DNA of 60,860 nucleotides from positions 1-60,860 of the forward strand of contig CALVCO010000004.1 of NCBI GenBank assembly GCA_944326095.1. The letters are read 5' to 3'. The notes under the pieces are model-generated. The model was not told where the DNA came from. It did not search any database and worked only from the letters and a program-made list of their open reading frames with translations. This DNA is from an uncultured Erysipelotrichaceae bacterium (GTDB taxonomy: Bacteria > Bacillota_I > Bacilli_A > Erysipelotrichales > Erysipelotrichaceae). The translations under genes and the position numbers were made by a program. Below, in pieces: positions 1 to 60,860 of this stretch. Position 1 is the stretch's first letter; each line of letters starts with the position of its first letter.

Positions 1-502
1 CTTCTAAAAACATTTTTGGCGCAAATGTAGCAATTTTTCCGCCATATATCATATTTAATAACAAAGTTTCTATAGCATCATCTCCATGATGAGCAAAGGC
101 AGTTTTATTACAATTAAGCATTTTAGCTTCTTTAATTACTGCACCTTTTTTTAAAGTAGAACATAATGAACATTTCAAGGTATTATCTTCATTATTATTT
201 AGCTTTAAGATATCATACATTCTTGTTTTAATATCATAATATTCAATATTTTCTTTCTGGCAAAATTCTCGTACTTTAGTAAAATCCATATTAGAAAAGC
301 CCATATCTAAATGAATTCCTACAATATTAAAATCTTTATTATCAAATCTTTTGGCTACATTTTTATATTTATTTAAACAATATAAAAGTAGCATACTATC
401 TTTACCACCACTAACACCTACCGCAATTCGATCGCCATCATCAATCATTTTATAAGCTTTATCTGCTTTTCTTATTAAACCAACTAATTTTTTTATTGAC
501 AT
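1..502 (-). CDS. TtcA-family tRNA 2-thiocytidine synthetase-like protein (3' end cut by window)
   Basis: This minus-strand frame starts at the ATG at 502-500, preceded by AAAGGAG, and stays open to the window edge, so the C-terminus is missing. It encodes a PP-loop ATP pyrophosphatase: the SGGKDS motif is near residue 50. A CSLC cysteine pair and a GHH-like AHHGDDAIETLLLNM segment follow, as in TtcA, which thiolates cytidine 32 of tRNA. Fe-S cluster ligation by the CxxC pair is known for TtcA and only inferred here. It is divergent from truB, with about 70 bases between them that must hold both promoters. It could instead be another TtcA/TtuA-like thiolase. Confidence 0.8.
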   Translation of the reverse strand, partial: MSIKKLVGLIRKADKAYKMIDDGDRIAVGVSGGKDSMLLLYCLNKYKNVAKRFDNKDFNIVGIHLDMGFSNMDFTKVREFCQKENIEYYDIKTRMYDILKLNNNEDNTLKCSLCSTLKKGAVIKEAKMLNCNKTAFAHHGDDAIETLLLNMIYGGKIATFAPKMFLE

Positions 503-576
503 TCAATATTGAACTCCTTTAGTTTTGCTATTATATCATAAATTTAGTATAATCATAGGGGAAAAGGTGAAAATTA

Positions 577-1425
577 ATGGATGCATGTATTTTAATTGAT
601 AAACCACAAAATATGACATCTTTTGATGTATGCTATAAATTACGTAAATTAACTAATGAAAAACGTATAGGACATACAGGTACATTAGATCCAAATGCTA
701 CGGGTTTAATGATTGTATTATTAGGTAAATATACTAAATTTTTACCATATTGTAATCATGATAAAAAAGAATATATAGCTACATGTAAATTAGGAATTAA
801 AACTGATACGCAAGATATTTGGGGGAAAATTGTTGAAGAAAAGGCAATAACAAGTTTAGATGAAATAACTTGGAAAGAAATATTAAATAAATTCATCGGC
901 GATCAACAACAAATTCCCCCAATGGTTTCAGCAATAAAACAAAATGGTAAAAGGCTATATCAATTAGCTTTTGAAGGTAAAGAAGTAAAGCGTGAACCAA
1001 GAAATATTAAAATTTATGAACTAGAATTACTAGAATATACTAATGATTCTTTTAAAATTAGAGCAGTTGTCTCTGCTGGCACTTATATAAGAACTTTAGT
1101 TGAAGATATTGCTAAGGCAAGTAATAATTTAGGCACTATGAGTTATCTTAGAAGAACTAAAATCCAAAATATATGTATTGAAGATGCTTGTAATATTGAT
1201 GATGCTATAAATCATTTATTTGATATTTCTATAAATAAAATAATTGATGATGATTATCAAAAAATAGAAATTGATGATAAATTATTTGCAGAAGTAAAAA
1301 ATGGTAAACGCATAAATATAGATGCTAAAACTGATATTGTAATATTAATACATAAAGATATTATTGTTGCAGCTTATGAAAAAGAAAAAGAAGGTTTATA
1401 TAAATGTAGAAGGGGTCTATTATAA
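577..1425 (+). CDS. truB: tRNA pseudouridine(55) synthase TruB
   Basis: TruB converts uridine 55 in the T-loop of tRNAs to pseudouridine. The N-terminus has the family motif GHTGTLDPNATG with the catalytic Asp at residue 38. PPMVSAIKQNGKRLYQLA and a SAGTYIRTLVEDI block follow, both typical of the catalytic core. Its 282 residues fit the short bacterial form with a small C-terminal PUA-like region. The start has AAAAGGTG upstream. It is followed with no gap by ribF, the usual truB-ribF pair of Firmicutes. Confidence 0.96.
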   Translation: MDACILIDKPQNMTSFDVCYKLRKLTNEKRIGHTGTLDPNATGLMIVLLGKYTKFLPYCNHDKKEYIATCKLGIKTDTQDIWGKIVEEKAITSLDEITWKEILNKFIGDQQQIPPMVSAIKQNGKRLYQLAFEGKEVKREPRNIKIYELELLEYTNDSFKIRAVVSAGTYIRTLVEDIAKASNNLGTMSYLRRTKIQNICIEDACNIDDAINHLFDISINKIIDDDYQKIEIDDKLFAEVKNGKRINIDAKTDIVILIHKDIIVAAYEKEKEGLYKCRRGLL

Positions 1426-2352
1426 ATGAGAATTATACAATTTAGTTTAGATCGTAAATATAATCCTAGAAAACCTATTGTAGCTTGTATAGGATATTTT
1501 GATGGATTACATTATGGTCATAAAATGTTAATAAAAAAGACAATTGAACTAGCTAATGATTTAAAAGTAGAACCTTCTTTAATTACCTTTGATCCTGACC
1601 CTTGGGTAATAATTAAAAATGAAGAAAATCCTAAACATCTTACAACTATGCGTCAAAGGGTAAATATTGCTTCTTCTTTAGGAATTAAGAATATTATTAT
1701 TTTACAATTTACTAAAGAAATGGCTCATTTAAGTTATAAGGAATTTGAAGATAGAGTTTTAAAACCATTACAAATTAAAACTCTAATATGTGGTTTTGAC
1801 TTTCATTATGGTTTTAAAGGAGAAGGAAATACTGATACATTGAAAAATCAAAGTGGTATAAATGTAGAAGTTATTGATTGTGTTAGTGCTGATAATCAAA
1901 AAATATCAACAACACGAATTACTAATCTTATTGAAACGGATAATATTGCTAAAGCAAATCAATTATTAGGTTATCGTTATCAAATTGAAGGAACAATTAT
2001 TCATGGTCATAAACAGGGTAGAACCATAGGTTTTCCTACCGCTAATATAGCTGTTGATAAAGAATTTATAATTCCTTCTTTAGGTGTATATGCTGGCTAT
2101 GTTAAAGTGGATAATAAATGGTATAAAGCTATGATTAATTTAGGTCATAATCCTACATTTAATGAAAGTATTAAAGTTTCTGTAGAAGCTTATATTTTGG
2201 ATTTTAAAGAAATGATTTATGGTAAAAGAATTATATTAGAATTTGATCATTTTATGCGCCATGAGAAGAAGTTTAGTAACAAAAGTAATTTAGCTCTACA
2301 ACTTGAACAAGACGTCAATCATGTTAGAAAGAATTTAAATGCACATGAATAA
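1426..2352 (+). CDS. ribF: Bifunctional riboflavin kinase/FAD synthetase
   Basis: RibF phosphorylates riboflavin to FMN and adenylates FMN to FAD. The N-terminal nucleotidyltransferase half shows GYFDGLHYGHK at about residues 23-33. The C-terminal flavokinase half begins near residue 185 with HGHKQGRTIGFPTANI and continues with GVYAGYV and an NLGHNPTF block. The 308-residue length is normal. It starts immediately after the truB stop codon and overlaps the next gene by 14 bases, so the three are probably translated from one message. No FMN riboswitch was seen upstream. Confidence 0.96.
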   Translation: MRIIQFSLDRKYNPRKPIVACIGYFDGLHYGHKMLIKKTIELANDLKVEPSLITFDPDPWVIIKNEENPKHLTTMRQRVNIASSLGIKNIIILQFTKEMAHLSYKEFEDRVLKPLQIKTLICGFDFHYGFKGEGNTDTLKNQSGINVEVIDCVSADNQKISTTRITNLIETDNIAKANQLLGYRYQIEGTIIHGHKQGRTIGFPTANIAVDKEFIIPSLGVYAGYVKVDNKWYKAMINLGHNPTFNESIKVSVEAYILDFKEMIYGKRIILEFDHFMRHEKKFSNKSNLALQLEQDVNHVRKNLNAHE

Positions 2353-3676
2353 AGAATTTCTTACTTATATGCAAGATATGCTAAAAGATGATTTTTTAGC
2401 ATATATAGAAAGTTTAGAAAAACCATTTCATCAAGGTTTTAGAATAAATACTTTAAAAATTAGTAATGATGATTTTTTTAATTTATATCCATTAAATTGT
2501 AAAAAATCAAAATTTGCTAAAAATGCTTATGTTTTAGATAAACCAGAATCTTTAGGAAATTCAATATTTCATAAACAAGGTCTTATCTATGTACAAGAAG
2601 CAAGTGCGGCAAGTGTAGTAGACCTTTTAGATATTAAGCCAAATGATAAGGTGTTAGACATGTGTAGTGCTCCAGGAGGTAAAGCAACTCAAATTGCACA
2701 AAATTTAGATAATAGTGGTTTATTAATAGCAAATGAAATTGAAAATTCACGAGCAATTAAACTTTTAAGTAATATTGAAAGATGGGGAATAAATAATTGT
2801 ATTATTTTAAATGATAATCCCCAAAATATAAGCAAGCATTTTAATGGTTATTTTGATAAGATACTTGTGGATGCTCCATGTTCTGGGGAAGGCATGTTTA
2901 AAAAAAGTGAGAATGCCATAATGGATTGGAGTTTAAAACATGTGGAATCTTGTGCTTTAAGACAATTAAATATTTTAGAAGATGCTTATAAATGTTTAAA
3001 AAATGGTGGAATAATGCTTTATTCTACATGTACATTAAATAAAATAGAAAATGAACAAGTAATTGAAAAATTTTTAAATAAACATTCAGATATGAGTTTG
3101 GTTAAAATAGATGTTGATTGGGGAATAGAAGGTTATCCAACATCTATTGATACTACAAAATGCCGTAGAATATTACCAATGGACGATGCCGAAGGACATT
3201 TTATGGCAAAGATGGTTAAAAATAGTAATACAAATTTAGCAAGAATTAGTACTAATGAAAATAAAATTGATGCTTTAGCAAAGCAATTTATCAATGAAAA
3301 TTGGAAACAACAACCGAATTATGTATTTCAATATAAAGATAAGGTTTATGCTGGAAATAATCCTTTTATTAATTTGAATGGTTTAAAGGTTATTCGTAAT
3401 CAAGTACTATGTGGAGAAATAATAAAAGGAAGATTTGAACCACATCAACATTTTTATACATCTGTGGGATTTGAATCAACAAAAGTTAATAATTGTCAAA
3501 AGGTTGTTGAATTAAGTGAATTAGATATATTAAACTATTTTAGAGGTAACATATTAAATATTAAGGGTTATAAGGGATATGTAGCTTTAAGTTACCATGG
3601 TATAAATATTGGTTTTGCAAAAGGTGATGGAAAAATATTAAAAAATAAATATCCAAAAGGATTAAGAATTAATTAG
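2339..3676 (+). CDS. RsmF/NOP2-type rRNA cytosine-C5 methyltransferase
   Basis: This is a SAM-dependent RNA m5C methyltransferase of the RsmB/RsmF/NSUN family. The SAM-binding motif DMCSAPGGKATQIA is at about residues 106-119. The two catalytic-cysteine motifs are DAPCSGEGMF (about 177) and YSTCTLNKIENE (about 227). The roughly 150-residue C-terminal part matches the RsmF-type PUA-like region and probably directs the enzyme to 16S rRNA. Two start codons lie close together (2339 and 2345); both are inside ribF. The exact target nucleotide cannot be read from sequence. Confidence 0.9.
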   Translation: MHMNKEFLTYMQDMLKDDFLAYIESLEKPFHQGFRINTLKISNDDFFNLYPLNCKKSKFAKNAYVLDKPESLGNSIFHKQGLIYVQEASAASVVDLLDIKPNDKVLDMCSAPGGKATQIAQNLDNSGLLIANEIENSRAIKLLSNIERWGINNCIILNDNPQNISKHFNGYFDKILVDAPCSGEGMFKKSENAIMDWSLKHVESCALRQLNILEDAYKCLKNGGIMLYSTCTLNKIENEQVIEKFLNKHSDMSLVKIDVDWGIEGYPTSIDTTKCRRILPMDDAEGHFMAKMVKNSNTNLARISTNENKIDALAKQFINENWKQQPNYVFQYKDKVYAGNNPFINLNGLKVIRNQVLCGEIIKGRFEPHQHFYTSVGFESTKVNNCQKVVELSELDILNYFRGNILNIKGYKGYVALSYHGINIGFAKGDGKILKNKYPKGLRIN

Positions 3677-3684
3677 AGGTAATT

Positions 3685-5055
3685 ATGACATTAGCACTTT
3701 TTGACTTTATTCATAAAACAATTGATAAATTTGAACAAAATCATAAGACATATGAATATCTTGAACAAGATTTAAGAGATATTTTTTCTAAAGCACTAGA
3801 AGCAGAAGATCAAGCATATATTCGTATATCTTCAAGAATTAAACAAAAAGAATCTTTAAAAGAAAAACTAATTAGAAATAAGTTCTATTTGAAATATGAT
3901 ACTCCTGAAGATGCATTAAATCATTTAAGTGATCTTATAGGTTTGATTATTGAATGCCGTTTTATTGTTGATGAATCGAGAATTTATAATAAATTATTTG
4001 ATATATTCAAACAATATAATGATAACTATTATCAATGTATATATGATCCAAATGTATATTTAAATTTAAGGATGCCTCAACCTCAATTACAACGTAATGG
4101 ATTTACCATTTATCGTCTTGATGGTTATTATCTATATGATAATTATATGGTAAATTTTGAATTACAAATTAAGTCATTGGTTCATAGTTTTTGGTCAGAG
4201 GTTGAACATCAGGTTGTATATAAAAATACCAATTTTGTTGCCTATGATTCTTTTATGAAAAATATTCTAGGAACAATTAGAGATAATCTAGATGTAGTAG
4301 ATAGACAATTAGAAATTGTTTATAAAGAGATATTAAATAATAATACTAGTAATGATTATATTGGAATGGATGAACATAATTTTAAAATCTTTGTTGCGAA
4401 AACTATCAATGATTTATTAATGGTAAAATTAACAGAAGAAATAGGATTTACTATTGATTTTAAAAAATGTTCTTCAATCTTAAGTCAATTTATATATATA
4501 ACGGATTTTCTTAATGCTGAGCAACCCCAAATTAAAATGGTTGATTATTTTGAACATTTGAATTTATTACGTATAACTGATTTATCTTTTACAGAAGAAA
4601 TTAAATTGGAATTACCATATCAAAATGATGATCCATTTAATAATATATTAGGTCAATATTTTGAAAGTATCATGAATGTAGACTATGAGTGGCATGTATT
4701 TTTCGTTATGTTATTTGCAATACAATCAGGTAATAACATTCAAGATTTTACTCAATTTATTAATGTAATAAAATCTTTAATAGCTCAACCAACATGGTTT
4801 GATAATTGTTTTGAAAGTTATTCAGAAATTGAAAAACAAAAAGCCAAAGATGAATTGATGAAAGAATTAGCTATTTGTTTAGTCGAAAATGGCAAGATTG
4901 AAATTATCCATGAAGATAAATTATATAAGATGATGATAATTTTTAGAGATTTTGTAGAAAATTTACAAGAAGAATATGTACAATTTGATAGTTTTAATGA
5001 TGATATAGATTTTATCAAAGAAATTTTACATCGTAAAATAAGTTCCATTTTTTAA
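3685..5055 (+). CDS. RelA/SpoT-domain protein, possibly a divergent (p)ppGpp synthetase
   Basis: The first 200 residues resemble the RelA/SpoT nucleotidyltransferase fold: SSRIKQKESLKEKL, then HLSDLIGLIIECRF in the place of the usual D-x-x-G-x-R block, then FELQIKSLVHSFWSEVEH, which matches the conserved E-x-Q-I-K-T and E-H elements. There is no HD hydrolase domain and no TGS or ACT domain. The remaining 250 residues are unrecognised and look largely helical. The loss of the canonical G-x-R arginine and the Y-x-S-x-H loop makes alarmone synthesis uncertain. The gene has GAGGT before its start and follows the methyltransferase by 8 bases. Confidence 0.65.
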   Translation: MTLALFDFIHKTIDKFEQNHKTYEYLEQDLRDIFSKALEAEDQAYIRISSRIKQKESLKEKLIRNKFYLKYDTPEDALNHLSDLIGLIIECRFIVDESRIYNKLFDIFKQYNDNYYQCIYDPNVYLNLRMPQPQLQRNGFTIYRLDGYYLYDNYMVNFELQIKSLVHSFWSEVEHQVVYKNTNFVAYDSFMKNILGTIRDNLDVVDRQLEIVYKEILNNNTSNDYIGMDEHNFKIFVAKTINDLLMVKLTEEIGFTIDFKKCSSILSQFIYITDFLNAEQPQIKMVDYFEHLNLLRITDLSFTEEIKLELPYQNDDPFNNILGQYFESIMNVDYEWHVFFVMLFAIQSGNNIQDFTQFINVIKSLIAQPTWFDNCFESYSEIEKQKAKDELMKELAICLVENGKIEIIHEDKLYKMMIIFRDFVENLQEEYVQFDSFNDDIDFIKEILHRKISSIF

Positions 5056-5062
5056 AATTAAT

Positions 5063-5071
5063 TGATATAAT
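5063..5071 (+). promoter_or_regulatory. Extended -10 promoter for the Asp23-like gene
   Basis: TGATATAAT lies 31 bases before the start codon of the Asp23-like gene. It fits the TGnTATAAT form that recurs in this window. No convincing -35 box is visible. Confidence 0.5.
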
Positions 5072-5101
5072 ACTAATAAATAAAGAGGTAGGTATATACT
5101 T

Positions 5102-5416
5102 ATGGCTGAAGAATATGTATTATTAAGAAGTAGTGAAGAAATAGGTAAGATTGCTTTAAATAAAACAGTATTTAAATCGATAGTAGATATTTCATTGCAT
5201 GATAACGAGGATATCGTTATTGATAAAGAGACTCCTGTACAAATAAAAGTTGTAAAAAATAAATTAGAAATTGCTACAGGAATTACTTTAAAATATGGAG
5301 TTAATGTAAAGACTGTTTGTGAAAACTTGCAAAAAGCAATTTATGACAATATCTTTATGATGACTAATATTAAATGTAAATCTATTACTATTGATGTTTT
5401 AGGTTTTAAGGCATAA
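5102..5416 (+). CDS. Asp23/Gls24 (DUF322) family protein
   Basis: This 104-residue protein has the compact alpha/beta pattern of the Asp23/YloU family: an N-terminal GKIALNKTVFKSIV helix, a strand-rich centre, LKYGVNVKTVCENLQKAI, and a closing strand with VLGFKA. Members are linked to envelope stress or to the cytoplasmic face of the membrane; their biochemistry is poorly known. No membrane segment is visible. It sits between the RelA/SpoT-domain gene and the infC leader and has its own TGATATAAT promoter, so it may be a single-gene unit. Confidence 0.75.
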   Translation: MAEEYVLLRSSEEIGKIALNKTVFKSIVDISLHDNEDIVIDKETPVQIKVVKNKLEIATGITLKYGVNVKTVCENLQKAIYDNIFMMTNIKCKSITIDVLGFKA

Positions 5417-5421
5417 AATGC

Positions 5422-5450
5422 TTGACGAAATTAAAAAAATACATTAATAT
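5422..5450 (+). promoter_or_regulatory. Promoter of the infC-rpmI-rplT operon
   Basis: TTGACG (5422-5427) and TAATAT (5445-5450) are separated by 17 bases and lie just upstream of the structured leader. The -35 box matches consensus at five of six positions. Confidence 0.6.
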
Positions 5451-5456
5451 ATTTGA

Positions 5457-5580
5457 GTAATTAATAAATGTGGAAAGTAGAAGCACCTCTTCTCACCCGA
5501 TATCCTAAGGATGTGGGTAAAAGCTACAAGTGATATATGTAGGTTTAGTAGGTGCGCTATCGTATCCTACTTTTTAATTA
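5457..5580 (+). ncRNA. infC/L20-type ribosomal protein leader with attenuator
   Basis: The roughly 125-base leader before infC holds paired segments, including the hairpin around CACCCGATATCCTAAGGATG at about 5496-5515. It ends in a terminator-like hairpin AGTAGG/CCTACT (5547-5552 with 5566-5571) and a T-run. In Firmicutes, L20 represses infC-rpmI-rplT by binding such a leader and favouring termination. The assignment rests on position, structure and the conserved-looking core; a covariance-model search was not possible. Confidence 0.65.
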
Positions 5581-5596
5581 TTTATGGAGGTGAATT

Positions 5597-6127
5597 ATTA
5601 TCAATAAACGCAACATGACTGAAGAATTAGTCAACGAAAACATCCGCTTTAAAGAGGTACTTGTAATCGGTCCAACTGGTGAACAATTAGGTAAAATGTT
5701 CAGAAGAGAAGCTTTAGAAAAAGCTGCTGAACTAGATTTAGATTTACTTTGTGTAGCTCCTAATGCTCAACCGCCAGTATGTAAGATTTTAGATTATGGT
5801 AAATATCGTTTTGAAGCACAGAAAAAGGCTAAAGAAGCTAAAAAGAATCAACATGTTACAGAAGTTAAACCTTTAAGATTATCTCCTGTAATTGATACCC
5901 ATGATTTTGAAACAAAGCTAAAACAAGCAAGAAAATGGGCTTCACAAGGCGTTAAAGTTAAGGTAGATATGCGCTTTAGAGGTAGAATGATTACACGTCT
6001 TGAAGTTGGAAAGCAAGTCATGAATGAATTTATTGAAGCCATGAGTGATATTGCACAAGCTGATAAAGCTCCTGCTTTAGAAGGCAATACAATGTCCGTA
6101 GTTATTTCACCAAAAAAGAATAAATAG
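5597..6127 (+). CDS. infC: Translation initiation factor IF-3 (ATT start)
   Basis: IF-3 binds the 30S subunit and checks start codon and initiator tRNA pairing. The N-domain (LVNENIRFKEVLVI and DLDLLCVAPNAQPPVCKIL) and the C-domain (KPLRLSPVIDTHDFETK, VKVDMRFRGR) are intact. I place the start at ATT 5597: the strong GGAGGTG at 5586-5592 is only a few bases before it, whereas the first ATG (5615) is 24 bases from the GGAGG. The resulting start, M-I-N-K-R, resembles the M-I-S-K-D of Bacillus IF-3. Use of a rare start codon by infC is a known autoregulatory device. Confidence 0.93.
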   Translation: MINKRNMTEELVNENIRFKEVLVIGPTGEQLGKMFRREALEKAAELDLDLLCVAPNAQPPVCKILDYGKYRFEAQKKAKEAKKNQHVTEVKPLRLSPVIDTHDFETKLKQARKWASQGVKVKVDMRFRGRMITRLEVGKQVMNEFIEAMSDIAQADKAPALEGNTMSVVISPKKNK

Positions 6128-6139
6128 GAGGAAAATGAT

Positions 6140-6334
6140 ATGCCAAAGATGAAAACTAAGAAAACTTTAGCAAAACGTGTTAAAAGAACAGGCTCAGGTA
6201 AATTAAAAAGACAACATGCTTATGTTTCACATTTTGCTGCAAACAAAACACACAAACAAAAAGTTCAATTAAGAAAATCAACAACAGTTAGTAAGAGCGA
6301 TATGAAGAGAATTTCGCAATTACTACAAGGTTAA
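6140..6334 (+). CDS. rpmI: 50S ribosomal protein L35
   Basis: This 64-residue, very basic protein begins [20 protein letters not shown] and has the [16 protein letters not shown] centre of L35, a small protein of the large subunit. AGGAGG precedes the start. It is the middle gene of infC-rpmI-rplT, with 12 bases from infC and 15 to rplT. Confidence 0.98.
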
Positions 6335-6349
6335 TAGAGGAGGTATAAG

Positions 6350-6703
6350 ATGAGAGTTAAAGGATCAACACCTACACGTAATAGACGTAAAAAGGTTTTA
6401 AAGCTTGCTAAAGGTTACTTTGGTTCAAAGCATTTATTATATAGAACTGCCCATGAACAAGTAATGCGTTCTTTACGCTATTCTTATATCGGCAGAAAAC
6501 AAACAAAAAGAGAAATGCGCAAATTATGGATTGCTCGTATCAACGCTGCTGCAAGAATGCATGATATTAGCTACTCACAATTAATGCATGGATTAAAATT
6601 AGCTAATGTTAATGTTAATCGTAAGATGCTAAGTGAAATTGCTATCCATGATGAAGCTAGCTTTGCTGCAATTGTAGAAACAGCTAAAAAAGCTTTAGCA
6701 TAA
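6350..6703 (+). CDS. rplT: 50S ribosomal protein L20
   Basis: L20 binds 23S rRNA early in large-subunit assembly and is the repressor of its own operon in Firmicutes. The basic N-terminal extension ([18 protein letters not shown]) and the globular part with [19 protein letters not shown] are typical. Length is 117 residues, as usual. AGGAGG precedes the ATG. The operon ends directly after it at a strong terminator. Confidence 0.98.
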
Positions 6704-6704
6704 G

Positions 6705-6731
6705 GAAGATACTTAGTAGTATCTTCTTTTT
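6705..6731 (+). terminator. Terminator of infC-rpmI-rplT
   Basis: GAAGATAC (6705-6712) pairs with GTATCTTC (6719-6726), followed by a T-run. It ends immediately before the tRNA gene. Confidence 0.85.
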
Positions 6732-6808
6732 GGCTCGTTGGTGAAGTGGCTTAACACATTGCCCTCTCAAGGCAACATTCACGGGTTCGAACCCCGTACG
6801 AGTCACCA
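6732..6808 (+). tRNA. tRNA-Glu (anticodon CUC), CCA encoded
   Basis: The acceptor stem GGCTCGT pairs with ACGAGTC (one G-U), followed by A and an encoded CCA. The anticodon stem TTGCC/GGCAA encloses the loop CTCTCAA, so the anticodon is CTC, which reads GAG. The T-arm ACGGG-TTCGAAC-CCCGT is standard. It stands alone rather than in a tRNA cluster, convergent with the gltX-containing unit. It starts one base after the rplT terminator, so it may rely on read-through or on a promoter inside rplT. Confidence 0.93.
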
Positions 6809-6819
6809 TATAAAAAAAT

Positions 6820-6855
6820 AGCACAGTGTTTAATTATAAATACTGTGCTTTTATA
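6820..6855. terminator. Bidirectional terminator between tRNA-Glu and the femAB-like gene
   Basis: AGCACAGT (6820-6827) pairs with ACTGTGCT (6842-6849). An A-run precedes and a T-run follows, so the hairpin can end both the plus-strand tRNA transcript and the minus-strand gltX-femAB transcript. Confidence 0.8.
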
Positions 6856-6860
6856 ATGCA

Positions 6861-8084
6861 TTATTTTTTATATAAAATTTGATTTAACTTATAATGAAAA
6901 TGATAACTTAAAACTTTTTCCTTTTTAAATATTTTATAGTTTAATGGTTTAAATATATAATCAAATTCGCCTATATGTTCAATAAATTGTGAACCAAAAG
7001 ATCTTTTATAATTATATAAGCCATAATGAGGGTCTTTTTTATCTGTAATTCCTGAAAAACCACACATATCATAAAAGGTTACACCTTTATTTTTTAAATC
7101 ATTAATCGCATGCCAATGAAGATTATCTACAGGTTTTAAATAATTGAAATCTTTATGGTTGTATGTATATAAATCCCAAGATTTATTACCATAATATAAA
7201 AATAAACCACATGCAATTACTATTTCATTCTCTTTATATGTAGATTTTAAAGATTTTGCTTTGACTAATTCCTTTTCTTTAGCTTGTTTAGCTTCAGGAT
7301 CTTTAGCATATTTTTTTGAATTTATTTCATTATTAAGACCTTCAATCATCTTATCAATATTTATTGTTGTAACATATAAACATGCATTTTCTTTAAATGC
7401 TTCAATAATAGATTGAAAGAAAGAAATTTTATGAGGTTTAAAACCTTGAATTGCACAAAGTTGTTTTTCAAATGTACATAAATATTTTAAATCATCTATA
7501 TTACCATTATGAGTAGTTAAACCAATAATTCTATGTTGATTTAAGGAATTTATCTTTTGTTTAGTAAATCTTTTTTTAATGGTTTCAATATCTTCACTTA
7601 AATCAATAGCAAGTGTATATCTATTATACCAACTACCATCATATGCAAAGTTATATCCTTTGTGAACAAATCCATTTTTAATAATAGTTTGAGTTATATC
7701 TTCATGATCAAAACCAGGCAATTTATTTCCTAAAATATCTCTAGGACATCTTTGAACATTTGGATCAATCCTTAAAAAAGTTAAATGTAATTTTTGAGCA
7801 TATAATTTTAAAGCTTTTAAAGCATCATCTAATAAATTTTTATTTTCATAATCAATACATAAACCATTAGGTATATATAAATAATGATTACCAAGATATG
7901 CTTTTTGAAGTCCAAGTGCTGTTCCGATTAGTTCATTATCTAAATAAAAACCAATATAATGGATTTTAAAGCCTTGTGAAGCTTTAACATTTGCCCACAT
8001 ACTGGTTTTCATATAATGAACATAAGGACTATTTTTGACAAAATCATCAAATAATTTTTGATCATTAATAATTCTTAGTTCCAT
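6861..8084 (-). CDS. FemAB/MurM-family peptidoglycan cross-bridge aminoacyltransferase
   Basis: FemX/FemAB/MurM enzymes transfer amino acids from aminoacyl-tRNA to the lysine side chain of lipid II or nascent peptidoglycan. The 407-residue protein has the two GNAT-like halves of the family (for example MKTSMWANVKASQGFK near the N-terminus and DLYTYNHKDFNYLKP in the second half). Between them is a Lys/Glu-rich segment at about 250-285 that fits the family's helical arm. It is 9 bases downstream of gltX and ends at the shared terminator. Only one such gene is present, so the bridge length and amino acid cannot be told. Confidence 0.88.
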   Translation of the reverse strand: MELRIINDQKLFDDFVKNSPYVHYMKTSMWANVKASQGFKIHYIGFYLDNELIGTALGLQKAYLGNHYLYIPNGLCIDYENKNLLDDALKALKLYAQKLHLTFLRIDPNVQRCPRDILGNKLPGFDHEDITQTIIKNGFVHKGYNFAYDGSWYNRYTLAIDLSEDIETIKKRFTKQKINSLNQHRIIGLTTHNGNIDDLKYLCTFEKQLCAIQGFKPHKISFFQSIIEAFKENACLYVTTINIDKMIEGLNNEINSKKYAKDPEAKQAKEKELVKAKSLKSTYKENEIVIACGLFLYYGNKSWDLYTYNHKDFNYLKPVDNLHWHAINDLKNKGVTFYDMCGFSGITDKKDPHYGLYNYKRSFGSQFIEHIGEFDYIFKPLNYKIFKKEKVLSYHFHYKLNQILYKK

Positions 8085-8093
8085 AAATTTTAC

Positions 8094-9551
8094 CTATTTT
8101 TCTAGATTTTCAATAGAAGATTTTATACGACGTAAAGTTTCTTCTTTTTGTAAGATATGACTAATTTCAATAGCTCCACCTGGGGTAAATTGTTTATTAG
8201 TTAAAGCAACTCTTATAGGATATAAAAGTTGACCATTTTTCACTCCTAATTTGCTAACTAAATTCATTAAAGTATCATGTAGACTTTCTTCTGACCAATC
8301 TTCTAAGTTATTTAATGTTTCATAAGCAGCTTTTAATGAAGTTAAAGCTATTTCTGGATTAGTTTTCATTTTTTTGTTGGTATATAAGTCAATATTAAAC
8401 TCAGGATAGTTATCGAAGAAATCTAACATTTCATCAATATCATTTAAAGTATTAGCACGTTGTTGTAATATCTTAGCAATTGCTAGATGATCATAATTAC
8501 CTTTTACTGCATTTTGAATATGTTTTTCTACTAATTTTAAATAATCATGAATTTCCATATTACGTAAGTAAATGCCATTCATCCATGTTAATTTATCAAT
8601 ATCAAATATAGCACCGCTTGTACCAATTCTTTTTACATTAAATGCTTGTACTAGTTCATCTAAAGAATATATTTCTTGATCGGTTTCTGGTGACCAACCA
8701 AGTAGGGCAATATAATTAATGATAGCTTCAGGAAGATATCCTTTCGCAACTAAATCTTGGAAGCTTGCATCACCATTTCTTTTGGATAATTTATGATGTT
8801 CATCCTTCATAACGGGAGGGCAATGAATATAAGTAGGAATATCCCATCCAAATGCTTCGTAAATTAAGTTATATTTTGGTGTGCTAGAAAGATATTCATT
8901 TCCTCTTACAACATGCGTTATATTCATTGTATGATCATCAATGATATTCGCAAAATTATAAGTAGGGAAGCCATCAGATTTTAATAATATAGATTCATCT
9001 AATGTACTATTTTCTACTGTTATATCACCATAAACTTCATCATGGAAAGTTGTTGTACCATCTTGTGGAATATTTTGACGAATAACATAAGGCTCACCAT
9101 TGGCTATTCGTTGCATAACTTCTTCTTTAGATAAGTGTTTGCAAGGATCATCATAAATAAAAGATTCGCCACGAGCTGTAGCTATTTCTCTTTGTTGTTC
9201 AATTTGTTCTTCATTGCAGAAACAATAGTGGGCTCCACCTAATTCTACTAACTTTTCTGCATATTTTTTATAAATACCTGATTTCATTCTTTCTGATTGA
9301 ACATATGGGCCATATTCTCCACCTACATCAGGTCCTTCATCATGCTTTAAACCACATTGTTTTAAAGTATCATAAATAATGTCTGTAGCACCTTCAACCA
9401 AACGCCCTTGATCAGTATCTTCAATTCTTAACATGAAAACACCATTAGGATCTTTTTTTGCAACCAAATATTCATAAAGGGCAGTTCTTAAATTTCCGAT
9501 ATGCATATAACCGGTTGGGCTTGGTGCAAATCTAGTTCTAATATTTGTCAT
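8094..9551 (-). CDS. gltX: Glutamyl-tRNA synthetase
   Basis: GltX charges tRNA-Glu, and in many Firmicutes also tRNA-Gln for later amidation. The class I signature is present as APSPTGYMHIGNLRTALYEY (residues 9-28), and the KMSKS loop as KLSKRNGD near residue 255. The C-terminal helical anticodon-binding region is complete; the length of 485 is normal. It heads a two-gene minus-strand unit with the femAB-like gene and faces a tRNA-Glu gene. No T-box was seen upstream. Confidence 0.97.
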   Translation of the reverse strand: MTNIRTRFAPSPTGYMHIGNLRTALYEYLVAKKDPNGVFMLRIEDTDQGRLVEGATDIIYDTLKQCGLKHDEGPDVGGEYGPYVQSERMKSGIYKKYAEKLVELGGAHYCFCNEEQIEQQREIATARGESFIYDDPCKHLSKEEVMQRIANGEPYVIRQNIPQDGTTTFHDEVYGDITVENSTLDESILLKSDGFPTYNFANIIDDHTMNITHVVRGNEYLSSTPKYNLIYEAFGWDIPTYIHCPPVMKDEHHKLSKRNGDASFQDLVAKGYLPEAIINYIALLGWSPETDQEIYSLDELVQAFNVKRIGTSGAIFDIDKLTWMNGIYLRNMEIHDYLKLVEKHIQNAVKGNYDHLAIAKILQQRANTLNDIDEMLDFFDNYPEFNIDLYTNKKMKTNPEIALTSLKAAYETLNNLEDWSEESLHDTLMNLVSKLGVKNGQLLYPIRVALTNKQFTPGGAIEISHILQKEETLRRIKSSIENLEK

Positions 9552-9636
9552 ATTTTTTTATTACTCCCTTAAACATAGATATTTTACTCTATATTACTTT
9601 TACTTTCAAAGGTTTTATATGTTTTTTTTAATATTG

Positions 9637-9645
9637 TGTTATAAT
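9637..9645 (+). promoter_or_regulatory. Extended -10 promoter for rdgB
   Basis: TGTTATAAT lies 28 bases before the rdgB ATG, in the divergent gap with gltX. No clear -35 box accompanies it. Confidence 0.5.
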
Positions 9646-9672
9646 TTTTAAGGAAAGTTATTGAGGTATTAG

Positions 9673-10257
9673 ATGAATATTTTTATTGCTAGTGCAAATA
9701 AGCATAAAATTGAAGAATTTAAAGAAATGCTAGAACCTTTAGGCTATGAAATTAGTAGTTTAAATGATTTAGATGAAGATATTGAAATAGAAGAAAATGG
9801 CCATAGTTTTGAAGAAAATGCTTTGATTAAAGCGCGATATATTGCTAAAAAATTTGGTATTATTGCGATTAGTGATGATAGTGGTTTAGAAATTGATGCA
9901 TTAAATAAACAACCAGGTATTTATAGTGCACGTTTTTTAGGACATGATACTTCTTATGATTATAAAAATTTAGAAATCTTAAAGATGATGAAAGATAAAA
10001 AAGATCGTACATGTCGATTTATTTGTGCGATTGCCTTATGTTATCCTGATGGTAAAGAATATGTCTTTACAGGAAGTATTGAAGGAACTGTAGCATATGC
10101 TATTGAAGGCCCTAATGGTTTTGGTTATGATCCTATTTTTTATTATGAACCTTTTAAAACAACTTTAGCTAATGTTGATCCTTCTAAAAAGAATCAGGTT
10201 AGCCATCGTCATAATGCCTTAGTAAAACTATTGGAGTTTTTAAATGAAAGCAAATAA
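9673..10257 (+). CDS. rdgB: XTP/dITP diphosphatase (RdgB/HAM1 family)
   Basis: This enzyme hydrolyses non-canonical purine triphosphates (ITP, dITP, XTP) to monophosphates and keeps them out of nucleic acids. Family motifs are SANKHKIEEF at the N-terminus, ENALIKA, ISDDSGLEIDAL, PGIYSARFLG, and GPNGFGYDPIFYY near the C-terminus. All the expected acidic residues are present, and 194 residues is the normal length. Its 3' end overlaps the next gene by 14 bases. Confidence 0.96.
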   Translation: MNIFIASANKHKIEEFKEMLEPLGYEISSLNDLDEDIEIEENGHSFEENALIKARYIAKKFGIIAISDDSGLEIDALNKQPGIYSARFLGHDTSYDYKNLEILKMMKDKKDRTCRFICAIALCYPDGKEYVFTGSIEGTVAYAIEGPNGFGYDPIFYYEPFKTTLANVDPSKKNQVSHRHNALVKLLEFLNESK

Positions 10258-10906
10258 AATTATTTATTATATAGCCTGTATATCATTTATAATTGTAGTA
10301 TTATTATCATGTATTGATTTTTGGGCTTTTAATGATGTTTTCTATGCTTATGAATTTAAACAAAATACTACTGCTGAAACAATTGGCATATCTAATGACG
10401 AATTAAATCAAGTAACTAATCAACTTTTAGATTATATTAAAGATGATAGAGAAGATTTAAATATTCAAGCTAATATAAAAGGGGAATATCGCGAAGTATT
10501 TAATGATAAAGAAAAATTACATATGGTAGATGTTAAAAATTTATATTTAAATGCTATGAATGTAAGAAATATTAGCTTTATTATTTTTATTTTAGGTTTT
10601 ATTATTAATAAATTTGCAAATGTTGGCTTAATATTTAATTGTTTTAAGAAAAGTTTAATTGTTTTTATATCATGTATTGGAGCATTAAGTTTTTATGCTT
10701 TATTGGATTTTAATAGTTTTTGGATAAATTTTCATTATATATTTTTTACCAATGATTTATTCTTTTTAAATCCAAATACAGATATATTAATACAGATTGT
10801 TCCTGAGCGTTTTTTCTTTGATTTAGTATTTGTTATTATCATAACTTTTATATTTATTTTAAGTTTAACATATTATGGTTTAAAAAAAGGAGCAGATAAT
10901 CAATGA
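10244..10906 (+). CDS. DUF1461/TIGR01906-family integral membrane protein
   Basis: The 220-residue protein has an N-terminal membrane segment, an extracytoplasmic stretch containing IGISNDELNQVTNQLLDYI and HMVDVKNLYL, and further membrane segments at about 105-125, 130-150 and 190-212. This arrangement and the D-V-K-x-L signature fit the DUF1461 family, whose function is unknown. It is wedged between rdgB and trmL with overlaps on both sides, so it is cotranslated with them. No catalytic motif is evident. Confidence 0.7.
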   Translation: MKANKIIYYIACISFIIVVLLSCIDFWAFNDVFYAYEFKQNTTAETIGISNDELNQVTNQLLDYIKDDREDLNIQANIKGEYREVFNDKEKLHMVDVKNLYLNAMNVRNISFIIFILGFIINKFANVGLIFNCFKKSLIVFISCIGALSFYALLDFNSFWINFHYIFFTNDLFFLNPNTDILIQIVPERFFFDLVFVIIITFIFILSLTYYGLKKGADNQ

Positions 10907-11409
10907 TAAATGTTGTATTATATGAACCAGAAATTCCCCAAAATACTGGGAATATCATGAGAACTTGTATGGCAGCCAATTGCCATTTACATCTTATAGA
11001 ACCATTAGGTTTTAGCATGGACGAAAAACATTTACGTCGATCAGGTATGGATTATCGTAAAGTATGTGATTATACAATTTATCCTAATTGGGAAGATTTT
11101 AAAAATAAAAATAGAGGACAATATATTTTTATTACTAGATATGGTAAAAACCCACCATCGTCTTTTGATTATAAAACTATTGAAGGGGATATATATTTAA
11201 TTTTTGGAAAAGAAAGTACAGGAATACCTAAAGAAATTTTATCAAAAGATCTTGAACATTGTTTTCGTTTACCAATGGTTCCTAATGCTCGTAGCTTGAA
11301 TCTTAGTAATTGTGTTGCAATATGTGTTTATGAAGTCTTAAGACAATTAGATTATCCAAATTTAAGCAAGTCTGAATGTATTAAAGGCGAAGATTGGTTA
11401 GAAAAATAG
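10903..11409 (+). CDS. trmL: tRNA (cytidine/uridine-2'-O-)-methyltransferase TrmL
   Basis: TrmL methylates the ribose of the wobble nucleotide of certain tRNA-Leu isoacceptors. The SPOUT-class trefoil-knot motifs are present: EPEIPQNTGNIMRTCMAANC at the start, LIFGKESTGIP near residue 100, and ARSLNLSNCVAICVYE near the C-terminus. The 168-residue length is typical of the minimal SpoU enzyme. It overlaps the DUF1461 gene by 4 bases (ATGA type). Confidence 0.95.
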   Translation: MINVVLYEPEIPQNTGNIMRTCMAANCHLHLIEPLGFSMDEKHLRRSGMDYRKVCDYTIYPNWEDFKNKNRGQYIFITRYGKNPPSSFDYKTIEGDIYLIFGKESTGIPKEILSKDLEHCFRLPMVPNARSLNLSNCVAICVYEVLRQLDYPNLSKSECIKGEDWLEK

Positions 11410-11417
11410 GTGATATT

Positions 11418-11594
11418 ATGTTAGAAAATATGAATGATTTTTTGTCATTTGCTTTTTTACTATTTATTATTGTTGCTTGTTTAATATTTATGATTTCCGT
11501 ATTTAGTAAGCATCATGCTAAAAAAATCCAACAAATGGAAGATGAATATTATAAATTTACTGATGATAATGAAGACAATGATGAATATGAATAG
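11418..11594 (+). CDS. Small single-span membrane protein, unknown
   Basis: I choose the ATG at 11418, which follows AGGTGATATT, giving 58 residues. One membrane helix (about residues 9-29) is followed by a short basic segment, KHHAKKIQQ, and a very acidic tail, DDNEDNDEYE. No family is recognised. It sits 8 bases after trmL in the same direction. Small membrane proteins with charged tails are often partners or regulators, but nothing here shows a specific role. Confidence 0.65.
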   Translation: MLENMNDFLSFAFLLFIIVACLIFMISVFSKHHAKKIQQMEDEYYKFTDDNEDNDEYE

Positions 11595-11670
11595 GCATTA
11601 TGATTGCTAAAAGTATCAATATTACTTATACTAGTATCGAATTAAAGTATAAATTAATAGGAGAGTTAAA

Positions 11671-12150
11671 ATGTTTAGAGAAGAATTAAAAAGTGAAAAT
11701 GCACCTAAGGCAGTTGGTCCTTATTCTTGTGGTTTAAAATTAGGTGATTTTATTTATATTTCTGGTCAATTACCAATAGATGCAAAAACTGGAGAAATGG
11801 GAAAGACTATTGAAGAACAAACTAGTCTATGCTTACAAAATATTAATGCTTTATTACAAGAAAAATATTTAGAACCTCGTCATGTAGTTAAAACTACTAT
11901 ATATTTAACTGATTTAGCTAATTTTGATGTGGTTAATAAAAAATATGGAGAATTTTTTAATGCTCCTTATCCTGCTAGATCTTGTGTTGAAGTAAAAGCT
12001 TTGCCTAAAAATGCTATGATTGAAATTGAATGTTTTGCTATTGATACTTTAGCCTTAGAAAATATTCAAGGATGTTGTGGTGGCAATTGTAATGATCAAA
12101 ATTCTTGCCAATGCGATGGTAACTGTCATGAAGACTGTGGCAATTGTTAA
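11671..12150 (+). CDS. RidA-family reactive-intermediate deaminase with cysteine-rich tail
   Basis: RidA proteins hydrolyse reactive enamine/imine products of PLP enzymes. The core is canonical: APKAVGPYSCGLKLGDFIYI, SGQLPIDAKTGEMG, and PARSCVEVKALPKNAMIEIE with the conserved active-site arginine. A normal RidA ends near residue 128. Here about 30 residues follow, with eight cysteines and a histidine in the last 25, a possible metal-binding or redox tail. The tail's DNA overlaps the start of the next gene by 23 bases. The serine dehydratase encoded at 35.8 kb is Fe-S rather than PLP dependent, so no direct substrate link is implied. Confidence 0.9.
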   Translation: MFREELKSENAPKAVGPYSCGLKLGDFIYISGQLPIDAKTGEMGKTIEEQTSLCLQNINALLQEKYLEPRHVVKTTIYLTDLANFDVVNKKYGEFFNAPYPARSCVEVKALPKNAMIEIECFAIDTLALENIQGCCGGNCNDQNSCQCDGNCHEDCGNC

Positions 12151-12577
12151 ATATGATAAATTAAATAAAGAAACTATAATAGTAACCTTAGATGGAAATT
12201 CGCAAGTTGTTGCCCAAAAACCATTTAAGGTTATTTCATATTGGTGCTTAGAAAATGGATCTAGCATTCAAGGAAGAATCGATGCATTTAGATATGCATT
12301 AAATGCTAGACAAAAATGTTGTATTTATGTTAATGATTATACATTATTAATGCCTACAACCAGTTTATCCAACGATGATTGTATTTATATTAATTATCAT
12401 GCTTTATATTCTTATCATCAAGTTGATCAACAAAAAACTTCTTTGATATTTTTCAATGGGCAAAAAGAAATAATTAATTTTAATTATCGTATTATTAATA
12501 AACAATTTAAAAGATCAAAAGCTTATTTGCAATATTTAGAAGAAAAAAGGAGGAATTTTCAACAATGGATGTTTTAA
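12128..12577 (+). CDS. ComK-like competence transcription factor
   Basis: The 149 residues from the ATG at 12128 contain the ComK pattern: ENGSSIQGRIDAFRYALNAR (GSS and R-x-D-A region), a Y-T-L-L-M-P-T centre in place of the F-L-F-P-T of Bacillus ComK, DDCIYINYHALYS matching the C-x-W-I segment, and LIFFNGQKEI. ComK activates the late competence genes. It is shorter than Bacillus ComK (192) and lacks the C-terminal MecA-binding region. Its start lies inside the ridA tail and its 3' end overlaps rmuC. comEA and comEC occur at 32.5 kb. The start has a weak ribosome binding site; ATG 12116 is an alternative. Confidence 0.72.
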   Translation: MKTVAIVKYDKLNKETIIVTLDGNSQVVAQKPFKVISYWCLENGSSIQGRIDAFRYALNARQKCCIYVNDYTLLMPTTSLSNDDCIYINYHALYSYHQVDQQKTSLIFFNGQKEIINFNYRIINKQFKRSKAYLQYLEEKRRNFQQWMF

Positions 12578-13668
12578 TTATCATATTTGTTTTAATTATT
12601 CTTTTATTTATTGCAATATTATTTAAATTTTATAATGATCGCCAACAAGCTATTTTTAAACAATCATTACAAGAATTTCAGAAACAACAATATCAAGATA
12701 TTAGAAATATACAAGATAATTTAGATCAAAATTTATATGATTTTGAACATAAATTAGTTAATAGTTTAAAACAAGATATACATCTTTTAAATAATACAAC
12801 TTATGATCGTTTAGTAACAATTGAAAATCAATTGCATTCTAGTCTTCAACAAACATATGAAAAGACTAATCGCTCATTTAATGATTTACTTAAACAAATG
12901 ACTAAAATTGATGTTACTCAAGAAAGTTTAAAAACCTTAGCTAAAGATATTAATTCTTTACAAAATGTATTAACTGATAAAAAATCTCGTGGTACATGGG
13001 GTGAAATAGAATTATATACATTATTATCTAATATTTATGGCGATAATGATCATCAATATATGAAACAATATCGTCTTTCTAATGGTAATATAGCCGATGC
13101 TGTAATATTCGCTAGTGAACCACTAGGCATTATTTGTATTGATTCAAAATTCCCTTTAGAAAATTTTAATCGTATGATGAATGATAATAACAGTGAACAA
13201 GAACGTTTAAAAGCTAAACAAGCATTACGTAAAGATATTATAAAACATATTGATGATATTTCTTCTAAGTATATAATTTCTCAAGAAACAGCTGAAATTG
13301 CTTTTATGTTTGTTCCAGCAGAAGCAATATTTGCTTATATTTATGGTAAACTTGATGATGTTGTTCAACATGCTTATAATGCCCATGTTTTCATTGTTTC
13401 ACCAACTACTTTGATGGCATATATAACGGCGATTAAAGCAATTTATTTACAACAAGAAAGAAATAGTAAGGTAAAACTCATTCAACAAGAATTTGTAAAA
13501 TTATCAAAAGAATTTGAGCGTTTTGCACAAAGATATGATAATATTAATAAGGATTTTGAAAAAACATATAAAGATATGCAAGATCTATTAATTACAAATC
13601 AAAAAATTATTAATCGTTTTAAACAAATTGAACAAGTTAAGCTAAAGGATGAAGACAATGATATTTAA
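12565..13668 (+). CDS. rmuC: DNA recombination protein RmuC
   Basis: The protein has an N-terminal membrane helix (residues 2-22), a long coiled coil to about residue 130, and the conserved RmuC nuclease-like domain starting at SRGTWGEIELYTLL (about 139) and including CIDSKFPLENF and AFMFVPAEAIFAYI. RmuC limits inversions and acts in DNA repair; its fold is related to restriction endonucleases. GGAGG lies just before the start and inside the comK-like gene. A link to competence through this overlap is only suggested. Confidence 0.92.
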   Translation: MDVLIIIFVLIILLFIAILFKFYNDRQQAIFKQSLQEFQKQQYQDIRNIQDNLDQNLYDFEHKLVNSLKQDIHLLNNTTYDRLVTIENQLHSSLQQTYEKTNRSFNDLLKQMTKIDVTQESLKTLAKDINSLQNVLTDKKSRGTWGEIELYTLLSNIYGDNDHQYMKQYRLSNGNIADAVIFASEPLGIICIDSKFPLENFNRMMNDNNSEQERLKAKQALRKDIIKHIDDISSKYIISQETAEIAFMFVPAEAIFAYIYGKLDDVVQHAYNAHVFIVSPTTLMAYITAIKAIYLQQERNSKVKLIQQEFVKLSKEFERFAQRYDNINKDFEKTYKDMQDLLITNQKIINRFKQIEQVKLKDEDNDI

Positions 13669-14518
13669 TTTAAAAGAAGATTATAAAAAAGTGATAATGG
13701 TTATTATTTCCGCGTTGATATATACAATTGCCATGAATAGTTTTGTTACTAGTGGTAATTTATTTCCTGCCGGTTTTGCTGGAATATCACGTATAATATC
13801 TTTGATTTTATCATCATATTTTAATATAAATATTGAATTTGGTTATATCTTTTTCATTTTAAATGCCTTAGTTACCTTATTAGTATTTAAAAAATTGGGT
13901 AAAAAGTTTTTAATACTTACAGTTATATGGTATACACTAACTTCAATTTTAACTGCATATTGCCCCAAAGTTGAAATTACCGAAGATTTATTATTAATTT
14001 CTGTATTTGGAGGGATATTGAATGGTTTAGCAGTAGGTATTGCTTTAAAAAATGGTGCTAGTAGTGGAGGTACAGATTTTATCGCCATTGTAGCAAGTAT
14101 GAAATATAACAAGCCTACATGGAATTATGTAATGGTATTTAATGGTTTGATTCTATGTGTTGCAGGTCTATTATTTGGTTGGAATCAAGCGTTATATTCG
14201 ATTATTTATCAATTTGTTAGTACACAAGTTATTAACACTTTACATCAGCGCTATAAATTATCTAATTTATTTATTATTACGGAAAAACCTGAAGAAGTAT
14301 CCCAAGCCATATTTAAAGAATTTAGACATGGTATTACTAAGATTAATGGAATAGGTGAATATAGTCATAAAGAAAAAAGTTTATTATTTATGACCATAAA
14401 CACTTATCAGCTAAAAGGTGTTACAGAAATTATAAAATCCGTAGATGATCATGTATTTATTAGTATATCTGCTAGCAATGGTATAGTAGGTAATTATTAT
14501 CAAAAACCAATCGAATAA
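13658..14518 (+). CDS. YitT family membrane protein (DUF161 + DUF2179)
   Basis: Five or six hydrophobic segments span residues 10-190, with the glycine-rich GVALKNGASSGGTDFIAI-like loop typical of YitT. A soluble DUF2179 domain follows (YKLSNLFIITEKPEEVSQAI to the end). The role of YitT proteins is unknown; transport has been proposed. I prefer the ATG at 13658, 8 bases after AAAGGA, to the one at 13649. The gene overlaps the rmuC end and closes this unit at a nested terminator. Confidence 0.88.
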   Translation: MIFNLKEDYKKVIMVIISALIYTIAMNSFVTSGNLFPAGFAGISRIISLILSSYFNINIEFGYIFFILNALVTLLVFKKLGKKFLILTVIWYTLTSILTAYCPKVEITEDLLLISVFGGILNGLAVGIALKNGASSGGTDFIAIVASMKYNKPTWNYVMVFNGLILCVAGLLFGWNQALYSIIYQFVSTQVINTLHQRYKLSNLFIITEKPEEVSQAIFKEFRHGITKINGIGEYSHKEKSLLFMTINTYQLKGVTEIIKSVDDHVFISISASNGIVGNYYQKPIE

Positions 14519-14523
14519 AATTA

Positions 14524-14584
14524 ATACGATTTATCTAGTGAAGCTGAATAATTTAGCTTGCACAAAGAAAATCGTATTTTTATA
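14524..14584 (+). terminator. Terminator after the yitT-like gene
   Basis: ATACGATTT (14524-14532) pairs with AAATCGTAT (14569-14577), followed by T-rich sequence. A second small hairpin, AAGCT/AGCTT, sits inside the loop. Confidence 0.7.
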
Positions 14585-14599
14585 TTAAAAATTATCTTT

Positions 14600-15085
14600 T
14601 AAAATAGAGAAGAAGTAATTATTTATTATAAATTTGATTATAAAATTTATGAATTTCTTCTAATGCTTTTTCAGATGAATTACATGTTGCATTGAACAGA
14701 ATATAGCTGTTTTTTGATTTTATATGCATTTCCAAGATCAGGATGAATACTTAATATCAAAGATAATAACTGTCTATAATTAATATATTTTTTTAATCTC
14801 TTGTTATATTTAGCTTTGTTATATAATTCTATATCATTAGAAAATAATAGAAATTTCCATTGCTTTAATAGATAATATTAAAGGGATGATTTATCGTATG
14901 AGTTCAATATACGCATCCTTATTTTGTATACGCAATCATTTAGTAGCTTAATAACGTGGAAACTATCTACGCAAATGATTGCGTTTTTAAATCTGAGTTT
15001 TATGAATTCTTTATAAGGAAGATGCATATCGATATTTAGAATTATCAAAAACAGAATTTTTAGTATAAAACGAACCATTTGCTAC
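14600..15085 (-). pseudogene. Decayed ISL3-family transposase fragment
   Basis: Reading the minus strand gives the ISL3 transposase signature: LPYKEFIKLRFKNAIICVDS, then FHVIKLLNDCVYKIR. After a stop at about 14880 the same frame continues with KQWKFLLFSNDIELY and INYRQLLSLILSIHPDLG. A frameshift near 14690 leads to NATCNSSEKALEEIHKF, which matches the family C-terminus. The N-terminal half and the element ends are missing. It therefore cannot be active and marks an old insertion between the yitT-like gene and trpS. The rest of 14585-15240 holds nothing else I recognise. Confidence 0.75.
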
Positions 15086-15238
15086 AAAATAAAATAACTA
15101 TATGTATAAAAAATTAATCATACACAAGATCTTTTTTATCAATTGCCAATATAAAAAACTATATAAAATAAAATAGTGATTTAGTCCTCACTTAAAAGCT
15201 ATAGCGGAGTCATAAAGCATAAGAATTGAAATTATTCG

Positions 15239-15268
15239 CGAAAAAAAACTTGAATTTTTTTCAAGCTT
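15239..15268 (-). terminator. Terminator of trpS
   Basis: On the minus strand CTTGAA pairs with TTCAAG (15060s of this block: 15260-15265 with 15249-15254), followed by a run of T that ends at about 15240. Confidence 0.75.
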
Positions 15269-15269
15269 T

Positions 15270-16256
15270 TTATCTTATTTCAATACCGATTGTTCTTTGT
15301 ATTTGATCTAATTTTTTATGAGCAATTATTTGTGCTTTAGCTTTTCCTTTAGCTAATACATCTTCGATAATATCATTTTCTATAATATGATTATAGCGTT
15401 CTTGAATCTTACTTAATTCATCACAAACCACATCGGCAACATATTTTTTAAAATCACCATATCCTTTGCCATTAAACATATCAGTTATTTCTTCAAAACT
15501 TTGATTAGTTAAGGCACTTACAATGCTCATTAAATTTGAAATTCCTGGTTGATTTTCAGGATCAAATTGTACTTTAGCAACATCATCTGTTTTTGCGGAC
15601 ATAATTTTCTTTCTTACGCTTTTTAAATCATCTAATAGATAAATACATCCTTTATTTGTTTGTTCAGATTTACTCATTTTTTTAGTAGGGTCACTTAGAG
15701 ACATTATTTTAGCTCCAACTTTAGGTACTACTGGTTCAGGAATATTAAATGATTTACCATAGCGATTATTAAAGCGAATAGCAGTATCACGACATAATTC
15801 AACATGTTGTTTTTGATCTTCACCAACTGGGACATAATCAGCATCATACATTAAAATATCTGCACTCATTAAAGCAGGGTAGGTATATATTCCTCCACTA
15901 AGGCCTTGTTCTCCTTTAGCTAATTTATCTTTAAATTGAGTCATACGATTTAGTTCTCCTAAATAAGTGTTACAACACATGATAAAACCTAATTGAGCAT
16001 GTTCCATTACATCACTTTGCAAAAAGATACAACATTTTTCAGGATCTAAACCACATGCTAGATATAAAGCAACACAATCTTTTAAGTTCTTTCTTAATTC
16101 TTTAGGGTCATTATATACAGTTATACAATGAAGGTTGGCAATGAATACATATAAATCATATTCATCTTGATATTTAACAAAATTTCGTAAAGCTCCAATA
16201 TAATTTCCTAAAGTTAATTGTCCTGTAGGTTTAATGCCACTAAGCATTCTTTTCAT
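15270..16256 (-). CDS. trpS: Tryptophanyl-tRNA synthetase
   Basis: TrpS charges tRNA-Trp. The class I motifs are LSGIKPTGQLTLGNYIGALR near the start and KMSKS at about residue 200. The adjacent AGEDQKQH-like segment appears as PVGEDQKQHVELCRD. Length from the chosen start is 328, as usual. The start is the ATG at 16256-16254, preceded by AGGAGG. A longer open frame runs 25 codons further upstream but only translates the T-box leader and has no ribosome binding site. Confidence 0.97.
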   Translation of the reverse strand: MKRMLSGIKPTGQLTLGNYIGALRNFVKYQDEYDLYVFIANLHCITVYNDPKELRKNLKDCVALYLACGLDPEKCCIFLQSDVMEHAQLGFIMCCNTYLGELNRMTQFKDKLAKGEQGLSGGIYTYPALMSADILMYDADYVPVGEDQKQHVELCRDTAIRFNNRYGKSFNIPEPVVPKVGAKIMSLSDPTKKMSKSEQTNKGCIYLLDDLKSVRKKIMSAKTDDVAKVQFDPENQPGISNLMSIVSALTNQSFEEITDMFNGKGYGDFKKYVADVVCDELSKIQERYNHIIENDIIEDVLAKGKAKAQIIAHKKLDQIQRTIGIEIR

Positions 16257-16261
16257 GATTA

Positions 16262-16500
16262 AATTCCTCCTAAAATAAAAAAAGTACCCTTTATGGGACG
16301 AATAAATCGCGGTACCACCCATTTTATCCAATGATTTTGGATCACTTATTGATAACGGCCAAGTTTACCGAAGATAACTAACGCTATCTTGAGTATTACA
16401 AAAACCCAATTTCGAAATTAATAAATACTGATTTCCATCAACCATCAGTTTTCTATATTTATTTATTAATCCTACTTATTTTTTGATCATAACTCTTATT
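16262..16500 (-). promoter_or_regulatory. T-box leader of trpS (specifier UGG)
   Basis: The minus strand carries the T-box core GGGTGGTACCGCG (about 16323-16311), then a short hairpin and T-run at about 16296-16274. Further upstream is the stem I apical loop, CTGATGGTTGATGGAAATCAG-like (16451-16431). A TGG at 16408-16406, following GAAAT, is the likely specifier and fits trpS. Uncharged tRNA-Trp should stabilise the antiterminator and raise expression. Confidence 0.88.
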
Positions 16501-16546
16501 GATATTTAAACATATTTTATTTAATAATGCAAGATTAAGCTAATAA

Positions 16547-16555
16547 TGATATAAT
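16547..16555 (+). promoter_or_regulatory. Extended -10 promoter for spx
   Basis: TGATATAAT lies 24 bases before the spx start, in the divergent gap with the trpS T-box. Confidence 0.5.
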
Positions 16556-16578
16556 TAATTTAATTATGGAGGAAACTT

Positions 16579-17004
16579 ATGATTGTTATATATACATCTC
16601 CTGGTTGTGCTAGTTGCCGTAAAGTAAAAAAATGGTTAAAAGAGCATAATTTGCAATATATCGAAAAAAATATTTTTACTACATTATTAAATGACACTGA
16701 AATAAGACATTTATTAAATCGTAGTGAAAATGGAACAGATGATATTATTTCTAAAAGATCAAAAATAATACAAGATAATAAAATTGATTTGGATTCTATG
16801 TCTACAACAGAATTGATTAATTTTATTAAACATAATCCAAGTATATTAAAACGACCTATTATTTTAAATGAGAAAACTTTTCAAGTGGGTTTTGATGAAG
16901 AAGAAATAGATGCTTTTATTCCTGCGGAATTAAGAAAAATTGCTAAAAATGCTTGTAATGAACAATGTCCTAATTGGGATGAATGTCAAAAATTAAGAAA
17001 CTAA
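16579..17004 (+). CDS. spx: Spx/ArsC-family transcriptional regulator
   Basis: Spx binds the RNA polymerase alpha C-terminal domain and redirects transcription under thiol stress. The redox switch C-x-x-C is present as GCASC (Cys10 and Cys13). ENGTDDIISKRSK, LKRPIILNEK and FQVGFDEEEIDAFIP match Spx well. At 141 residues it is about ten longer than usual: the extra tail, ACNEQCPNWDEC, adds three cysteines. GGAGG precedes the ATG. The tail may be a further metal or redox site (inference). Confidence 0.92.
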   Translation: MIVIYTSPGCASCRKVKKWLKEHNLQYIEKNIFTTLLNDTEIRHLLNRSENGTDDIISKRSKIIQDNKIDLDSMSTTELINFIKHNPSILKRPIILNEKTFQVGFDEEEIDAFIPAELRKIAKNACNEQCPNWDECQKLRN

Positions 17005-17047
17005 ACGAAAGTTTAGTTTTTTATAAATAGTTAGAAAAGGTGATAAG

Positions 17048-18193
17048 ATGAAAGTATTAGTTGGTTTATCAGGTGGAGTTGATTCAGCAATAGCTGCATA
17101 TTTATTAAAGGAACAAGGGCATGATGTTACTTGTTGTTTTATGCGTAATTGGGATTCTATGGCTAATAATGATTTTTTAGGCAATCCAACTATCGAAGAT
17201 GATGTATGTCCTCAAGAAAAAGATTATATGGATGCGAAAAGTGTTGCGGATAGTTTAGGGTTAGAACTTTTGCGCATCGACTTTGTTAAAGAATATTGGG
17301 ATCATGTATTTACTTGTTTTTTAGATGAATATAAAAAAGGTAGAACTCCTAATCCAGATATTTTATGTAATAAATATATTAAGTTTGATAGTTTTTTAAA
17401 ATTCGCTAAAGAAAGAGGTTTTGAAGCTATTGCTACAGGACATTATGCTAAAAAAGATATAGTAAATGGTATACCAGTTATGAAAAAAGCTCATGATTTA
17501 AATAAGGATCAAACTTATTTTTTGTGTCAAATTTCTAAAGAAGCCTTAGCTTATACTTTATTTCCTTTAGGAGATGTCGATAAGCCAAAGGTTAGAGAGC
17601 TTGCAGAAAAATTAAAATTAAGTATTGCCAAGAAAAAAGATAGTACTGGTATATGTTTTATTGGTGAAAGGGATTTTAGAGCTTTTTTACAAAATTATTT
17701 ACCTAGTAAACCTGGAAATATTGTAGATATTGATACTAATAAAATCTTAAAAAAACATGAAGGTGTTTTATTTTATACTATAGGCCAAAGAAAAGGATTA
17801 GATATTGGTGGTTCTGGAGGTCCATGGTTTGTAGTAGGGAAAGATGTAATTAAAAATGAATTATATGTTGCAAGTGGAGATGATAATGTTTGGTTATTGA
17901 GTAATAGTTGTATCGTTAGTGATGTGAATTGGTTAATTGATGTTAAAAATGATTTTGATTGTAATGCAAAATTTCGTTATCGTCAAAAGGATAATCCAGT
18001 ACACTTAGAAAAATTAGATGATACTCATGTCAAATTAACTTATCCTCAGGGTATTAAAGCAGTTACTTGTGGACAAGAAGCAGTTTTTTATCAAGATGAT
18101 ATATGCTTAGGTGGAGGAGTAATTGATGAGGTATACTTTGATGGTATATCGATAGATGAAAGGCTAAAAAATAAATTAGGTAATAATAAATGA
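17048..18193 (+). CDS. mnmA: tRNA-specific 2-thiouridylase MnmA
   Basis: MnmA installs the 2-thio group on U34 of tRNA-Glu, -Gln and -Lys. The PP-loop is LSGGVDSAIAAYLL (about residues 7-20). The catalytic cysteines lie in NPDILCNKYIKF (about 100) and DSTGICFIGERDF (about 200). The beta-barrel C-terminal domain is complete; length 381 is slightly above the usual 360-370. The gene ends with TGA inside ATGA, so the CPBP gene is translationally coupled. Confidence 0.96.
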   Translation: MKVLVGLSGGVDSAIAAYLLKEQGHDVTCCFMRNWDSMANNDFLGNPTIEDDVCPQEKDYMDAKSVADSLGLELLRIDFVKEYWDHVFTCFLDEYKKGRTPNPDILCNKYIKFDSFLKFAKERGFEAIATGHYAKKDIVNGIPVMKKAHDLNKDQTYFLCQISKEALAYTLFPLGDVDKPKVRELAEKLKLSIAKKKDSTGICFIGERDFRAFLQNYLPSKPGNIVDIDTNKILKKHEGVLFYTIGQRKGLDIGGSGGPWFVVGKDVIKNELYVASGDDNVWLLSNSCIVSDVNWLIDVKNDFDCNAKFRYRQKDNPVHLEKLDDTHVKLTYPQGIKAVTCGQEAVFYQDDICLGGGVIDEVYFDGISIDERLKNKLGNNK

Positions 18194-18870
18194 ATAGTTT
18201 AAAAATTTCTACTAAGAAAAGTATAATTTTAATATTAAGTTATTTTATTATCTATAATTTTATTTTTCCTATATTGGCTGCAATAATTATTTTATATAAT
18301 AATTTTGATTCAATTATTGTAAATGCTATTTTTGATATTTTATATTTAATTATAATTTATTTAAATATTAAAGATATTATTATAGAAGGTTTTAATAAAT
18401 TTAAAAAGAATTTAAAAGATAATACTTTTGAATTATTTAAACAAACATTATTAATTTTAGCTGTTAATATTTTTAGTTCATTATTAATTGGTATTGTTTT
18501 TAATGTTCAAACTAGTCAAAATCAGCAGATGGTAAATGAATTACTTACTTCTTATTTTTGGTATACAGTTTTTAGTTCATGTATATTTGCACCAATAGTA
18601 GAAGAAACCATCTTTCGTTTGGCTATTTTTCGTACAATGTATAAAAATAGTTTTTGGTTTCCTGCATTAGTAAGTAGTATTGCTTTTGGTGGTATTCATG
18701 TTTTAGGATCATTATTGTTAGGTAATTATTTAGATTTAGTTAATATAATTACATATAGTTTAATGGGTTTAGTTATTTGTGCTTATTATTATCGAAAGGA
18801 TAATTTTTTTGCTCCAATTATGTTACATATGATGAATAATTTAATTGGTGTATTATTATTTTTAGTATAA
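18190..18870 (+). CDS. CPBP family intramembrane metalloprotease
   Basis: The 226-residue protein has about six hydrophobic segments and the CPBP/Abi signature: EETIFR at about 138-143, FGGIHV at about 171, and a third histidine in MLHMMNN. These residues bind zinc in the Rce1-like intramembrane protease fold. Its substrate is unknown; in Firmicutes such genes often go with peptide signals or bacteriocin immunity, but no such gene adjoins it. It overlaps mnmA by 4 bases. Confidence 0.87.
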   Translation: MNSLKISTKKSIILILSYFIIYNFIFPILAAIIILYNNFDSIIVNAIFDILYLIIIYLNIKDIIIEGFNKFKKNLKDNTFELFKQTLLILAVNIFSSLLIGIVFNVQTSQNQQMVNELLTSYFWYTVFSSCIFAPIVEETIFRLAIFRTMYKNSFWFPALVSSIAFGGIHVLGSLLLGNYLDLVNIITYSLMGLVICAYYYRKDNFFAPIMLHMMNNLIGVLLFLV

Positions 18871-18874
18871 ATTT

Positions 18875-21049
18875 ATGGAAGATATATATGGAAAATTAGC
18901 TCATGTAATTTATGCTAATACAGCTAATGGTTATGCTGTTATTAGTTTTAAATTAGACAATTTAAATGAAAAAAATATCATTTGTACGGGAATGCTTTGT
19001 GATTTACAAAAAGATTTTCGTTATCATTTAACTGGAGAATATATTGAGCATCCACGTTATGGTCTACAATTCAATGTCATTAGTTATGAAAAATCTTTGC
19101 CAACTGACTATGATGCAATAGTTAGATTTTTGTCAGGTCCTCAGTTTGTAGGAATTGGTAAGAAAACTGCGCAATCTATTGTTGATATACTTGGATTAGA
19201 TGTTATTAATCAATTGCGTGAAGATATCAATATTCTAGATAAAGTAGAAAGTATAAATGATAAGAAAAAACAAGCTATAGCAGATGGTTTAAATAGTTTA
19301 GATGATGTTTTAGAAAAAACTATTCGTTTTTTTTCAGTATATGGTATTGGGCCTCGTAATATTATGCGTCTAAATATGGCTTATGGTAAAGATGCTATTA
19401 GTAAAGTTAGTGAAAATCCTTATCGTGTAATTTATGAATTAGATGGATTTGGTTTTAAAACAGCTGATAAACTAGCTTTACATTTAGGTTTTGATCCGAA
19501 TAGTTCTTTACGTAAAGAAGCCTATTTAGTTAATGAAGTAATGAATTATAATATGAAAACTGGAGATACCTTTATTGAAAAAGAAATTTTGGAAGAATTA
19601 TATTTAACAAAAGTAAAAGCAAATGATTTTAATGATATTTTAAATATGGCTATTTTTAATGTTCATTTAATTAAAGAAGATAATAGGATATATCATCCTA
19701 GTCAATATCAAGCTGAATTACAAATAGCCAATTATTTAAAGAATTTCCCTTGTGATACCCTTGATCCTTATGATGAAAATATTTATGATGAAGAATTAAG
19801 TAAATTACAAGAAAATATTACTTATAATGAATTACAATTAGAAGCTATTAAAAGTTTTTTTACTAATGATTTGATGATATTAACTGGAGGACCTGGAACA
19901 GGAAAAACTACTGTAGTTAAGGCTCTAACGCATATTTTTAAAAGATTATATCCTTCAAATCAAATTGTATGTATAGCTCCTACAGGAAGAGCTAGCAAAA
20001 GAATATCTCAGTTATGTGATGTTAGATCTTCAACTATCCATTCATTATTACAATGGAATTTAGAAACAAATAGTTTTGGGAAAAATCAAGAGAATCCCTT
20101 AGATGTTGATGTATTAATCATAGATGAGTTTTCCATGGTAGATAATTATCTATTTGCTAATCTTTGCTTAGCAAGTATAAATGTTAAGAAGATATGCATA
20201 ATTGGTGATGTTGATCAACTTCCTTCTGTTAGTCCAGGTAGTTTATTACAAGATTTAATAGAAGCTAATATATGTCCAGTTATTTGTTTGAAACATATAT
20301 ATCGTCAACAAGAAGGTAGTGATATTGTAAATCTAGCTTTTGATATAACTAAAAATGATGTTTCATTAGATAAATATCATAATGATTTACGATTTTTTGA
20401 TTGTGATATTTATCAAGCTAAAAATCTTATTTTACAAATTGTACATAATGCCTTTGAAAAAGGCTATGATGTAAATGATATCCAAGTATTATCACCTATG
20501 TATAGGGGAATTAGTGGAGTTGATAATTTAAATGCTGCTTTACAAAAAGAATTTAATCCTTCTGAATATGGAAAAAAAGAAATTAAGCATAATGGTTTTA
20601 CCTTTAGAGAACAAGATAAGATTCTTCAATTAAAGAATCAACCTGATGATGATGTATATAATGGAGATATTGGAATTATTACGGAAATAGTTCTTCCTGA
20701 TGAATATGATGATAAGCCTCATATAATAGCTTGTTTTGATGATATTTATGTTGAATATGGACCAGAAACTTTTGATAATATAACGCTTGCTTATTGTATT
20801 ACAATCCATAAATCGCAAGGTAGTGAATATCCTATTGTTATTATTCCTTTATTTAAGGAACAATCGATTATGATGCAAAGACGTTTAATTTATACAGCTA
20901 TAACAAGAGCTAAAAAAAGTTTGATATTAATAGGTGATAAACAAGTCTTTTTCGACGCTATTATGAAAAAAGAAAAACATTTAAGAATGACTACCTTAGG
21001 TTGGCGTTTATCATTAGAAGATGTTAAATCATCTGTTGATAATTTATAA
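18875..21049 (+). CDS. recD2: ATP-dependent RecD2-like DNA helicase
   Basis: RecD2 is a 5'-3' superfamily 1B helicase that acts without RecBC. The N-terminal region has the OB-like and helix-hairpin-helix segments (FVGIGKKTAQSIVDILG, ELDGFGFKTADKLA). The motor follows: Walker A GGPGTGKTT near residue 337, DEFSMVD near 415, GDVDQLPSVSPG, and IHKSQGSEYPIVII with YTAITRAKKSL. The length of 724 is typical. The only spacing from the previous gene is a few bases. The start follows TTTAGTATAAATT, so ribosome binding is weak. Confidence 0.94.
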   Translation: MEDIYGKLAHVIYANTANGYAVISFKLDNLNEKNIICTGMLCDLQKDFRYHLTGEYIEHPRYGLQFNVISYEKSLPTDYDAIVRFLSGPQFVGIGKKTAQSIVDILGLDVINQLREDINILDKVESINDKKKQAIADGLNSLDDVLEKTIRFFSVYGIGPRNIMRLNMAYGKDAISKVSENPYRVIYELDGFGFKTADKLALHLGFDPNSSLRKEAYLVNEVMNYNMKTGDTFIEKEILEELYLTKVKANDFNDILNMAIFNVHLIKEDNRIYHPSQYQAELQIANYLKNFPCDTLDPYDENIYDEELSKLQENITYNELQLEAIKSFFTNDLMILTGGPGTGKTTVVKALTHIFKRLYPSNQIVCIAPTGRASKRISQLCDVRSSTIHSLLQWNLETNSFGKNQENPLDVDVLIIDEFSMVDNYLFANLCLASINVKKICIIGDVDQLPSVSPGSLLQDLIEANICPVICLKHIYRQQEGSDIVNLAFDITKNDVSLDKYHNDLRFFDCDIYQAKNLILQIVHNAFEKGYDVNDIQVLSPMYRGISGVDNLNAALQKEFNPSEYGKKEIKHNGFTFREQDKILQLKNQPDDDVYNGDIGIITEIVLPDEYDDKPHIIACFDDIYVEYGPETFDNITLAYCITIHKSQGSEYPIVIIPLFKEQSIMMQRRLIYTAITRAKKSLILIGDKQVFFDAIMKKEKHLRMTTLGWRLSLEDVKSSVDNL

Positions 21050-21059
21050 ATTTATGATA

Positions 21060-21295
21060 TCATATTAAAGTAAATCGTATTGAAGATAAGTACTAACCTA
21101 ATATGAATCTTACAGAAAAAAGATGGTTGCTGAAAATCTTTGGTCAATAGGTTTAGGAAGCTACTTCATAGAGCGCTTAATAGGCGACGTAACCTAACGT
21201 TATCGGGTAATTAAGTGGCATATCAAATTGATATGAAATAGGATGGTACCGCGGATATTTCGTTCCTAAAGTTTTTTAGGAACTTTTTTATTTAG
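21060..21295 (+). promoter_or_regulatory. T-box leader of alaS (specifier GCU) with terminator
   Basis: Stem I shows the apical loop AGATGGTTGCTGAAAATCT at 21121-21139. The likely specifier is GCT at 21160-21162, preceded by GGAA and followed by A. The T-box core AGGATGGTACCGCG is at 21239-21252. The terminator GTTCCTAAA/TTTAGGAAC (21262-21270 with 21275-21283) and T-run follow. Uncharged tRNA-Ala should relieve termination before alaS. Confidence 0.93.
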
Positions 21296-21307
21296 GAGGA
21301 GACTTTA

Positions 21308-23929
21308 ATGAAAAACTTAACTGGAAATCAAGTTCGTCAAATGTTTTTAGATTATTTTGCTAGTAAAGGTCATATGGTTGAACCTGGTGCTAGCTTGATT
21401 CCTCATGATGATCCTACATTATTATGGATTAATGCTGGAGTAGCTGCGTTAAAAAAATATTTTGATGGTCGTGAAAAACCTGCTTGCAATCGTATTACTA
21501 ATGCTCAAAAATCAATTAGAACTAATGATATAGAAAATGTTGGTAAAACAGCAAGACATCATACTTTCTTTGAAATGCTTGGAAATTTTTCTATTGGAGA
21601 TTATTTTAAAGAAGATGCACTTAAATTTGCTTGGGAATTTTTAACAAGTCCAAATTGGATTGGTTTTGATCCTAAACGTATATATGTAACAGTATATCCA
21701 GATGATACCCAAGCATATGATATTTGGGTAAATAAAATAGGTATAGATCCAAGCCATATTTTAAAAACTTATGATAATTTCTGGCAAATTGGTGAAGGAC
21801 CTTGTGGACCTGATAGTGAGATTTTCTATGATCGTGGCGAAAAATATGATCCTGAAGGAATAGGAGAAAAATTATTCTTTGATGAAATGGAAAATGATCG
21901 TTATATTGAAGTTTGGAATGTAGTTTTTTCTCAATATGATGCTAAAGAAGGGGTAGATCGTAAAGATTTTAAAGAATTACCTCAGAAAAATATAGATACA
22001 GGTATGGGTCTAGAAAGATTAGTTGCTCTTATTCAAGATGGTGAAACTAATTTTGATACAGATTTATTCTTACCAATTATTCATGCTTGTGAAAAAATGG
22101 CTAAATATCCATATGAAAATGATCATAAAATGGCTTATAGAGTAATTGCCGATCATATTCGTACTGTAACTTTTGCTTTAGCTGATGGAGCTAATTTCTC
22201 TAATGAAGGTAGAGGTTATGTATTACGTAGAGTTTTACGTCGTGCAGTTCGTTATGGTATTTCTCTAGGTATTAATGGTGCCTTTATGTATAAATTAGTT
22301 AAGATAGTTGCTGATAATATGGAAGCTTATTATCCATATTTACAAAGTAAAGTATCATTAATTGAAAAATTAGTTAAAACGGAAGAAGAAACTTTCCATA
22401 CAACTTTAGCAAATGGTGAAAAATTATTAAAAGATGTAATGGATAAAAATGCTGATACTAAATTAATTGATGGAGCTAGTGTATTTAAATTATATGATAC
22501 CTATGGTTTCCCTAAGGAATTAACCACGGAAATTGCTGAAGATGCTGGCTATAAAGTTGATTTAAAAGGCTTTGAAGAACAAATGAATATTCAAAAAGAA
22601 AGAGCACGTAATGCTCGTGATGATGCACAATCAATGGCTAGTCAATCTAAAGATTTAATGGATTTTGTGGAAGATAGTACATTTATTGGTTATGACCATT
22701 TTACTTGTGATGCTACAGTAATAGGAATATTTAAAGATGGCAATAAAGTAGATAGTTTAAGCGATAGTGGGGAAATTATATTAGATAATACTTGTTTCTA
22801 TGCTGAAAGTGGAGGACAAGTAGCTGATATAGGTACTATTAGAAATGATAATTTCTTTGCGAATGTTATTGATGTTAAAAAAGCACCTCATAAACAACAT
22901 TTACATCATATTGAAAATATTCAAGGTAGTATAAAAATAGGTGATAAAATTCATGGTTCAATCGATTTACCTAGACGTATAAAGATTAAAGCAAATCATT
23001 CTTCATTACATTTATTACAAAGTGCTTTAATAAAAGTATTAGGTGATCATATAGCGCAAGCTGGTTCTTATGTTTGTGATGAATATGCTAGATTTGACTT
23101 TACTCATTTTGAAAAGGTTAATGATGAACAATTAAGAGAAATTGAAAATATAGTAAATGAATATATCATGCAAGAAATACCAGTAGTTACTGAAGAATTA
23201 AGTATGGAAGAAGCTTCTAAAAGAAATGCTATTGCCTTATTTGACGAAAAATATGGTGATACTGTACGTGTTGTAACAATGGGAGATGCTTCTTGTGAAT
23301 TATGTGGAGGAACCCATGTTTCTAATACTAGTGAACTTGGTGTATTTAAGATTGTAAATGAAGAAAGTATCGGTAGTGGTACAAGAAGAATTACAGTAAA
23401 AACTAAAATGGCTGCTTATCATGATTTAATTAATAGTGAAAAACGTATTAAAAATATTGCAGAAATAATGAAACAAAAAAATAGTAATGTCATTGAAGAA
23501 AAAATTATGCAATTAATGCAAGAAAATGCTTTAATGAAAAAAGAAATTGAAAAACAACAAGAAAAAATGATGATGTTACAAGCAGATGAAGTAGTTAATA
23601 GTGCACCAGTAATTAATGATTTGAAGACTATCATCTTAAAATTAGAAAATGCCCAAAATATTAAAATGTACGCTGAAGCATTAAGAAATAAAGCTAATAA
23701 TACATTTGTATTTATTGCTAATGTCTTGGAAGATAAAGTAACATTTGTTTGTGCTTTAAGCAAAGAAGCAATTCAAAAAGGCTATAAAGCTGGAGATATT
23801 GTAAAAGAAGCTGCTAATATTTGTAATGGAAATGGTGGCGGAAGACCAGATATGGCTCAAGCAGGAGGAAAAGATATTACCAAAGTTGATCAAGTAATAT
23901 CAAATATAAAATCAAAATTAAATGCTTAA
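21308..23929 (+). CDS. alaS: Alanyl-tRNA synthetase
   Basis: AlaS is a class II synthetase with an editing domain. The catalytic core begins NQVRQMFLDYFASKGH and has HHTFFEMLGNFSIGDYFK. The editing domain carries the zinc ligands in HSSLHLLQSAL (about 562) and CELCGGTHV (about 663-671). The C-terminal C-Ala region ends with GNGGGRPDMAQAGG. The length of 873 is normal. AGGAGG precedes the ATG. It overlaps the following gene by 8 bases. Confidence 0.98.
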   Translation: MKNLTGNQVRQMFLDYFASKGHMVEPGASLIPHDDPTLLWINAGVAALKKYFDGREKPACNRITNAQKSIRTNDIENVGKTARHHTFFEMLGNFSIGDYFKEDALKFAWEFLTSPNWIGFDPKRIYVTVYPDDTQAYDIWVNKIGIDPSHILKTYDNFWQIGEGPCGPDSEIFYDRGEKYDPEGIGEKLFFDEMENDRYIEVWNVVFSQYDAKEGVDRKDFKELPQKNIDTGMGLERLVALIQDGETNFDTDLFLPIIHACEKMAKYPYENDHKMAYRVIADHIRTVTFALADGANFSNEGRGYVLRRVLRRAVRYGISLGINGAFMYKLVKIVADNMEAYYPYLQSKVSLIEKLVKTEEETFHTTLANGEKLLKDVMDKNADTKLIDGASVFKLYDTYGFPKELTTEIAEDAGYKVDLKGFEEQMNIQKERARNARDDAQSMASQSKDLMDFVEDSTFIGYDHFTCDATVIGIFKDGNKVDSLSDSGEIILDNTCFYAESGGQVADIGTIRNDNFFANVIDVKKAPHKQHLHHIENIQGSIKIGDKIHGSIDLPRRIKIKANHSSLHLLQSALIKVLGDHIAQAGSYVCDEYARFDFTHFEKVNDEQLREIENIVNEYIMQEIPVVTEELSMEEASKRNAIALFDEKYGDTVRVVTMGDASCELCGGTHVSNTSELGVFKIVNEESIGSGTRRITVKTKMAAYHDLINSEKRIKNIAEIMKQKNSNVIEEKIMQLMQENALMKKEIEKQQEKMMMLQADEVVNSAPVINDLKTIILKLENAQNIKMYAEALRNKANNTFVFIANVLEDKVTFVCALSKEAIQKGYKAGDIVKEAANICNGNGGGRPDMAQAGGKDITKVDQVISNIKSKLNA

Positions 23930-24392
23930 TAAAAATGAATTACGTAATCATTTTCTAAAAATAAGAAAAAATATAAAAAATAAAGAGCATTTAAGCGAAA
24001 AAATAATAAATAATTTACTTAATTCATCAATATTAAATGAAAATTTAATGATTGGTTGTTATGCAAGTTTACCAGATGAAGTTAATACATGGAAACTTTT
24101 AGATAATACAATTTTTAAATTATGTTTTCCTAGGATACAAGGGGAATTTATGGAATTTTATGAAGTTCAAAATAAATCAGATTTTATTAAAGGTAAATTT
24201 GATATTTATGAACCTAAGATTTCATGTCAACCTGTTCATAAGGAAAAAATTGATATCATGTTGATTCCTTGTATTGCGATTGATAAAAAAGGAAATCGTA
24301 TTGGATATGGTAAAGGTTATTATGATCGTTATTTAGCTAATTATTCTGGCTTAAAGGTTGCTTTATGTTTTGATAAAACGATATACAATTAA
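23922..24392 (+). CDS. 5-formyltetrahydrofolate cyclo-ligase, cut short by an in-frame stop
   Basis: The enzyme converts 5-formyl-THF to 5,10-methenyl-THF with ATP. The family motifs are present: LRNHFLKIRKNIK at the start, DEVNTWKLLDN, and the ATP-binding DKKGNRIGYGKGYYDRYL. At 24390 a TAA stops translation after 156 residues. The same frame then continues for 26 codons (IIPSDQYDIKMDLIIDENI) to a second TAA at 24471; this is the normal C-terminal segment of the family. The product is thus truncated or the base is a mutation or error. It starts inside alaS. Confidence 0.82.
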   Translation: MLNKNELRNHFLKIRKNIKNKEHLSEKIINNLLNSSILNENLMIGCYASLPDEVNTWKLLDNTIFKLCFPRIQGEFMEFYEVQNKSDFIKGKFDIYEPKISCQPVHKEKIDIMLIPCIAIDKKGNRIGYGKGYYDRYLANYSGLKVALCFDKTIYN

Positions 24393-24538
24393 ATTATTCC
24401 TAGTGATCAATATGATATTAAAATGGATTTAATAATAGATGAAAATATTTTACATATAATATCTAAATTTTAATCTGAGATGCTTGAAAGTTTTTTGCTT
24501 TAAAAGTATAATAAAAATTAATAAAGGAAGTGATAAAT

Positions 24539-24805
24539 ATGGCTAATAATAGAGATTTAACGGAAACAATGAGCTTTAATTCTGATCGCATTCGTCGTGA
24601 AAATATTAAACAAGTATTAAAATTAACAGAAGAAGCTTTAGAAGAAAGAGGATATAACGCAATAAATCAAATAGCTGGTTATTTGATTAGTAATGATCCT
24701 GCATACATTTCAAGTCATAAAAATGCTCGTAGTATTATTCAGTCGGTAGAAAGACATGAAATTATTGAAGAGCTAGTTCGCTTCTATTTGGAAGGACATA
24801 AATAG
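24539..24805 (+). CDS. ireB: IreB family regulatory phosphoprotein (DUF965)
   Basis: IreB is a small phosphorylated target of the PASTA kinase IreK in enterococci. The protein shows the family features TETMSFNSD, EALEERGYNAINQIAGYLIS and DPAYISSHKNAR. I choose the ATG at 24539 (88 residues) rather than the in-frame GTG at 24530, because AAGGAAGTG lies at the right distance. It is in the standard alaS-ireB-ruvX order. Confidence 0.92.
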   Translation: MANNRDLTETMSFNSDRIRRENIKQVLKLTEEALEERGYNAINQIAGYLISNDPAYISSHKNARSIIQSVERHEIIEELVRFYLEGHK

Positions 24806-24809
24806 ATTA

Positions 24810-25223
24810 ATGAGAATTTTAGGCTTAGATCTTGGAAGTGTTACTTGTGGAGTTGCTGTCAGTGATCCTTTAGGTATGATTGCAAGAAGTGTAGAAACCA
24901 TTCGTTTTGCTGATGAACAAAATGATGATGCTATAAAACGCATTAAAGAAATTTGTGATGAATTAAATGTCGATAAGATAGTTTTAGGCTTACCTAAACA
25001 TATGAATGGTGATATAGGTATAAGAGCGAATATTTGTTTAGAATTTAAACAAAAACTAGAAGAAGCTCTTGGGTTAGAAGTCATTATGGTTGATGAAAGA
25101 TTGACAACTATGGCTGCTAACAAACTTTTGATAGCCCAGGATGTATCAAGAAAAAAACGTAAAAAAGTTATTGATCAAATGGCTGCTGTTCAAATATTAC
25201 AAAGTTATTTAGATAGAAACTAG
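24810..25223 (+). CDS. ruvX: RuvX/YqgF family Holliday junction resolvase-like protein
   Basis: The 137-residue RNase H-like fold has LGLDLGSVTCGVAVSDPLG at the N-terminus, VLGLPKHMNGDIG in the middle, and VDERLTTMAANKLL then QMAAVQILQSYLD at the end. These acidic residues form the putative metal site. Family members are assigned to Holliday junction resolution or pre-16S rRNA processing. It follows ireB after 4 bases. Confidence 0.94.
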   Translation: MRILGLDLGSVTCGVAVSDPLGMIARSVETIRFADEQNDDAIKRIKEICDELNVDKIVLGLPKHMNGDIGIRANICLEFKQKLEEALGLEVIMVDERLTTMAANKLLIAQDVSRKKRKKVIDQMAAVQILQSYLDRN

Positions 25224-25251
25224 GGGCGTTTTAAAAATGCCCTTTATTTAG
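25224..25251 (+). terminator. Weak hairpin between ruvX and the DUF1292 gene
   Basis: GGGCGTTT pairs with AAATGCCC around a three-base loop and is followed by TTTATTTA. It may act as an attenuator or 3' end. The downstream gene is close and has its own AGGAGG, so read-through is likely. Confidence 0.4.
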
Positions 25252-25260
25252 GAGGAAAAC

Positions 25261-25509
25261 ATGCAAGATAATCATATGTTAATAACATTGGAAGATGGAA
25301 CAACAAAAGAAATGGAAATTTTATTTACTTTTGATGATGAAACGACCAATATTAGTTATGTAATTTTCAGTGATTTAGATGAAGATAGTGATGAAGTATA
25401 TGCCGCTAAATATACTGAAGATGGGGATTTAGATATGGATTTAACTGATAAAGAAATGGAAATGTGTGAAGAAGTTTTAGGAGCTTTTAGTGATGAGCAA
25501 GAAGACTAA
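25261..25509 (+). CDS. DUF1292 family protein
   Basis: This 82-residue acidic protein matches the YrzB/DUF1292 family: ITLEDGTTKEMEILFTFDDE at the start and YVIFSDLDEDSDEVYAAKY in the middle. Its function is unknown. The position between ruvX and mltG is conserved in Firmicutes. AGGAGG precedes the ATG, and its end overlaps mltG. Confidence 0.9.
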   Translation: MQDNHMLITLEDGTTKEMEILFTFDDETTNISYVIFSDLDEDSDEVYAAKYTEDGDLDMDLTDKEMEMCEEVLGAFSDEQED

Positions 25510-26572
25510 AAAAAGAAGAAAACTTAAGATAAAGAATATTATAATTTTAGGATTTTTTTGTTTATTAATATTAATTGGTGGCATTTTTGTTTATTATAAT
25601 AATAGTTTAAAGGCAGTAAATAAAAATGGAACTGATATTGAATTTACTATTCAAGAAGGTGAAAATTTACGTACTGTTTTAGACCGTTTAGAAAATGAAG
25701 GATTAATTAAAAATAGTACTATGAGTTTTATTTATGCTCGTTTAAATAATTTAACTGATATTAAAATGGGTACTTATGTATTAAATGATAGTTTTGATAC
25801 TAATACTATTTTAAATAATATTAACTCTTCATCTGCAGCTTTAAGCAATGGAATCAGATTAACTTTTGTAGAAGGTGATTGGGCTAAACATATAGCTCAA
25901 AAAATTGCAGAAAATACTAATGTTACAGAAGATGAATTATTAACATTATGGAATGATCAAGAATATGTTAGATCTTTAATGAGTGAATATCCATTTATAA
26001 CAGAAGAAATATTTAATGATAATGTAAGGATATTGCTTGAAGGTTACCTTAGTCCAAATACATATGAATTTGATAGAGAAACAACAGCTGATCAAGTAAC
26101 TAGAATTATCTTAAATCAAACTTTAAATGTTTATAATGAATTTGCTGAGCAAATGAGTCAAAGTAATCTTTCTATTCATCAAATTTATACTTTAGCTAGT
26201 ATCGTTCAATACGAAGCTAGCAAAGTTGAAGATATGAAAATGATAGCTCAAGTCTTCTACAATCGTATGAATCAACGTATGCCTTTACAATCAAGTGTTA
26301 CCGTTTGTTATGCTTTAGATATTGAAAAGGATGATGACTGGTTTAAGTGTGAAGCAAATCCTGATTATGATTCGCCATATAATACTTATATGTATCAAGG
26401 TTTACCTCCAGGACCAATTCTAAATCCTGGTAGTGAAGCTATTAGAGCAGTTTTAGAACCAACTGAAAATAATTATTTATACTTTATGGCCGATGTTTAT
26501 GGCGATGGAACAGTATATTATGCAACAACTTATGAAGAACATCTAGCTAATGTTGAAAGATATCTAAATTAG
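25493..26572 (+). CDS. mltG: Endolytic peptidoglycan transglycosylase MltG (YceG-like)
   Basis: MltG cleaves nascent glycan strands and is thought to set their length. A basic N-terminus is followed by one membrane helix (about 14-36). The YceG-like domain includes [10 protein letters not shown], then the catalytic-Glu region [14 protein letters not shown] (Glu near residue 241), and [14 protein letters not shown]-like motifs near the C-terminus. I prefer ATG 25493 to GTG 25490. It overlaps the DUF1292 gene and is followed 10 bases later by udk. Confidence 0.95.
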
Positions 26573-26582
26573 GAGGCTAATT

Positions 26583-27212
26583 ATGAAACCTATTATAATT
26601 GGTATTGCTGGTGGTAGTGCATCAGGCAAAACATCAATTGCCAAAATTGTTTATGATGCTTTTGATGATGAAAAAAATGTAGTAATTATTCGTCAAGATG
26701 ATTACTATAAAGATCAATCTCATCTAACTATGGAAGAAAGGGTTTTAACTAACTATGACCATCCATTAGCTTTTGATAATGATTTATTAATCCATGATTT
26801 ACAACAACTATTAAATAGACAAACCATCAAAAAACCGATTTATGACTTTGTACATCATACTAGAAGCGAAACTTATGAAATTATACAACCTTGTGATGTA
26901 ATTATTTTAGAAGGTTTATTTGTTCTTGAAGATGAAAAATTAAGAGATTTATTAGATATTAAAGTCTTTGTTGATACAGATGCAGATATTCGTTTTATAA
27001 GAAGATTAAAACGTGATGTAGAAAAAAGAGGAAGAACTATCCAATCAGTAATAGATCAATATACTACAACGGTTAAACCAATGCATGAAATGTTTGTTGA
27101 ACCTAGTAAAAAATATGCACATATCATCATTCCAGAAGGTAGTCATAATGTAGTTGCGGTTGATTTATTAATTACGAAAATTTCTAGTATTCTAAATCAC
27201 TCTGTGATATAA
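26583..27212 (+). CDS. udk: Uridine kinase
   Basis: Udk phosphorylates uridine and cytidine to UMP and CMP. The P-loop is [14 protein letters not shown] (residues 7-20). [20 protein letters not shown], and [22 protein letters not shown], given here as adjoining motifs, match the family. Length is 209. AGGAGG precedes the start. It ends overlapping the greA promoter, in the usual mltG-udk-greA order. Confidence 0.96.
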
Positions 27213-27213
27213 T
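27205..27213 (+). promoter_or_regulatory. Extended -10 promoter for greA
   Basis: TGATATAAT overlaps the udk stop codon and lies 26 bases before the greA ATG. It could give greA expression independent of the upstream operon. Confidence 0.5.
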
Positions 27214-27239
27214 CGTTTAGTAATTAAGGAGTAAATAAT

Positions 27240-27713
27240 ATGGCAATGGAAGATAAAATTTATGTCACTGCGGAAGGACTGAAAGATTTACAAGATGAAT
27301 ATAATAATTTAGTTCATGTAGTACGTGATGAAGTAAAAGAAGAATTAAGAGCAGCACGTGCACAAGGAGACTTGTCTGAAAACGCGGATTATGATGCGGC
27401 AAGAGATCGACAAGCAAAAGTTGAAGCACGAATTGCTGATCTAGAAGTAATGTTGCAAAATTATGAACTGATCGATACCAAAAAAGGCGGCAGCCGTACA
27501 GTTAGAATTGGTTCGACGGTGACTTTGGAATTTTTAGATCTACATAGTGAGCATGAATATACGATCGTTGGAACGACTGAAGCTGATCCACTTAATGGAA
27601 AGTTATCAAATGAAACACCATTAGCTGAAGCTATTTTGGATAAAAAAGTTGGATCAACAGTAACTGTTAATGTTGATAAACCTTATGAAGTAAAGATTAA
27701 AAGCGTAAAATAA
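27240..27713 (+). CDS. greA: Transcription elongation factor GreA
   Basis: GreA rescues backtracked RNA polymerase by stimulating transcript cleavage. The N-terminal coiled coil carries the acidic tip in GDLSENADYDAARDRQ. The C-terminal FKBP-like domain has EADPLNGKLSNETPLAEAIL. Length is 157, normal. AAGGAG precedes the ATG. It ends at a strong terminator that separates the conserved cluster from the three-gene insert. Confidence 0.97.
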   Translation: MAMEDKIYVTAEGLKDLQDEYNNLVHVVRDEVKEELRAARAQGDLSENADYDAARDRQAKVEARIADLEVMLQNYELIDTKKGGSRTVRIGSTVTLEFLDLHSEHEYTIVGTTEADPLNGKLSNETPLAEAILDKKVGSTVTVNVDKPYEVKIKSVK

Positions 27714-27727
27714 CGCTTTTTCTTTTT
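27698..27727 (+). terminator. Terminator of greA
   Basis: AAAAGCG pairs with CGCTTTT around TAAAATAA, followed by a T-run. The stem overlaps the greA stop codon. Confidence 0.8.
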
Positions 27728-27804
27728 ATCAAAATTATGAATAATGGTTATTTTTTATTGCATTTATGCAAAAATATAACTATAATAAAGAGCAAGAGGC
27801 ATAT

Positions 27805-28350
27805 ATGATTAAATATCTTGGTGTAATAGGTTTTTGTTTATTTTTTATTTATGATTATAATCAAGTACGATGGAATAATGGTGTTTTGAAAAAATTTTTC
27901 CTTATCGGACTTATCTTAATCAGCATAGCAACTATTTATTATTGCACATTACCCTTGAAAAGTATCTTAGGTATAATAATTGCCTTATTTGGATTAGCTT
28001 TGACAGTGTATGTTTTATTTTTTGCGCTAGATTTTAAAGATACTTATATAAATGATAAGTTTAAAGTTTATGATAAAGGAGTTTACTCTTTATGCCGTCA
28101 TCCTGGATATTGGAGCTTGCTTATCATGTATCTAGGATTGCTTGTAGCTTTTCAAGATGTGGAATGGCTGTGGATCACGATAATATATAATCTATTAAAT
28201 TTGATATATATCGTTTTTCAAGATAAGTATACTTTTACCATAATATTTGAAGATTATTGTGAATATAAAACATATGTACCTTTTTTGATACCTACCTTAG
28301 CTAGTATTAATTCATGTTTAAATTATTTTAGGGAAAAAAATGAAATTTGA
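27805..28350 (+). CDS. ICMT/PEMT-like membrane methyltransferase family protein
   Basis: The protein has about five membrane helices and, near the C-terminus, the SAM-binding signature of the isoprenylcysteine carboxyl methyltransferase/phospholipid methyltransferase family: LCRHPGYWSLL followed by IIFEDYCEYKTYVPFLIPT. Such enzymes methylate carboxylates or amines of lipophilic substrates at the membrane. I prefer ATG 27805 (181 residues, after AAGAGG) over ATG 27766. Its end overlaps the GH3 gene by 11 bases. With its neighbours it forms a compact three-gene unit. The substrate is unknown. Confidence 0.7.
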   Translation: MIKYLGVIGFCLFFIYDYNQVRWNNGVLKKFFLIGLILISIATIYYCTLPLKSILGIIIALFGLALTVYVLFFALDFKDTYINDKFKVYDKGVYSLCRHPGYWSLLIMYLGLLVAFQDVEWLWITIIYNLLNLIYIVFQDKYTFTIIFEDYCEYKTYVPFLIPTLASINSCLNYFREKNEI

Positions 28351-29941
28351 GGAAAAATTAAGAACTTTAGGCAAAAAAGAAGTATATGATGAATATTGTT
28401 CTTTTTTAGATCTAAATCTAGAGCAATATATGCAGATACAAAATAGCTTGCTTAAAGAACAGATTGCTCTATGGCAAGATACTAAATTGGCTCAATCAAT
28501 TTTAAAAGGCAAAAAGATTGAGTCTTTTAGTGATTTTAAAAAAGTTATTCCTCTTACGACATATGAAGATTATGCAGACATACTTTTAAAAAGAGATGAT
28601 AATTATCTTCCAAGTCCTGCTTCTCTTTGGATCGAAACAACTTGGGAAGGTGGTAATCATCCAGTAAAGGTAGCGCCATATAACCGTGCAATGCTTGAAA
28701 CCTTTTTCACCAATGTGTGTGCTTGTTTTTTAATCGCTACAGGCAAGCAAAGATATGATTTTGACATAAAATCAAGTTATCATATGCTTTATGGATTGGC
28801 ACCATTACCTTATGCTACTGGTCTTTTACCAATCAGCTTAGAAAATCAGATTGGAATCAAATTTTTGCCTGATGTTGAAACAGCAAATTCATTAAGTTTT
28901 AGCGAACGAAATAAATTAGGATTTAAGCAAGGGTTATTTGAAGGCATCGAATACTTTTTTGGTTTAGGAAGCGTAACATATTACATTTCAAAAAGTTTAG
29001 ATAAAATGTCTAGCCAACAAAGTTCATTTAATTATAGTCAATTTTTTAAGAATCCTAGAAGAGCAGCACGGTTGTTGAAAGGTATAAACCGTGCAAAAAA
29101 AGAAAATCGTGGACTATTGCCTAAAGATCTTTTTGACTTGAAAGGCTTTGTCGTAGCGGGAACAGATAATGAATTATATAAAGATGATTTAGAAAAATTA
29201 TGGGGTGTAAGACCACTAGAAATTTTTGCAGGTACAGAACCAACCTTATTAGGAACCGAAACCTATAGTCGTAAAGGTTTGGTATTTTTCCCAGATAGTT
29301 GTTATTTAGAATTTATCCCTGAAGAAGAAACTATAAAATATAAAAATGATCCTAGTCATGAATACACCACATATACGATAGATGAAGTATGTGAAAATTG
29401 TAATTACGAATTAATTATCAGTGTATTAAAAGGCGGAGCATTCATGCGCTATCGAGTAGGAGATATCTATCGCTGTGTCGGTTTAAAAGATAAAGATGAC
29501 AATATAAATCTTCCGATCTTTAAATTTATTGATAGGACAAAAGATGTTATTGATATTGCTGGATTTACCCGCATTACTAAAAACAGTATCGATGATGTTA
29601 TAAAATTATCAAAATTAGATATTAAAGATTATATTGCTTGCAAGGAAATAGATAACAATGATCGGCCATTTTTACATATGTATGTGGAGATGAGCGATGA
29701 TGCAATGTATGGCGATGCAATTACCATTGAAGTTTTAAAAGATCATCTAACTGCATATTTTAAATATTTTGATTCTGATTATGCTGATCTTAAAAAGATC
29801 TTAGGCATAGATCCATTGCAGATTACGATATTGAAACGTCGCTCTTTAAGCGATTATCCTTATATGATCGATAGAATAAACCCATCAAAAAGTGAGATGG
29901 TGAAGTTTAAGAGATATATTTATGAAAGTGCAGGATATTAA
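28340..29941 (+). CDS. GH3 auxin-responsive promoter family acyl-adenylating enzyme
   Basis: GH3 enzymes activate a small carboxylic acid as acyl-AMP and join it to an amino acid. Matches include FSDFKKVIPLTTYEDYA, FAGTEPTLLGTET (the Y-x-S-S-E-G-type motif), MRYRVGDIYRCVGL (the Y-R-x-G-D motif), and IFKFIDRTKDVIDIAGF. The first nucleotide motif, usually S-G-T-T/S-G-x-P-K, is altered to ETTWEGGNHPVKV, so ATP binding may be unusual. Length 533 is like bacterial members. It overlaps genes on both sides, the last through TAATG. Acid and acceptor cannot be predicted. Confidence 0.75.
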   Translation: MKFEEKLRTLGKKEVYDEYCSFLDLNLEQYMQIQNSLLKEQIALWQDTKLAQSILKGKKIESFSDFKKVIPLTTYEDYADILLKRDDNYLPSPASLWIETTWEGGNHPVKVAPYNRAMLETFFTNVCACFLIATGKQRYDFDIKSSYHMLYGLAPLPYATGLLPISLENQIGIKFLPDVETANSLSFSERNKLGFKQGLFEGIEYFFGLGSVTYYISKSLDKMSSQQSSFNYSQFFKNPRRAARLLKGINRAKKENRGLLPKDLFDLKGFVVAGTDNELYKDDLEKLWGVRPLEIFAGTEPTLLGTETYSRKGLVFFPDSCYLEFIPEEETIKYKNDPSHEYTTYTIDEVCENCNYELIISVLKGGAFMRYRVGDIYRCVGLKDKDDNINLPIFKFIDRTKDVIDIAGFTRITKNSIDDVIKLSKLDIKDYIACKEIDNNDRPFLHMYVEMSDDAMYGDAITIEVLKDHLTAYFKYFDSDYADLKKILGIDPLQITILKRRSLSDYPYMIDRINPSKSEMVKFKRYIYESAGY

Positions 29942-32451
29942 TGATGGATAGTTATTTATATGTACCAGCAATATCTGTAGCTTTTTTGTCATATCTTCTA
30001 ATATCATTCATGGCAAGCAAGAAGAACCATTTGATCAAGGCATATCTTGCCGTTTTGATTGCGATGATCATGTGGACAGGAGGATCGTTCTTGATGAGGA
30101 TCCAATTTTATCCTGGAATGGAGCTATGGTTTGATATATCGATCGCTGGGCTGCTTGGTGTATGCTCAACGATATATACATTCGTAAAGATCGCAACGGT
30201 AAAAAAAGTAGATAAGATGTGCATGGTCTGGTATATGATCATGATCATAATCGCTATTATCAACGCATTGAGCGGGTGGTTTTTAAGTGTGCCATCAATC
30301 GTTGAAAACGGTTCACATATTAAATTTATTTATGAGGTTACCTTTAGAACATTAATTCTATATGGGGTAGCATTTTTGTGCTTTTTGAACGTATGTTATA
30401 ATTTATGGAACGCAATGAAGAAAAACATTGAATCAGTACATGATATGTATCCAATGTTCATTGGTGTAATCTTATTATTGATCGGACATATACTATATTT
30501 TTTACCGATCTTCAATGGTTTTCCAATCGATATGCTTAGCGGTATCTTTTCGGCAATTTGTTTGTATTATATGGTATATAAAAGACGGATGTTCAAACTT
30601 ACCTTGTTAGCTGGAAGAGGAAGCTTGACGTTTGCTTCTGGATTGATCACTTTTTTTATCTTCTATATTTTGATCGATCCTTTAGAGAGGATCTTTGATA
30701 CAGCATATGGAACCAATACGACATATGATTCATTATACATATCAATATTGTTTGTCATTGTTTTAGCAGTAGTCTTTAGCTTTTTTAAATTTTTTACTAA
30801 TTCGATCTTTGTAAAGAAAGAAATAAAACAAAATGAAGTCTTGAATGAATACCTTTTGGATGTAACCCAAAGCTTAGATATTAAGCAAGTCATAGATATA
30901 ACATTCAAAAAAATCAAAGAAGTGATCGATGTTGATACGATCATCATAGCATTGCATAATGACCAGAAACAGTGTTATGAATTATATTCCGATAAAGATT
31001 ATTTTAGTTATCCAAACATAAGTGAAGCGAGCCCGATTTTTAGCTATTTATCGCAAGTTAATGGTTGTGTAAGCTATAATGATTTTAATCGTAGCGTGTT
31101 TGCTAGATCTATCTGGCAAAATGATAAAGATATCCTTGATAAGCTTAATATCAGTTTGATGATGCCATTAAAAGACGAAGAACTATTTGGGGTCATCATG
31201 CTACCGCAAAAAAAGAAACCTTACCATTATGATGAGACATTGTTCATATCATCATTAGCTAATAGCGCATCAATAGCCATAAAAAATAGTAAGCTTTATA
31301 ACAAAGTATATCAGGAATCAATTGGAGACGATCTAACTAATACCTATAATCGTAAATATTTTTATGACATCCTAAATCAAAACTTTTTAAGCTATAAGTC
31401 ATTCTTGACCTTGATGTATATCAGCGTAGATGATTTTAGAATCTATAATCAGCTATATGGTAAGCAAGAAGGTGATGAAGCATTAAAAAATATCGCAGAA
31501 GTTATCAAGCTATTATCTGGGCAAAAGAGCATATTGTGCCGGATCCAAGGAAAGATTTTTGCGTTGATACTTCCAGAATATAATATTCTAAGCGCTAGGA
31601 AATTAGGAGAAAATATTTGTAAACAAGTAATAAATATTAATAAGCATGAAGAAAACAATAAGAAAGTTCTAACGGTATCCATTGGCATAAGCAGCATACC
31701 GCTAAATTCAACAACGGTAAAGGAACTATGTGCAAATGCCGATCAAGCATTATATGATGCCAAGAAGGCAGGGAAAAATTGTGTCAATATTTTTAGCTTA
31801 GAATCATATACCAAAACAGACGATCAACCACGAAAGAAATTTGATACATCGGTATATAATGAATATAGTGGAACGATCTGTGCTTTACAGGCAGCAATCG
31901 ATGCGAAAGATCATTATACTTTTTCACACAGCAATAATGTGGCGTATTATGCAACGAAGCTAGCAGAAGGCTATGGATTAAGCGATGAGATTGTGGAGAT
32001 TGTTAGAGAAGCAGCTTTATTACACGATATTGGAAAAATTGGGGTTCCAGAAAATATCTTAAATAAGCCAGGAAGGTTAACAAGTGAAGAATATGAGACG
32101 ATGAAGTCGCATGTTGAAAACAGCGTTAGCATCATCAAGCATCTGCCATCATTGGATTATGTTGTACCAGCAGTAATATCTCATCACGAAAGATGGGATG
32201 GTAATGGTTATCCTCGCCGTCTAGCCAAGGAAGATATTCCATTAACTGGTAGGATCTTATGCATTGCGGATTGTTTTGATGCAATGACTAGTGCTCGTTG
32301 TTATAAGCAGCCATATCCTTTGGAAATGGCGTTAAATGAGCTGATCTTGCAGGAAAACAAACAATTTGATCCAAAATTAGTTGAATTGTTTGTTGCCATG
32401 GTTAAAAATGGGCATATTGTTTTACAAGATACTAAAATTAATAAAGGATAA
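29941..32451 (+). CDS. Multi-TM/GAF/degenerate GGDEF/HD-GYP signalling protein
   Basis: Seven or eight membrane helices fill about residues 5-290, resembling the 7TM histidine-kinase-type sensor module. A GAF domain follows (about 300-445). Then comes a GGDEF-like domain (about 450-605) whose active site reads RIQGKIFALI, so diguanylate cyclase activity is very unlikely. The C-terminal HD-GYP domain (about 640-825) looks complete: LLHDIGKIGVP, SHHERWDGNGYP, ADCFDAMTSARCYK. It should hydrolyse c-di-GMP or a related dinucleotide. It begins inside the GH3 stop codon. Base composition is richer in GC and GATC than the core genes around it. Confidence 0.88.
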   Translation: MMDSYLYVPAISVAFLSYLLISFMASKKNHLIKAYLAVLIAMIMWTGGSFLMRIQFYPGMELWFDISIAGLLGVCSTIYTFVKIATVKKVDKMCMVWYMIMIIIAIINALSGWFLSVPSIVENGSHIKFIYEVTFRTLILYGVAFLCFLNVCYNLWNAMKKNIESVHDMYPMFIGVILLLIGHILYFLPIFNGFPIDMLSGIFSAICLYYMVYKRRMFKLTLLAGRGSLTFASGLITFFIFYILIDPLERIFDTAYGTNTTYDSLYISILFVIVLAVVFSFFKFFTNSIFVKKEIKQNEVLNEYLLDVTQSLDIKQVIDITFKKIKEVIDVDTIIIALHNDQKQCYELYSDKDYFSYPNISEASPIFSYLSQVNGCVSYNDFNRSVFARSIWQNDKDILDKLNISLMMPLKDEELFGVIMLPQKKKPYHYDETLFISSLANSASIAIKNSKLYNKVYQESIGDDLTNTYNRKYFYDILNQNFLSYKSFLTLMYISVDDFRIYNQLYGKQEGDEALKNIAEVIKLLSGQKSILCRIQGKIFALILPEYNILSARKLGENICKQVININKHEENNKKVLTVSIGISSIPLNSTTVKELCANADQALYDAKKAGKNCVNIFSLESYTKTDDQPRKKFDTSVYNEYSGTICALQAAIDAKDHYTFSHSNNVAYYATKLAEGYGLSDEIVEIVREAALLHDIGKIGVPENILNKPGRLTSEEYETMKSHVENSVSIIKHLPSLDYVVPAVISHHERWDGNGYPRRLAKEDIPLTGRILCIADCFDAMTSARCYKQPYPLEMALNELILQENKQFDPKLVELFVAMVKNGHIVLQDTKINKG

Positions 32452-32487
32452 TATGTGCTTTAAACATATATATGATTGGTGATAAAT

Positions 32488-32955
32488 ATGTTTAAAGCTT
32501 TTTTTATTATTATTGCATTTACTTGTTTTATTTTTGTTGATCATAAAATAATAGATATCAAACAAATGGAAGATGCAACTATTACAGTTGAAGTAAAAGG
32601 TAATGGAGCTAAAAATGGTCTATATTCTTTAGAAAAATATAGTACTATTAATGATTTAATAAAAATAGTAGAAATGAAAGAGGATGCCGATTTATCAAGT
32701 TATAATTTACAACAACCTTTAAAAAGTATGGATATTATTACCATAAATTTAATTTCAGAATTTCCTAAAGTATCTATAAATAGTGCTAATTTAGATGAAC
32801 TTTGTACTTTGGATGGAATTAAAGAAAAGACAGCACAGAAAATAATAGATTATCGTAATAATAATGGACCTTTTCAATCTTTAGAAGAATTGATGGAAGT
32901 GCCAGGTATTGGTGAAGCTAAATACAATAAGCTTAAAGATAAAATCTGTCTTTAA
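32488..32955 (+). CDS. comEA: ComEA-type DNA-uptake receptor
   Basis: ComEA binds double-stranded DNA outside the membrane during transformation. An N-terminal membrane anchor (residues 2-18) is followed by an SLBB-like domain and the helix-hairpin-helix pair: INSANLDELCTLDGIKEKTA, then LEELMEVPGIGEAKYNKLKD. I use ATG 32488, after GGTGATAAAT; the TTG at 32476 is a less likely alternative. The comEC gene begins within its 3' end. Confidence 0.92.
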   Translation: MFKAFFIIIAFTCFIFVDHKIIDIKQMEDATITVEVKGNGAKNGLYSLEKYSTINDLIKIVEMKEDADLSSYNLQQPLKSMDIITINLISEFPKVSINSANLDELCTLDGIKEKTAQKIIDYRNNNGPFQSLEELMEVPGIGEAKYNKLKDKICL

Positions 32956-34840
32956 TATTGATTTATGGCAAGAAGGTCTATTATGTGTTATATATGCTCT
33001 TTTAAAAGATGAAATACCATTTACTATGGCATTTTTAATAATACTTATTTTATTTATAAAACATAAAAAATGGTGGTTAGCTCTTTTTTTTGTTTTATTA
33101 TTAAACTTACCAATTAATGATACATCACCTAATACTTATATTGGAAAGATTATTGATATTAAGAATAATTATTATATTGTCCAAACTGAAACACATAAAG
33201 TCTTATTATATTCTGATATGAATCTAAATTATGATGATTCTATTTCATTTAAAGGTGAATATGAATTGATTGAAGGAAAATATAGTAATTATGGTTTTGA
33301 TTTTAAAAAATTTAATAATAGACAAAATATTTATTATCAAATAGAAGCAAATGATATAGCTTTAATAAAAGAAGGAATATCTATTAGAAATATAATATAT
33401 AGTAATACTGATTCATTATTTGTTAAAAAATTTATATTTAATATTAATAGTGATGAAGATATTATTTCTTCATTTATAAATAGTGGTTATTGTTTTAATA
33501 GTTTTTTATATTTATTTTTAGGCTTGTTTAGTATTTTTATTAAGCCAAAAACATTAGATAAATTTGAATTAATATTATTGATTTTTTTTGGAATATTCTA
33601 TCATTTTAATTTTATTAGTTGTAGATTATTATTAAATTTTATATTTAAGAAACTGAAACTCAATAATAAACAAAAATCAGGATGGCTAGCCTTTTTTAGT
33701 ATATGTTTTTTCCCTCATAATATCTTTAGTTTAAAATTTTTATTACCTTATGGTATTAATATTTTATATGGTTTAAAATATGATAAAAATTATGTTACTT
33801 TATATAAGTTATTATTGCAAAGCTTCTTATTTTCACAAGTGAATTTAATACTACTAGTAGGATATAAATACTTTTCTAAAATATTAGGATTTTGTTATTT
33901 AATTAGTATATTTCATTATTTTATAGATATGACTTTTATAATAACTATAATTAATAATTGCTTAACAATAATGGATTATTTTATTATTTATCAATCACCA
34001 AAAAGTATCATATTAATCTTATTATTAATTATTCATATAATTATTCCTTATAAAAATCCTAAAGTCTTAACTATTACTATTATTATATTAATGTATTTAG
34101 GATTGTTTTTTCCATTTGCTAGTGTTAGCTATATAAATGTAGGACAAGGTGATTCAATACTTATTAAAGATTATTTTAATAAAGCTAATTATTTAATTGA
34201 TACAGGCAAAGAATCTGCATATAAATCTTTAGATACTTTTTTAAAAGCAAAAGGAGTAAAAAAAATAGATATCTTGTTTATTACTCATTATGATAGTGAT
34301 CATTGTGCTAATATTGAGATATTAAAAAAGGATTATGAGATTGAGAATGTAGTAGATTACCATTTTGATAAAATAGAAAGTAATTTTACTTTCTATGAAT
34401 TAAACAATAATTATTTAGATAAAAATGCTAATTCTTTAGTCTTATATACAATGATTAATGGCAAAAGTTTATTATTTATGGGTGATGCAACAACTGAAAA
34501 TGAAAAAAATATAATAGAAAAATATCCTTTATTAAAAATAGATTATTTAAAATTAGGACACCATGGTTCCAAAACAAGTACATCATTGGAATTTATTCAT
34601 AGTATTCAACCTAAATTAGCAATTATTTCTAGTGGTAATTTTGCATATTACCAACATCCTAATCCACAAGTTATATCTACATTAAATAACTTAGGTATTC
34701 CATACTTAGTCACTAATGATGATGGTGATATTGAAATTTATTTTACATCATTGGGGGAAATTATTGTAAGTTCAAATAAAAAAATATCATTTGTTTTTAA
34801 CCCAAATATCTTTAATCATGATATAATACGTGCGAGGTAG
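32909..34840 (+). CDS. comEC: ComEC/Rec2 DNA-uptake channel protein
   Basis: ComEC carries single-stranded DNA across the membrane. The protein has a short N-terminal domain, many membrane helices from about 190 to 405, then a metallo-beta-lactamase-like domain starting near NVGQGDSILIKD, with the metal motif THYDSDHCANIE and LGHHGSKTS. At 643 residues it is shorter than Bacillus ComEC. No ATG is available near the start: TTG 32909 or GTG 32912, both inside comEA, are the best candidates, which makes the N-terminus uncertain. Confidence 0.9.
   Translation: MVKLNTISLKIKSVFNIDLWQEGLLCVIYALLKDEIPFTMAFLIILILFIKHKKWWLALFFVLLLNLPINDTSPNTYIGKIIDIKNNYYIVQTETHKVLLYSDMNLNYDDSISFKGEYELIEGKYSNYGFDFKKFNNRQNIYYQIEANDIALIKEGISIRNIIYSNTDSLFVKKFIFNINSDEDIISSFINSGYCFNSFLYLFLGLFSIFIKPKTLDKFELILLIFFGIFYHFNFISCRLLLNFIFKKLKLNNKQKSGWLAFFSICFFPHNIFSLKFLLPYGINILYGLKYDKNYVTLYKLLLQSFLFSQVNLILLVGYKYFSKILGFCYLISIFHYFIDMTFIITIINNCLTIMDYFIIYQSPKSIILILLLIIHIIIPYKNPKVLTITIIILMYLGLFFPFASVSYINVGQGDSILIKDYFNKANYLIDTGKESAYKSLDTFLKAKGVKKIDILFITHYDSDHCANIEILKKDYEIENVVDYHFDKIESNFTFYELNNNYLDKNANSLVLYTMINGKSLLFMGDATTENEKNIIEKYPLLKIDYLKLGHHGSKTSTSLEFIHSIQPKLAIISSGNFAYYQHPNPQVISTLNNLGIPYLVTNDDGDIEIYFTSLGEIIVSSNKKISFVFNPNIFNHDIIRAR
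34819..34827 (+). promoter_or_regulatory. Extended -10 promoter inside the comEC end, for holA
   Basis: TGATATAAT lies 18 bases before the GTG of holA and within the last codons of comEC. It would uncouple the essential holA from competence control. Confidence 0.5.
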
Positions 34841-34845
34841 ATATA

Positions 34846-35787
34846 GTGATTAGAATAATATGTGGCAATGAATTATATTTAATTCAAACTAAATTGTCCG
34901 AAATATTAAAAGAATATAGTGAAGAAGATATTATTACTTATGATGGCAGTCTTAAGGAATTTAATATTTTAAATGTTATTGACGAATGTAATATTCCAAA
35001 TTTATTTTCTGATAAGAAGATTGTTTTAGTAAAAAATCCTCTTTTTTTAAGTAGTAAACAAACTTTGGATGATTCACAATCTAAACAATTAATTAATTAT
35101 GCAAAAAATCCTAGTGATAATGAGCTTATATTTTATGGTGATATTGAAATTGATAAACGTAAAAAAATTAATAAAGAACTACAAAATTTAGCTCAATATA
35201 TAATTTGTAATAAATTAAATTATCAAGAATTTGCTAATCATATTAAAAGTAGTATAAAAACTAATAAAATCAATATTTCTAGTGCCGCAATAAATTATTT
35301 AATTGATAATTTACCGAATGATTTAGCTAATTTTCATCAGGAATTAACTAAATTAATTTTATATGGTGATTATATTGATATTGAGGATGTAAAAAAATTA
35401 ATTGATATTCCTTTAGATAATGATGTATTTAATCTTACAAATGCTATAATAGAAAAAAATATTAATAAAGCATTTAAAAAATGGGAAGATTTAAAAAAAT
35501 TAAAACAAGAACCAATAGGTATTGCATTGATAATAGCTAATCAATTTAGATTTATGTATCAAGTAAGATATTTAATGGATTTAGGATATAATGAGGATGA
35601 AATTGCAAGACATTTAAAAGCTCATCCCTATAGGGTATCCTTAACTTGTAAAAATGTTTGGTCAATTAAACGCCATCAATTATTAAAAATTTTAGCAAAA
35701 CTAGCAAAACTAGATCAAGGTTTTAAAAATGGTACTATTGATCGTAATATTGGTCTAGATAAATTTATGATAGAAATAATGAGGTAA
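34846..35787 (+). CDS. holA: DNA polymerase III subunit delta
   Basis: The delta subunit opens the sliding clamp within the clamp loader. The N-terminal ATPase-like domain (IRIICGNELYLIQTKLSEIL; NIPNLFSDKKIVLVKN) and the helical C-terminal collar (KLDQGFKNGTIDRNIGLDKF) match the Firmicute form. Length is 313. Translation starts at GTG 34846 after GAGGT. The comEC-holA order is conserved in Firmicutes. Confidence 0.93.
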   Translation: MIRIICGNELYLIQTKLSEILKEYSEEDIITYDGSLKEFNILNVIDECNIPNLFSDKKIVLVKNPLFLSSKQTLDDSQSKQLINYAKNPSDNELIFYGDIEIDKRKKINKELQNLAQYIICNKLNYQEFANHIKSSIKTNKINISSAAINYLIDNLPNDLANFHQELTKLILYGDYIDIEDVKKLIDIPLDNDVFNLTNAIIEKNINKAFKKWEDLKKLKQEPIGIALIIANQFRFMYQVRYLMDLGYNEDEIARHLKAHPYRVSLTCKNVWSIKRHQLLKILAKLAKLDQGFKNGTIDRNIGLDKFMIEIMR

Positions 35788-35789
35788 GT

Positions 35790-36992
35790 ATGCAATCACT
35801 AAAAGAATTATATAAAATAGGTAGAGGTCCAAGTTCTTCACATACTTTAGCTTGTGAAAGAGCATGTAAATTATTTATTGAAGAATATGGTTTATTAGAT
35901 CATTATGAAATTGAATTATATGGTTCATTATCTTTAACAGGTAAAGGACATATGACGGATAAAATAATCATCGAAACTCTTGCTCCAGCAAAAGCAAATG
36001 TTCAATTTAAATTAGACTGGAACGAAGATTTTCCTAATGGATTTTATGTAGATGGTTATGATGTAGATAATAAATTAATTAAACGATGGACAGTATTTTC
36101 AATAGGTGGAGGTTCAATAGAAATTAAAGAAAAACCTCTAGATTATAATAAAGAGATTTATAAAGAAAATTCATTTGAAGAAATTAAATTAGTACTACAA
36201 AAAAGACAATTTAGCTTAATAGATTACATTTATGAATATGAACCTGATATAGAAAATTATTTAATTGATGTTGTTAGTGCAATGATTCAATGCGTAGAGC
36301 ATGGCTTAACTCAAAGTGGTTTTTTGCCTGGTAATCTTAAAGTAGAAAGAAGTGCTAAATCTCTAAATATAAAAGCTAGATTATGTGATGATGAAATTGA
36401 AAAGCAACGTCTTTTAGTCATGAGTTATGCTTATAGTGCTAATGAAGAAAATGCTAGTGGAAATACGGTTGTTACAGCACCAACATTAGGAGCTTGCGGC
36501 GTATTAGCAAGTATTATCTACTATTGTTATAACTATTTACAAGTTTCTAAAACTCAATTAGCAAGATCCTTAGCTGTTGCAGGAATATTTGGAAATTTAA
36601 TTAAACAAAATGCTACTATTTCAGGGGCAATGGGAGGTTGTCAAGCTGAGGTAGGTGCTGCTTGTAGTATGGCTAGTGCTGCTTTAGCATATTTACATAA
36701 TCTTAATTTAAAACAAATTGAATATGCTGCCGAAATAGGTATTGAACACCATTTAGGTTTAACATGCGATCCTGTAGGAGGTTATGTAATTATTCCTTGT
36801 ATTGAAAGAAATGCCGTAGCAGCTTTAAGATCGATGGATGCAGTTACTTTGAGTAAATATATGTCACAGATTAAACCAAATAAAGTTAATTTTGATACAA
36901 TTGTAAATACCATGAATTATACAGGTAAAAAAATAGCTTATGAATTAAAAGAAACTAGCTTGGGAGGACTGGCATGTGAATTCAAAGGATAG
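35790..36992 (+). CDS. sdaA: L-serine ammonia-lyase, iron-sulfur dependent (beta-alpha fusion)
   Basis: This enzyme deaminates L-serine to pyruvate with a 4Fe-4S cluster. It carries GPSSSHTLACERA in the N-terminal beta domain. In the alpha domain are SGNTVVTAPTLGACGVL, SGAMGGCQAEVGAACSM and LGLTCDPVGGYVIIPCIERN, which hold the cluster cysteines. At 400 residues it is a shortened single-chain version of the usual 450 residue protein. It follows holA by 2 bases and overlaps the U32 gene by 17. Confidence 0.92.
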   Translation: MQSLKELYKIGRGPSSSHTLACERACKLFIEEYGLLDHYEIELYGSLSLTGKGHMTDKIIIETLAPAKANVQFKLDWNEDFPNGFYVDGYDVDNKLIKRWTVFSIGGGSIEIKEKPLDYNKEIYKENSFEEIKLVLQKRQFSLIDYIYEYEPDIENYLIDVVSAMIQCVEHGLTQSGFLPGNLKVERSAKSLNIKARLCDDEIEKQRLLVMSYAYSANEENASGNTVVTAPTLGACGVLASIIYYCYNYLQVSKTQLARSLAVAGIFGNLIKQNATISGAMGGCQAEVGAACSMASAALAYLHNLNLKQIEYAAEIGIEHHLGLTCDPVGGYVIIPCIERNAVAALRSMDAVTLSKYMSQIKPNKVNFDTIVNTMNYTGKKIAYELKETSLGGLACEFKG

Positions 36993-39165
36993 AGTTGAAA
37001 TCCTAGCTCCATGTGGTAGTTTAGATACCTTAAAAATGGCTGTTAATTGTGGGGCAGATGCATGTTATTTGGGACTTAATAATTTTGGTGCAAGAGCTTT
37101 TGCACCAAATTTTTCGCATGAAGAATTTATTGAAGCTATTAATTATGCCCATCTACGTAATGTAAAAATTTATGTTACTTTAAATACTTTATATAATGAA
37201 GATGAAATTAATAATGTATTAAAAGAAGTACAATTTTTATATGAAAATAATGTAGATGCTATATTAATTCAAGATTTAGGTCTATTACACTTAATTTCTC
37301 TTAATTTTCCTGATTTAGAATTACATATATCAACACAAATGCATATACATAATGTTGCTGGTGTTCAATTTTTTAAAAATTTACCAAATGTAAAAAGAGT
37401 AGTTTTAGCTAGAGAAACACCTTTAAATATTATTAAAGAATGTCAAAAAATCGGTTTAGATATAGAAATTTTTGCATATGGGGCCTTATGTGCTAGTTAT
37501 AGTGGGCAATGTTTAATGAGCTCATATATTCATTCACGTTCTGGAAATAAAGGTATGTGTTCGCAAAATTGCCGTTATCGTTATGATGTTATAGATAAAA
37601 AAACGCAAAAAAATATCTCCCATGATAAATATATCTTAAGCATGAAAGATCTTAATATTATAGATGAATTACCAAAATTATTAGATTTAGGTATTAAATC
37701 AATAAAAATAGAAGGTCGCATGAAAAGAAGTGAATATGTATGTCAAGTTATTAGAATGTTTCGCAAAGCTGTAGATGCATATTATGAAAATAAATCTTTT
37801 AAATTAAGTGAAGAAGAATTAAAACAATTAAAATTATTATTTAATCGTGGATTTACTAAAGGTTTAATTAATGGTGCTAATAAAGAAGAACTTTTTAATC
37901 AGAATAGACCAAATCATATGGGGATATATCTTGGTAAGGTAGTAGGTTTTAATGCTAAAAGAGTTAAAATAAAATTAAAAGAAGACTTAAATCAAAATGA
38001 TGGTATTCGTTTTATTCAAAAAAACGACTATGGAATGAGTGCTAATTTTATCTATGTAAATAATCGCTTAGTAAATCATGCAAATGCCAACGAAATAGTA
38101 GAATTAGAAGTAAATGAATATATCGAAAATAATGCTATAGTAGTCAAAACAACGGATAGTTTACTTCTAAATAATATTAATGATTATGCATCAAAATTAC
38201 ATCGTCGCATTCCTATTAATATGCATTATAATGCCACAATCAATGAACCACTATTATTACAGGTTACATGTGGTGATATTAAAATTGAAATGCAAAGTGA
38301 CGAAATATGTCAAAAAGCTATAAAATCACCAACAACATCTAAAAGAATAATTGAACAATTATCGAAAGTAAATAATACCGTTTATAGTATAAATAATATT
38401 ACTTTTAAACAAAATGATGATATTTTTATTAGTATTCAAGCTATTAATAATTTACGTAATAACATATTAAAGAAACTAGATGAAAAACGTTTAGAATTTA
38501 AAAGAAACATTAATTTTAAATACAAACCTAAAAAATTAATAATAGATGATGATACATCTTGTATTATAAAAGTTCAAAATGAAAATCAATATAATGCATT
38601 AAAAAATATTTCAGCATATATCTTTTCAACAAATGATATAAAGGATTGTAAAGTTTACGATTTAATAATTAATGAAAATGCTAATTATCAAAATAGTGAT
38701 ATACGTATTGTTAGTGAAATAGGTGGATTAATGCAAGATGGTATTAAAATTGCTGGACCATCCCTAAATATTACTAATAGTTATGCTGTAGAATTTATAT
38801 TGCAATATTGTAATAAAGTTATTATTTCTTTGGAATCTAATAATAGGCAATTAGAAAAGATTAAATCAGCATTTTATAAACGAAATGGTTTTATTCCAAA
38901 TATTTATGTTATGAAATATGGCAAAATTGAATTAATGCATATTAAAGGAGATTTCATATTTGATAATATTAATTATCAAGATATCTATTTAAAAGATGCA
39001 ATGGGTGATAAATTTTTTATTTATAAAGATAAAAATAATATTAAACATTTATATTTAGATAAAGCTATAAATGTAGAAAATGAAGGAAATTGTTATATTT
39101 CTTTTATAGATGAAGATCCCCAATTATGTCTTAAAATTGTTGAAAGAAATGCTGGAAAACTATAA
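36976..39165 (+). CDS. Peptidase U32 family protein (RlhA/TrhP-like, DUF3656)
   Basis: The N-terminal barrel begins EILAPCGSLDTLKMAVNCGA and has STQMHIHN. The U32 cysteine set follows: GALCASYSGQCLMSS and GMCSQNCRYRY, likely Fe-S ligands, then KSIKIEGRMKRSEYV. The long C-terminal part fits DUF3656, found in RlhA, which hydroxylates C2501 of 23S rRNA. Either an RNA-hydroxylation role or a still unknown activity is possible; protease activity is not established for such proteins. Translation begins at GTG 36976, 7 bases after GGGAGGA. Confidence 0.88.
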   Translation: MNSKDRVEILAPCGSLDTLKMAVNCGADACYLGLNNFGARAFAPNFSHEEFIEAINYAHLRNVKIYVTLNTLYNEDEINNVLKEVQFLYENNVDAILIQDLGLLHLISLNFPDLELHISTQMHIHNVAGVQFFKNLPNVKRVVLARETPLNIIKECQKIGLDIEIFAYGALCASYSGQCLMSSYIHSRSGNKGMCSQNCRYRYDVIDKKTQKNISHDKYILSMKDLNIIDELPKLLDLGIKSIKIEGRMKRSEYVCQVIRMFRKAVDAYYENKSFKLSEEELKQLKLLFNRGFTKGLINGANKEELFNQNRPNHMGIYLGKVVGFNAKRVKIKLKEDLNQNDGIRFIQKNDYGMSANFIYVNNRLVNHANANEIVELEVNEYIENNAIVVKTTDSLLLNNINDYASKLHRRIPINMHYNATINEPLLLQVTCGDIKIEMQSDEICQKAIKSPTTSKRIIEQLSKVNNTVYSINNITFKQNDDIFISIQAINNLRNNILKKLDEKRLEFKRNINFKYKPKKLIIDDDTSCIIKVQNENQYNALKNISAYIFSTNDIKDCKVYDLIINENANYQNSDIRIVSEIGGLMQDGIKIAGPSLNITNSYAVEFILQYCNKVIISLESNNRQLEKIKSAFYKRNGFIPNIYVMKYGKIELMHIKGDFIFDNINYQDIYLKDAMGDKFFIYKDKNNIKHLYLDKAINVENEGNCYISFIDEDPQLCLKIVERNAGKL

Positions 39166-39180
39166 AAAAACATATTATTT

Positions 39181-39189
39181 TGCTATAAT
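39181..39189 (+). promoter_or_regulatory. Extended -10 promoter for smc
   Basis: TGCTATAAT lies 23 bases before the smc ATG, in the short gap after the U32 gene. Confidence 0.5.
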
Positions 39190-39212
39190 TAATTAGTTAA
39201 GGAGAAAACTAA

Positions 39213-42137
39213 ATGTTTCTAAAAAGAATCGAAATGCAAGGCTTTAAGAGCTTTGCGGATAAGGTAGTAATAAATTTTGATCATGAAATTACAGGTGTTG
39301 TTGGACCAAATGGTTGTGGCAAAAGTAATATCACTGATGCAATTCGTTGGGTTTTAGGTGAACAAAGTGCCAAAAGTCTAAGAGGTTCAAGCATGTCGGA
39401 TGTTATATTTGCTGGTAGTGTTGATAGAAGACCAGTAAATATGGCTGAAGTTACCTTAGTTTTTGATAATAGCAATCATAGTTTAAATAGTGATTTACAA
39501 GAAATTGAAGTTACACGTCGTTTATATCGTAATCAAGAAGCTCAATATTTAATTAATCGTAATCCAGTTAGACTTAAGGATGTTGTTGATTTAATCTTGG
39601 ATAGTGGATTAGGTAAAGATTCTTTAAGTATGATCTCTCAAGGAAATATAACTAGTTTTGCTGAAGCAAAACCTATTGAAAGAAGAGCTATATTTGAAGA
39701 AGCTGCTGGAGTTTCTAAATATAAAAAACGTAAAATGGAATCACTAGCAAAGCTTGAACGTACAAAAGATAATATTGAACGTAGTCAAGATATTTTAAAT
39801 GAATTGGAGAAACAAGTATCACCATTAAAACGTCAAGCAAAAAAGGCTAAATTATATAAAGAGAAAAAAGAACGTTTAGAACAAATAGAAATTGCTGTTT
39901 TAGTTGAAGATATAACAAATTTATTACAAGAGATAGAAGAAGCTAAAAAGAGTTTATTTGATGCTGAAACTAAACAAACAATGTATCAAACTTCTATTCA
40001 AATTCAAGAAAATGAATTAAATGATCATAGGGAACAAGTAAATGAATTAGAAAAAGAAATAAATCATTTACAAGAAAAACTTATGCAAACAATTAATGAA
40101 ATTCAGATCTTAGAAACACGTAAGATTGAAATTGATGAAAAAAGAAAATATACTATTGAAATTGGTGATCGCGAAGCTAAAATTTCTCAATTAAAACAAC
40201 TATTATTAGAAGCAAAACTAGAATTTGAAGATAGAAGTTCAAGGCTTAATGTTTTAGAAAAAGATATCCAATTAAAAAATAATCGTTTAAGTAATATTGC
40301 ATTAAATATTAGTGATCAAAGACAATTATATGATCAAGCTAATGCCCAAGTACGTCGTCTTGAGAATCGTAAAGAAATTCTTGAAAATATGAGTAGACAA
40401 CCATTTAATAATCAAGCTGGTGTAAAAGCTATAATGGAAAATAAAAATAATCTCCCAGGAGTATTAGGGGTAATTGCTCAAATTTTTAAGGCTAAAGATG
40501 GTTATGAAGAAGCTATAAGTATCGCTTTAGGAGCTTCAATGTATAATATTGTTGTAAAAGACGAAAAAAGTGCTAGGGATGCTATAAGTTTTTTAAAACG
40601 TAACCAAAGTGGACGAGCTACATTTTTGCCATTAAATGTATGTAAAAGACATTATGTTAATAAAGAACACTTAATTATCTTAGAAAATCAAAAAGGTTAT
40701 TTAGGTTTAGCTAGTAACTTTGTTGATAATGATTTAATATTCGATGATGTAAAGGGTCTACTTTTAAATAATGTATTGGTTGTTGATAATTTAGAAAATG
40801 GTAATGAGATAAATCGATTATTAAAATATCAATATAAAATTGTTACACTAGATGGTGATGTTATATTTAAAGGCGGATCAATGAGTGGGGGTAAAATAAA
40901 AAATGCTACATCTTTAATTACCCTAAATAAAGAACTTGAACAAGTTAAAGTTGAATTATCTTCTGCTTCTGCTAAAAGTCAATTAGCTTTGAAAAGTTTA
41001 AATGAAAGCTTAAATCAAAAAAATAATATTGAACAAGAATTGATGGAAGCAAGAATATCTATTGCAAAGCTTGAACCTATTGTTGAAGCTAAAAGAGCTA
41101 AATATGAGAAATTGCAAAATGATATGCAAACCATTAATCCTAATGAAAATAATGATATTACAAACTTTGATGATCAGATTATAAATAATTTAAATAAAGC
41201 ATATTCACAAAGGGATGAATTAACTACTTCTATTAAACTAAAACGAGAAAATAGAATGAATTTATTCCAAGATAATCAACGTAAGGAACAACAATTAAGA
41301 CAAATTAGAAAAGATCTTAATGAAGTTAATAACTATATAAATACAATTAAAATTGCTCAAGCAAAAAGTGAAACTAAACTTGAAGCTAATTTGAATCGTT
41401 TAGCAAGTGAATATCAAATGACTTATGAATTTGCGCAAACTAAAGTTGTTGAACATATGGAAAATGCTAAAGAAGAAGTTCTTCAATTAAGAAGAGAAAT
41501 TGAAGCTTTAGGAAATGTAAATATGAATGCTCCTGAGGAATATGATGAAGTAAATAATCGTTATGAATTCTTAAGTAAACAAATAGATGAACTTATTGAT
41601 AGTAAAAATAAAATTTTAAAAGCTATCGATGAAATGGATGAAGTAATGATTAAACAATTTAAATCAATGTTCAATGCAATAAATAATGAATTAAATACAA
41701 CATTTAGATCATTATTTGGAGGAGGAAAGGCTAAGTTAATTTTAGAAGATCCTACTGATTTATTAAATACTGGAATAGATATTGATGTTCAACCTCCAGG
41801 AAAAGCAGTACAAAATATCCGCTTATTTTCTGGTGGAGAAAAAGCTTTGATTGCTATATGTGTAATTTTTACAATATTAAAAGTTAAACCTGTACCATTA
41901 ATTATTTTTGATGAAGTTGAAGCTGCCCTTGATCAATCAAATGTAGAAAGATTTGCTAAATATCTTAAAACTTTTGTTAATCAAACACAATTTATTGTGG
42001 TTACCCATCGTCCAGGTACTATGCAAGAGTGTGATGTATTATATGGTGTAACGATGCAAAAACAAGGAGTTTCACAAATGTTAAAAGTAGAATTATATGA
42101 TGCAATTGAAATGGCTGATAGTAAGGAGACAAAATAA
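39213..42137 (+). CDS. smc: Chromosome segregation protein SMC (short form)
   Basis: SMC condenses and separates chromosomes with ScpA and ScpB. The Walker A GPNGCGKSNITDAIRWVLG is at residues 31-49. A hinge lies at about 408-530 (LPGVLGVIAQIFKAKDGYEE, and FKGGSMSGGK). The signature LFSGGEKALIAI (about 870) and Walker B PLIIFDEVEAALD (about 893) close the ATPase head. At 974 residues it is some 200 shorter than Bacillus SMC, from shorter coiled-coil arms. AAGGAG precedes the start. No rnc gene lies upstream. Confidence 0.96.
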   Translation: MFLKRIEMQGFKSFADKVVINFDHEITGVVGPNGCGKSNITDAIRWVLGEQSAKSLRGSSMSDVIFAGSVDRRPVNMAEVTLVFDNSNHSLNSDLQEIEVTRRLYRNQEAQYLINRNPVRLKDVVDLILDSGLGKDSLSMISQGNITSFAEAKPIERRAIFEEAAGVSKYKKRKMESLAKLERTKDNIERSQDILNELEKQVSPLKRQAKKAKLYKEKKERLEQIEIAVLVEDITNLLQEIEEAKKSLFDAETKQTMYQTSIQIQENELNDHREQVNELEKEINHLQEKLMQTINEIQILETRKIEIDEKRKYTIEIGDREAKISQLKQLLLEAKLEFEDRSSRLNVLEKDIQLKNNRLSNIALNISDQRQLYDQANAQVRRLENRKEILENMSRQPFNNQAGVKAIMENKNNLPGVLGVIAQIFKAKDGYEEAISIALGASMYNIVVKDEKSARDAISFLKRNQSGRATFLPLNVCKRHYVNKEHLIILENQKGYLGLASNFVDNDLIFDDVKGLLLNNVLVVDNLENGNEINRLLKYQYKIVTLDGDVIFKGGSMSGGKIKNATSLITLNKELEQVKVELSSASAKSQLALKSLNESLNQKNNIEQELMEARISIAKLEPIVEAKRAKYEKLQNDMQTINPNENNDITNFDDQIINNLNKAYSQRDELTTSIKLKRENRMNLFQDNQRKEQQLRQIRKDLNEVNNYINTIKIAQAKSETKLEANLNRLASEYQMTYEFAQTKVVEHMENAKEEVLQLRREIEALGNVNMNAPEEYDEVNNRYEFLSKQIDELIDSKNKILKAIDEMDEVMIKQFKSMFNAINNELNTTFRSLFGGGKAKLILEDPTDLLNTGIDIDVQPPGKAVQNIRLFSGGEKALIAICVIFTILKVKPVPLIIFDEVEAALDQSNVERFAKYLKTFVNQTQFIVVTHRPGTMQECDVLYGVTMQKQGVSQMLKVELYDAIEMADSKETK

Positions 42138-43105
42138 TGGATTTTATTGATAAAATAAAAGCAAAATTTGCTAAAAAAGATGATAAAGCCATATATTTAT
42201 CAGGTTTTAAAAAGACTCATGATAATCTTGGAGAAAAATTAAATGAAATTGCTTTTAAATATACAGGTATTAATGATGATTTTTTAGAAGAACTTACTAT
42301 TGTCTTATTAGAAAGCGATGTTGGTATTGAATTAGCTGATTTAATTTGTGAACGTCTTAAAGAAAAAGCTAAAAATTATCCGGTTATTCGTTTTGAATGG
42401 GCAATTAATTTCTTATTGGAAATTATGAGTGATATATATAATGAACAAGAAGATATTCCTATTAAATATAATGAAGAAGGACCTACAGTAATTTTATTAG
42501 TAGGGGTAAATGGTAGTGGAAAGACTACTACGTGTGCTAAATTAATTAAAAAATATCAGGATGAAGGTAAAAAAGTAGCAGTTGTAGCAGCAGATACTTT
42601 TAGAGCAGGGGCAATTGAACAACTTGCAAAATGGGCTAACAAATTAAATGTTCCATGTATTAAAGGACGAGAAAATGGGGATCCTAGTGCTGCTTTAGTT
42701 GATGGATGTCGTTATGCTAAAGAAAATAATATAGATATATTATTATGTGATACAGCTGGAAGATTGCAAAATAAATTTAATTTAATGCATGAATTAGAAA
42801 AGATGTATAAAGTAATAGGAAGAGAAATTCCTGGAGCTCCACATAATTCCTGGTTAGTTTTAGATGCAACAACTGGACAAAATGGTTTATCTCAAGCGAT
42901 GATTTTTGACGAAGCATGTGATTTGACAGGTATAGTTTTAACTAAAATGGATGGTACTGCCAAAGGTGGAATTATTATAGCTATTAAGCATAAATTAAAA
43001 ATACCTGTAGTATTTATAGGCTTAGGAGAAAAAGAAGATGATTTAAGACCTTTTGATTTAGATGCTTATTTATATAGTATTTCTGAAGGTATAAAAAATG
43101 GATAA
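42137..43105 (+). CDS. ftsY: Signal recognition particle receptor FtsY
   Basis: FtsY is the membrane-associated GTPase that receives SRP-ribosome complexes. The NG domain is complete: LLVGVNGSGKTTTCAKL (about 121-137), DTFRAGAIEQLAKWA, DTAGRLQNKFNLM (about 204), and TKMDGTAKGGIIIAI (about 268). The acidic A-domain is almost absent. The start overlaps the smc stop (TAATG). It is cotranslated with ylxM. Confidence 0.96.
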   Translation: MDFIDKIKAKFAKKDDKAIYLSGFKKTHDNLGEKLNEIAFKYTGINDDFLEELTIVLLESDVGIELADLICERLKEKAKNYPVIRFEWAINFLLEIMSDIYNEQEDIPIKYNEEGPTVILLVGVNGSGKTTTCAKLIKKYQDEGKKVAVVAADTFRAGAIEQLAKWANKLNVPCIKGRENGDPSAALVDGCRYAKENNIDILLCDTAGRLQNKFNLMHELEKMYKVIGREIPGAPHNSWLVLDATTGQNGLSQAMIFDEACDLTGIVLTKMDGTAKGGIIIAIKHKLKIPVVFIGLGEKEDDLRPFDLDAYLYSISEGIKNG

Positions 43106-43406
43106 ATTTACCGCTAATGATTTATTGGATCAATATGAGCCATTATTAACTGATAATCAACAAAAAATATGTCAACTTTATTTTAGAGAAGATTTTTCTT
43201 TAATGGAAATTAGTGAACTTTTGAATATAACTAGATCTGCCGTCTTTGATACTATTAAAAGATGTGAGAAAATATTGAACCAATATGAAGAAAAAATTGG
43301 ATTATGTAAAAAAAGTCATAAAAGACATATTTTATATCAAAAGATAAAAGCGTATAATATAGCTGATATCAATGATATTGTTAAAGAATTAATAGATACT
43401 GAATAA
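43098..43406 (+). CDS. YlxM/UPF0122 helix-turn-helix protein
   Basis: The 102-residue protein has a sigma-factor region 4-like helix-turn-helix: QKICQLYFREDFSLMEISEL then NITRSAVFDTIKRCEKIL. YlxM stimulates the SRP GTPase cycle in streptococci and is normally followed by ffh. Here ffh is absent and ackA follows. It overlaps ftsY by 8 bases. Confidence 0.92.
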   Translation: MDKFTANDLLDQYEPLLTDNQQKICQLYFREDFSLMEISELLNITRSAVFDTIKRCEKILNQYEEKIGLCKKSHKRHILYQKIKAYNIADINDIVKELIDTE

Positions 43407-43427
43407 TAAGGAGGATAAAGAGAGTAA

Positions 43428-44621
43428 ATGAGTAAAGTTATTTCAGTAAATGCCGGATCTTCTAGTTTGAAGTTCCAATTGTTTGATATGCCTAGTGAAA
43501 CTGTTTTAACCAGTGGTCAAGCAGAAAGAATTGGTTTGGATGAAGGTATATTTACAATTAAAGTTAATGGAGAAAAATTTGTAAAAAACTTGCCTATTAA
43601 AGATCATAAAATTGCAGTTAATTTATTATTAGAAGCTTTAATTGAACATAAGATTGTTAATAGCTTAGATGAAATTGATGCAGCTGGTCATCGTATTGTT
43701 CAAGGTGGATCATATTTTGATTCATCAGTTAAAGTTGATGATGATGTAGTTAGTAAGGTAGAAGAATTGTGTGAACTTGCACCTTTACATAATCCAGCTC
43801 ATTTAGTTTGTTATAATGCTTTTAAAGAAGCTTTACCTAATATTGGTCATGTATTTGTATTTGATACAGCCTTCCATCAAACTATGACTGCTGAATCTTA
43901 TTTATTCCCAGTTCCATATGAATGGTATACCGATTATAAGATTAGAAGATATGGTGCTCATGGTACTTCTCATCAGTATGTTTCACAACGCTGTGCACAA
44001 TTGATGAATAGAGATATCAAAGATATGAATATTATTACATGTCACTTAGGAAATGGTGCATCAATTACAGCTGTAAAAGGTGGAAAATGTGTAAATACTT
44101 CTATGGGTCTAACTCCATTAGGTGGAATTATGATGGGGACTAGAAGTGGGGACATTGATCCTACTGTTGTATTCTACATGATGAAGAAATTAGGATGCAC
44201 ACCAGATGAAATGGATGTATATCTAAATAAAAAATCTGGTATGTTAGGAGTTAGTGGAATATCTAGTGATGCTCGTGATATTGAAGATGCAGTAAAAGCT
44301 GGAAATGAAAGAGCTATTTTAACTCAAGAATTATATGTAAATCGTGTTATTAATGTAATTGGTGGATATGTAATGCAAATGGGTAGTGTAGATGCAATTG
44401 TATTTACTGCTGGTCTTGGTGAAAATGATGCAAGTCTAAGAGGAAAGATTTTAAAAGCTTTAACTAGTGGTTTAGGTTTGAGCATCAATTATGAAGCTAA
44501 TAATGTAAGAGGCAAAGAAAACTGCGTTTCTAATGAAGATTCTAAAGTAGCTGTTTGGGTTATTCCAACAAACGAAGAAGTAGTAATTGCTCGTGATACC
44601 GTTAGAATCTTAGGATTATAA
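43428..44621 (+). CDS. ackA: Acetate kinase
   Basis: AckA makes ATP and acetate from acetyl phosphate and ADP, a main energy step in fermenters. Family motifs are VNAGSSSLKFQLFDMP at the start, FDTAFHQTM, YGAHGTSHQYV, ITCHLGNGASITA, and GGIMMGTRSGDIDP. The length of 397 is normal. AAGGAGG lies 17 to 11 bases upstream of the ATG. No pta gene is next to it; a DHH phosphoesterase gene follows after 1 base. Confidence 0.97.
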   Translation: MSKVISVNAGSSSLKFQLFDMPSETVLTSGQAERIGLDEGIFTIKVNGEKFVKNLPIKDHKIAVNLLLEALIEHKIVNSLDEIDAAGHRIVQGGSYFDSSVKVDDDVVSKVEELCELAPLHNPAHLVCYNAFKEALPNIGHVFVFDTAFHQTMTAESYLFPVPYEWYTDYKIRRYGAHGTSHQYVSQRCAQLMNRDIKDMNIITCHLGNGASITAVKGGKCVNTSMGLTPLGGIMMGTRSGDIDPTVVFYMMKKLGCTPDEMDVYLNKKSGMLGVSGISSDARDIEDAVKAGNERAILTQELYVNRVINVIGGYVMQMGSVDAIVFTAGLGENDASLRGKILKALTSGLGLSINYEANNVRGKENCVSNEDSKVAVWVIPTNEEVVIARDTVRILGL

Positions 44622-44622
44622 T

Positions 44623-45579
44623 ATGTTAGAATTTACTAATGTTTTTAAGAAATACATAGAAGAAAATGATATAATAACTATCTTTCGTCATGTTCATCCG
44701 GATATGGATGCTTATGGTTCTCAATTTGGATTAAAAACTTGGTTGATGGATAATTATCCTAATAAGCAAATTTATGCTTTAGGTAATGAAATTAGTGATG
44801 TATATTTTATTCCTCAAAGTGATATCGTAGAGGATGATGTCATAAGAAATAGTTTAGCTATTGCTGTTGATTGCGGTAATCTTGATAGGATCGATGATCA
44901 AAGAATTAAACTAGCAAATAAAATATTAAAAATTGATCATCATCCTAATGTCGACGAATATGGTGATGATAATTTAGTTGATATTACATGTGCCTCATGT
45001 ACTCAATTACTTGCTACTATTTTTAAAGATATTGATCCAGATAGCGTTTTAAAGACTTGTAGCGAATATTTATACCGAGGATTGTTAACTGATAGTCTAT
45101 GCTATAAAACTTCTTCTACAAGCGCTAAAACATTGGAAATAGGTTCTTTTTTAGCAAGTAAAAATATTGATATTCGAAAAATCAATCTAGAATTATTTGA
45201 TGTAGACTTAAAAACTTTTAATTTACAAACGATTGTAAGAAATAAAATAAATATTATCAATGATCATATAGCTTATGTTATTTTTACGCTCAAAGAATTA
45301 GAAGAACATCATTTAAATGGTAAAAAAGCAAGAGAACTTGTCAATGAAATGGGAAATATAAAAGAATTTGGAATATGGGCCATTTTTAACGAACGTATAG
45401 ATGCAAATAACAATATTATATATGATGGCTCTATTAGATCAAAATACGTTCCTATTAATCAAATAGCAAGCCGTTATAATGGTGGTGGTCATCCTAATGC
45501 CTCTGGAGTAAAAGGATTATCTAAAATTGATTTAGAAAATATCTTAAATGATTTTGAAAATGCATTAAATATAAAATAA
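44623..45579 (+). CDS. DHH-family phosphoesterase (NrnA-like)
   Basis: NrnA-type enzymes degrade very short RNA oligonucleotides or pAp, and related proteins cleave cyclic-dinucleotide products. The DHH domain has HVHPDMDAYGSQFGL, AVDCGNLDR and KIDHHPNVDEYG (about 103). The C-terminal DHHA1 domain has RYNGGGHPNASGVKG. Length 318 fits. There is no membrane part, unlike GdpP. It may finish pGpG turnover started by the HD-GYP protein at 30-32 kb, but that is inference only. Confidence 0.9.
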   Translation: MLEFTNVFKKYIEENDIITIFRHVHPDMDAYGSQFGLKTWLMDNYPNKQIYALGNEISDVYFIPQSDIVEDDVIRNSLAIAVDCGNLDRIDDQRIKLANKILKIDHHPNVDEYGDDNLVDITCASCTQLLATIFKDIDPDSVLKTCSEYLYRGLLTDSLCYKTSSTSAKTLEIGSFLASKNIDIRKINLELFDVDLKTFNLQTIVRNKINIINDHIAYVIFTLKELEEHHLNGKKARELVNEMGNIKEFGIWAIFNERIDANNNIIYDGSIRSKYVPINQIASRYNGGGHPNASGVKGLSKIDLENILNDFENALNIK

Positions 45580-45640
45580 TTTACTGGTTGATTTTTATTA
45601 AATGTTTGTATAAAATAATTGAAGTAAAGGAGATTTAAAA

Positions 45641-45922
45641 ATGGAAAATGTAAACAAAAAAGCATTAATTGATGCAATTGCTGCAAAAACTGGTTCTACA
45701 AAAAAAGATACCACAATACTTGTAGATGCTGTATTTAATACTATTGCAGAAGAATTAAGCAAAGGAAATACAGTTGATGTTGCAGGATTTGGAAAATTTG
45801 TTGTAAATGAAAGAGCAGCAAGAACTGGACGTAATCCTTTCACAGGTGAAACTATGCAAATAGCTGCAAGTAAGGCCCCTGCATTTAAAGCTTCTAAAGC
45901 TCTAAAAACTGTTGTTAAATAA
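45641..45922 (+). CDS. hup: HU family DNA-binding protein
   Basis: HU is the abundant histone-like dimer that bends DNA. The 93 residues include NKKALIDAIAAKTGSTKKD, the arm motif with GRNPFTGETM, and a C-terminal helix KAPAFKASKALKTVVK. AAGGAG precedes the ATG. A strong terminator follows at once. This is the last gene of the AT-rich core stretch before the composition changes. Confidence 0.97.
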   Translation: MENVNKKALIDAIAAKTGSTKKDTTILVDAVFNTIAEELSKGNTVDVAGFGKFVVNERAARTGRNPFTGETMQIAASKAPAFKASKALKTVVK

Positions 45923-45936
45923 AGATTAATATTATA

Positions 45937-45966
45937 AAAGTCACTTTAATTTAGTGACTTTTTTTG
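45937..45966 (+). terminator. Terminator of hup
   Basis: AAAGTCACT pairs with AGTGACTTT around TTAATTT and is followed by a run of T. Confidence 0.88.
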
Positions 45967-46103
45967 CGCATGAAATTTAATTAATGCATTTTTACTTAAA
46001 TAAATAGAAATATTTATCATTTTAATAATCTACTGATATTGTTTAGGAAATTTTTGACCAAAAATATGACTATACAACTCATATAAAATCTAATAAAATT
46101 TAA

Positions 46104-46334
46104 TTGTACATTCATATGTTGACATTTATACAGCATATAAATCTAGTGTTAAAGGCGCAGGAATTAGGCCTTGGAACTTTGGTGATGGGCATCCGTGATG
46201 CACAAAAACTTTCAGAATTATTGGCGATCCCGGACGATCAGCAGATCGTTAGCGTCATAGCCGTTGGCTATCCCGATATCGAACCTGAGATGCCTTGCAG
46301 AAAGGCAGTTGAAGATGTCGCAACGTTCATCTAA
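46104..46334 (+). pseudogene. Nitroreductase family C-terminal remnant
   Basis: The frame encodes only the end of a nitroreductase-type flavoprotein: INLVLKAQELGLGTLVMG, SELLAIPDDQQIVSVIAVGY, then PEMPCRKAVEDVATFI. A complete enzyme has about 100 more residues with the FMN-binding N-terminus. The DNA before 46125 is AT-rich and shows no matching coding sequence, so the gene is 5'-truncated. No ribosome binding site is present. The composition switch of the window coincides with this junction. Confidence 0.75.
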
Positions 46335-46345
46335 AATAATGTCAT

Positions 46346-46374
46346 TTGTAATTGATCGTTATTTTTGTTATAAT
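46346..46374 (+). promoter_or_regulatory. Promoter of glmS
   Basis: TTGTAA (46346-46351) and TATAAT (46369-46374) are 17 bases apart, with the extended form TGTTATAAT. Transcription should begin shortly before the ribozyme. Confidence 0.6.
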
Positions 46375-46404
46375 CATGTAAGATAGTTTGCATAAGGCAG
46401 ATGG

Positions 46405-46535
46405 ACTTTGGACTATTGAGCGCCTGGACCAGTTTGGTTGACGAGGTTGGCAGTTATCGAAAGACTCGGCGGGTACTGTCAAGGAGAATGTGCTCCTTTA
46501 TAATGATGACAAAAAATAGAATCAATCCTATAACA
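46405..46535 (+). ncRNA. glmS ribozyme (glucosamine-6-phosphate riboswitch)
   Basis: The leader shows the conserved glmS core in order: AGCGCCTGGAC, GACGAGG (46440-46446), TTATCGAAAG and TCGGCGGG. GCGCC can pair with GGCGG as in the core pseudoknot. By comparison, self-cleavage should occur between A46419 and G46420 when glucosamine-6-phosphate binds. It precedes glmS, the expected gene. Confidence 0.93.
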
Positions 46536-46579
46536 AAGCATCGTTAGTCACAAGATGTTTTTGTTATGGGAGTTTTTTA
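46528..46579 (+). promoter_or_regulatory. Hairpin overlapping the glmS ribosome binding site
   Basis: A long stem joins CCTATAACAAAGCATC (about 46527-46542) and GATGTTTTTGTTATGGG, and is followed by AGTTTTTT. The only ribosome binding sequence for glmS (GGGAG, about 46568-46572) is partly in the 3' arm. It could end transcription or hide the ribosome site. Confidence 0.55.
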
Positions 46580-46582
46580 ATT

Positions 46583-48346
46583 ATGTGTGGAATAATAGGA
46601 TTAACTAGCAAGGCCAACGTTAGCTTGGCTGTTTTAAGCACGGGCTTAAAACAATTAGAGTATCGGGGATATGATAGCTGCGGCATCGCTTATGTCGACG
46701 ATCATCAGCTAAATATCCGCAAAAGCTTAGGCAAGATCGCTGAGCTTGAAAAACAGCTGCCGATGGTTGCGACTAATTGTGCGATCGCTCATACCCGTTG
46801 GGCAACGCATGGCATGCCATCTTTAGCTAATGCGCATCCGCATCATCATGGCATGGTAACTTTGGTGCATAATGGTATCATCGAAAATAGTTCAAAGCTC
46901 AAGGAAGAACTGGGAGATAAGCAATTATATGGTCAAACCGATAGTGAGATCATCTGTGCCTACTTGGATATGTTGTATGCACAATGTCATGATCATTTGC
47001 AGGCTTTAAAGCGTCTTGAACAAATGATCAAGGGATCGTATGCTTTAGCGGTTATCTTTGGCGATGCACTTGACAGCATATATTGCGTGCGCAAAGATAA
47101 TCCGTTGATCTTGGGGGTTGCTGAAGATAGCATATATCTAGCTTCTGATGTGAGCGCCTTTATTGAGCATACCGATCAAGTGGTATATCTTGAGCAAGGT
47201 GAAATTGCATTGCTGCATGAAGATCAGCTAAGCATTTATGATAAGAACCTACAGCTTAGCGACTATGTGATCGAAAGATCGCTGGTTAATAAGGAAGATG
47301 TAAGGCGCCAGGGGTTTAAGACCTTTATGCTGAAGGAAATTTATGAACAGCCTACAGTTATTGCTAGGATGCTTGATATGTTTTGCCCAGATGATCTGCA
47401 TCAACTAAAGGATAATTTATTGGATATAAGCAAGTATGACCAGATCGTGATCGTGGGCTGCGGATCGGCATATCATGCCGGATTGGTTGGCCAAATATTG
47501 ATTGAAAATAATCTTGAGATACCGGTAAGGACTTATCTAGCAAGCGAGTTTCGTTATGCAAATATCAACCTGCGATCGGATACCTTGGCAATCTTTATCT
47601 CCCAATCTGGCGAAACCGCAGATACCTTGGCGGCTTTACGCAAGTGCAAGATAATGAACATAGATACGCTAGCAATCGTAAATGTTATCGGCTCTTCCTT
47701 ATATAATGAGGCCAAATACCCGCTATTAACGCTGGCAAATAAAGAAATTTCAGTAGCGACGACCAAGGCTTATAGCGCACAGGTGTTGATGCTGATACTA
47801 TTGATAATTCGTGCCGGGCTGATGGGTGATCCAACATTACATCAGAAATTGCTGGCTTTACCAAAGGTGATCACAAACTTTATTAGCTCTCTTGATCTTC
47901 AACCGCTTGTTGCTGAGCTTAAAGATAAGGAACATGCATATTTTATCGGGCGGCAGATCGATCATGCGATATGTTTAGAAGCAGCCTTAAAATTAAAAGA
48001 AATCAGCTATATCCATTGTGAGGCTTATGCGGCGGGAGAATTAAAGCACGGCAGCATAGCTTTGATCAATGAAAACAGCGTGGTATTTGCGAATATTGAT
48101 GAGCAAGTAGTTGCTGATAAGACCTTATCTAATCTAGCCGAGGTTGTGGCCCGCAAAGCAAAGGTCTTTTGCATCAGTAGCTTGGAAGATGTGGCTGCTG
48201 ATATCAAGATACCTCGGGTAAAAGCGCTCTTGCAACCATTAGTTACGATCACGTTTTATCAATTGTTAGCGCATGAAGTGGCCTTAATAAGAGGCTGCAA
48301 TGTCGATCAGCCACGAAATTTAGCAAAATCGGTAACGGTTGAATAA
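46583..48346 (+). CDS. glmS: Glutamine-fructose-6-phosphate aminotransferase
   Basis: GlmS makes glucosamine-6-phosphate for peptidoglycan precursors. Cys2 of MCGIIGL is the glutaminase nucleophile; YRGYDSCGI, HTRWATHG and NGIIENSSKLKEEL follow. The two SIS domains contain VGCGSAYHAG, SQSGETADTL and AYAAGELKHGS. The C-terminal DQPRNLAKSVTVE is standard. The length of 587 is slightly short. Codon use is clearly GC-richer than the genes to its left. It is controlled by the upstream ribozyme. Confidence 0.97.
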   Translation: MCGIIGLTSKANVSLAVLSTGLKQLEYRGYDSCGIAYVDDHQLNIRKSLGKIAELEKQLPMVATNCAIAHTRWATHGMPSLANAHPHHHGMVTLVHNGIIENSSKLKEELGDKQLYGQTDSEIICAYLDMLYAQCHDHLQALKRLEQMIKGSYALAVIFGDALDSIYCVRKDNPLILGVAEDSIYLASDVSAFIEHTDQVVYLEQGEIALLHEDQLSIYDKNLQLSDYVIERSLVNKEDVRRQGFKTFMLKEIYEQPTVIARMLDMFCPDDLHQLKDNLLDISKYDQIVIVGCGSAYHAGLVGQILIENNLEIPVRTYLASEFRYANINLRSDTLAIFISQSGETADTLAALRKCKIMNIDTLAIVNVIGSSLYNEAKYPLLTLANKEISVATTKAYSAQVLMLILLIIRAGLMGDPTLHQKLLALPKVITNFISSLDLQPLVAELKDKEHAYFIGRQIDHAICLEAALKLKEISYIHCEAYAAGELKHGSIALINENSVVFANIDEQVVADKTLSNLAEVVARKAKVFCISSLEDVAADIKIPRVKALLQPLVTITFYQLLAHEVALIRGCNVDQPRNLAKSVTVE

Positions 48347-48370
48347 AAAAAGGTATCGTTTGATACCTAT
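48347..48370. terminator. Bidirectional terminator between glmS and iadA
   Basis: AGGTATC pairs with GATACCT around GTTT. A-rich sequence on the left gives a good T-run in the minus direction; the plus-direction tail, ATTTAT, is weaker. Confidence 0.7.
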
Positions 48371-49455
48371 TTATACCATTGGCCGTTTATCATGACTTTT
48401 TTGATCTGCAGATGCTGATCTAGCAATACTAGATCGGCATCTTTGTTTATGGCTATTTGGCCTTTGTTTCTTAATTTTAAAGCATTTGCCGGATTGATGG
48501 TCATGCAGCATAGCGCTTCTGCTAGGTCTATTTCATATTTTTGGACCATGGTGCATAATTCTTGATGCAAGGCTTTTACGCTTGATATGCCAAAAGCGAT
48601 GCAATTGCCTTCATCATCATATTTTGACCAACTGCCTTGACCATCAGAACTTAAGGTAACATGATCCATCTGGCAGCCATTATTTTTAAGTTTTAGATAA
48701 GTTAAGGCAATCGGTTCATCTTGGCAGGTCAGATCGATCCATCCGCCTTGCTTGTTGAAGCGTATGGCTTGAGCCAATAATGAAGGATTGCGGTTAACAT
48801 GGGTTGGTCTGAACAAAGTGATAGGGATATCGGTTTGCTCAAGAGCTTTTTCAATTAATTCCATACCGCTTGATTCATCGCCCATGTGGATGACCATGAT
48901 GCCGGCCTTGTTGGCAAGCATGGCGGCAGTGCGGATCTCACTGGCCAAGCGGATAAATTCCGCCAAGGTCAGATGGGAACTGCGATGGTCGCTTAAGGCA
49001 ATCTTGCAGCCGATGATCTCGTCGATGAACATGATATCTTTAGCGATCGATCCGCTTAAGGTAATGCTAGGATAAGCGTATGAACCGGTTACGCATAGGG
49101 AATTCATGCCTTCTTCTTTCAGGCCTTTGGCTTTGCTGATAAGATTTTCGATGCTGCGGGAATAACCGTCGGTACCTAAAAGCCCTAAGACGGTAGTTAC
49201 TCCGCCATCGATTAGATCATCAAAGTTTGCTTCACAAGCTTTGGTGGCAAAACCGCCTTCGCCGCCACCACCGGTAATATGGATGTGCTGATCGATCAGA
49301 CCAGGAATGCCGATCATGTTGGATCCGTCATAGATTTCAGCATGAGGATAAGTGATGTTTGTATTAATGTCTAATATTGTATTTCCACCAATCAGGATAT
49401 CTTTTTTTCCTAATTTTTCTGGAGCATAAATTTCAATGTTTTTGATGATTATCAT
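48367..49455 (-). CDS. iadA: Isoaspartyl dipeptidase IadA (beta-aspartyl peptidase)
   Basis: IadA hydrolyses isoaspartyl dipeptides from damaged proteins. It is an amidohydrolase with a binuclear zinc site: GIPGLIDQHIHITGGGGEGG near residues 50-69, VTGSYAYPSITLSGSI, the metal ligand region MVIHMGDESSG, FRPTHVNRN, and TLSSDGQGSW with the catalytic Asp. It is 362 residues against about 390. AAGGGG precedes the ATG. The gene stands alone between two terminators. Confidence 0.92.
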   Translation of the reverse strand: MIIIKNIEIYAPEKLGKKDILIGGNTILDINTNITYPHAEIYDGSNMIGIPGLIDQHIHITGGGGEGGFATKACEANFDDLIDGGVTTVLGLLGTDGYSRSIENLISKAKGLKEEGMNSLCVTGSYAYPSITLSGSIAKDIMFIDEIIGCKIALSDHRSSHLTLAEFIRLASEIRTAAMLANKAGIMVIHMGDESSGMELIEKALEQTDIPITLFRPTHVNRNPSLLAQAIRFNKQGGWIDLTCQDEPIALTYLKLKNNGCQMDHVTLSSDGQGSWSKYDDEGNCIAFGISSVKALHQELCTMVQKYEIDLAEALCCMTINPANALKLRNKGQIAINKDADLVLLDQHLQIKKVMINGQWYK

Positions 49456-49484
49456 ATTGTTACCCCTTTTTAATATTTTAACAT

Positions 49485-49510
49485 GAAAAAGCCTGGTATA
49501 ATACCAGACT
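49485..49510 (-). terminator. Terminator of the nrdI-DUF3793 unit
   Basis: On the minus strand CTGGTAT pairs with ATACCAG, extended by flanking bases, and is followed by CTTTTTC. It overlaps the space just after the DUF3793 stop. Confidence 0.8.
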
Positions 49511-50071
49511 TCATATTAATTGCACGATCGGAACACCTTGCAAAACGGCTTTTAACATCGTTTGGATGCATTCATCATAGATGGTGAACAATCTAATGAT
49601 ATTGCGATTGAAACGATAAACTTTCCAATAACCGCTGATAAAACATGGCGCTTGATTGATAAAACCTTCAACATCTTGGGGAGGATATCCTAAAAATAAA
49701 CCGATCTCATGAGGATAAGTATTCAGATGCAAGCGCTCATCTAACTGCTTGAGATGCTGCTCAAGTTCCGTGCCATGATATCCGACAGCTTTTAAGATCT
49801 TTTGGGAATTTTTGCGCTTTAATATACAGCGCAATACCTGTTGGCGAAAAATATAGATCGTTATGCGCTGCTGATCGGCTTGCAAGATGGTTAGATAGAT
49901 ATCTTTGGAGTTTAATTGCTGGTTATAATAAGCCAGCTTCTTAGAGATATCTGTAAAGTCTTTTTTGGTGATATGGAACATGCCTGCGGCTTTTTTATGA
50001 CATAAGACGGGAGCACAATGGATAGCCATCAATTGTTCGAATTGACCGATGTCACAATAAGCATGATCCAT
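49511..50071 (-). CDS. DUF3793 family protein
   Basis: The 186-residue protein matches DUF3793: IHCAPVLCHKKAAGMFHI, YLTILQADQQRITIYIFRQQ, and the clear signature PHEIGLFLGYPPQDVEGFI. The family is found in Firmicutes next to flavodoxins and iron-related genes; its function is unknown. It follows nrdI after 2 bases, so the two are cotranscribed from the promoter at 50475-50503. The conserved cysteine and histidines near the N-terminus could bind metal (inference). Confidence 0.85.
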   Translation of the reverse strand: MDHAYCDIGQFEQLMAIHCAPVLCHKKAAGMFHITKKDFTDISKKLAYYNQQLNSKDIYLTILQADQQRITIYIFRQQVLRCILKRKNSQKILKAVGYHGTELEQHLKQLDERLHLNTYPHEIGLFLGYPPQDVEGFINQAPCFISGYWKVYRFNRNIIRLFTIYDECIQTMLKAVLQGVPIVQLI

Positions 50072-50073
50072 GG

Positions 50074-50430
50074 TTAGAACTTTGCTAAGATTTCTTGAAT
50101 CTTGACGATATCTTGAGCGTCTCCAGCATTTTCAACGCGGTATAAGCAAGGAACGTTATACATTTCAGCGATCTTATCGCCAGCCTGACAGTAAGCTTCA
50201 CCATAGCCCATATCGCCAGATACGACAACGCCTTTGACAAAAGAAGAATTGATATTTAAGAATGATTCTACTTCGCCAGGGATATCGCCATATCCATCGG
50301 TATAAGTAAAGATGATGAAATCTTCATTGATTTGTTCATTGCCACTGACGATGCATAATGGATCATCGATCCCCAAAGCATTGATGATGGACTCGACATT
50401 ACCAGTGCGTGATGCATATGCTATTTTCAT
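50074..50430 (-). CDS. nrdI: NrdI flavodoxin for class Ib ribonucleotide reductase
   Basis: NrdI supplies the oxidant that builds the dimanganese-tyrosyl radical of NrdF. The flavodoxin-like features are all NrdI-type: YASRTGNVESII, FTYTDGYGDIPGEVESFL, VVSGDMGYGEAYCQAGDKIA, and NVPCLYRVENAGDAQD. At 118 residues it is normal. No nrdE or nrdF lies in the window. AGGAGGT precedes the ATG. The putative operator at 50448-50463 lies in its 5' leader and is shared with dps. Confidence 0.9.
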   Translation of the reverse strand: MKIAYASRTGNVESIINALGIDDPLCIVSGNEQINEDFIIFTYTDGYGDIPGEVESFLNINSSFVKGVVVSGDMGYGEAYCQAGDKIAEMYNVPCLYRVENAGDAQDIVKIQEILAKF

Positions 50431-50447
50431 GATAAAATTACCTCCTA

Positions 50448-50463
50448 GTTAGCTAACACTAAC
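50448..50463. promoter_or_regulatory. Putative metal or stress operator at nrdI
   Basis: GTTAGCTAACACTAAC differs at one base from the sequence before dps (55616-55631). It contains the palindrome GTTAGCTAAC. It begins 11 bases downstream of the -10 box of the minus-strand nrdI promoter, a typical repressor position. The sequence recalls DtxR/IdeR-type sites, but no such regulator is in the window. Confidence 0.55.
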
Positions 50464-50474
50464 TTCATGATGAA

Positions 50475-50503
50475 AGTATAACATGAGATTCTTGAACTGA
50501 CAA
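50475..50503 (-). promoter_or_regulatory. Promoter of nrdI-DUF3793
   Basis: On the minus strand TTGTCA and TATACT are separated by 17 bases, with the extended form TGTTATACT. Confidence 0.65.
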
Positions 50504-50513
50504 GCATGATGAT

Positions 50514-50542
50514 CTAAAAAAAGAGCTTCTAAAAGAAGCTCA
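50514..50542 (-). terminator. Terminator after the C39-like peptidase remnant
   Basis: GAGCTTCT pairs with AGAAGCTC around three bases; on the minus strand a T-run follows. Confidence 0.75.
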
Positions 50543-50550
50543 AGCATATC

Positions 50551-50860
50551 TTATTCAACAAGAACTGGCGCTAAGAATAGATAATCGCGTTCGTTGATGC
50601 CATAGTTAGCTGTAACGAAATCATACATCGTCCAGTTGTAATAGAATCTTTCAGCGCCATAGATGCCATATCCATCTTGGTTATGATCGGTATTATCGTA
50701 AGAGTCAGCTACGATGATGACATCATCGCTATAAGTTTCGGTGCCCATCGTATCATAGCCGATGATTACTTGCCAGTGTCCGCACCAGTCATTCCAAGCG
50801 ACAAGGACTGGGATGCCTTGTTTCAAGTTGTATTGAAGGTGACCATGAATTTTATCTGTT
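50551..50860 (-). pseudogene. C39-like/papain-like peptidase C-terminal remnant
   Basis: The minus-strand frame gives LKQGIPVLVAWNDWCGHWQV, then IIGYDTMGTETYSDDVIIVA, the His- and Asp-containing half of a C39-like peptidase. The N-terminal part with the catalytic cysteine is missing: upstream in frame is a stop near 50860, and then the brnQ T-box. The most plausible start in the track of this frame would be a TTG with no ribosome binding site. The gene's terminator remains. Some C39-like family proteins process or degrade peptides, but this fragment should be inactive. Confidence 0.7.
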
Positions 50861-50924
50861 TAAATAAATAATTAGTGATTGCAATTAATGACATCATCAT
50901 TTAAAATAAGTAATATAAATTCGA

Positions 50925-51165
50925 TGATGAAGAATAAGTAAGCTATCATAACTCTTTAGTAGAGAGGTCATGGCTGGTGAAAATGATCAAAGATCTGATA
51001 TGCCCAAATCATCTTCTAGAAGTAACCTGAAAATAGTAGGGAAGCCGGTGTCAAGTCCCGTTAGCGATGACGAACATTGTTAGATGTGTAAAGCCAAGCA
51101 TACTTGGGAAATTAGGTGGTACCACGGTATATATATCGTCCTTTTGATGAGGACGATTTTTTTTG
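50925..51165 (+). promoter_or_regulatory. T-box leader of brnQ (probable Ile specifier AUC)
   Basis: The stem I apical segment CATGGCTGGTGAAAATG is at 50969-50985. A likely specifier ATC, followed by A, is at 51008-51010, which would mean tRNA-Ile. The T-box core AGGTGGTACCACGG is at 51114-51127. The terminator ATCGTCC/GGACGAT (51135-51141 with 51151-51157) and T-run follow. Confidence 0.88.
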
Positions 51166-51184
51166 GCTTTCAAGGAGGTAGGAT

Positions 51185-52492
51185 ATGCGACTAACAAAAA
51201 AACAAATTGTATTGATCAGCTTTATGTTATTTTCTTTATTTTTTGGTGCTGGTAATTTGATCTTTCCGCCTTTTTTAGGTCAAAATGCTGGCAGCAATAC
51301 ACCATTAGCTATCATGTTCTTTTTAATTACTGCGGTGGCTTTGCCTGTATTGGGCGTAGTGGTGGTAGCTAAATTTGATGGCTTGCAAAAATTAGCTACT
51401 AAGGTTAATCCACAATTTGCTCTAATATTTACTTTGTTGATCTATCTTTCGATCGGGCCTGGATTAGGGATACCTAGAGCGGCTTCAGTACCCTTTGAGA
51501 TGTCTGTAGCTCCGTATTTACCAGCTGATAGTCCTTTGACTTTGTATATGCTAGTGTATTCAGGCATTTTCTTTGCCGTAGCAATTTGGCTAGCTTTGAC
51601 TCCTAATAAGCTGGTTGAAAGGATTGGCAAAGTGCTAACGCCAAGCTTATTGATCCTAATCGTTTTTTTGTTTGTTAGCTTTATATTAAAAGGTCATACC
51701 GAAGTTGCACAACCGCAAGGAATCTATATCGAAGCGCCAGCGGTAGTAGGCTTTTTGGAAGGCTATAATACGATGGATACGATAGCAGCGCTAAATTTTG
51801 GCCTAGTGATTGCTACGACCATAGCTTCTTTTAAAGTTTCAGCCAAGAAAGATATCATGCATTATACTTTGATATGCGGGATCTTTGCTGGTGTCATCTT
51901 AGCTTTGATTTATTTGATGTTGGCTTATCTAGGGATGGAAGTATCTGGATTATATGCAGTTAAGGATAATGGTGCATGGACCTTAAGATGTATCGTGGAG
52001 GATGTATTTGGCTCATCTGGTGCTATCGTTCTAGCTATGATCTTTACTTTGGCATGCTTAACGACCTGCGTTGGTTTAATTACATCTATCTCTCAATATT
52101 TTGCACATTTATTTAAGCGTTTTAGCTATCGACAATTTGTTTTCATCATTGCAATCTTTGCGTTTATCGTATGTAATCAAGGGTTGAATACGATATTAAG
52201 CATTTCAGTACCTATCTTAAATGCGATTTATCCGATTGCTATTGTTTTGATTATTTTAGGATTAGCCGATGATCATATCAAAGCTTCTCCATATATCTAT
52301 CCTTTGACGATTTTGGGGGTTGGCATCGTTAGCGTGGTATATGCATTAGATAGTTTAAAGATCAGCTTGCCATTTATCAGTGATATCTGTGCTAAGTTGC
52401 CATTTTATCAATTAGGTATTGGCTGGAGCTTGGTTGGATTAGTTATCGCGATAGCGTGTATGTTAGCAACAAAGTTAAAAAGCATAAAATAA
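51185..52492 (+). CDS. brnQ: Branched-chain amino acid transporter BrnQ (LIVCS family)
   Basis: BrnQ imports leucine, isoleucine and valine with Na+ or H+. The 435 residues form about 12 membrane helices. The N-terminal signature FFGAGNLIFPPFLGQNAG and SIGPGLGIPRAASVPFEMSV are diagnostic. AAGGAGG precedes the ATG. T-box control by tRNA-Ile fits the substrate. It is a single-gene unit ended by a strong terminator. Confidence 0.95.
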   Translation: MRLTKKQIVLISFMLFSLFFGAGNLIFPPFLGQNAGSNTPLAIMFFLITAVALPVLGVVVVAKFDGLQKLATKVNPQFALIFTLLIYLSIGPGLGIPRAASVPFEMSVAPYLPADSPLTLYMLVYSGIFFAVAIWLALTPNKLVERIGKVLTPSLLILIVFLFVSFILKGHTEVAQPQGIYIEAPAVVGFLEGYNTMDTIAALNFGLVIATTIASFKVSAKKDIMHYTLICGIFAGVILALIYLMLAYLGMEVSGLYAVKDNGAWTLRCIVEDVFGSSGAIVLAMIFTLACLTTCVGLITSISQYFAHLFKRFSYRQFVFIIAIFAFIVCNQGLNTILSISVPILNAIYPIAIVLIILGLADDHIKASPYIYPLTILGVGIVSVVYALDSLKISLPFISDICAKLPFYQLGIGWSLVGLVIAIACMLATKLKSIK

Positions 52493-52533
52493 TTGGTAAA
52501 ACATCTATTTGATCTAACAAATGTTCGCAGATT

Positions 52534-52561
52534 AAAGGTGCACGCGTGTACCTTTTTTTTT
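52534..52561 (+). terminator. Terminator of brnQ
   Basis: AAAGGTGCA and TGTACCTTT pair around CGCG, followed by a run of T. Confidence 0.85.
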
Positions 52562-52595
52562 GATGTTGTTTGTTTTAAGAAAAAAAATATCTCTA

Positions 52596-52669
52596 TTGAC
52601 AACTAAAGTTGTCAATATTATAATAAAAATGACAAGGATAGTTGTCATAATGTTAACATTAATTGTCAT
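52596..52669. promoter_or_regulatory. Promoter and palindromic operators of the XRE-DUF3169 pair
   Basis: TTGACA (52596-52601) and TATAAT (52619-52624) are 17 bases apart. The palindrome TTGACAACTAAAGTTGTCAA covers -35 and spacer (52596-52615). A second site, ATGACAAGGATAGTTGTCAT, is at 52629-52648. A weaker third copy, ending ATTGTCAT, is at 52650-52669. These are likely binding sites of the XRE protein for self-repression. Confidence 0.75.
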
Positions 52670-52686
52670 TTAAGGAAAGGAGCAAT

Positions 52687-52902
52687 ATGCCACTATATAA
52701 TCGAGTTAAAGAATTAAGAGCAAGATTAAATATTAATCAGCAAGAGCTAGGTAATATGGTCGGAGTATCTCGGCAAACCATTAGTCAGATCGAAAGAGGG
52801 GATTATAATCCTTCGATATTATTAGCTTTAAAATTAGCTCATGTATTTAATGTGTCTTGCGAAACAGTATTTTATTTAGAGGGAGAGTTTGATGATGAGT
52901 AA
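52687..52902 (+). CDS. XRE-family transcriptional regulator
   Basis: The 71-residue protein is essentially one helix-turn-helix domain: NINQQELGNMVGVSRQTISQ then IERGDYNPSILLALKLA. I choose ATG 52687, which follows AAGGAAAGGAG; an upstream frame extension to 52663 lies within the operator zone and is not likely coding. Such short regulators with a membrane-protein partner are common in Firmicutes. The downstream gene overlaps its 3' end. Confidence 0.9.
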   Translation: MPLYNRVKELRARLNINQQELGNMVGVSRQTISQIERGDYNPSILLALKLAHVFNVSCETVFYLEGEFDDE

Positions 52903-53614
52903 AAAGGTGTTTTTCTATTTAGTTTTAGGTTTGTGCGCTATTGCTGGAGCTATAGCTTATTTCGTCTTAGATGCATTAGCTTCAAGCTTGAATGAGATAA
53001 GTACCGAATATATTTTGTTGGCAATAGGACGTGTTAGCGGAGCCATAGCTTTGATCCTAACAATCATTTCATTGGGCTATTATCAAAAGGGCAAACGCTT
53101 GATAAAACATGGAATAAATGATGAAAATTATGATATTGCCAATAGGACTATTTGTATAGCTTCTAATTTAACGATAGTTGCGTTGCCATTATTATTTTAT
53201 TGCATTGCAACATATACAGGATCCATAAACAATCTTATAGGCTTGATTTGTTTGGCCATTTTAGGATGTTTATTGTTGATAAATATATTTATGCAAATTA
53301 AGATCACAAAACTTGCCCAAGTTCTGCATCCAGAAATCTATGCTTCAGTCTATGATATGAAATTTGCTAAAAAATGGAACGATCAGATGGATGAGGCGTT
53401 AAAAGCAATTAGTGAGAAAGCTGCTTTTAGATCATCGCAGTTAATGTTTAATATTTACCCGATCATTGCCTTGATATTTTTGTTATTATCTGGTTTAGAA
53501 GGATTTTCATTGTTGCCTTTGCTTGTTGTTTGCTTGCTTTGGTTCATACATATATGTTCCTATGGATACAATGCATATTTGATTGAAAATCATCCTTCAA
53601 AAGCAACAAAATAA
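52892..53614 (+). CDS. DUF3169 family membrane protein
   Basis: About six hydrophobic segments are seen, in pairs at 5-30, 36-58, 80-103, 108-130 and 185-225. Between them is a soluble segment (about 135-185) with KFAKKWNDQMDEALKAISEK. This matches DUF3169, usually paired with a small XRE regulator, as here. The function is unknown. ATG 52892 or 52895 after GGGAGAG is the likely start; it overlaps the XRE gene. Confidence 0.8.
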   Translation: MMSKKVFFYLVLGLCAIAGAIAYFVLDALASSLNEISTEYILLAIGRVSGAIALILTIISLGYYQKGKRLIKHGINDENYDIANRTICIASNLTIVALPLLFYCIATYTGSINNLIGLICLAILGCLLLINIFMQIKITKLAQVLHPEIYASVYDMKFAKKWNDQMDEALKAISEKAAFRSSQLMFNIYPIIALIFLLLSGLEGFSLLPLLVVCLLWFIHICSYGYNAYLIENHPSKATK

Positions 53615-53690
53615 TTGTATTTATTTGCTTGCTGGGCTTTGATATTTGTTTGTAAAATATAATTAAGATATGAACAAAGGGGAAATGATG

Positions 53691-54407
53691 ATGGAAATAC
53701 ATGATTTAACCCAAGCACAACTAGCTAGTTATTTTGATCATACTTTGTTGAAGCCTTATGCGACGGATGATGATTTTAGAAAGCTGTGTCAAGAAGCGAA
53801 AGAAGCAGGCGCAGCCATGGTAGCTATCAATTCTGCAGATGTAAGTTTATGCAAGGCGTTATTAAAAGATTCAAATGTGCACGTAGGTGCAGCAATTTCT
53901 TTTCCTTTAGGACAAACTACGCTAGAGATCAAGCTTGCTGAAACGGCTAAAGCCATTGCTGATGGCGCTGATGAGATCGATTATGTCATCAATATTGCAA
54001 AAGCAAAGATGCATGATTGGTCTTACATTGAAACCGAGATGAAAGAAATTACCAAGTTGTGCCATGATCATAAGGTCATATGCAAGGTAATATTTGAAAA
54101 CTGCTATTTAACAAGCGATGAAATTAAACAATTAGCTGAGATTGCTAAGAAGATCAAACCAGATTTCATCAAGACCAGCACAGGTTTTGGAACAAGCCAA
54201 GCCAAGGTTGAAGATGTTAAACTGATGTAAGCAGTTGTTCAGGATGAGGTCAAGGTCAAAGCTGCTGGCGGTATTCGTGATTGGAAAACTTGCAAGCAGA
54301 TGCTGGAAGCTGGTGCAACGCGTATCGGGACCAGCAGTACCCTAAAGATCTTAGAGAATTTTAACAAAGCCACTATGGGAAGATGTCATGAAGAAGATAA
54401 TATATAA
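53691..54407 (+). pseudogene. deoC: Deoxyribose-phosphate aldolase, interrupted by an in-frame stop
   Basis: DeoC splits 2-deoxyribose-5-phosphate into glyceraldehyde-3-phosphate and acetaldehyde. The frame has YFDHTLLKPYATDDDF, DEIDYVINIAK, VICKVIFENCYLTSDE, and the Schiff-base lysine region FIKTSTGFGTSQAKVED. A TAA at 54228-54230 then interrupts it where the family has a basic residue after L-M. The same frame continues [20 protein letters not shown] and [12 protein letters not shown] to TAA at 54405. The catalytic lysine VKA lies after the stop. The ATG at 53691, 8 bases after AAAGGGG, is the likely start. Confidence 0.85.
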
Positions 54408-55563
54408 TGGAACTATTGTTGAAGATGGAAAGACCCAATATGATCAGGGATACATCGTTATTACTGATGATAAGATCACAGCAGTCGGTAAAGAAGATGG
54501 ATATAAGCAATATGTTGACAATAATGTGGAATTTATCGATGCCCATGGGCTTTATGTCCTGCCTGGCTTTATCGACATACATCTGCATGGTGCAAAGGGA
54601 AAAAATCTGATCGAAGCTACCCAAGAGGCAGTTGCCACGGTGGCTAAAAATATCGTAAAAGATGGCTGTACATCATTTATGGCAAGTTTAACGGTAGTTT
54701 CCTTGGCACAGATGCTAACGAACATCGATCGATATGCTAGTATGGAAGCAAATGAAGCTGGAGCAAACTTATTAGGAGTTCATGCTGAATGGCCATACAT
54801 CAGCAAAGAATATAAAGCTTTGATGGATGAGCGATATATCAAAGATCCTTCGATCGAAGAATTCACGAAAATGTTGGATCATGCCAAAGGGCGTCTGAAG
54901 ATCATGACGGTTGCTCCTGAATTAACGGATATGACAAAGTTCATTGCTTATGCTGTATCTAAAGATGTTGTTATCATGCTTGGCCATACAAATGCTACGG
55001 CTAAAGATGTATCAAATGCTGTTAAAGCGGGAACTTCAGGTTTTACGCATTTATATAATGCGATGAGCCAACATCTTCATCGTGAACCTGGCTGTGTGAC
55101 TGGAGCAATGATCGAAACAGATACTTTTGCTGAACTGATATGCGATGGTTTTCATGTTAATGAAGAAGTGGTTTTAGCTACGTATAAACAATTTGGAGCC
55201 AAACGTATCGTAATGATCACTGATGCCATGCTAGGAAAAGATATGCACGATGGAGAATATATTTTTAGTGGCTTTAAGAAGATGTGAAAAAGCAGGCAAA
55301 CATGTGCGTGTAAAAGCAACCGGAAGGATAGCGGGATCAGCATATGGAATGAAGATATGGTAAAAAGCATGCTGAATATCTGTCATTGCAGCATCAAGGA
55401 AATCGTGCAGATGGCTTGTATAAATCCTAGCATCGTTGCTAAGGTCGACAATCACAAAGGCAGCTTAGCGCCGGGCAATGATGCAGATATCATCCTAATG
55501 GATCATGAAGCAGATATCAAAAGAACATTCGTAAGAGGAAAACTAGCATATACCAAGCAATAA
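54388..55563 (+). pseudogene. nagA: N-acetylglucosamine-6-phosphate deacetylase, frameshifted
   Basis: NagA deacetylates GlcNAc-6-phosphate in amino-sugar recycling. The first part is sound: GLYVLPGFIDIHLHGAKGKN, VDH-type metal region LGVHAEWPYISKEY, HTNATAKDVSNAVKAG, and THLYNAMSQHLHREPG. After EYIFSGFKK (about 55280) the frame changes to CEKAGKHVRVKATGRIAGSA, and after about 55345 it returns to the first frame with NEDMVKSML, PSIVAKVDNHKGSLAPGNDA and so on. Thus two compensating frameshifts break it. It overlaps the end of deoC. glmS, 8 kb away, belongs to the same sugar pathway. Confidence 0.85.
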
Positions 55564-55577
55564 GAAGAGCATAATGA

Positions 55578-55605
55578 TTGCAACAGCCACAAGATATGAT
55601 AAAAT
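55578..55605 (+). promoter_or_regulatory. Promoter of dps
   Basis: TTGCAA (55578-55583) and TAAAAT (55600-55605) are 16 bases apart, with TG before the -10 box. The operator-like sequence follows 10 bases later. Confidence 0.55.
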
Positions 55606-55615
55606 ATAGCCATAA

Positions 55616-55631
55616 GTTAGCTAAGACTAAC
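55616..55631. promoter_or_regulatory. Putative metal or stress operator at dps
   Basis: GTTAGCTAAGACTAAC matches the nrdI copy at 15 of 16 bases and lies at the same place relative to the -10 box. It is directly before the ribosome binding site AGGAGG. Confidence 0.55.
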
Positions 55632-55644
55632 AGGAGGATTTGAA

Positions 55645-56076
55645 ATGAATGAATTATTGAATAATTATCTTGCAGATCTTGTGGTAGAGTATCATAAGTT
55701 ACAAAATTTTCACTGGTATGTTAAAGGAAAGAATTTCTTTACCATCCATGCCAAACTAGAAGAATTATATGATGGTATTAATAGCGCTATCGATGAAGTT
55801 GCGGAAAATATCTTGATCAATGATGGCAAGCCATTAGCTAGTATCCAAGAATTCTTAGCACATGCTAAGATCAAAGAAGCAAATACTGAATATATCGGAT
55901 ATAGAGCAATATTTGAAGCAGTATTAGCAGATTTTGAATATTTGTTGGTATCAGCAAAAACTATCAAAAAACAAGCTGATGCTGAAGAAAATTATGGTAT
56001 ATCATCATTGATGGATGATTACGTCCAGCAATTTGGTAAGAATATCTGGATGATCAAACAGATGTTTGCTGATTAA
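55645..56076 (+). CDS. dps: Dps family ferritin-like DNA-protection protein
   Basis: Dps forms a 12-subunit shell that stores iron and removes peroxide. The ferroxidase-site pattern is complete: QNFHWYVKGKNFFTIHAKLE (His23, His35) and a D-E pair at about residues 50-54 in YDGINSAIDEVAENIL. The length of 143 fits. AGGAGG precedes the ATG. A strong terminator follows. The shared operator suggests control together with nrdI by a metal or oxidant sensor. Confidence 0.93.
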   Translation: MNELLNNYLADLVVEYHKLQNFHWYVKGKNFFTIHAKLEELYDGINSAIDEVAENILINDGKPLASIQEFLAHAKIKEANTEYIGYRAIFEAVLADFEYLLVSAKTIKKQADAEENYGISSLMDDYVQQFGKNIWMIKQMFAD

Positions 56077-56097
56077 GTGCACTTGGTGCACTTTTTC
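56075..56097 (+). terminator. Terminator of dps
   Basis: AAGTGCAC pairs with GTGCACTT around TTG, followed by T; the stem overlaps the dps stop codon. Confidence 0.85.
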
Positions 56098-56121
56098 TTG
56101 TATTAGAAAACCACGTCATAG

Positions 56122-56603
56122 TGTAAAGCCCCAATAAAATCGGACATTTATAAATAACCACGCTACAGGTATGATCTTCTATACATCATAGGGGCCATAC
56201 CTTTTAATTTCTTTTGTGGTCTTTGATAATTATAGAAATAGATATAATCATCAACTTTCTTGATAAGATCATCAAAGGTTTTCGGTATATCATTATCAAG
56301 TTCTAAACATTCAGACTTAAGATGAGACAAGAAGTTTTCACAGCATGCATTATCATAGCAATTAGCTTTTCTTGAATGTGATATAGTAACTCCATAGCTA
56401 TCAAGATATTTAATATATATGATATTTGTATATTGAAAACCTTGATCGCTATGGATGATACATTCAAATGTTGGATTCCACACTTTATCATTGATGATCT
56501 CTTTTATATTGTTCATAACGATATTCATATCATTAATTTTAGATATTTTATATGCTAAAATAGAATTGTCATAAAGGTCTTTGATAACAGAAATATACAT
56601 ACG
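56122..56603 (-). mobile_element. Truncated IS3-family insertion sequence
   Basis: The fragment holds the C-terminal 145 residues of an IS3 OrfB transposase (56163-56600) and one possible element end, TGTAAAGCCCC at 56122. The integrase core shows IIHSDQGFQYTN and SRKANCYDNACCENFLSHLK with the second D and the E of the D-D-E triad. The final segment YFYNYQRPQKKLKGMAPMMY is typical. The first catalytic D, the helper OrfA and the other end are missing: homology stops at about 56602, where sequence of the recombinase gene begins. It cannot move by itself. Confidence 0.85.
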
Positions 56604-56604
56604 A

Positions 56605-56657
56605 CCTTACGTGTTTATATTGACAATATTATATTATGTTATAATAGTATCGTAAGG
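56605..56657. repeat. Inverted repeat around the recombinase promoter
   Basis: CCTTACG (56605-56611) and CGTAAGG (56651-56657) flank a promoter-like stretch with TTGACA (56620-56625) and TGTTATAAT (56637-56645). It may be a recombinase binding site or the edge of an element. Confidence 0.4.
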
Positions 56658-56667
56658 AATTTGATAT

Positions 56668-57243
56668 ATGAAAATAGGATATATAAGAGTAAGCACAATT
56701 GATCAGAATTTAGCCAGACAGGAAGAACTGATGGTTAAATTAGGTGTAGAAAAAATATTTGCTGATAAAATGAGTGGTAAAAACACCAAAAGAGAACAGT
56801 TTCAGGAAATGATGAAGTTTTTTAGAGAAGGGGACACTCTTTATGTTGAATCATTCTCCTGACTGTCAAGAAGTACTAAAGACTTGCTTGATACTGTTCA
56901 GCAGCTACAGGATAAAAAAGTCACGTTAATTAGTGATAAAGAAAAACTCGATACCAGTACCCCTCAAGGTAAATTCATGATGACTGTATTTGCAGCCATG
57001 AGTGAACTTGAAAGGGAAAGTATCTTAGAAAGACAAAGAGAAGGTATCGAGATAGCTAAGTCACAAGGGAAATATAAAGGTAGACCTACTAGAATAACTG
57101 ATAAATTTATATATTGTGCTAAGGCCTGGTCAGAAGGTAAGATACAATTAAAAGAAGCTATTGCTGAAAGTGGTGTATCAGAACCAACATTCTTTAGACA
57201 ATGCAAGAAGCTTGGTATTAAAAAAATCGAAAAGTATAAATGA
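56668..57243 (+). pseudogene. Small serine recombinase (resolvase/invertase), interrupted by TGA
   Basis: The N-terminal catalytic domain starts MKIGYIRVSTIDQNLARQEE with the active-site serine near residue 9. At 56860 a TGA follows YVESFS; the frame continues LSRSTKDLLDTVQQL, where the family has an arginine (R-L-S/A-R-S), so CGA probably became TGA. After it come GKFMMTVFAAMSELERE, and a C-terminal helix-turn-helix (AIAESGVSEPTFFRQCKKLG). The whole would be about 191 residues, as in Pin/Tn917-type enzymes. Without suppression it is inactive. Confidence 0.88.
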
Positions 57244-57379
57244 ACTAGTTATAAATATTGATATAAAGATAATAAAAACAACCTTGATATTGATGAATTT
57301 ATATAAAAAATTGTTAATAATATAACATAAAAATATGACGCATAATTTACAGATTCTTTAATAAGAAAAGAGGGAATTT

Positions 57380-58375
57380 ATGGAAAAGAAAAATTTATTT
57401 GATATGATTGCTGGTGCAGGAAGCAAGGCTAAGGACACGATTGGTAAAACAGTAGAGAAAACAATAAATGCAATAGATCAAAACGATGATGGCAAAATTG
57501 ATATGAATGATGTTAATTTTGTTGCCAATTTTGTAGGAGATAAGGTTAAAAAGGGTGCAGATGCAGTATTAGAAGGTGCTGACGAGAGCAAAAAAAGTAT
57601 TGTGTTAAGACTTTTACAACCTATTTTCCCGGATACATTAAACTATTCTGACTTCTCAATGTCTAAGTTTATCCATGTAACAGAAAGAGATAAAAGATAT
57701 ATAGATAATGAAGTATGTCAAGGTTCTATTGGATATTTTTCAGATAAAGGTGGTTTACGTATAGTTAATATATTTAAAGATTCATTAAGCATTTTTGGTT
57801 TGTCACTTTATCCAGATGATGATTATGAATTCTATTATGTAAATCCTACTGATAGAGATAATTATATTGCCTTAGATGAATACTTCTATTATATGAAAAC
57901 AGCACATGTTAATGAGTTACAAAGAGTAGCTCAAGACTTAGGAGCAAAACATTTTAAAGTAACATATAAAGAAGAAAGAATTGCTTTTTCAGAGTTAAAA
58001 GCAAACGGTAAAGCAAAAGTATCTAAAAATCAAGGCGCAGAAGTTTCTCATGATTCCTCAGAAAGAAAATTCTCAATGCTTGATGTTGCTGCAGAAATGA
58101 ATATGGCAGGACATGAACCTATAGAACCTAAACTAGTATATTTAGCAAAAGACGATAGTATTAAGAACTTGATACATATGAGAATGTCTGGCAAAGAAGA
58201 TTTCCATAATTATACAGTTTCTATAAAGTTGAGTAATTCGACCGGTATCAAAGAAAGCGATGCATTAAAGATTGATGCAGTACTCAAGGGTTTAAAAGTT
58301 GCTGGAAATGCCACAGTTTCAAATGAAGTCAAAAATGAATCCAGAAGATATCTAGAATACGAAATTGAATTCTAA
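57380..58375 (+). CDS. Unknown protein with an EF-hand-like loop
   Basis: No family is recognised for these 331 residues. The N-terminus is an amphipathic, alanine- and lysine-rich helix region. An EF-hand-like loop, DQNDDGKIDMND, is at residues 33-44, with acidic or polar residues at loop positions 1, 3, 5, 9 and 12 and glycine at 6. A mixed alpha/beta region follows (FIHVTERDKRYIDNEV, LSLYPDDDYEFYYV). The last 110 residues look like beta-strands (NYTVSIKLSNSTGIKES, RRYLEYEIEF). There is no signal peptide or membrane helix. AGAGGG precedes the ATG. It lies beside a broken recombinase gene. Confidence 0.7.
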   Translation: MEKKNLFDMIAGAGSKAKDTIGKTVEKTINAIDQNDDGKIDMNDVNFVANFVGDKVKKGADAVLEGADESKKSIVLRLLQPIFPDTLNYSDFSMSKFIHVTERDKRYIDNEVCQGSIGYFSDKGGLRIVNIFKDSLSIFGLSLYPDDDYEFYYVNPTDRDNYIALDEYFYYMKTAHVNELQRVAQDLGAKHFKVTYKEERIAFSELKANGKAKVSKNQGAEVSHDSSERKFSMLDVAAEMNMAGHEPIEPKLVYLAKDDSIKNLIHMRMSGKEDFHNYTVSIKLSNSTGIKESDALKIDAVLKGLKVAGNATVSNEVKNESRRYLEYEIEF

Positions 58376-58399
58376 GTGCAGTATTTAATATTATCAGCC

Positions 58400-58645
58400 A
58401 AATAAATTTAATAATCAAAAACACAAAAAATGGTTCGCATTACTTTGATTTCATAAATATGTACACTTAATCAGATACATATGTGATCGTTATAATGAAG
58501 GGTATTTAATTACATATAATCCAAAGACTTCGCATTGGTTAGATTTCTTAAATCTGTATACTTTTTTGATTAAAATGATAAACAATAAACCTATTAATTT
58601 TATAAGCATTCAGTATGATAACAATGGCTTAATAGGGTGATGAGC
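58400..58645 (+). repeat. Two decayed copies of a coding repeat
   Basis: TTCGCATT at 58434 and 58529 begins two copies of a roughly 35-base unit that agree at 29 positions. Translated, they give SHYFDFINMYT and SHWLDFLNLYT, in different frames. The second extends as a frame with GYLITYNPKT before and FLIKMINNKPINFISIQYDN after. No start or ribosome site is seen. This is probably a broken repeat-containing gene. The rest of 58376-58846 holds nothing I recognise. Confidence 0.5.
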
Positions 58646-58846
58646 CAATATAAAGAGAAAGACACTTACTGTTGTAAATGTCTGTTTTATTATTCGTGAT
58701 CAATGTTAGTAATGGAATAATAATCCTCATACCTAAGCTAACAATCTGATCATCTTATTATATGAGTAATCAATATTAACACAAAAATTTGTATATGCTA
58801 TATATGCTAAAAATATAAATAAATTATTTATGTTTTATAGATAATA

Positions 58847-58900
58847 CGAAAATAACGCATAAGATACATTATGCGAACAAGACTATTTTCGCATTTTTTT
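58847..58900. terminator. Nested two-way terminator hairpin
   Basis: CGAAAATA (58847-58854) pairs with TATTTTCG (58884-58891). Within it CGCATAA (58856-58862) pairs with TTATGCG (58869-58875). A T-run follows on the plus strand. It lies past the 3' side of the small minus-strand gene. Confidence 0.6.
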
Positions 58901-59016
58901 CTTGTGCTTCTTGCAATTGATTATATGTTTCCATGTACAACAATTCGTGCTGTAATAATTGATTCATAAATTTTACATCAAAATTATTTTCTCTAATATA
59001 TTTTTTAATTGACAAA

Positions 59017-59271
59017 TTATCTATATAAAATAATATTTAACTTTGATTTATTTGAAACAGAAAAATAGAAATAATTTACGTAATTAAATAATTCTTTACA
59101 AAGATTTTCATCTTGATCATACACAAAATAATAAATATAGTTTTTTATTATCAAACTATTTACTATAAAATATATATTTTTTTCACTTTTTTTGATACCA
59201 TCATTATCATATTCGATTAATTTATACATACTATGATGTCCGTTATTTAATTCATCAACGATATTTTTCAT
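59017..59271 (-). CDS. Small protein of unknown function
   Basis: The 84-residue protein begins MKNIVDELNNGHHSMYKLIE and has an excellent ribosome binding site (AAAGGAGGT) 8 bases before the ATG, which supports real expression. It is rich in aromatic, isoleucine and asparagine residues and looks beta-rich (NIYFIVNSLIIKNYIYYFVY), without a membrane helix of normal polarity. No family is recognised. It is a lone gene between the EF-hand-like protein and the surface protein. Confidence 0.6.
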   Translation of the reverse strand: MKNIVDELNNGHHSMYKLIEYDNDGIKKSEKNIYFIVNSLIIKNYIYYFVYDQDENLCKELFNYVNYFYFSVSNKSKLNIILYR

Positions 59272-59356
59272 ATGAATTACCTCCTTTAATTCATCTTGAT
59301 TTTCTCATTGATAATTAAATATTTCCAATTTAAAGTGCAAGTTACGAAAAGAACAT

Positions 59357-59404
59357 AAAAAAAAGAAACATCAATTCATTTGAACATGTGATGTTTCTTT
59401 CTTT
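59357..59404 (-). terminator. Terminator of the surface-protein gene
   Basis: AAGAAACATCA (59363-59373) pairs with TGATGTTTCTT (59389-59399). On the minus strand the hairpin is followed by a T-run, and it lies about 80 bases past the gene's stop. Confidence 0.75.
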
Positions 59405-59482
59405 AATATATATTTAAATTTATACCCTATCTTAAATACAAGATACAACAAATTTATCTAATAAATAAGAGAACTTGTTTGA

Positions 59483-60860
59483 TTATTCATCATCTTCAGT
59501 ATTATTCTTGATTACTAAATATGCAACAATACCTACAATTACAACTCCAATACCTCCAAGAATCCACCAAATAAAGCCAAAGCTATTCTCTTTTTCTACT
59601 TTGACATCACTATCTGGTGTACTGCTTGCTTGTGTGGTTGGTTTTGGTGTTGTTGTTTTTTCAGGTTCAACACTTTGTTCTGGCTCTTCTGTTTCGACTG
59701 GATCCAAAGTAGTTTCCGTCGTGTTTTCTGGTTTTAATGTCGTTTGTGGTGAAGTTGTTGGTTTTGGTTTTACTACACAATCTGGTGCATCATAGATCAA
59801 ATTGCCCCAACGGTCAAACACATCACCACATTCATTACGCGTAAATGGTCCTCCATCGTCATAAGGTTGATCATTACCTTGTGATGTATTACATGATAAT
59901 GCTGGAATCTCTATATCCTTAGTAGCTGTATATTCTTTACCACCAAAGGTAACTTTTGCTGTATATGTCCTAATTCCTTTAGCATCACATGTAGCATCCT
60001 TGGTTATCTTAGAAGACATAATTCCAGATAAACTTTGTGTATCATCACCTTTTTCACACTTGAATATAGCTTTTGCCGTATTATCATTCGCCCATTCCCA
60101 TGTTGGTTCACCATAGCTGTGAACATGTTTTACTTTGATTGTTAATTCCTTACTTACACTACCTGCATCATTGCTTGCAGTTACAGTAAATAAATAATCA
60201 CCTGAAGCTGTGGGTGTACCAGTAATTGTTCCTTTTTCTGATAAAGTTAGACCTTCTGGAAGAGAACCTGTTACACCCCAGTTGATTGGATCAGAACCAG
60301 TAGCTGTAAGAGAAGCAGAGTATTTTTCATTTACTTTTCCTTCAGGTAAAGATTCGGTTGTGATAGATGGAGCATAAATGACCTTTCCATTAACTTCACC
60401 TGTCAAAGCACCACCATTCTCAACAATGATAGTACCACTATTAGTTAAATTATTATTACTTTGAAGAGAAGATCCATTTGGAACTCTCAAGGTTTCATCC
60501 TGGTTAATCGTAATACTTTCATTCAAGGTCACATTGCCGTAGACGGTGCCGCTCTTGTCGTCAAAGACAATGCCGCTGCTATTATTACCCGTTGGTGTCG
60601 GCGTAGGAAGCGTTTCCGAAGTTCTTGATGCACTGATCCCGCCATTTCTGGCGTCCACAATGGCATGATCGGTGATGGTCAGGCTGGTGGTGGCACCGGT
60701 GGCTTGAGACGATCCCACATAAAACCATATCCCATTACTGCTTCCGGTGCCGCTGGCGGTCAGGTTGCCGCCGTCGACGGCAATAGAGATATTCGGGGAG
60801 TTGGTAGCGTACATGCTGGACATCACATAGACGCCGGCGGCATAATTGCCATTGGTGCTG
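59483..60860 (-). CDS. Large membrane-anchored surface protein, C-terminal part (start outside window)
   Basis: The frame is open to the window edge. The visible 458 residues start with beta-helix-like repeats (SPNISIAVDGGNLTASGTG; GTIIVENGGALTGEVNGK). A putative Ig/cadherin-like domain follows (SLPEGLTLSEKGTITGTPTA; YLFTVTASNDAG). Next comes a strand-rich module with ATCDAKGIRTYTAKVTFGG and a cysteine-containing segment, then a Thr/Pro/Glu-rich stalk and one membrane helix with a short acidic tail, NNTEDDE. There is no LPxTG motif; anchoring is by the C-terminal helix. It is probably an adhesin or a wall-stalk protein. Base composition jumps near 60.5 kb. Confidence 0.8.
   Translation of the reverse strand, partial: STNGNYAAGVYVMSSMYATNSPNISIAVDGGNLTASGTGSSNGIWFYVGSSQATGATTSLTITDHAIVDARNGGISASRTSETLPTPTPTGNNSSGIVFDDKSGTVYGNVTLNESITINQDETLRVPNGSSLQSNNNLTNSGTIIVENGGALTGEVNGKVIYAPSITTESLPEGKVNEKYSASLTATGSDPINWGVTGSLPEGLTLSEKGTITGTPTASGDYLFTVTASNDAGSVSKELTIKVKHVHSYGEPTWEWANDNTAKAIFKCEKGDDTQSLSGIMSSKITKDATCDAKGIRTYTAKVTFGGKEYTATKDIEIPALSCNTSQGNDQPYDDGGPFTRNECGDVFDRWGNLIYDAPDCVVKPKPTTSPQTTLKPENTTETTLDPVETEEPEQSVEPEKTTTPKPTTQASSTPDSDVKVEKENSFGFIWWILGGIGVVIVGIVAYLVIKNNTEDDE

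Follow-up and report, generated by a model that had tools for sequence, protein, structure and literature searches.

Why does an uncultured Erysipelotrichaceae bacterium encode a membrane methyltransferase, a GH3-type enzyme and a multidomain membrane sensor in one run of overlapping genes, and what might the three proteins do together? The locus lies in a window of 60,860 nucleotides (contig CALVCO010000004.1), the whole stretch of DNA that was analyzed. All three genes are read from the forward strand (Table 1). The last 11 bases of gene 1 (28340-28350) are also the first 11 of gene 2, and genes 2 and 3 have the sequence TAATG in common (29939-29943). The longest open reading frame of gene 1 begins at 27766, and the family alignment favors the ATG at 27805 as its start. 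The unit is flanked upstream by greA, recognized by eye, and downstream by a gene for a comEA-like HHH protein, recognized by Pfam search. A preliminary description of this DNA had given the same overlaps and flanks, and the identities it assigned to the three proteins are backed by Pfam matches; it overlooked the GGDEF domain of gene 3 and the altered motif I of the GH3 enzyme. It had also read the overlaps as implying fixed stoichiometry, and we replace this with translational coupling, which is what they suggest. A promoter scan at the cassette gave a signal no higher than in shuffled sequences. Zero matches at gathering scores were returned by an Rfam search of eight cassette loci, and an RNA element was rejected as the controller of the cassette on that basis.

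Table 1. Features of the three-gene cassette and its boundaries in the window.
Feature	Position	Strand	Evidence or remark
Intrinsic-terminator-like hairpin 3' of greA	27699..27720	+	z -5.4; upstream boundary of the unit
Gene 1, ICMT/PEMT-type integral-membrane methyltransferase	27805..28350	+	Pfam PEMT 1.4e-8; RHPG and D/E..F..Y..Y motifs conserved
Gene 2, GH3-fold acyl-adenylating enzyme, 533 aa	28340..29941	+	Pfam GH3/GH3_M; AF2 model; variant motif I
Gene 3, sensor (nine predicted TM helices)-GAF-degenerate GGDEF-HD-GYP protein, 836 aa	29941..32451	+	Pfam; AF2 model
Gene 3 sensor region, residues 1-309	29941..30867	+	GPCR-like 7TM bundle and two further helices; N-terminus predicted outside
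Gene 3 GGDEF domain, residues 463-613	31327..31779	+	Pfam match position; RIQGKIF instead of RYGGEEF
Gene 3 HD-GYP domain	31891..32379	+	HD and HHE..DG.GYP motifs intact
Strong hairpin followed by a T-run, overlapping the comEA start	32455..32504	+	z -5.3; putative downstream boundary

Gene order was compared across 53 related loci, nearly all from Bacillota. In every locus with sufficient space, 49 in all, the GH3 gene is followed by the sensor gene on the same strand; the methyltransferase gene precedes the GH3 gene on the same strand in 47 of 50. Start-stop gaps are at most 40 nt for 47 of the 49 GH3-sensor pairs and for 39 of the 47 methyltransferase-GH3 pairs. Two samples were used for the converse: 392 genomes of the window's phylum and 393 genomes of the class of Hungatella. 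Strong GH3 matches occurred in 11 genomes of the first sample and strong sensor matches in 13; all 11 were adjacent pairs, and the methyltransferase was found at each of the 10 loci checked. All six strong sensors of the second sample have the methyltransferase and GH3 genes directly upstream. Taken together, the samples place 17 of 19 strong sensors directly behind a GH3 gene, with the methyltransferase present in 16 of 16 loci checked. Chance adjacency was rejected by this synteny, tested in two independent directions. Conservation of a shared chromosome region was also rejected, since greA and comEA flank the unit in the window and other surroundings are found elsewhere. Spread by plasmids was discarded because a search of PLSDB gave no match to the cassette. 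The preliminary description had staked its reading beforehand on the three genes being neighbors in other genomes, and they are, across Erysipelotrichales, Lachnospiraceae, Desulfotomaculaceae, Syntrophomonadaceae and other families. The gut commensal Hungatella hathewayi and termite-gut bacteria are also carriers; H. hathewayi DSM 13479 and Anaerotalea alkaliphila F-3ap are carriers that can be cultured. As part of the best explanation, we regard the cassette as one functional unit with a horizontally patchy distribution.

The methyltransferase of gene 1 has the profile match, the RHP motif and the C-terminal acidic/Y motif of the ICMT/PEMT family, and RHPG, F157, Y164 and Y167 are invariant among the 35 members of its family. 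Its PEMT match scores 35.5 bits against a cut-off of 25, and DUF1295 is matched at 6e-8, whereas the ICMT match (E 0.006) reaches 17.4 bits and falls below its cut-off of 24; the ICMT profile is matched at E 0.01 by 11 of the 35 relatives. The sole methyltransferase match in the PDB is the ICMT Ma-ICMT (4a2n, E 1.2e-4). Pfam prefers PEMT, a phospholipid N-methyltransferase, to ICMT, and the reaction could therefore equally well be N-methylation or carboxyl methylation. The gene is absent from three termite-gut Peptococcaceae loci, and methylation is therefore not universal. A 440-aa gene at the methyltransferase position in termite Peptococcaceae was considered as a replacement enzyme and set aside as PilM-like by eye; the PilM_2 match is weak and was obtained for one of these genes only.

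Gene 2 matches GH3_M (4.9e-12) and the GH3 N-terminal profile (1.1e-6), both above cut-off, and at E 0.01 these are matched by 38 of 38 and 36 of 38 relatives, respectively. The AF2 model (pLDDT 85.7, with the lowest confidence at the motif I loop) folds like the acyl acid amido synthetases of the plant GH3 family, at Z of about 27 over 470 residues. These are its best structural matches, led by JAR1 (4epl; Z 27.7, 477 residues aligned, rmsd 4.4) and PBS3 (4epm; Z 27.5), with PaaK-type ligases almost tied. Sequence identity to the plant enzymes is 16-18%, and the C-terminal domain of gene 2 is shorter. Motifs II (G298/T299/E300) and III (RYR.GD, residues 370-375) are shared with them and retained in nearly all relatives, as is K110; RYRAGY replaces RYR.GD in three termite loci. 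Motif I, in contrast, is changed. Residues 97-110 read W-I-E-T-T-W-E-G-G-N-H-P-V-K in place of S/T-S-G-T-S/T-x-G-x-x-K, and the family has TTW[E/K/R]G(x)n-K, with an invariant TTW.G loop two residues longer than the canonical one. The canonical motif is present in two unrelated bacterial GH3s. Adenylation chemistry cannot be taken for granted, because motif I departs from the canonical S-S-G-T-S; however, conservation of motifs II and III, of K110 and of the altered loop itself suggests a working active site.

The AF2 model of residues 1-460 of gene 3 has nine long N-terminal helices. The predicted topology follows the positive-inside rule and has most invariant residues facing outward: M52, P58 and W63 are invariant on the outer face, and P195 and D197 nearly so. 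The HisKA_7TM profile (PF16927) is matched by 27 of 35 relatives (best 9e-16), with the window's own protein unmatched at E 0.01; judged by its family, the sensor is probably a HisKA_7TM relative. The model aligns with 7TM folds at Z 15-17, although a GPCR-like Z score carries little weight as evidence when the protein is a helical bundle. A sequence search of the PDB found no relatives of the sensor. Two orphan sensors retain the conserved residues except for changes at P58/G112.

Behind the sensor, Pfam finds a weak GAF match, a GGDEF domain (4e-31) between GAF and HD-GYP, and HD_5 (2.9e-39). The GG(D/E)EF motif of the window's protein is degenerate, and activity as a diguanylate cyclase was rejected for this reason; GGEEF is intact in many lineages, including sensor relatives from Desulfotomaculaceae and Syntrophomonadaceae. 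The HD, HHE and GYP motifs are present (LLHDIGK, SHHERWDGNGYPR), and HD-GYP is intact in all complete GGDEF-HD-GYP members. The hydrolyzed nucleotide is presumably c-di-GMP, and another cyclic dinucleotide is possible. The window's genome has further c-di-GMP genes, encoding a GGDEF protein with an AGDEF motif, a GGDEF-EAL protein and a second HD_5 protein; a search of it for a receptor, as a PilZ protein or a c-di-GMP riboswitch, found none. Two related loci, L030 and L065, retain the methyltransferase, GH3 and sensor and carry HisKA-HATPase-receiver, the output of a hybrid histidine kinase, in place of GGDEF-HD-GYP. The preliminary description had proposed that the first two proteins make or inactivate a small signal that the third reads. 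This is partly supported: the sensor and output side gains from the nine-TM HisKA_7TM-related region and from the output swap.

The reading we favor, at a probability of roughly 45%, is that the cassette makes a small lipophilic acyl-amide or ester and senses it through its third protein. The GH3 enzyme would use ATP to activate a carboxylic acid as its adenylate and then couple the acid, which is probably a fatty acid or another acyl acid, to an amine, for instance an amino acid. This product would be capped by the membrane methyltransferase, most likely through methyl esterification of its free carboxylate, and would then be a neutral acyl-amino-acid ester able to permeate membranes. A pocket formed by nine membrane helices and open toward the outer leaflet would let the third protein bind the ester or a closely related molecule, and the ligand state would pass through GAF to the output domain. 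The output would be c-di-GMP turnover in most lineages, by GGDEF synthesis and HD-GYP hydrolysis; it would be reduced to hydrolysis in the window and would be a phosphorelay in at least two lineages.

The main rival, which we consider rather unlikely, is membrane-lipid remodeling. The GH3 enzyme would make a lipid of the N-acyl amino acid type, whose head group would be N-methylated by the PEMT-like enzyme; the state of the envelope or its lipids would be monitored by the third protein, which would adjust c-di-GMP. The product would then be structural, with no signal passing between cells. The precedent is OlsH of Singulisphaera acidiphila, the only characterized bacterial GH3 of this kind that we found in the literature, which makes N-acyl-ornithine, a membrane lipid, and shares an operon with the N-methyltransferase OlsG for an N-methylated ornithine lipid (PMC12493201). 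The preliminary description had allowed that established roles unrelated to signaling would tell against it, and this is partly in play because OlsH makes a membrane lipid beside a methyltransferase gene. The Pfam preference for PEMT points the same way, as do a further methyltransferase, of class I, encoded next to the cassette at six loci and a flippase-like or O-antigen-ligase-like gene adjoining it at some. However, the operon as described includes the O-acyltransferase OlsI and mentions no sensor (PMC12493201), differs from the cassette in phylum and gene order, and has a canonical motif I in OlsH (TSGTTQGATK). General clustering of cassette neighbors shows no recurrent OlsI-type O-acyltransferase, and the cassette sensor is nearly invariant, with output domains that change while the enzymes stay.

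We think it quite unlikely that the cassette instead inactivates an exogenous acid (an aromatic acid, a fatty acid, or a hormone from the host or community) that the GH3 enzyme conjugates, the methyltransferase caps and the third protein senses in its free form and reports. Plant GH3s inactivate hormones by conjugation (PMC11253546), and many carriers come from acid-rich anaerobic habitats such as gut, digesters and sediments; yet it would be unusual for one acid to be capped twice, and neighborhood clustering shows no recurrent acid transporter. Least probable is a GH3-like protein without ATP chemistry that serves the sensor as a subunit that binds ligand or catalyzes a different transfer, which the lengthened TTWEG loop, where AF2 confidence is lowest, would allow and the retained motifs and strong conservation of that loop argue against.

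The acyl-amide or ester signal that we favor has partial parallels in known systems, the likenesses being by description. The Ralstonia methyltransferase PhcB produces an acyl methyl ester (3-OH MAME/PAME) that is read by the membrane kinase PhcS (PMC8578825, PMC11960443). This pairs a methyltransferase product with a membrane sensor, as proposed here, but lacks a GH3 and has a two-component cascade as its output. LuxN of Vibrio reads an acyl-amino-acid lactone and has nine predicted TM helices (PMC5007282), the number found in the AF2 model of gene 3. A synthase of an acyl-amino-acid derivative, LuxM, paired with a nine-TM hybrid kinase receptor resembles the L030/L065 variant and is a lead only; LuxM chemistry as described is unrelated to GH3, and the cassette output is mostly GGDEF-HD-GYP. 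RpfC/RpfG is a DSF-type quorum-sensing system whose phosphodiesterase, RpfG, is an HD-GYP protein. RpfR-BDSF likewise joins a DSF-type signal to a c-di-GMP phosphodiesterase output (PMC8846402). In DSF-type systems a signal of the fatty-acid type acts through a phosphodiesterase to bring c-di-GMP down, a likeness to the function proposed for the cassette; RpfR, however, is an EAL protein that uses a PAS domain for binding, RpfG belongs to the response regulators, and DSF synthase chemistry is unlike that of the cassette. In the literature available to us, a search combining GH3 with HD-GYP, c-di-GMP or isoprenylcysteine returned nothing relevant, and no paper on the combination was found. It is possible, if doubtful, that anaerobic Bacillota have an undescribed GH3-based form of communication, in which an acyl-amino-acid ester, akin to a lactone autoinducer, acts on a nine-TM receptor with direct c-di-GMP output, along with kinase-output variants and, where the genome has no synthase, orphan 'listener' receptors.

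Direct evidence was reported in a 2022 review for only at least two receptors of quorum-sensing molecules in c-di-GMP networks (PMC8846402). The inputs of most c-di-GMP proteins are still unassigned, and the cassette puts a candidate synthase beside a candidate receptor, so that deletions and a comparison of metabolites could test directly what an HD-GYP protein responds to. Peptides are the more familiar signals of Gram-positive anaerobes. A secreted N-acyl amino acid ester, should that be the product, would represent a class of small-molecule autoinducer in these organisms, and bacterial GH3 enzymes would gain a role beyond membrane lipids. The cassette may be an undescribed chemical signaling system that feeds c-di-GMP.

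ORFs and Pfam domains confirm the three overlapping plus-strand genes named in the preliminary description; they lie head to tail, with an 11-base overlap between genes 1 and 2 and a TAATG common to genes 2 and 3. The membrane region, GAF and HD-GYP domains assigned to gene 3 were recovered, together with a GGDEF domain that had been overlooked. A terminator-like hairpin forms the upstream boundary. The downstream hairpin overlaps the comEA start and is therefore only a putative terminator.

Features of the three-gene cassette and of related loci
Feature	Location	Strand	Evidence or remark
Gene 1, membrane methyltransferase	27766/27805-28350	+	ORF; Pfam
Gene 2, GH3 protein	28340-29941	+	ORF; Pfam
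Gene 3, membrane region + GAF + GGDEF + HD-GYP	29941-32451	+	ORF; Pfam
Terminator-like hairpin, 3' of greA, upstream boundary	27699-27720		z -5.4
Strong hairpin, downstream boundary	32455-32504		z -5.3; over comEA start, T-run within comEA reading frame
Extra class I SAM methyltransferase	L033:6567-7241, L035:3795-4427		also L040, L042, L052, L064
Orphan sensor-GGDEF-HD-GYP proteins without both enzymes	L102:5293-7779, L103:9180-11690

Using the GH3 protein as query against one genome per species, we obtained 53 loci, which include near-duplicates and are thus not 53 independent events. Nearly all are from Bacillota (Erysipelotrichaceae, Lachnospiraceae, Oscillospiraceae/Ruminococcaceae, Syntrophomonadaceae, Desulfotomaculaceae and Peptococcaceae among them); the loci also include one Mycoplasmatota strain and one Fermentimonas (Bacteroidota) MAG, whose cassette on a 3.5-kb contig (L031) may reflect transfer or mis-binning. 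As judged with family profiles, a sensor gene lies 3' of the GH3 gene on the same strand in 49/49 loci with a long enough contig (those of L054, L064, L066 and L067 stop in or just past GH3), and a methyltransferase gene lies 5' in 47 of the 50 with sufficient upstream DNA. The start-stop gap, with starts chosen automatically, is 40 nt or less between GH3 and gene 3 in 47/49 loci and between gene 1 and GH3 in 39/47. The three genes adjoin in other genomes as well and are a real, conserved unit. Pairwise identities of their products correlate (r 0.82-0.89, 38 loci; maximum 0.17 for GH3 and gene 3 with permuted labels), which shared species history alone could explain.

Several loci depart from the common layout. 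Three from termite-gut Peptococcaceae (L059:2215-3540, L061:6660-7958, L068:6380-7849) are without the methyltransferase, and a 440-490-aa protein, PilM-like by eye, is encoded directly 5' of GH3. At L176:5321-7911 the sensor gene occupies two overlapping frames, by real frameshift or assembly error. Polysaccharide flippase-like and beta-lactamase-family genes adjoin the cassette upstream at L055:4729-7301, and an O-antigen-ligase-like gene adjoins it downstream at L030:12553-13902 and L065:12545-13888.

The converse search used strong matches only (E < 1e-190 for GH3, E < 1e-40 for the sensor). Among 392 genomes of the window's phylum, 11 had a strong GH3 of the cassette type and 13 a strong sensor; the sensor adjoins GH3 in 11/11, and the methyltransferase is present in the 10/10 checked (G153 left out). 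Two sensors (G048 = L102 and G269 = L103) have no adjacent GH3 and are possible listeners. All six strong sensors among 393 genomes of Hungatella hathewayi's class, Hungatella's own included, have methyltransferase and GH3 directly upstream, so that 17 of the 19 strong sensors in both samples belong to the cassette. In the relatives sample, the GH3 gene was found in 5/5 other genomes of the window's genus and in 4/30 from the rest of its family. This patchy spread, with flanks that vary from locus to locus, suggests that the cassette is gained and lost as a unit.

An output swap is the strongest indication that gene 3 uses its N-terminal region as an input domain, linked to the enzymes. In L030 and L065, gene 3 ends in HisKA, HATPase and receiver domains in place of GGDEF-HD-GYP, with methyltransferase, GH3 and sensor all retained. 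Their N-terminal regions match Pfam HisKA_7TM (2.5e-8 and 3.3e-8), as do 27/35 relatives (best 9e-16); the window's own gene 3 gave no match to it at E 0.01. An AF2 model of residues 1-460 (pLDDT 85.5) contains seven helices, two further long helices and GAF, and GPCR-type folds align with the first 219 residues at Z 15-17, which for a helical bundle is suggestive only. Loops 1-2, 3-4, 5-6 and 7-8 are rich in lysine and arginine, so the N-terminus is predicted to be outside; this would put M52, P58, W63, G112, P195 and D197, the majority of the (near-)invariant positions, at the outer face. Both orphan sensors retain W45, M52, W63, F81 and D197 and most outer-face residues. A distant relative of the sensor, 670 aa long, and after it a separate HD-GYP protein of 358 aa are encoded at L177:1724-4822; the layout is reminiscent of RpfC/RpfG.

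Every complete GGDEF-HD-GYP member has intact HD and GYP motifs. GGEEF is present in Desulfotomaculaceae, Syntrophomonadaceae and the f9 and f19 families, and the GGDEF motif decays via forms of the YSGKEF type as far as the window's RIQGKIF. Judging from these motifs, ancestral gene 3 was probably bifunctional, and the window's is likely a phosphodiesterase. The same genome encodes a GGDEF protein with an AGDEF motif, a GGDEF-EAL protein and a second HD_5 protein; searches of it for PilZ and both c-di-GMP riboswitch families gave no match.

The structures closest to the AF2 model of GH3 (pLDDT 85.7) were JAR1, GH3.15 and PBS3 (Z about 27.5), with PaaK-type ligases nearly tied; by sequence profile, the PDB matches were plant GH3s only. 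Motifs II and III are retained, whereas motif I reads T-T-W-[EKR]-G in all members examined instead of the canonical S-S-G-T-S-x-G-x-x-K. T100, T101 and W102 are invariant, and in a profile alignment with the canonical GH3 L106 their loop falls on motif I and is two residues longer. TSG-type motifs persist in L105 and L106, ordinary bacterial GH3s from the same collections, so the cassette GH3, whose phosphate loop is altered, forms a subfamily of its own. The motif I serine of OlsH is essential (PMC12493201). Since the cassette GH3 conserves motifs II and III as well as K110, we think that it has retained adenylation. Beside the f9 cassettes is a divergent operon (L082:10009-12020; matching genes in L083 and L087) encoding a true butyrate kinase (above the cut-off for TIGR02707; gene also in L084) and a phosphate butyryltransferase-type protein; it could supply acyl groups or may be local synteny only.

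Gene 1 matches PEMT (1.4e-8), with ICMT below cut-off; its family matches PEMT in 20/35, ICMT in 11/35 and DUF1295 in 5/35. RHPG, F157, Y164 and Y167 of the gene 1 methyltransferase, METHYLTRANSFERASE, are invariant, and of solved structures only Ma-ICMT (E 1.2e-4) is related. The sequence is compatible with both carboxyl and amine methylation and does not decide between them. Six loci of Desulfotomaculaceae/Syntrophomonadaceae type carry a class I SAM methyltransferase beside or within the cassette.

Precedents exist for the parts. OlsH is a GH3 enzyme producing N-acyl-ornithine, with the N-methyltransferase OlsG encoded alongside (PMC12493201); PhcB and PhcS use a methyl ester signal (PMC8578825, PMC11960443); and LuxN, with nine predicted TM helices, has an acyl-homoserine-lactone ligand (PMC5007282). 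A search of open-access literature, from which most subscription papers are absent, found no publication that joins GH3 in such a manner to HD-GYP, c-di-GMP or ICMT. The preliminary description had genes 1 and 2 make or inactivate a small acid-derived signal and gene 3 read it, or a related lipid, and thereby change c-di-GMP or a related nucleotide. This reading has partial support: the analysis shows the unit, its folds, motifs and topology and the output swap, and from these the chemistry, ligand and regulation are inferred. The data are compatible with either a signal or a lipid as the product; the conserved unit holds, and a role for gene 3 as a sensor tied to both enzymes is very probable.
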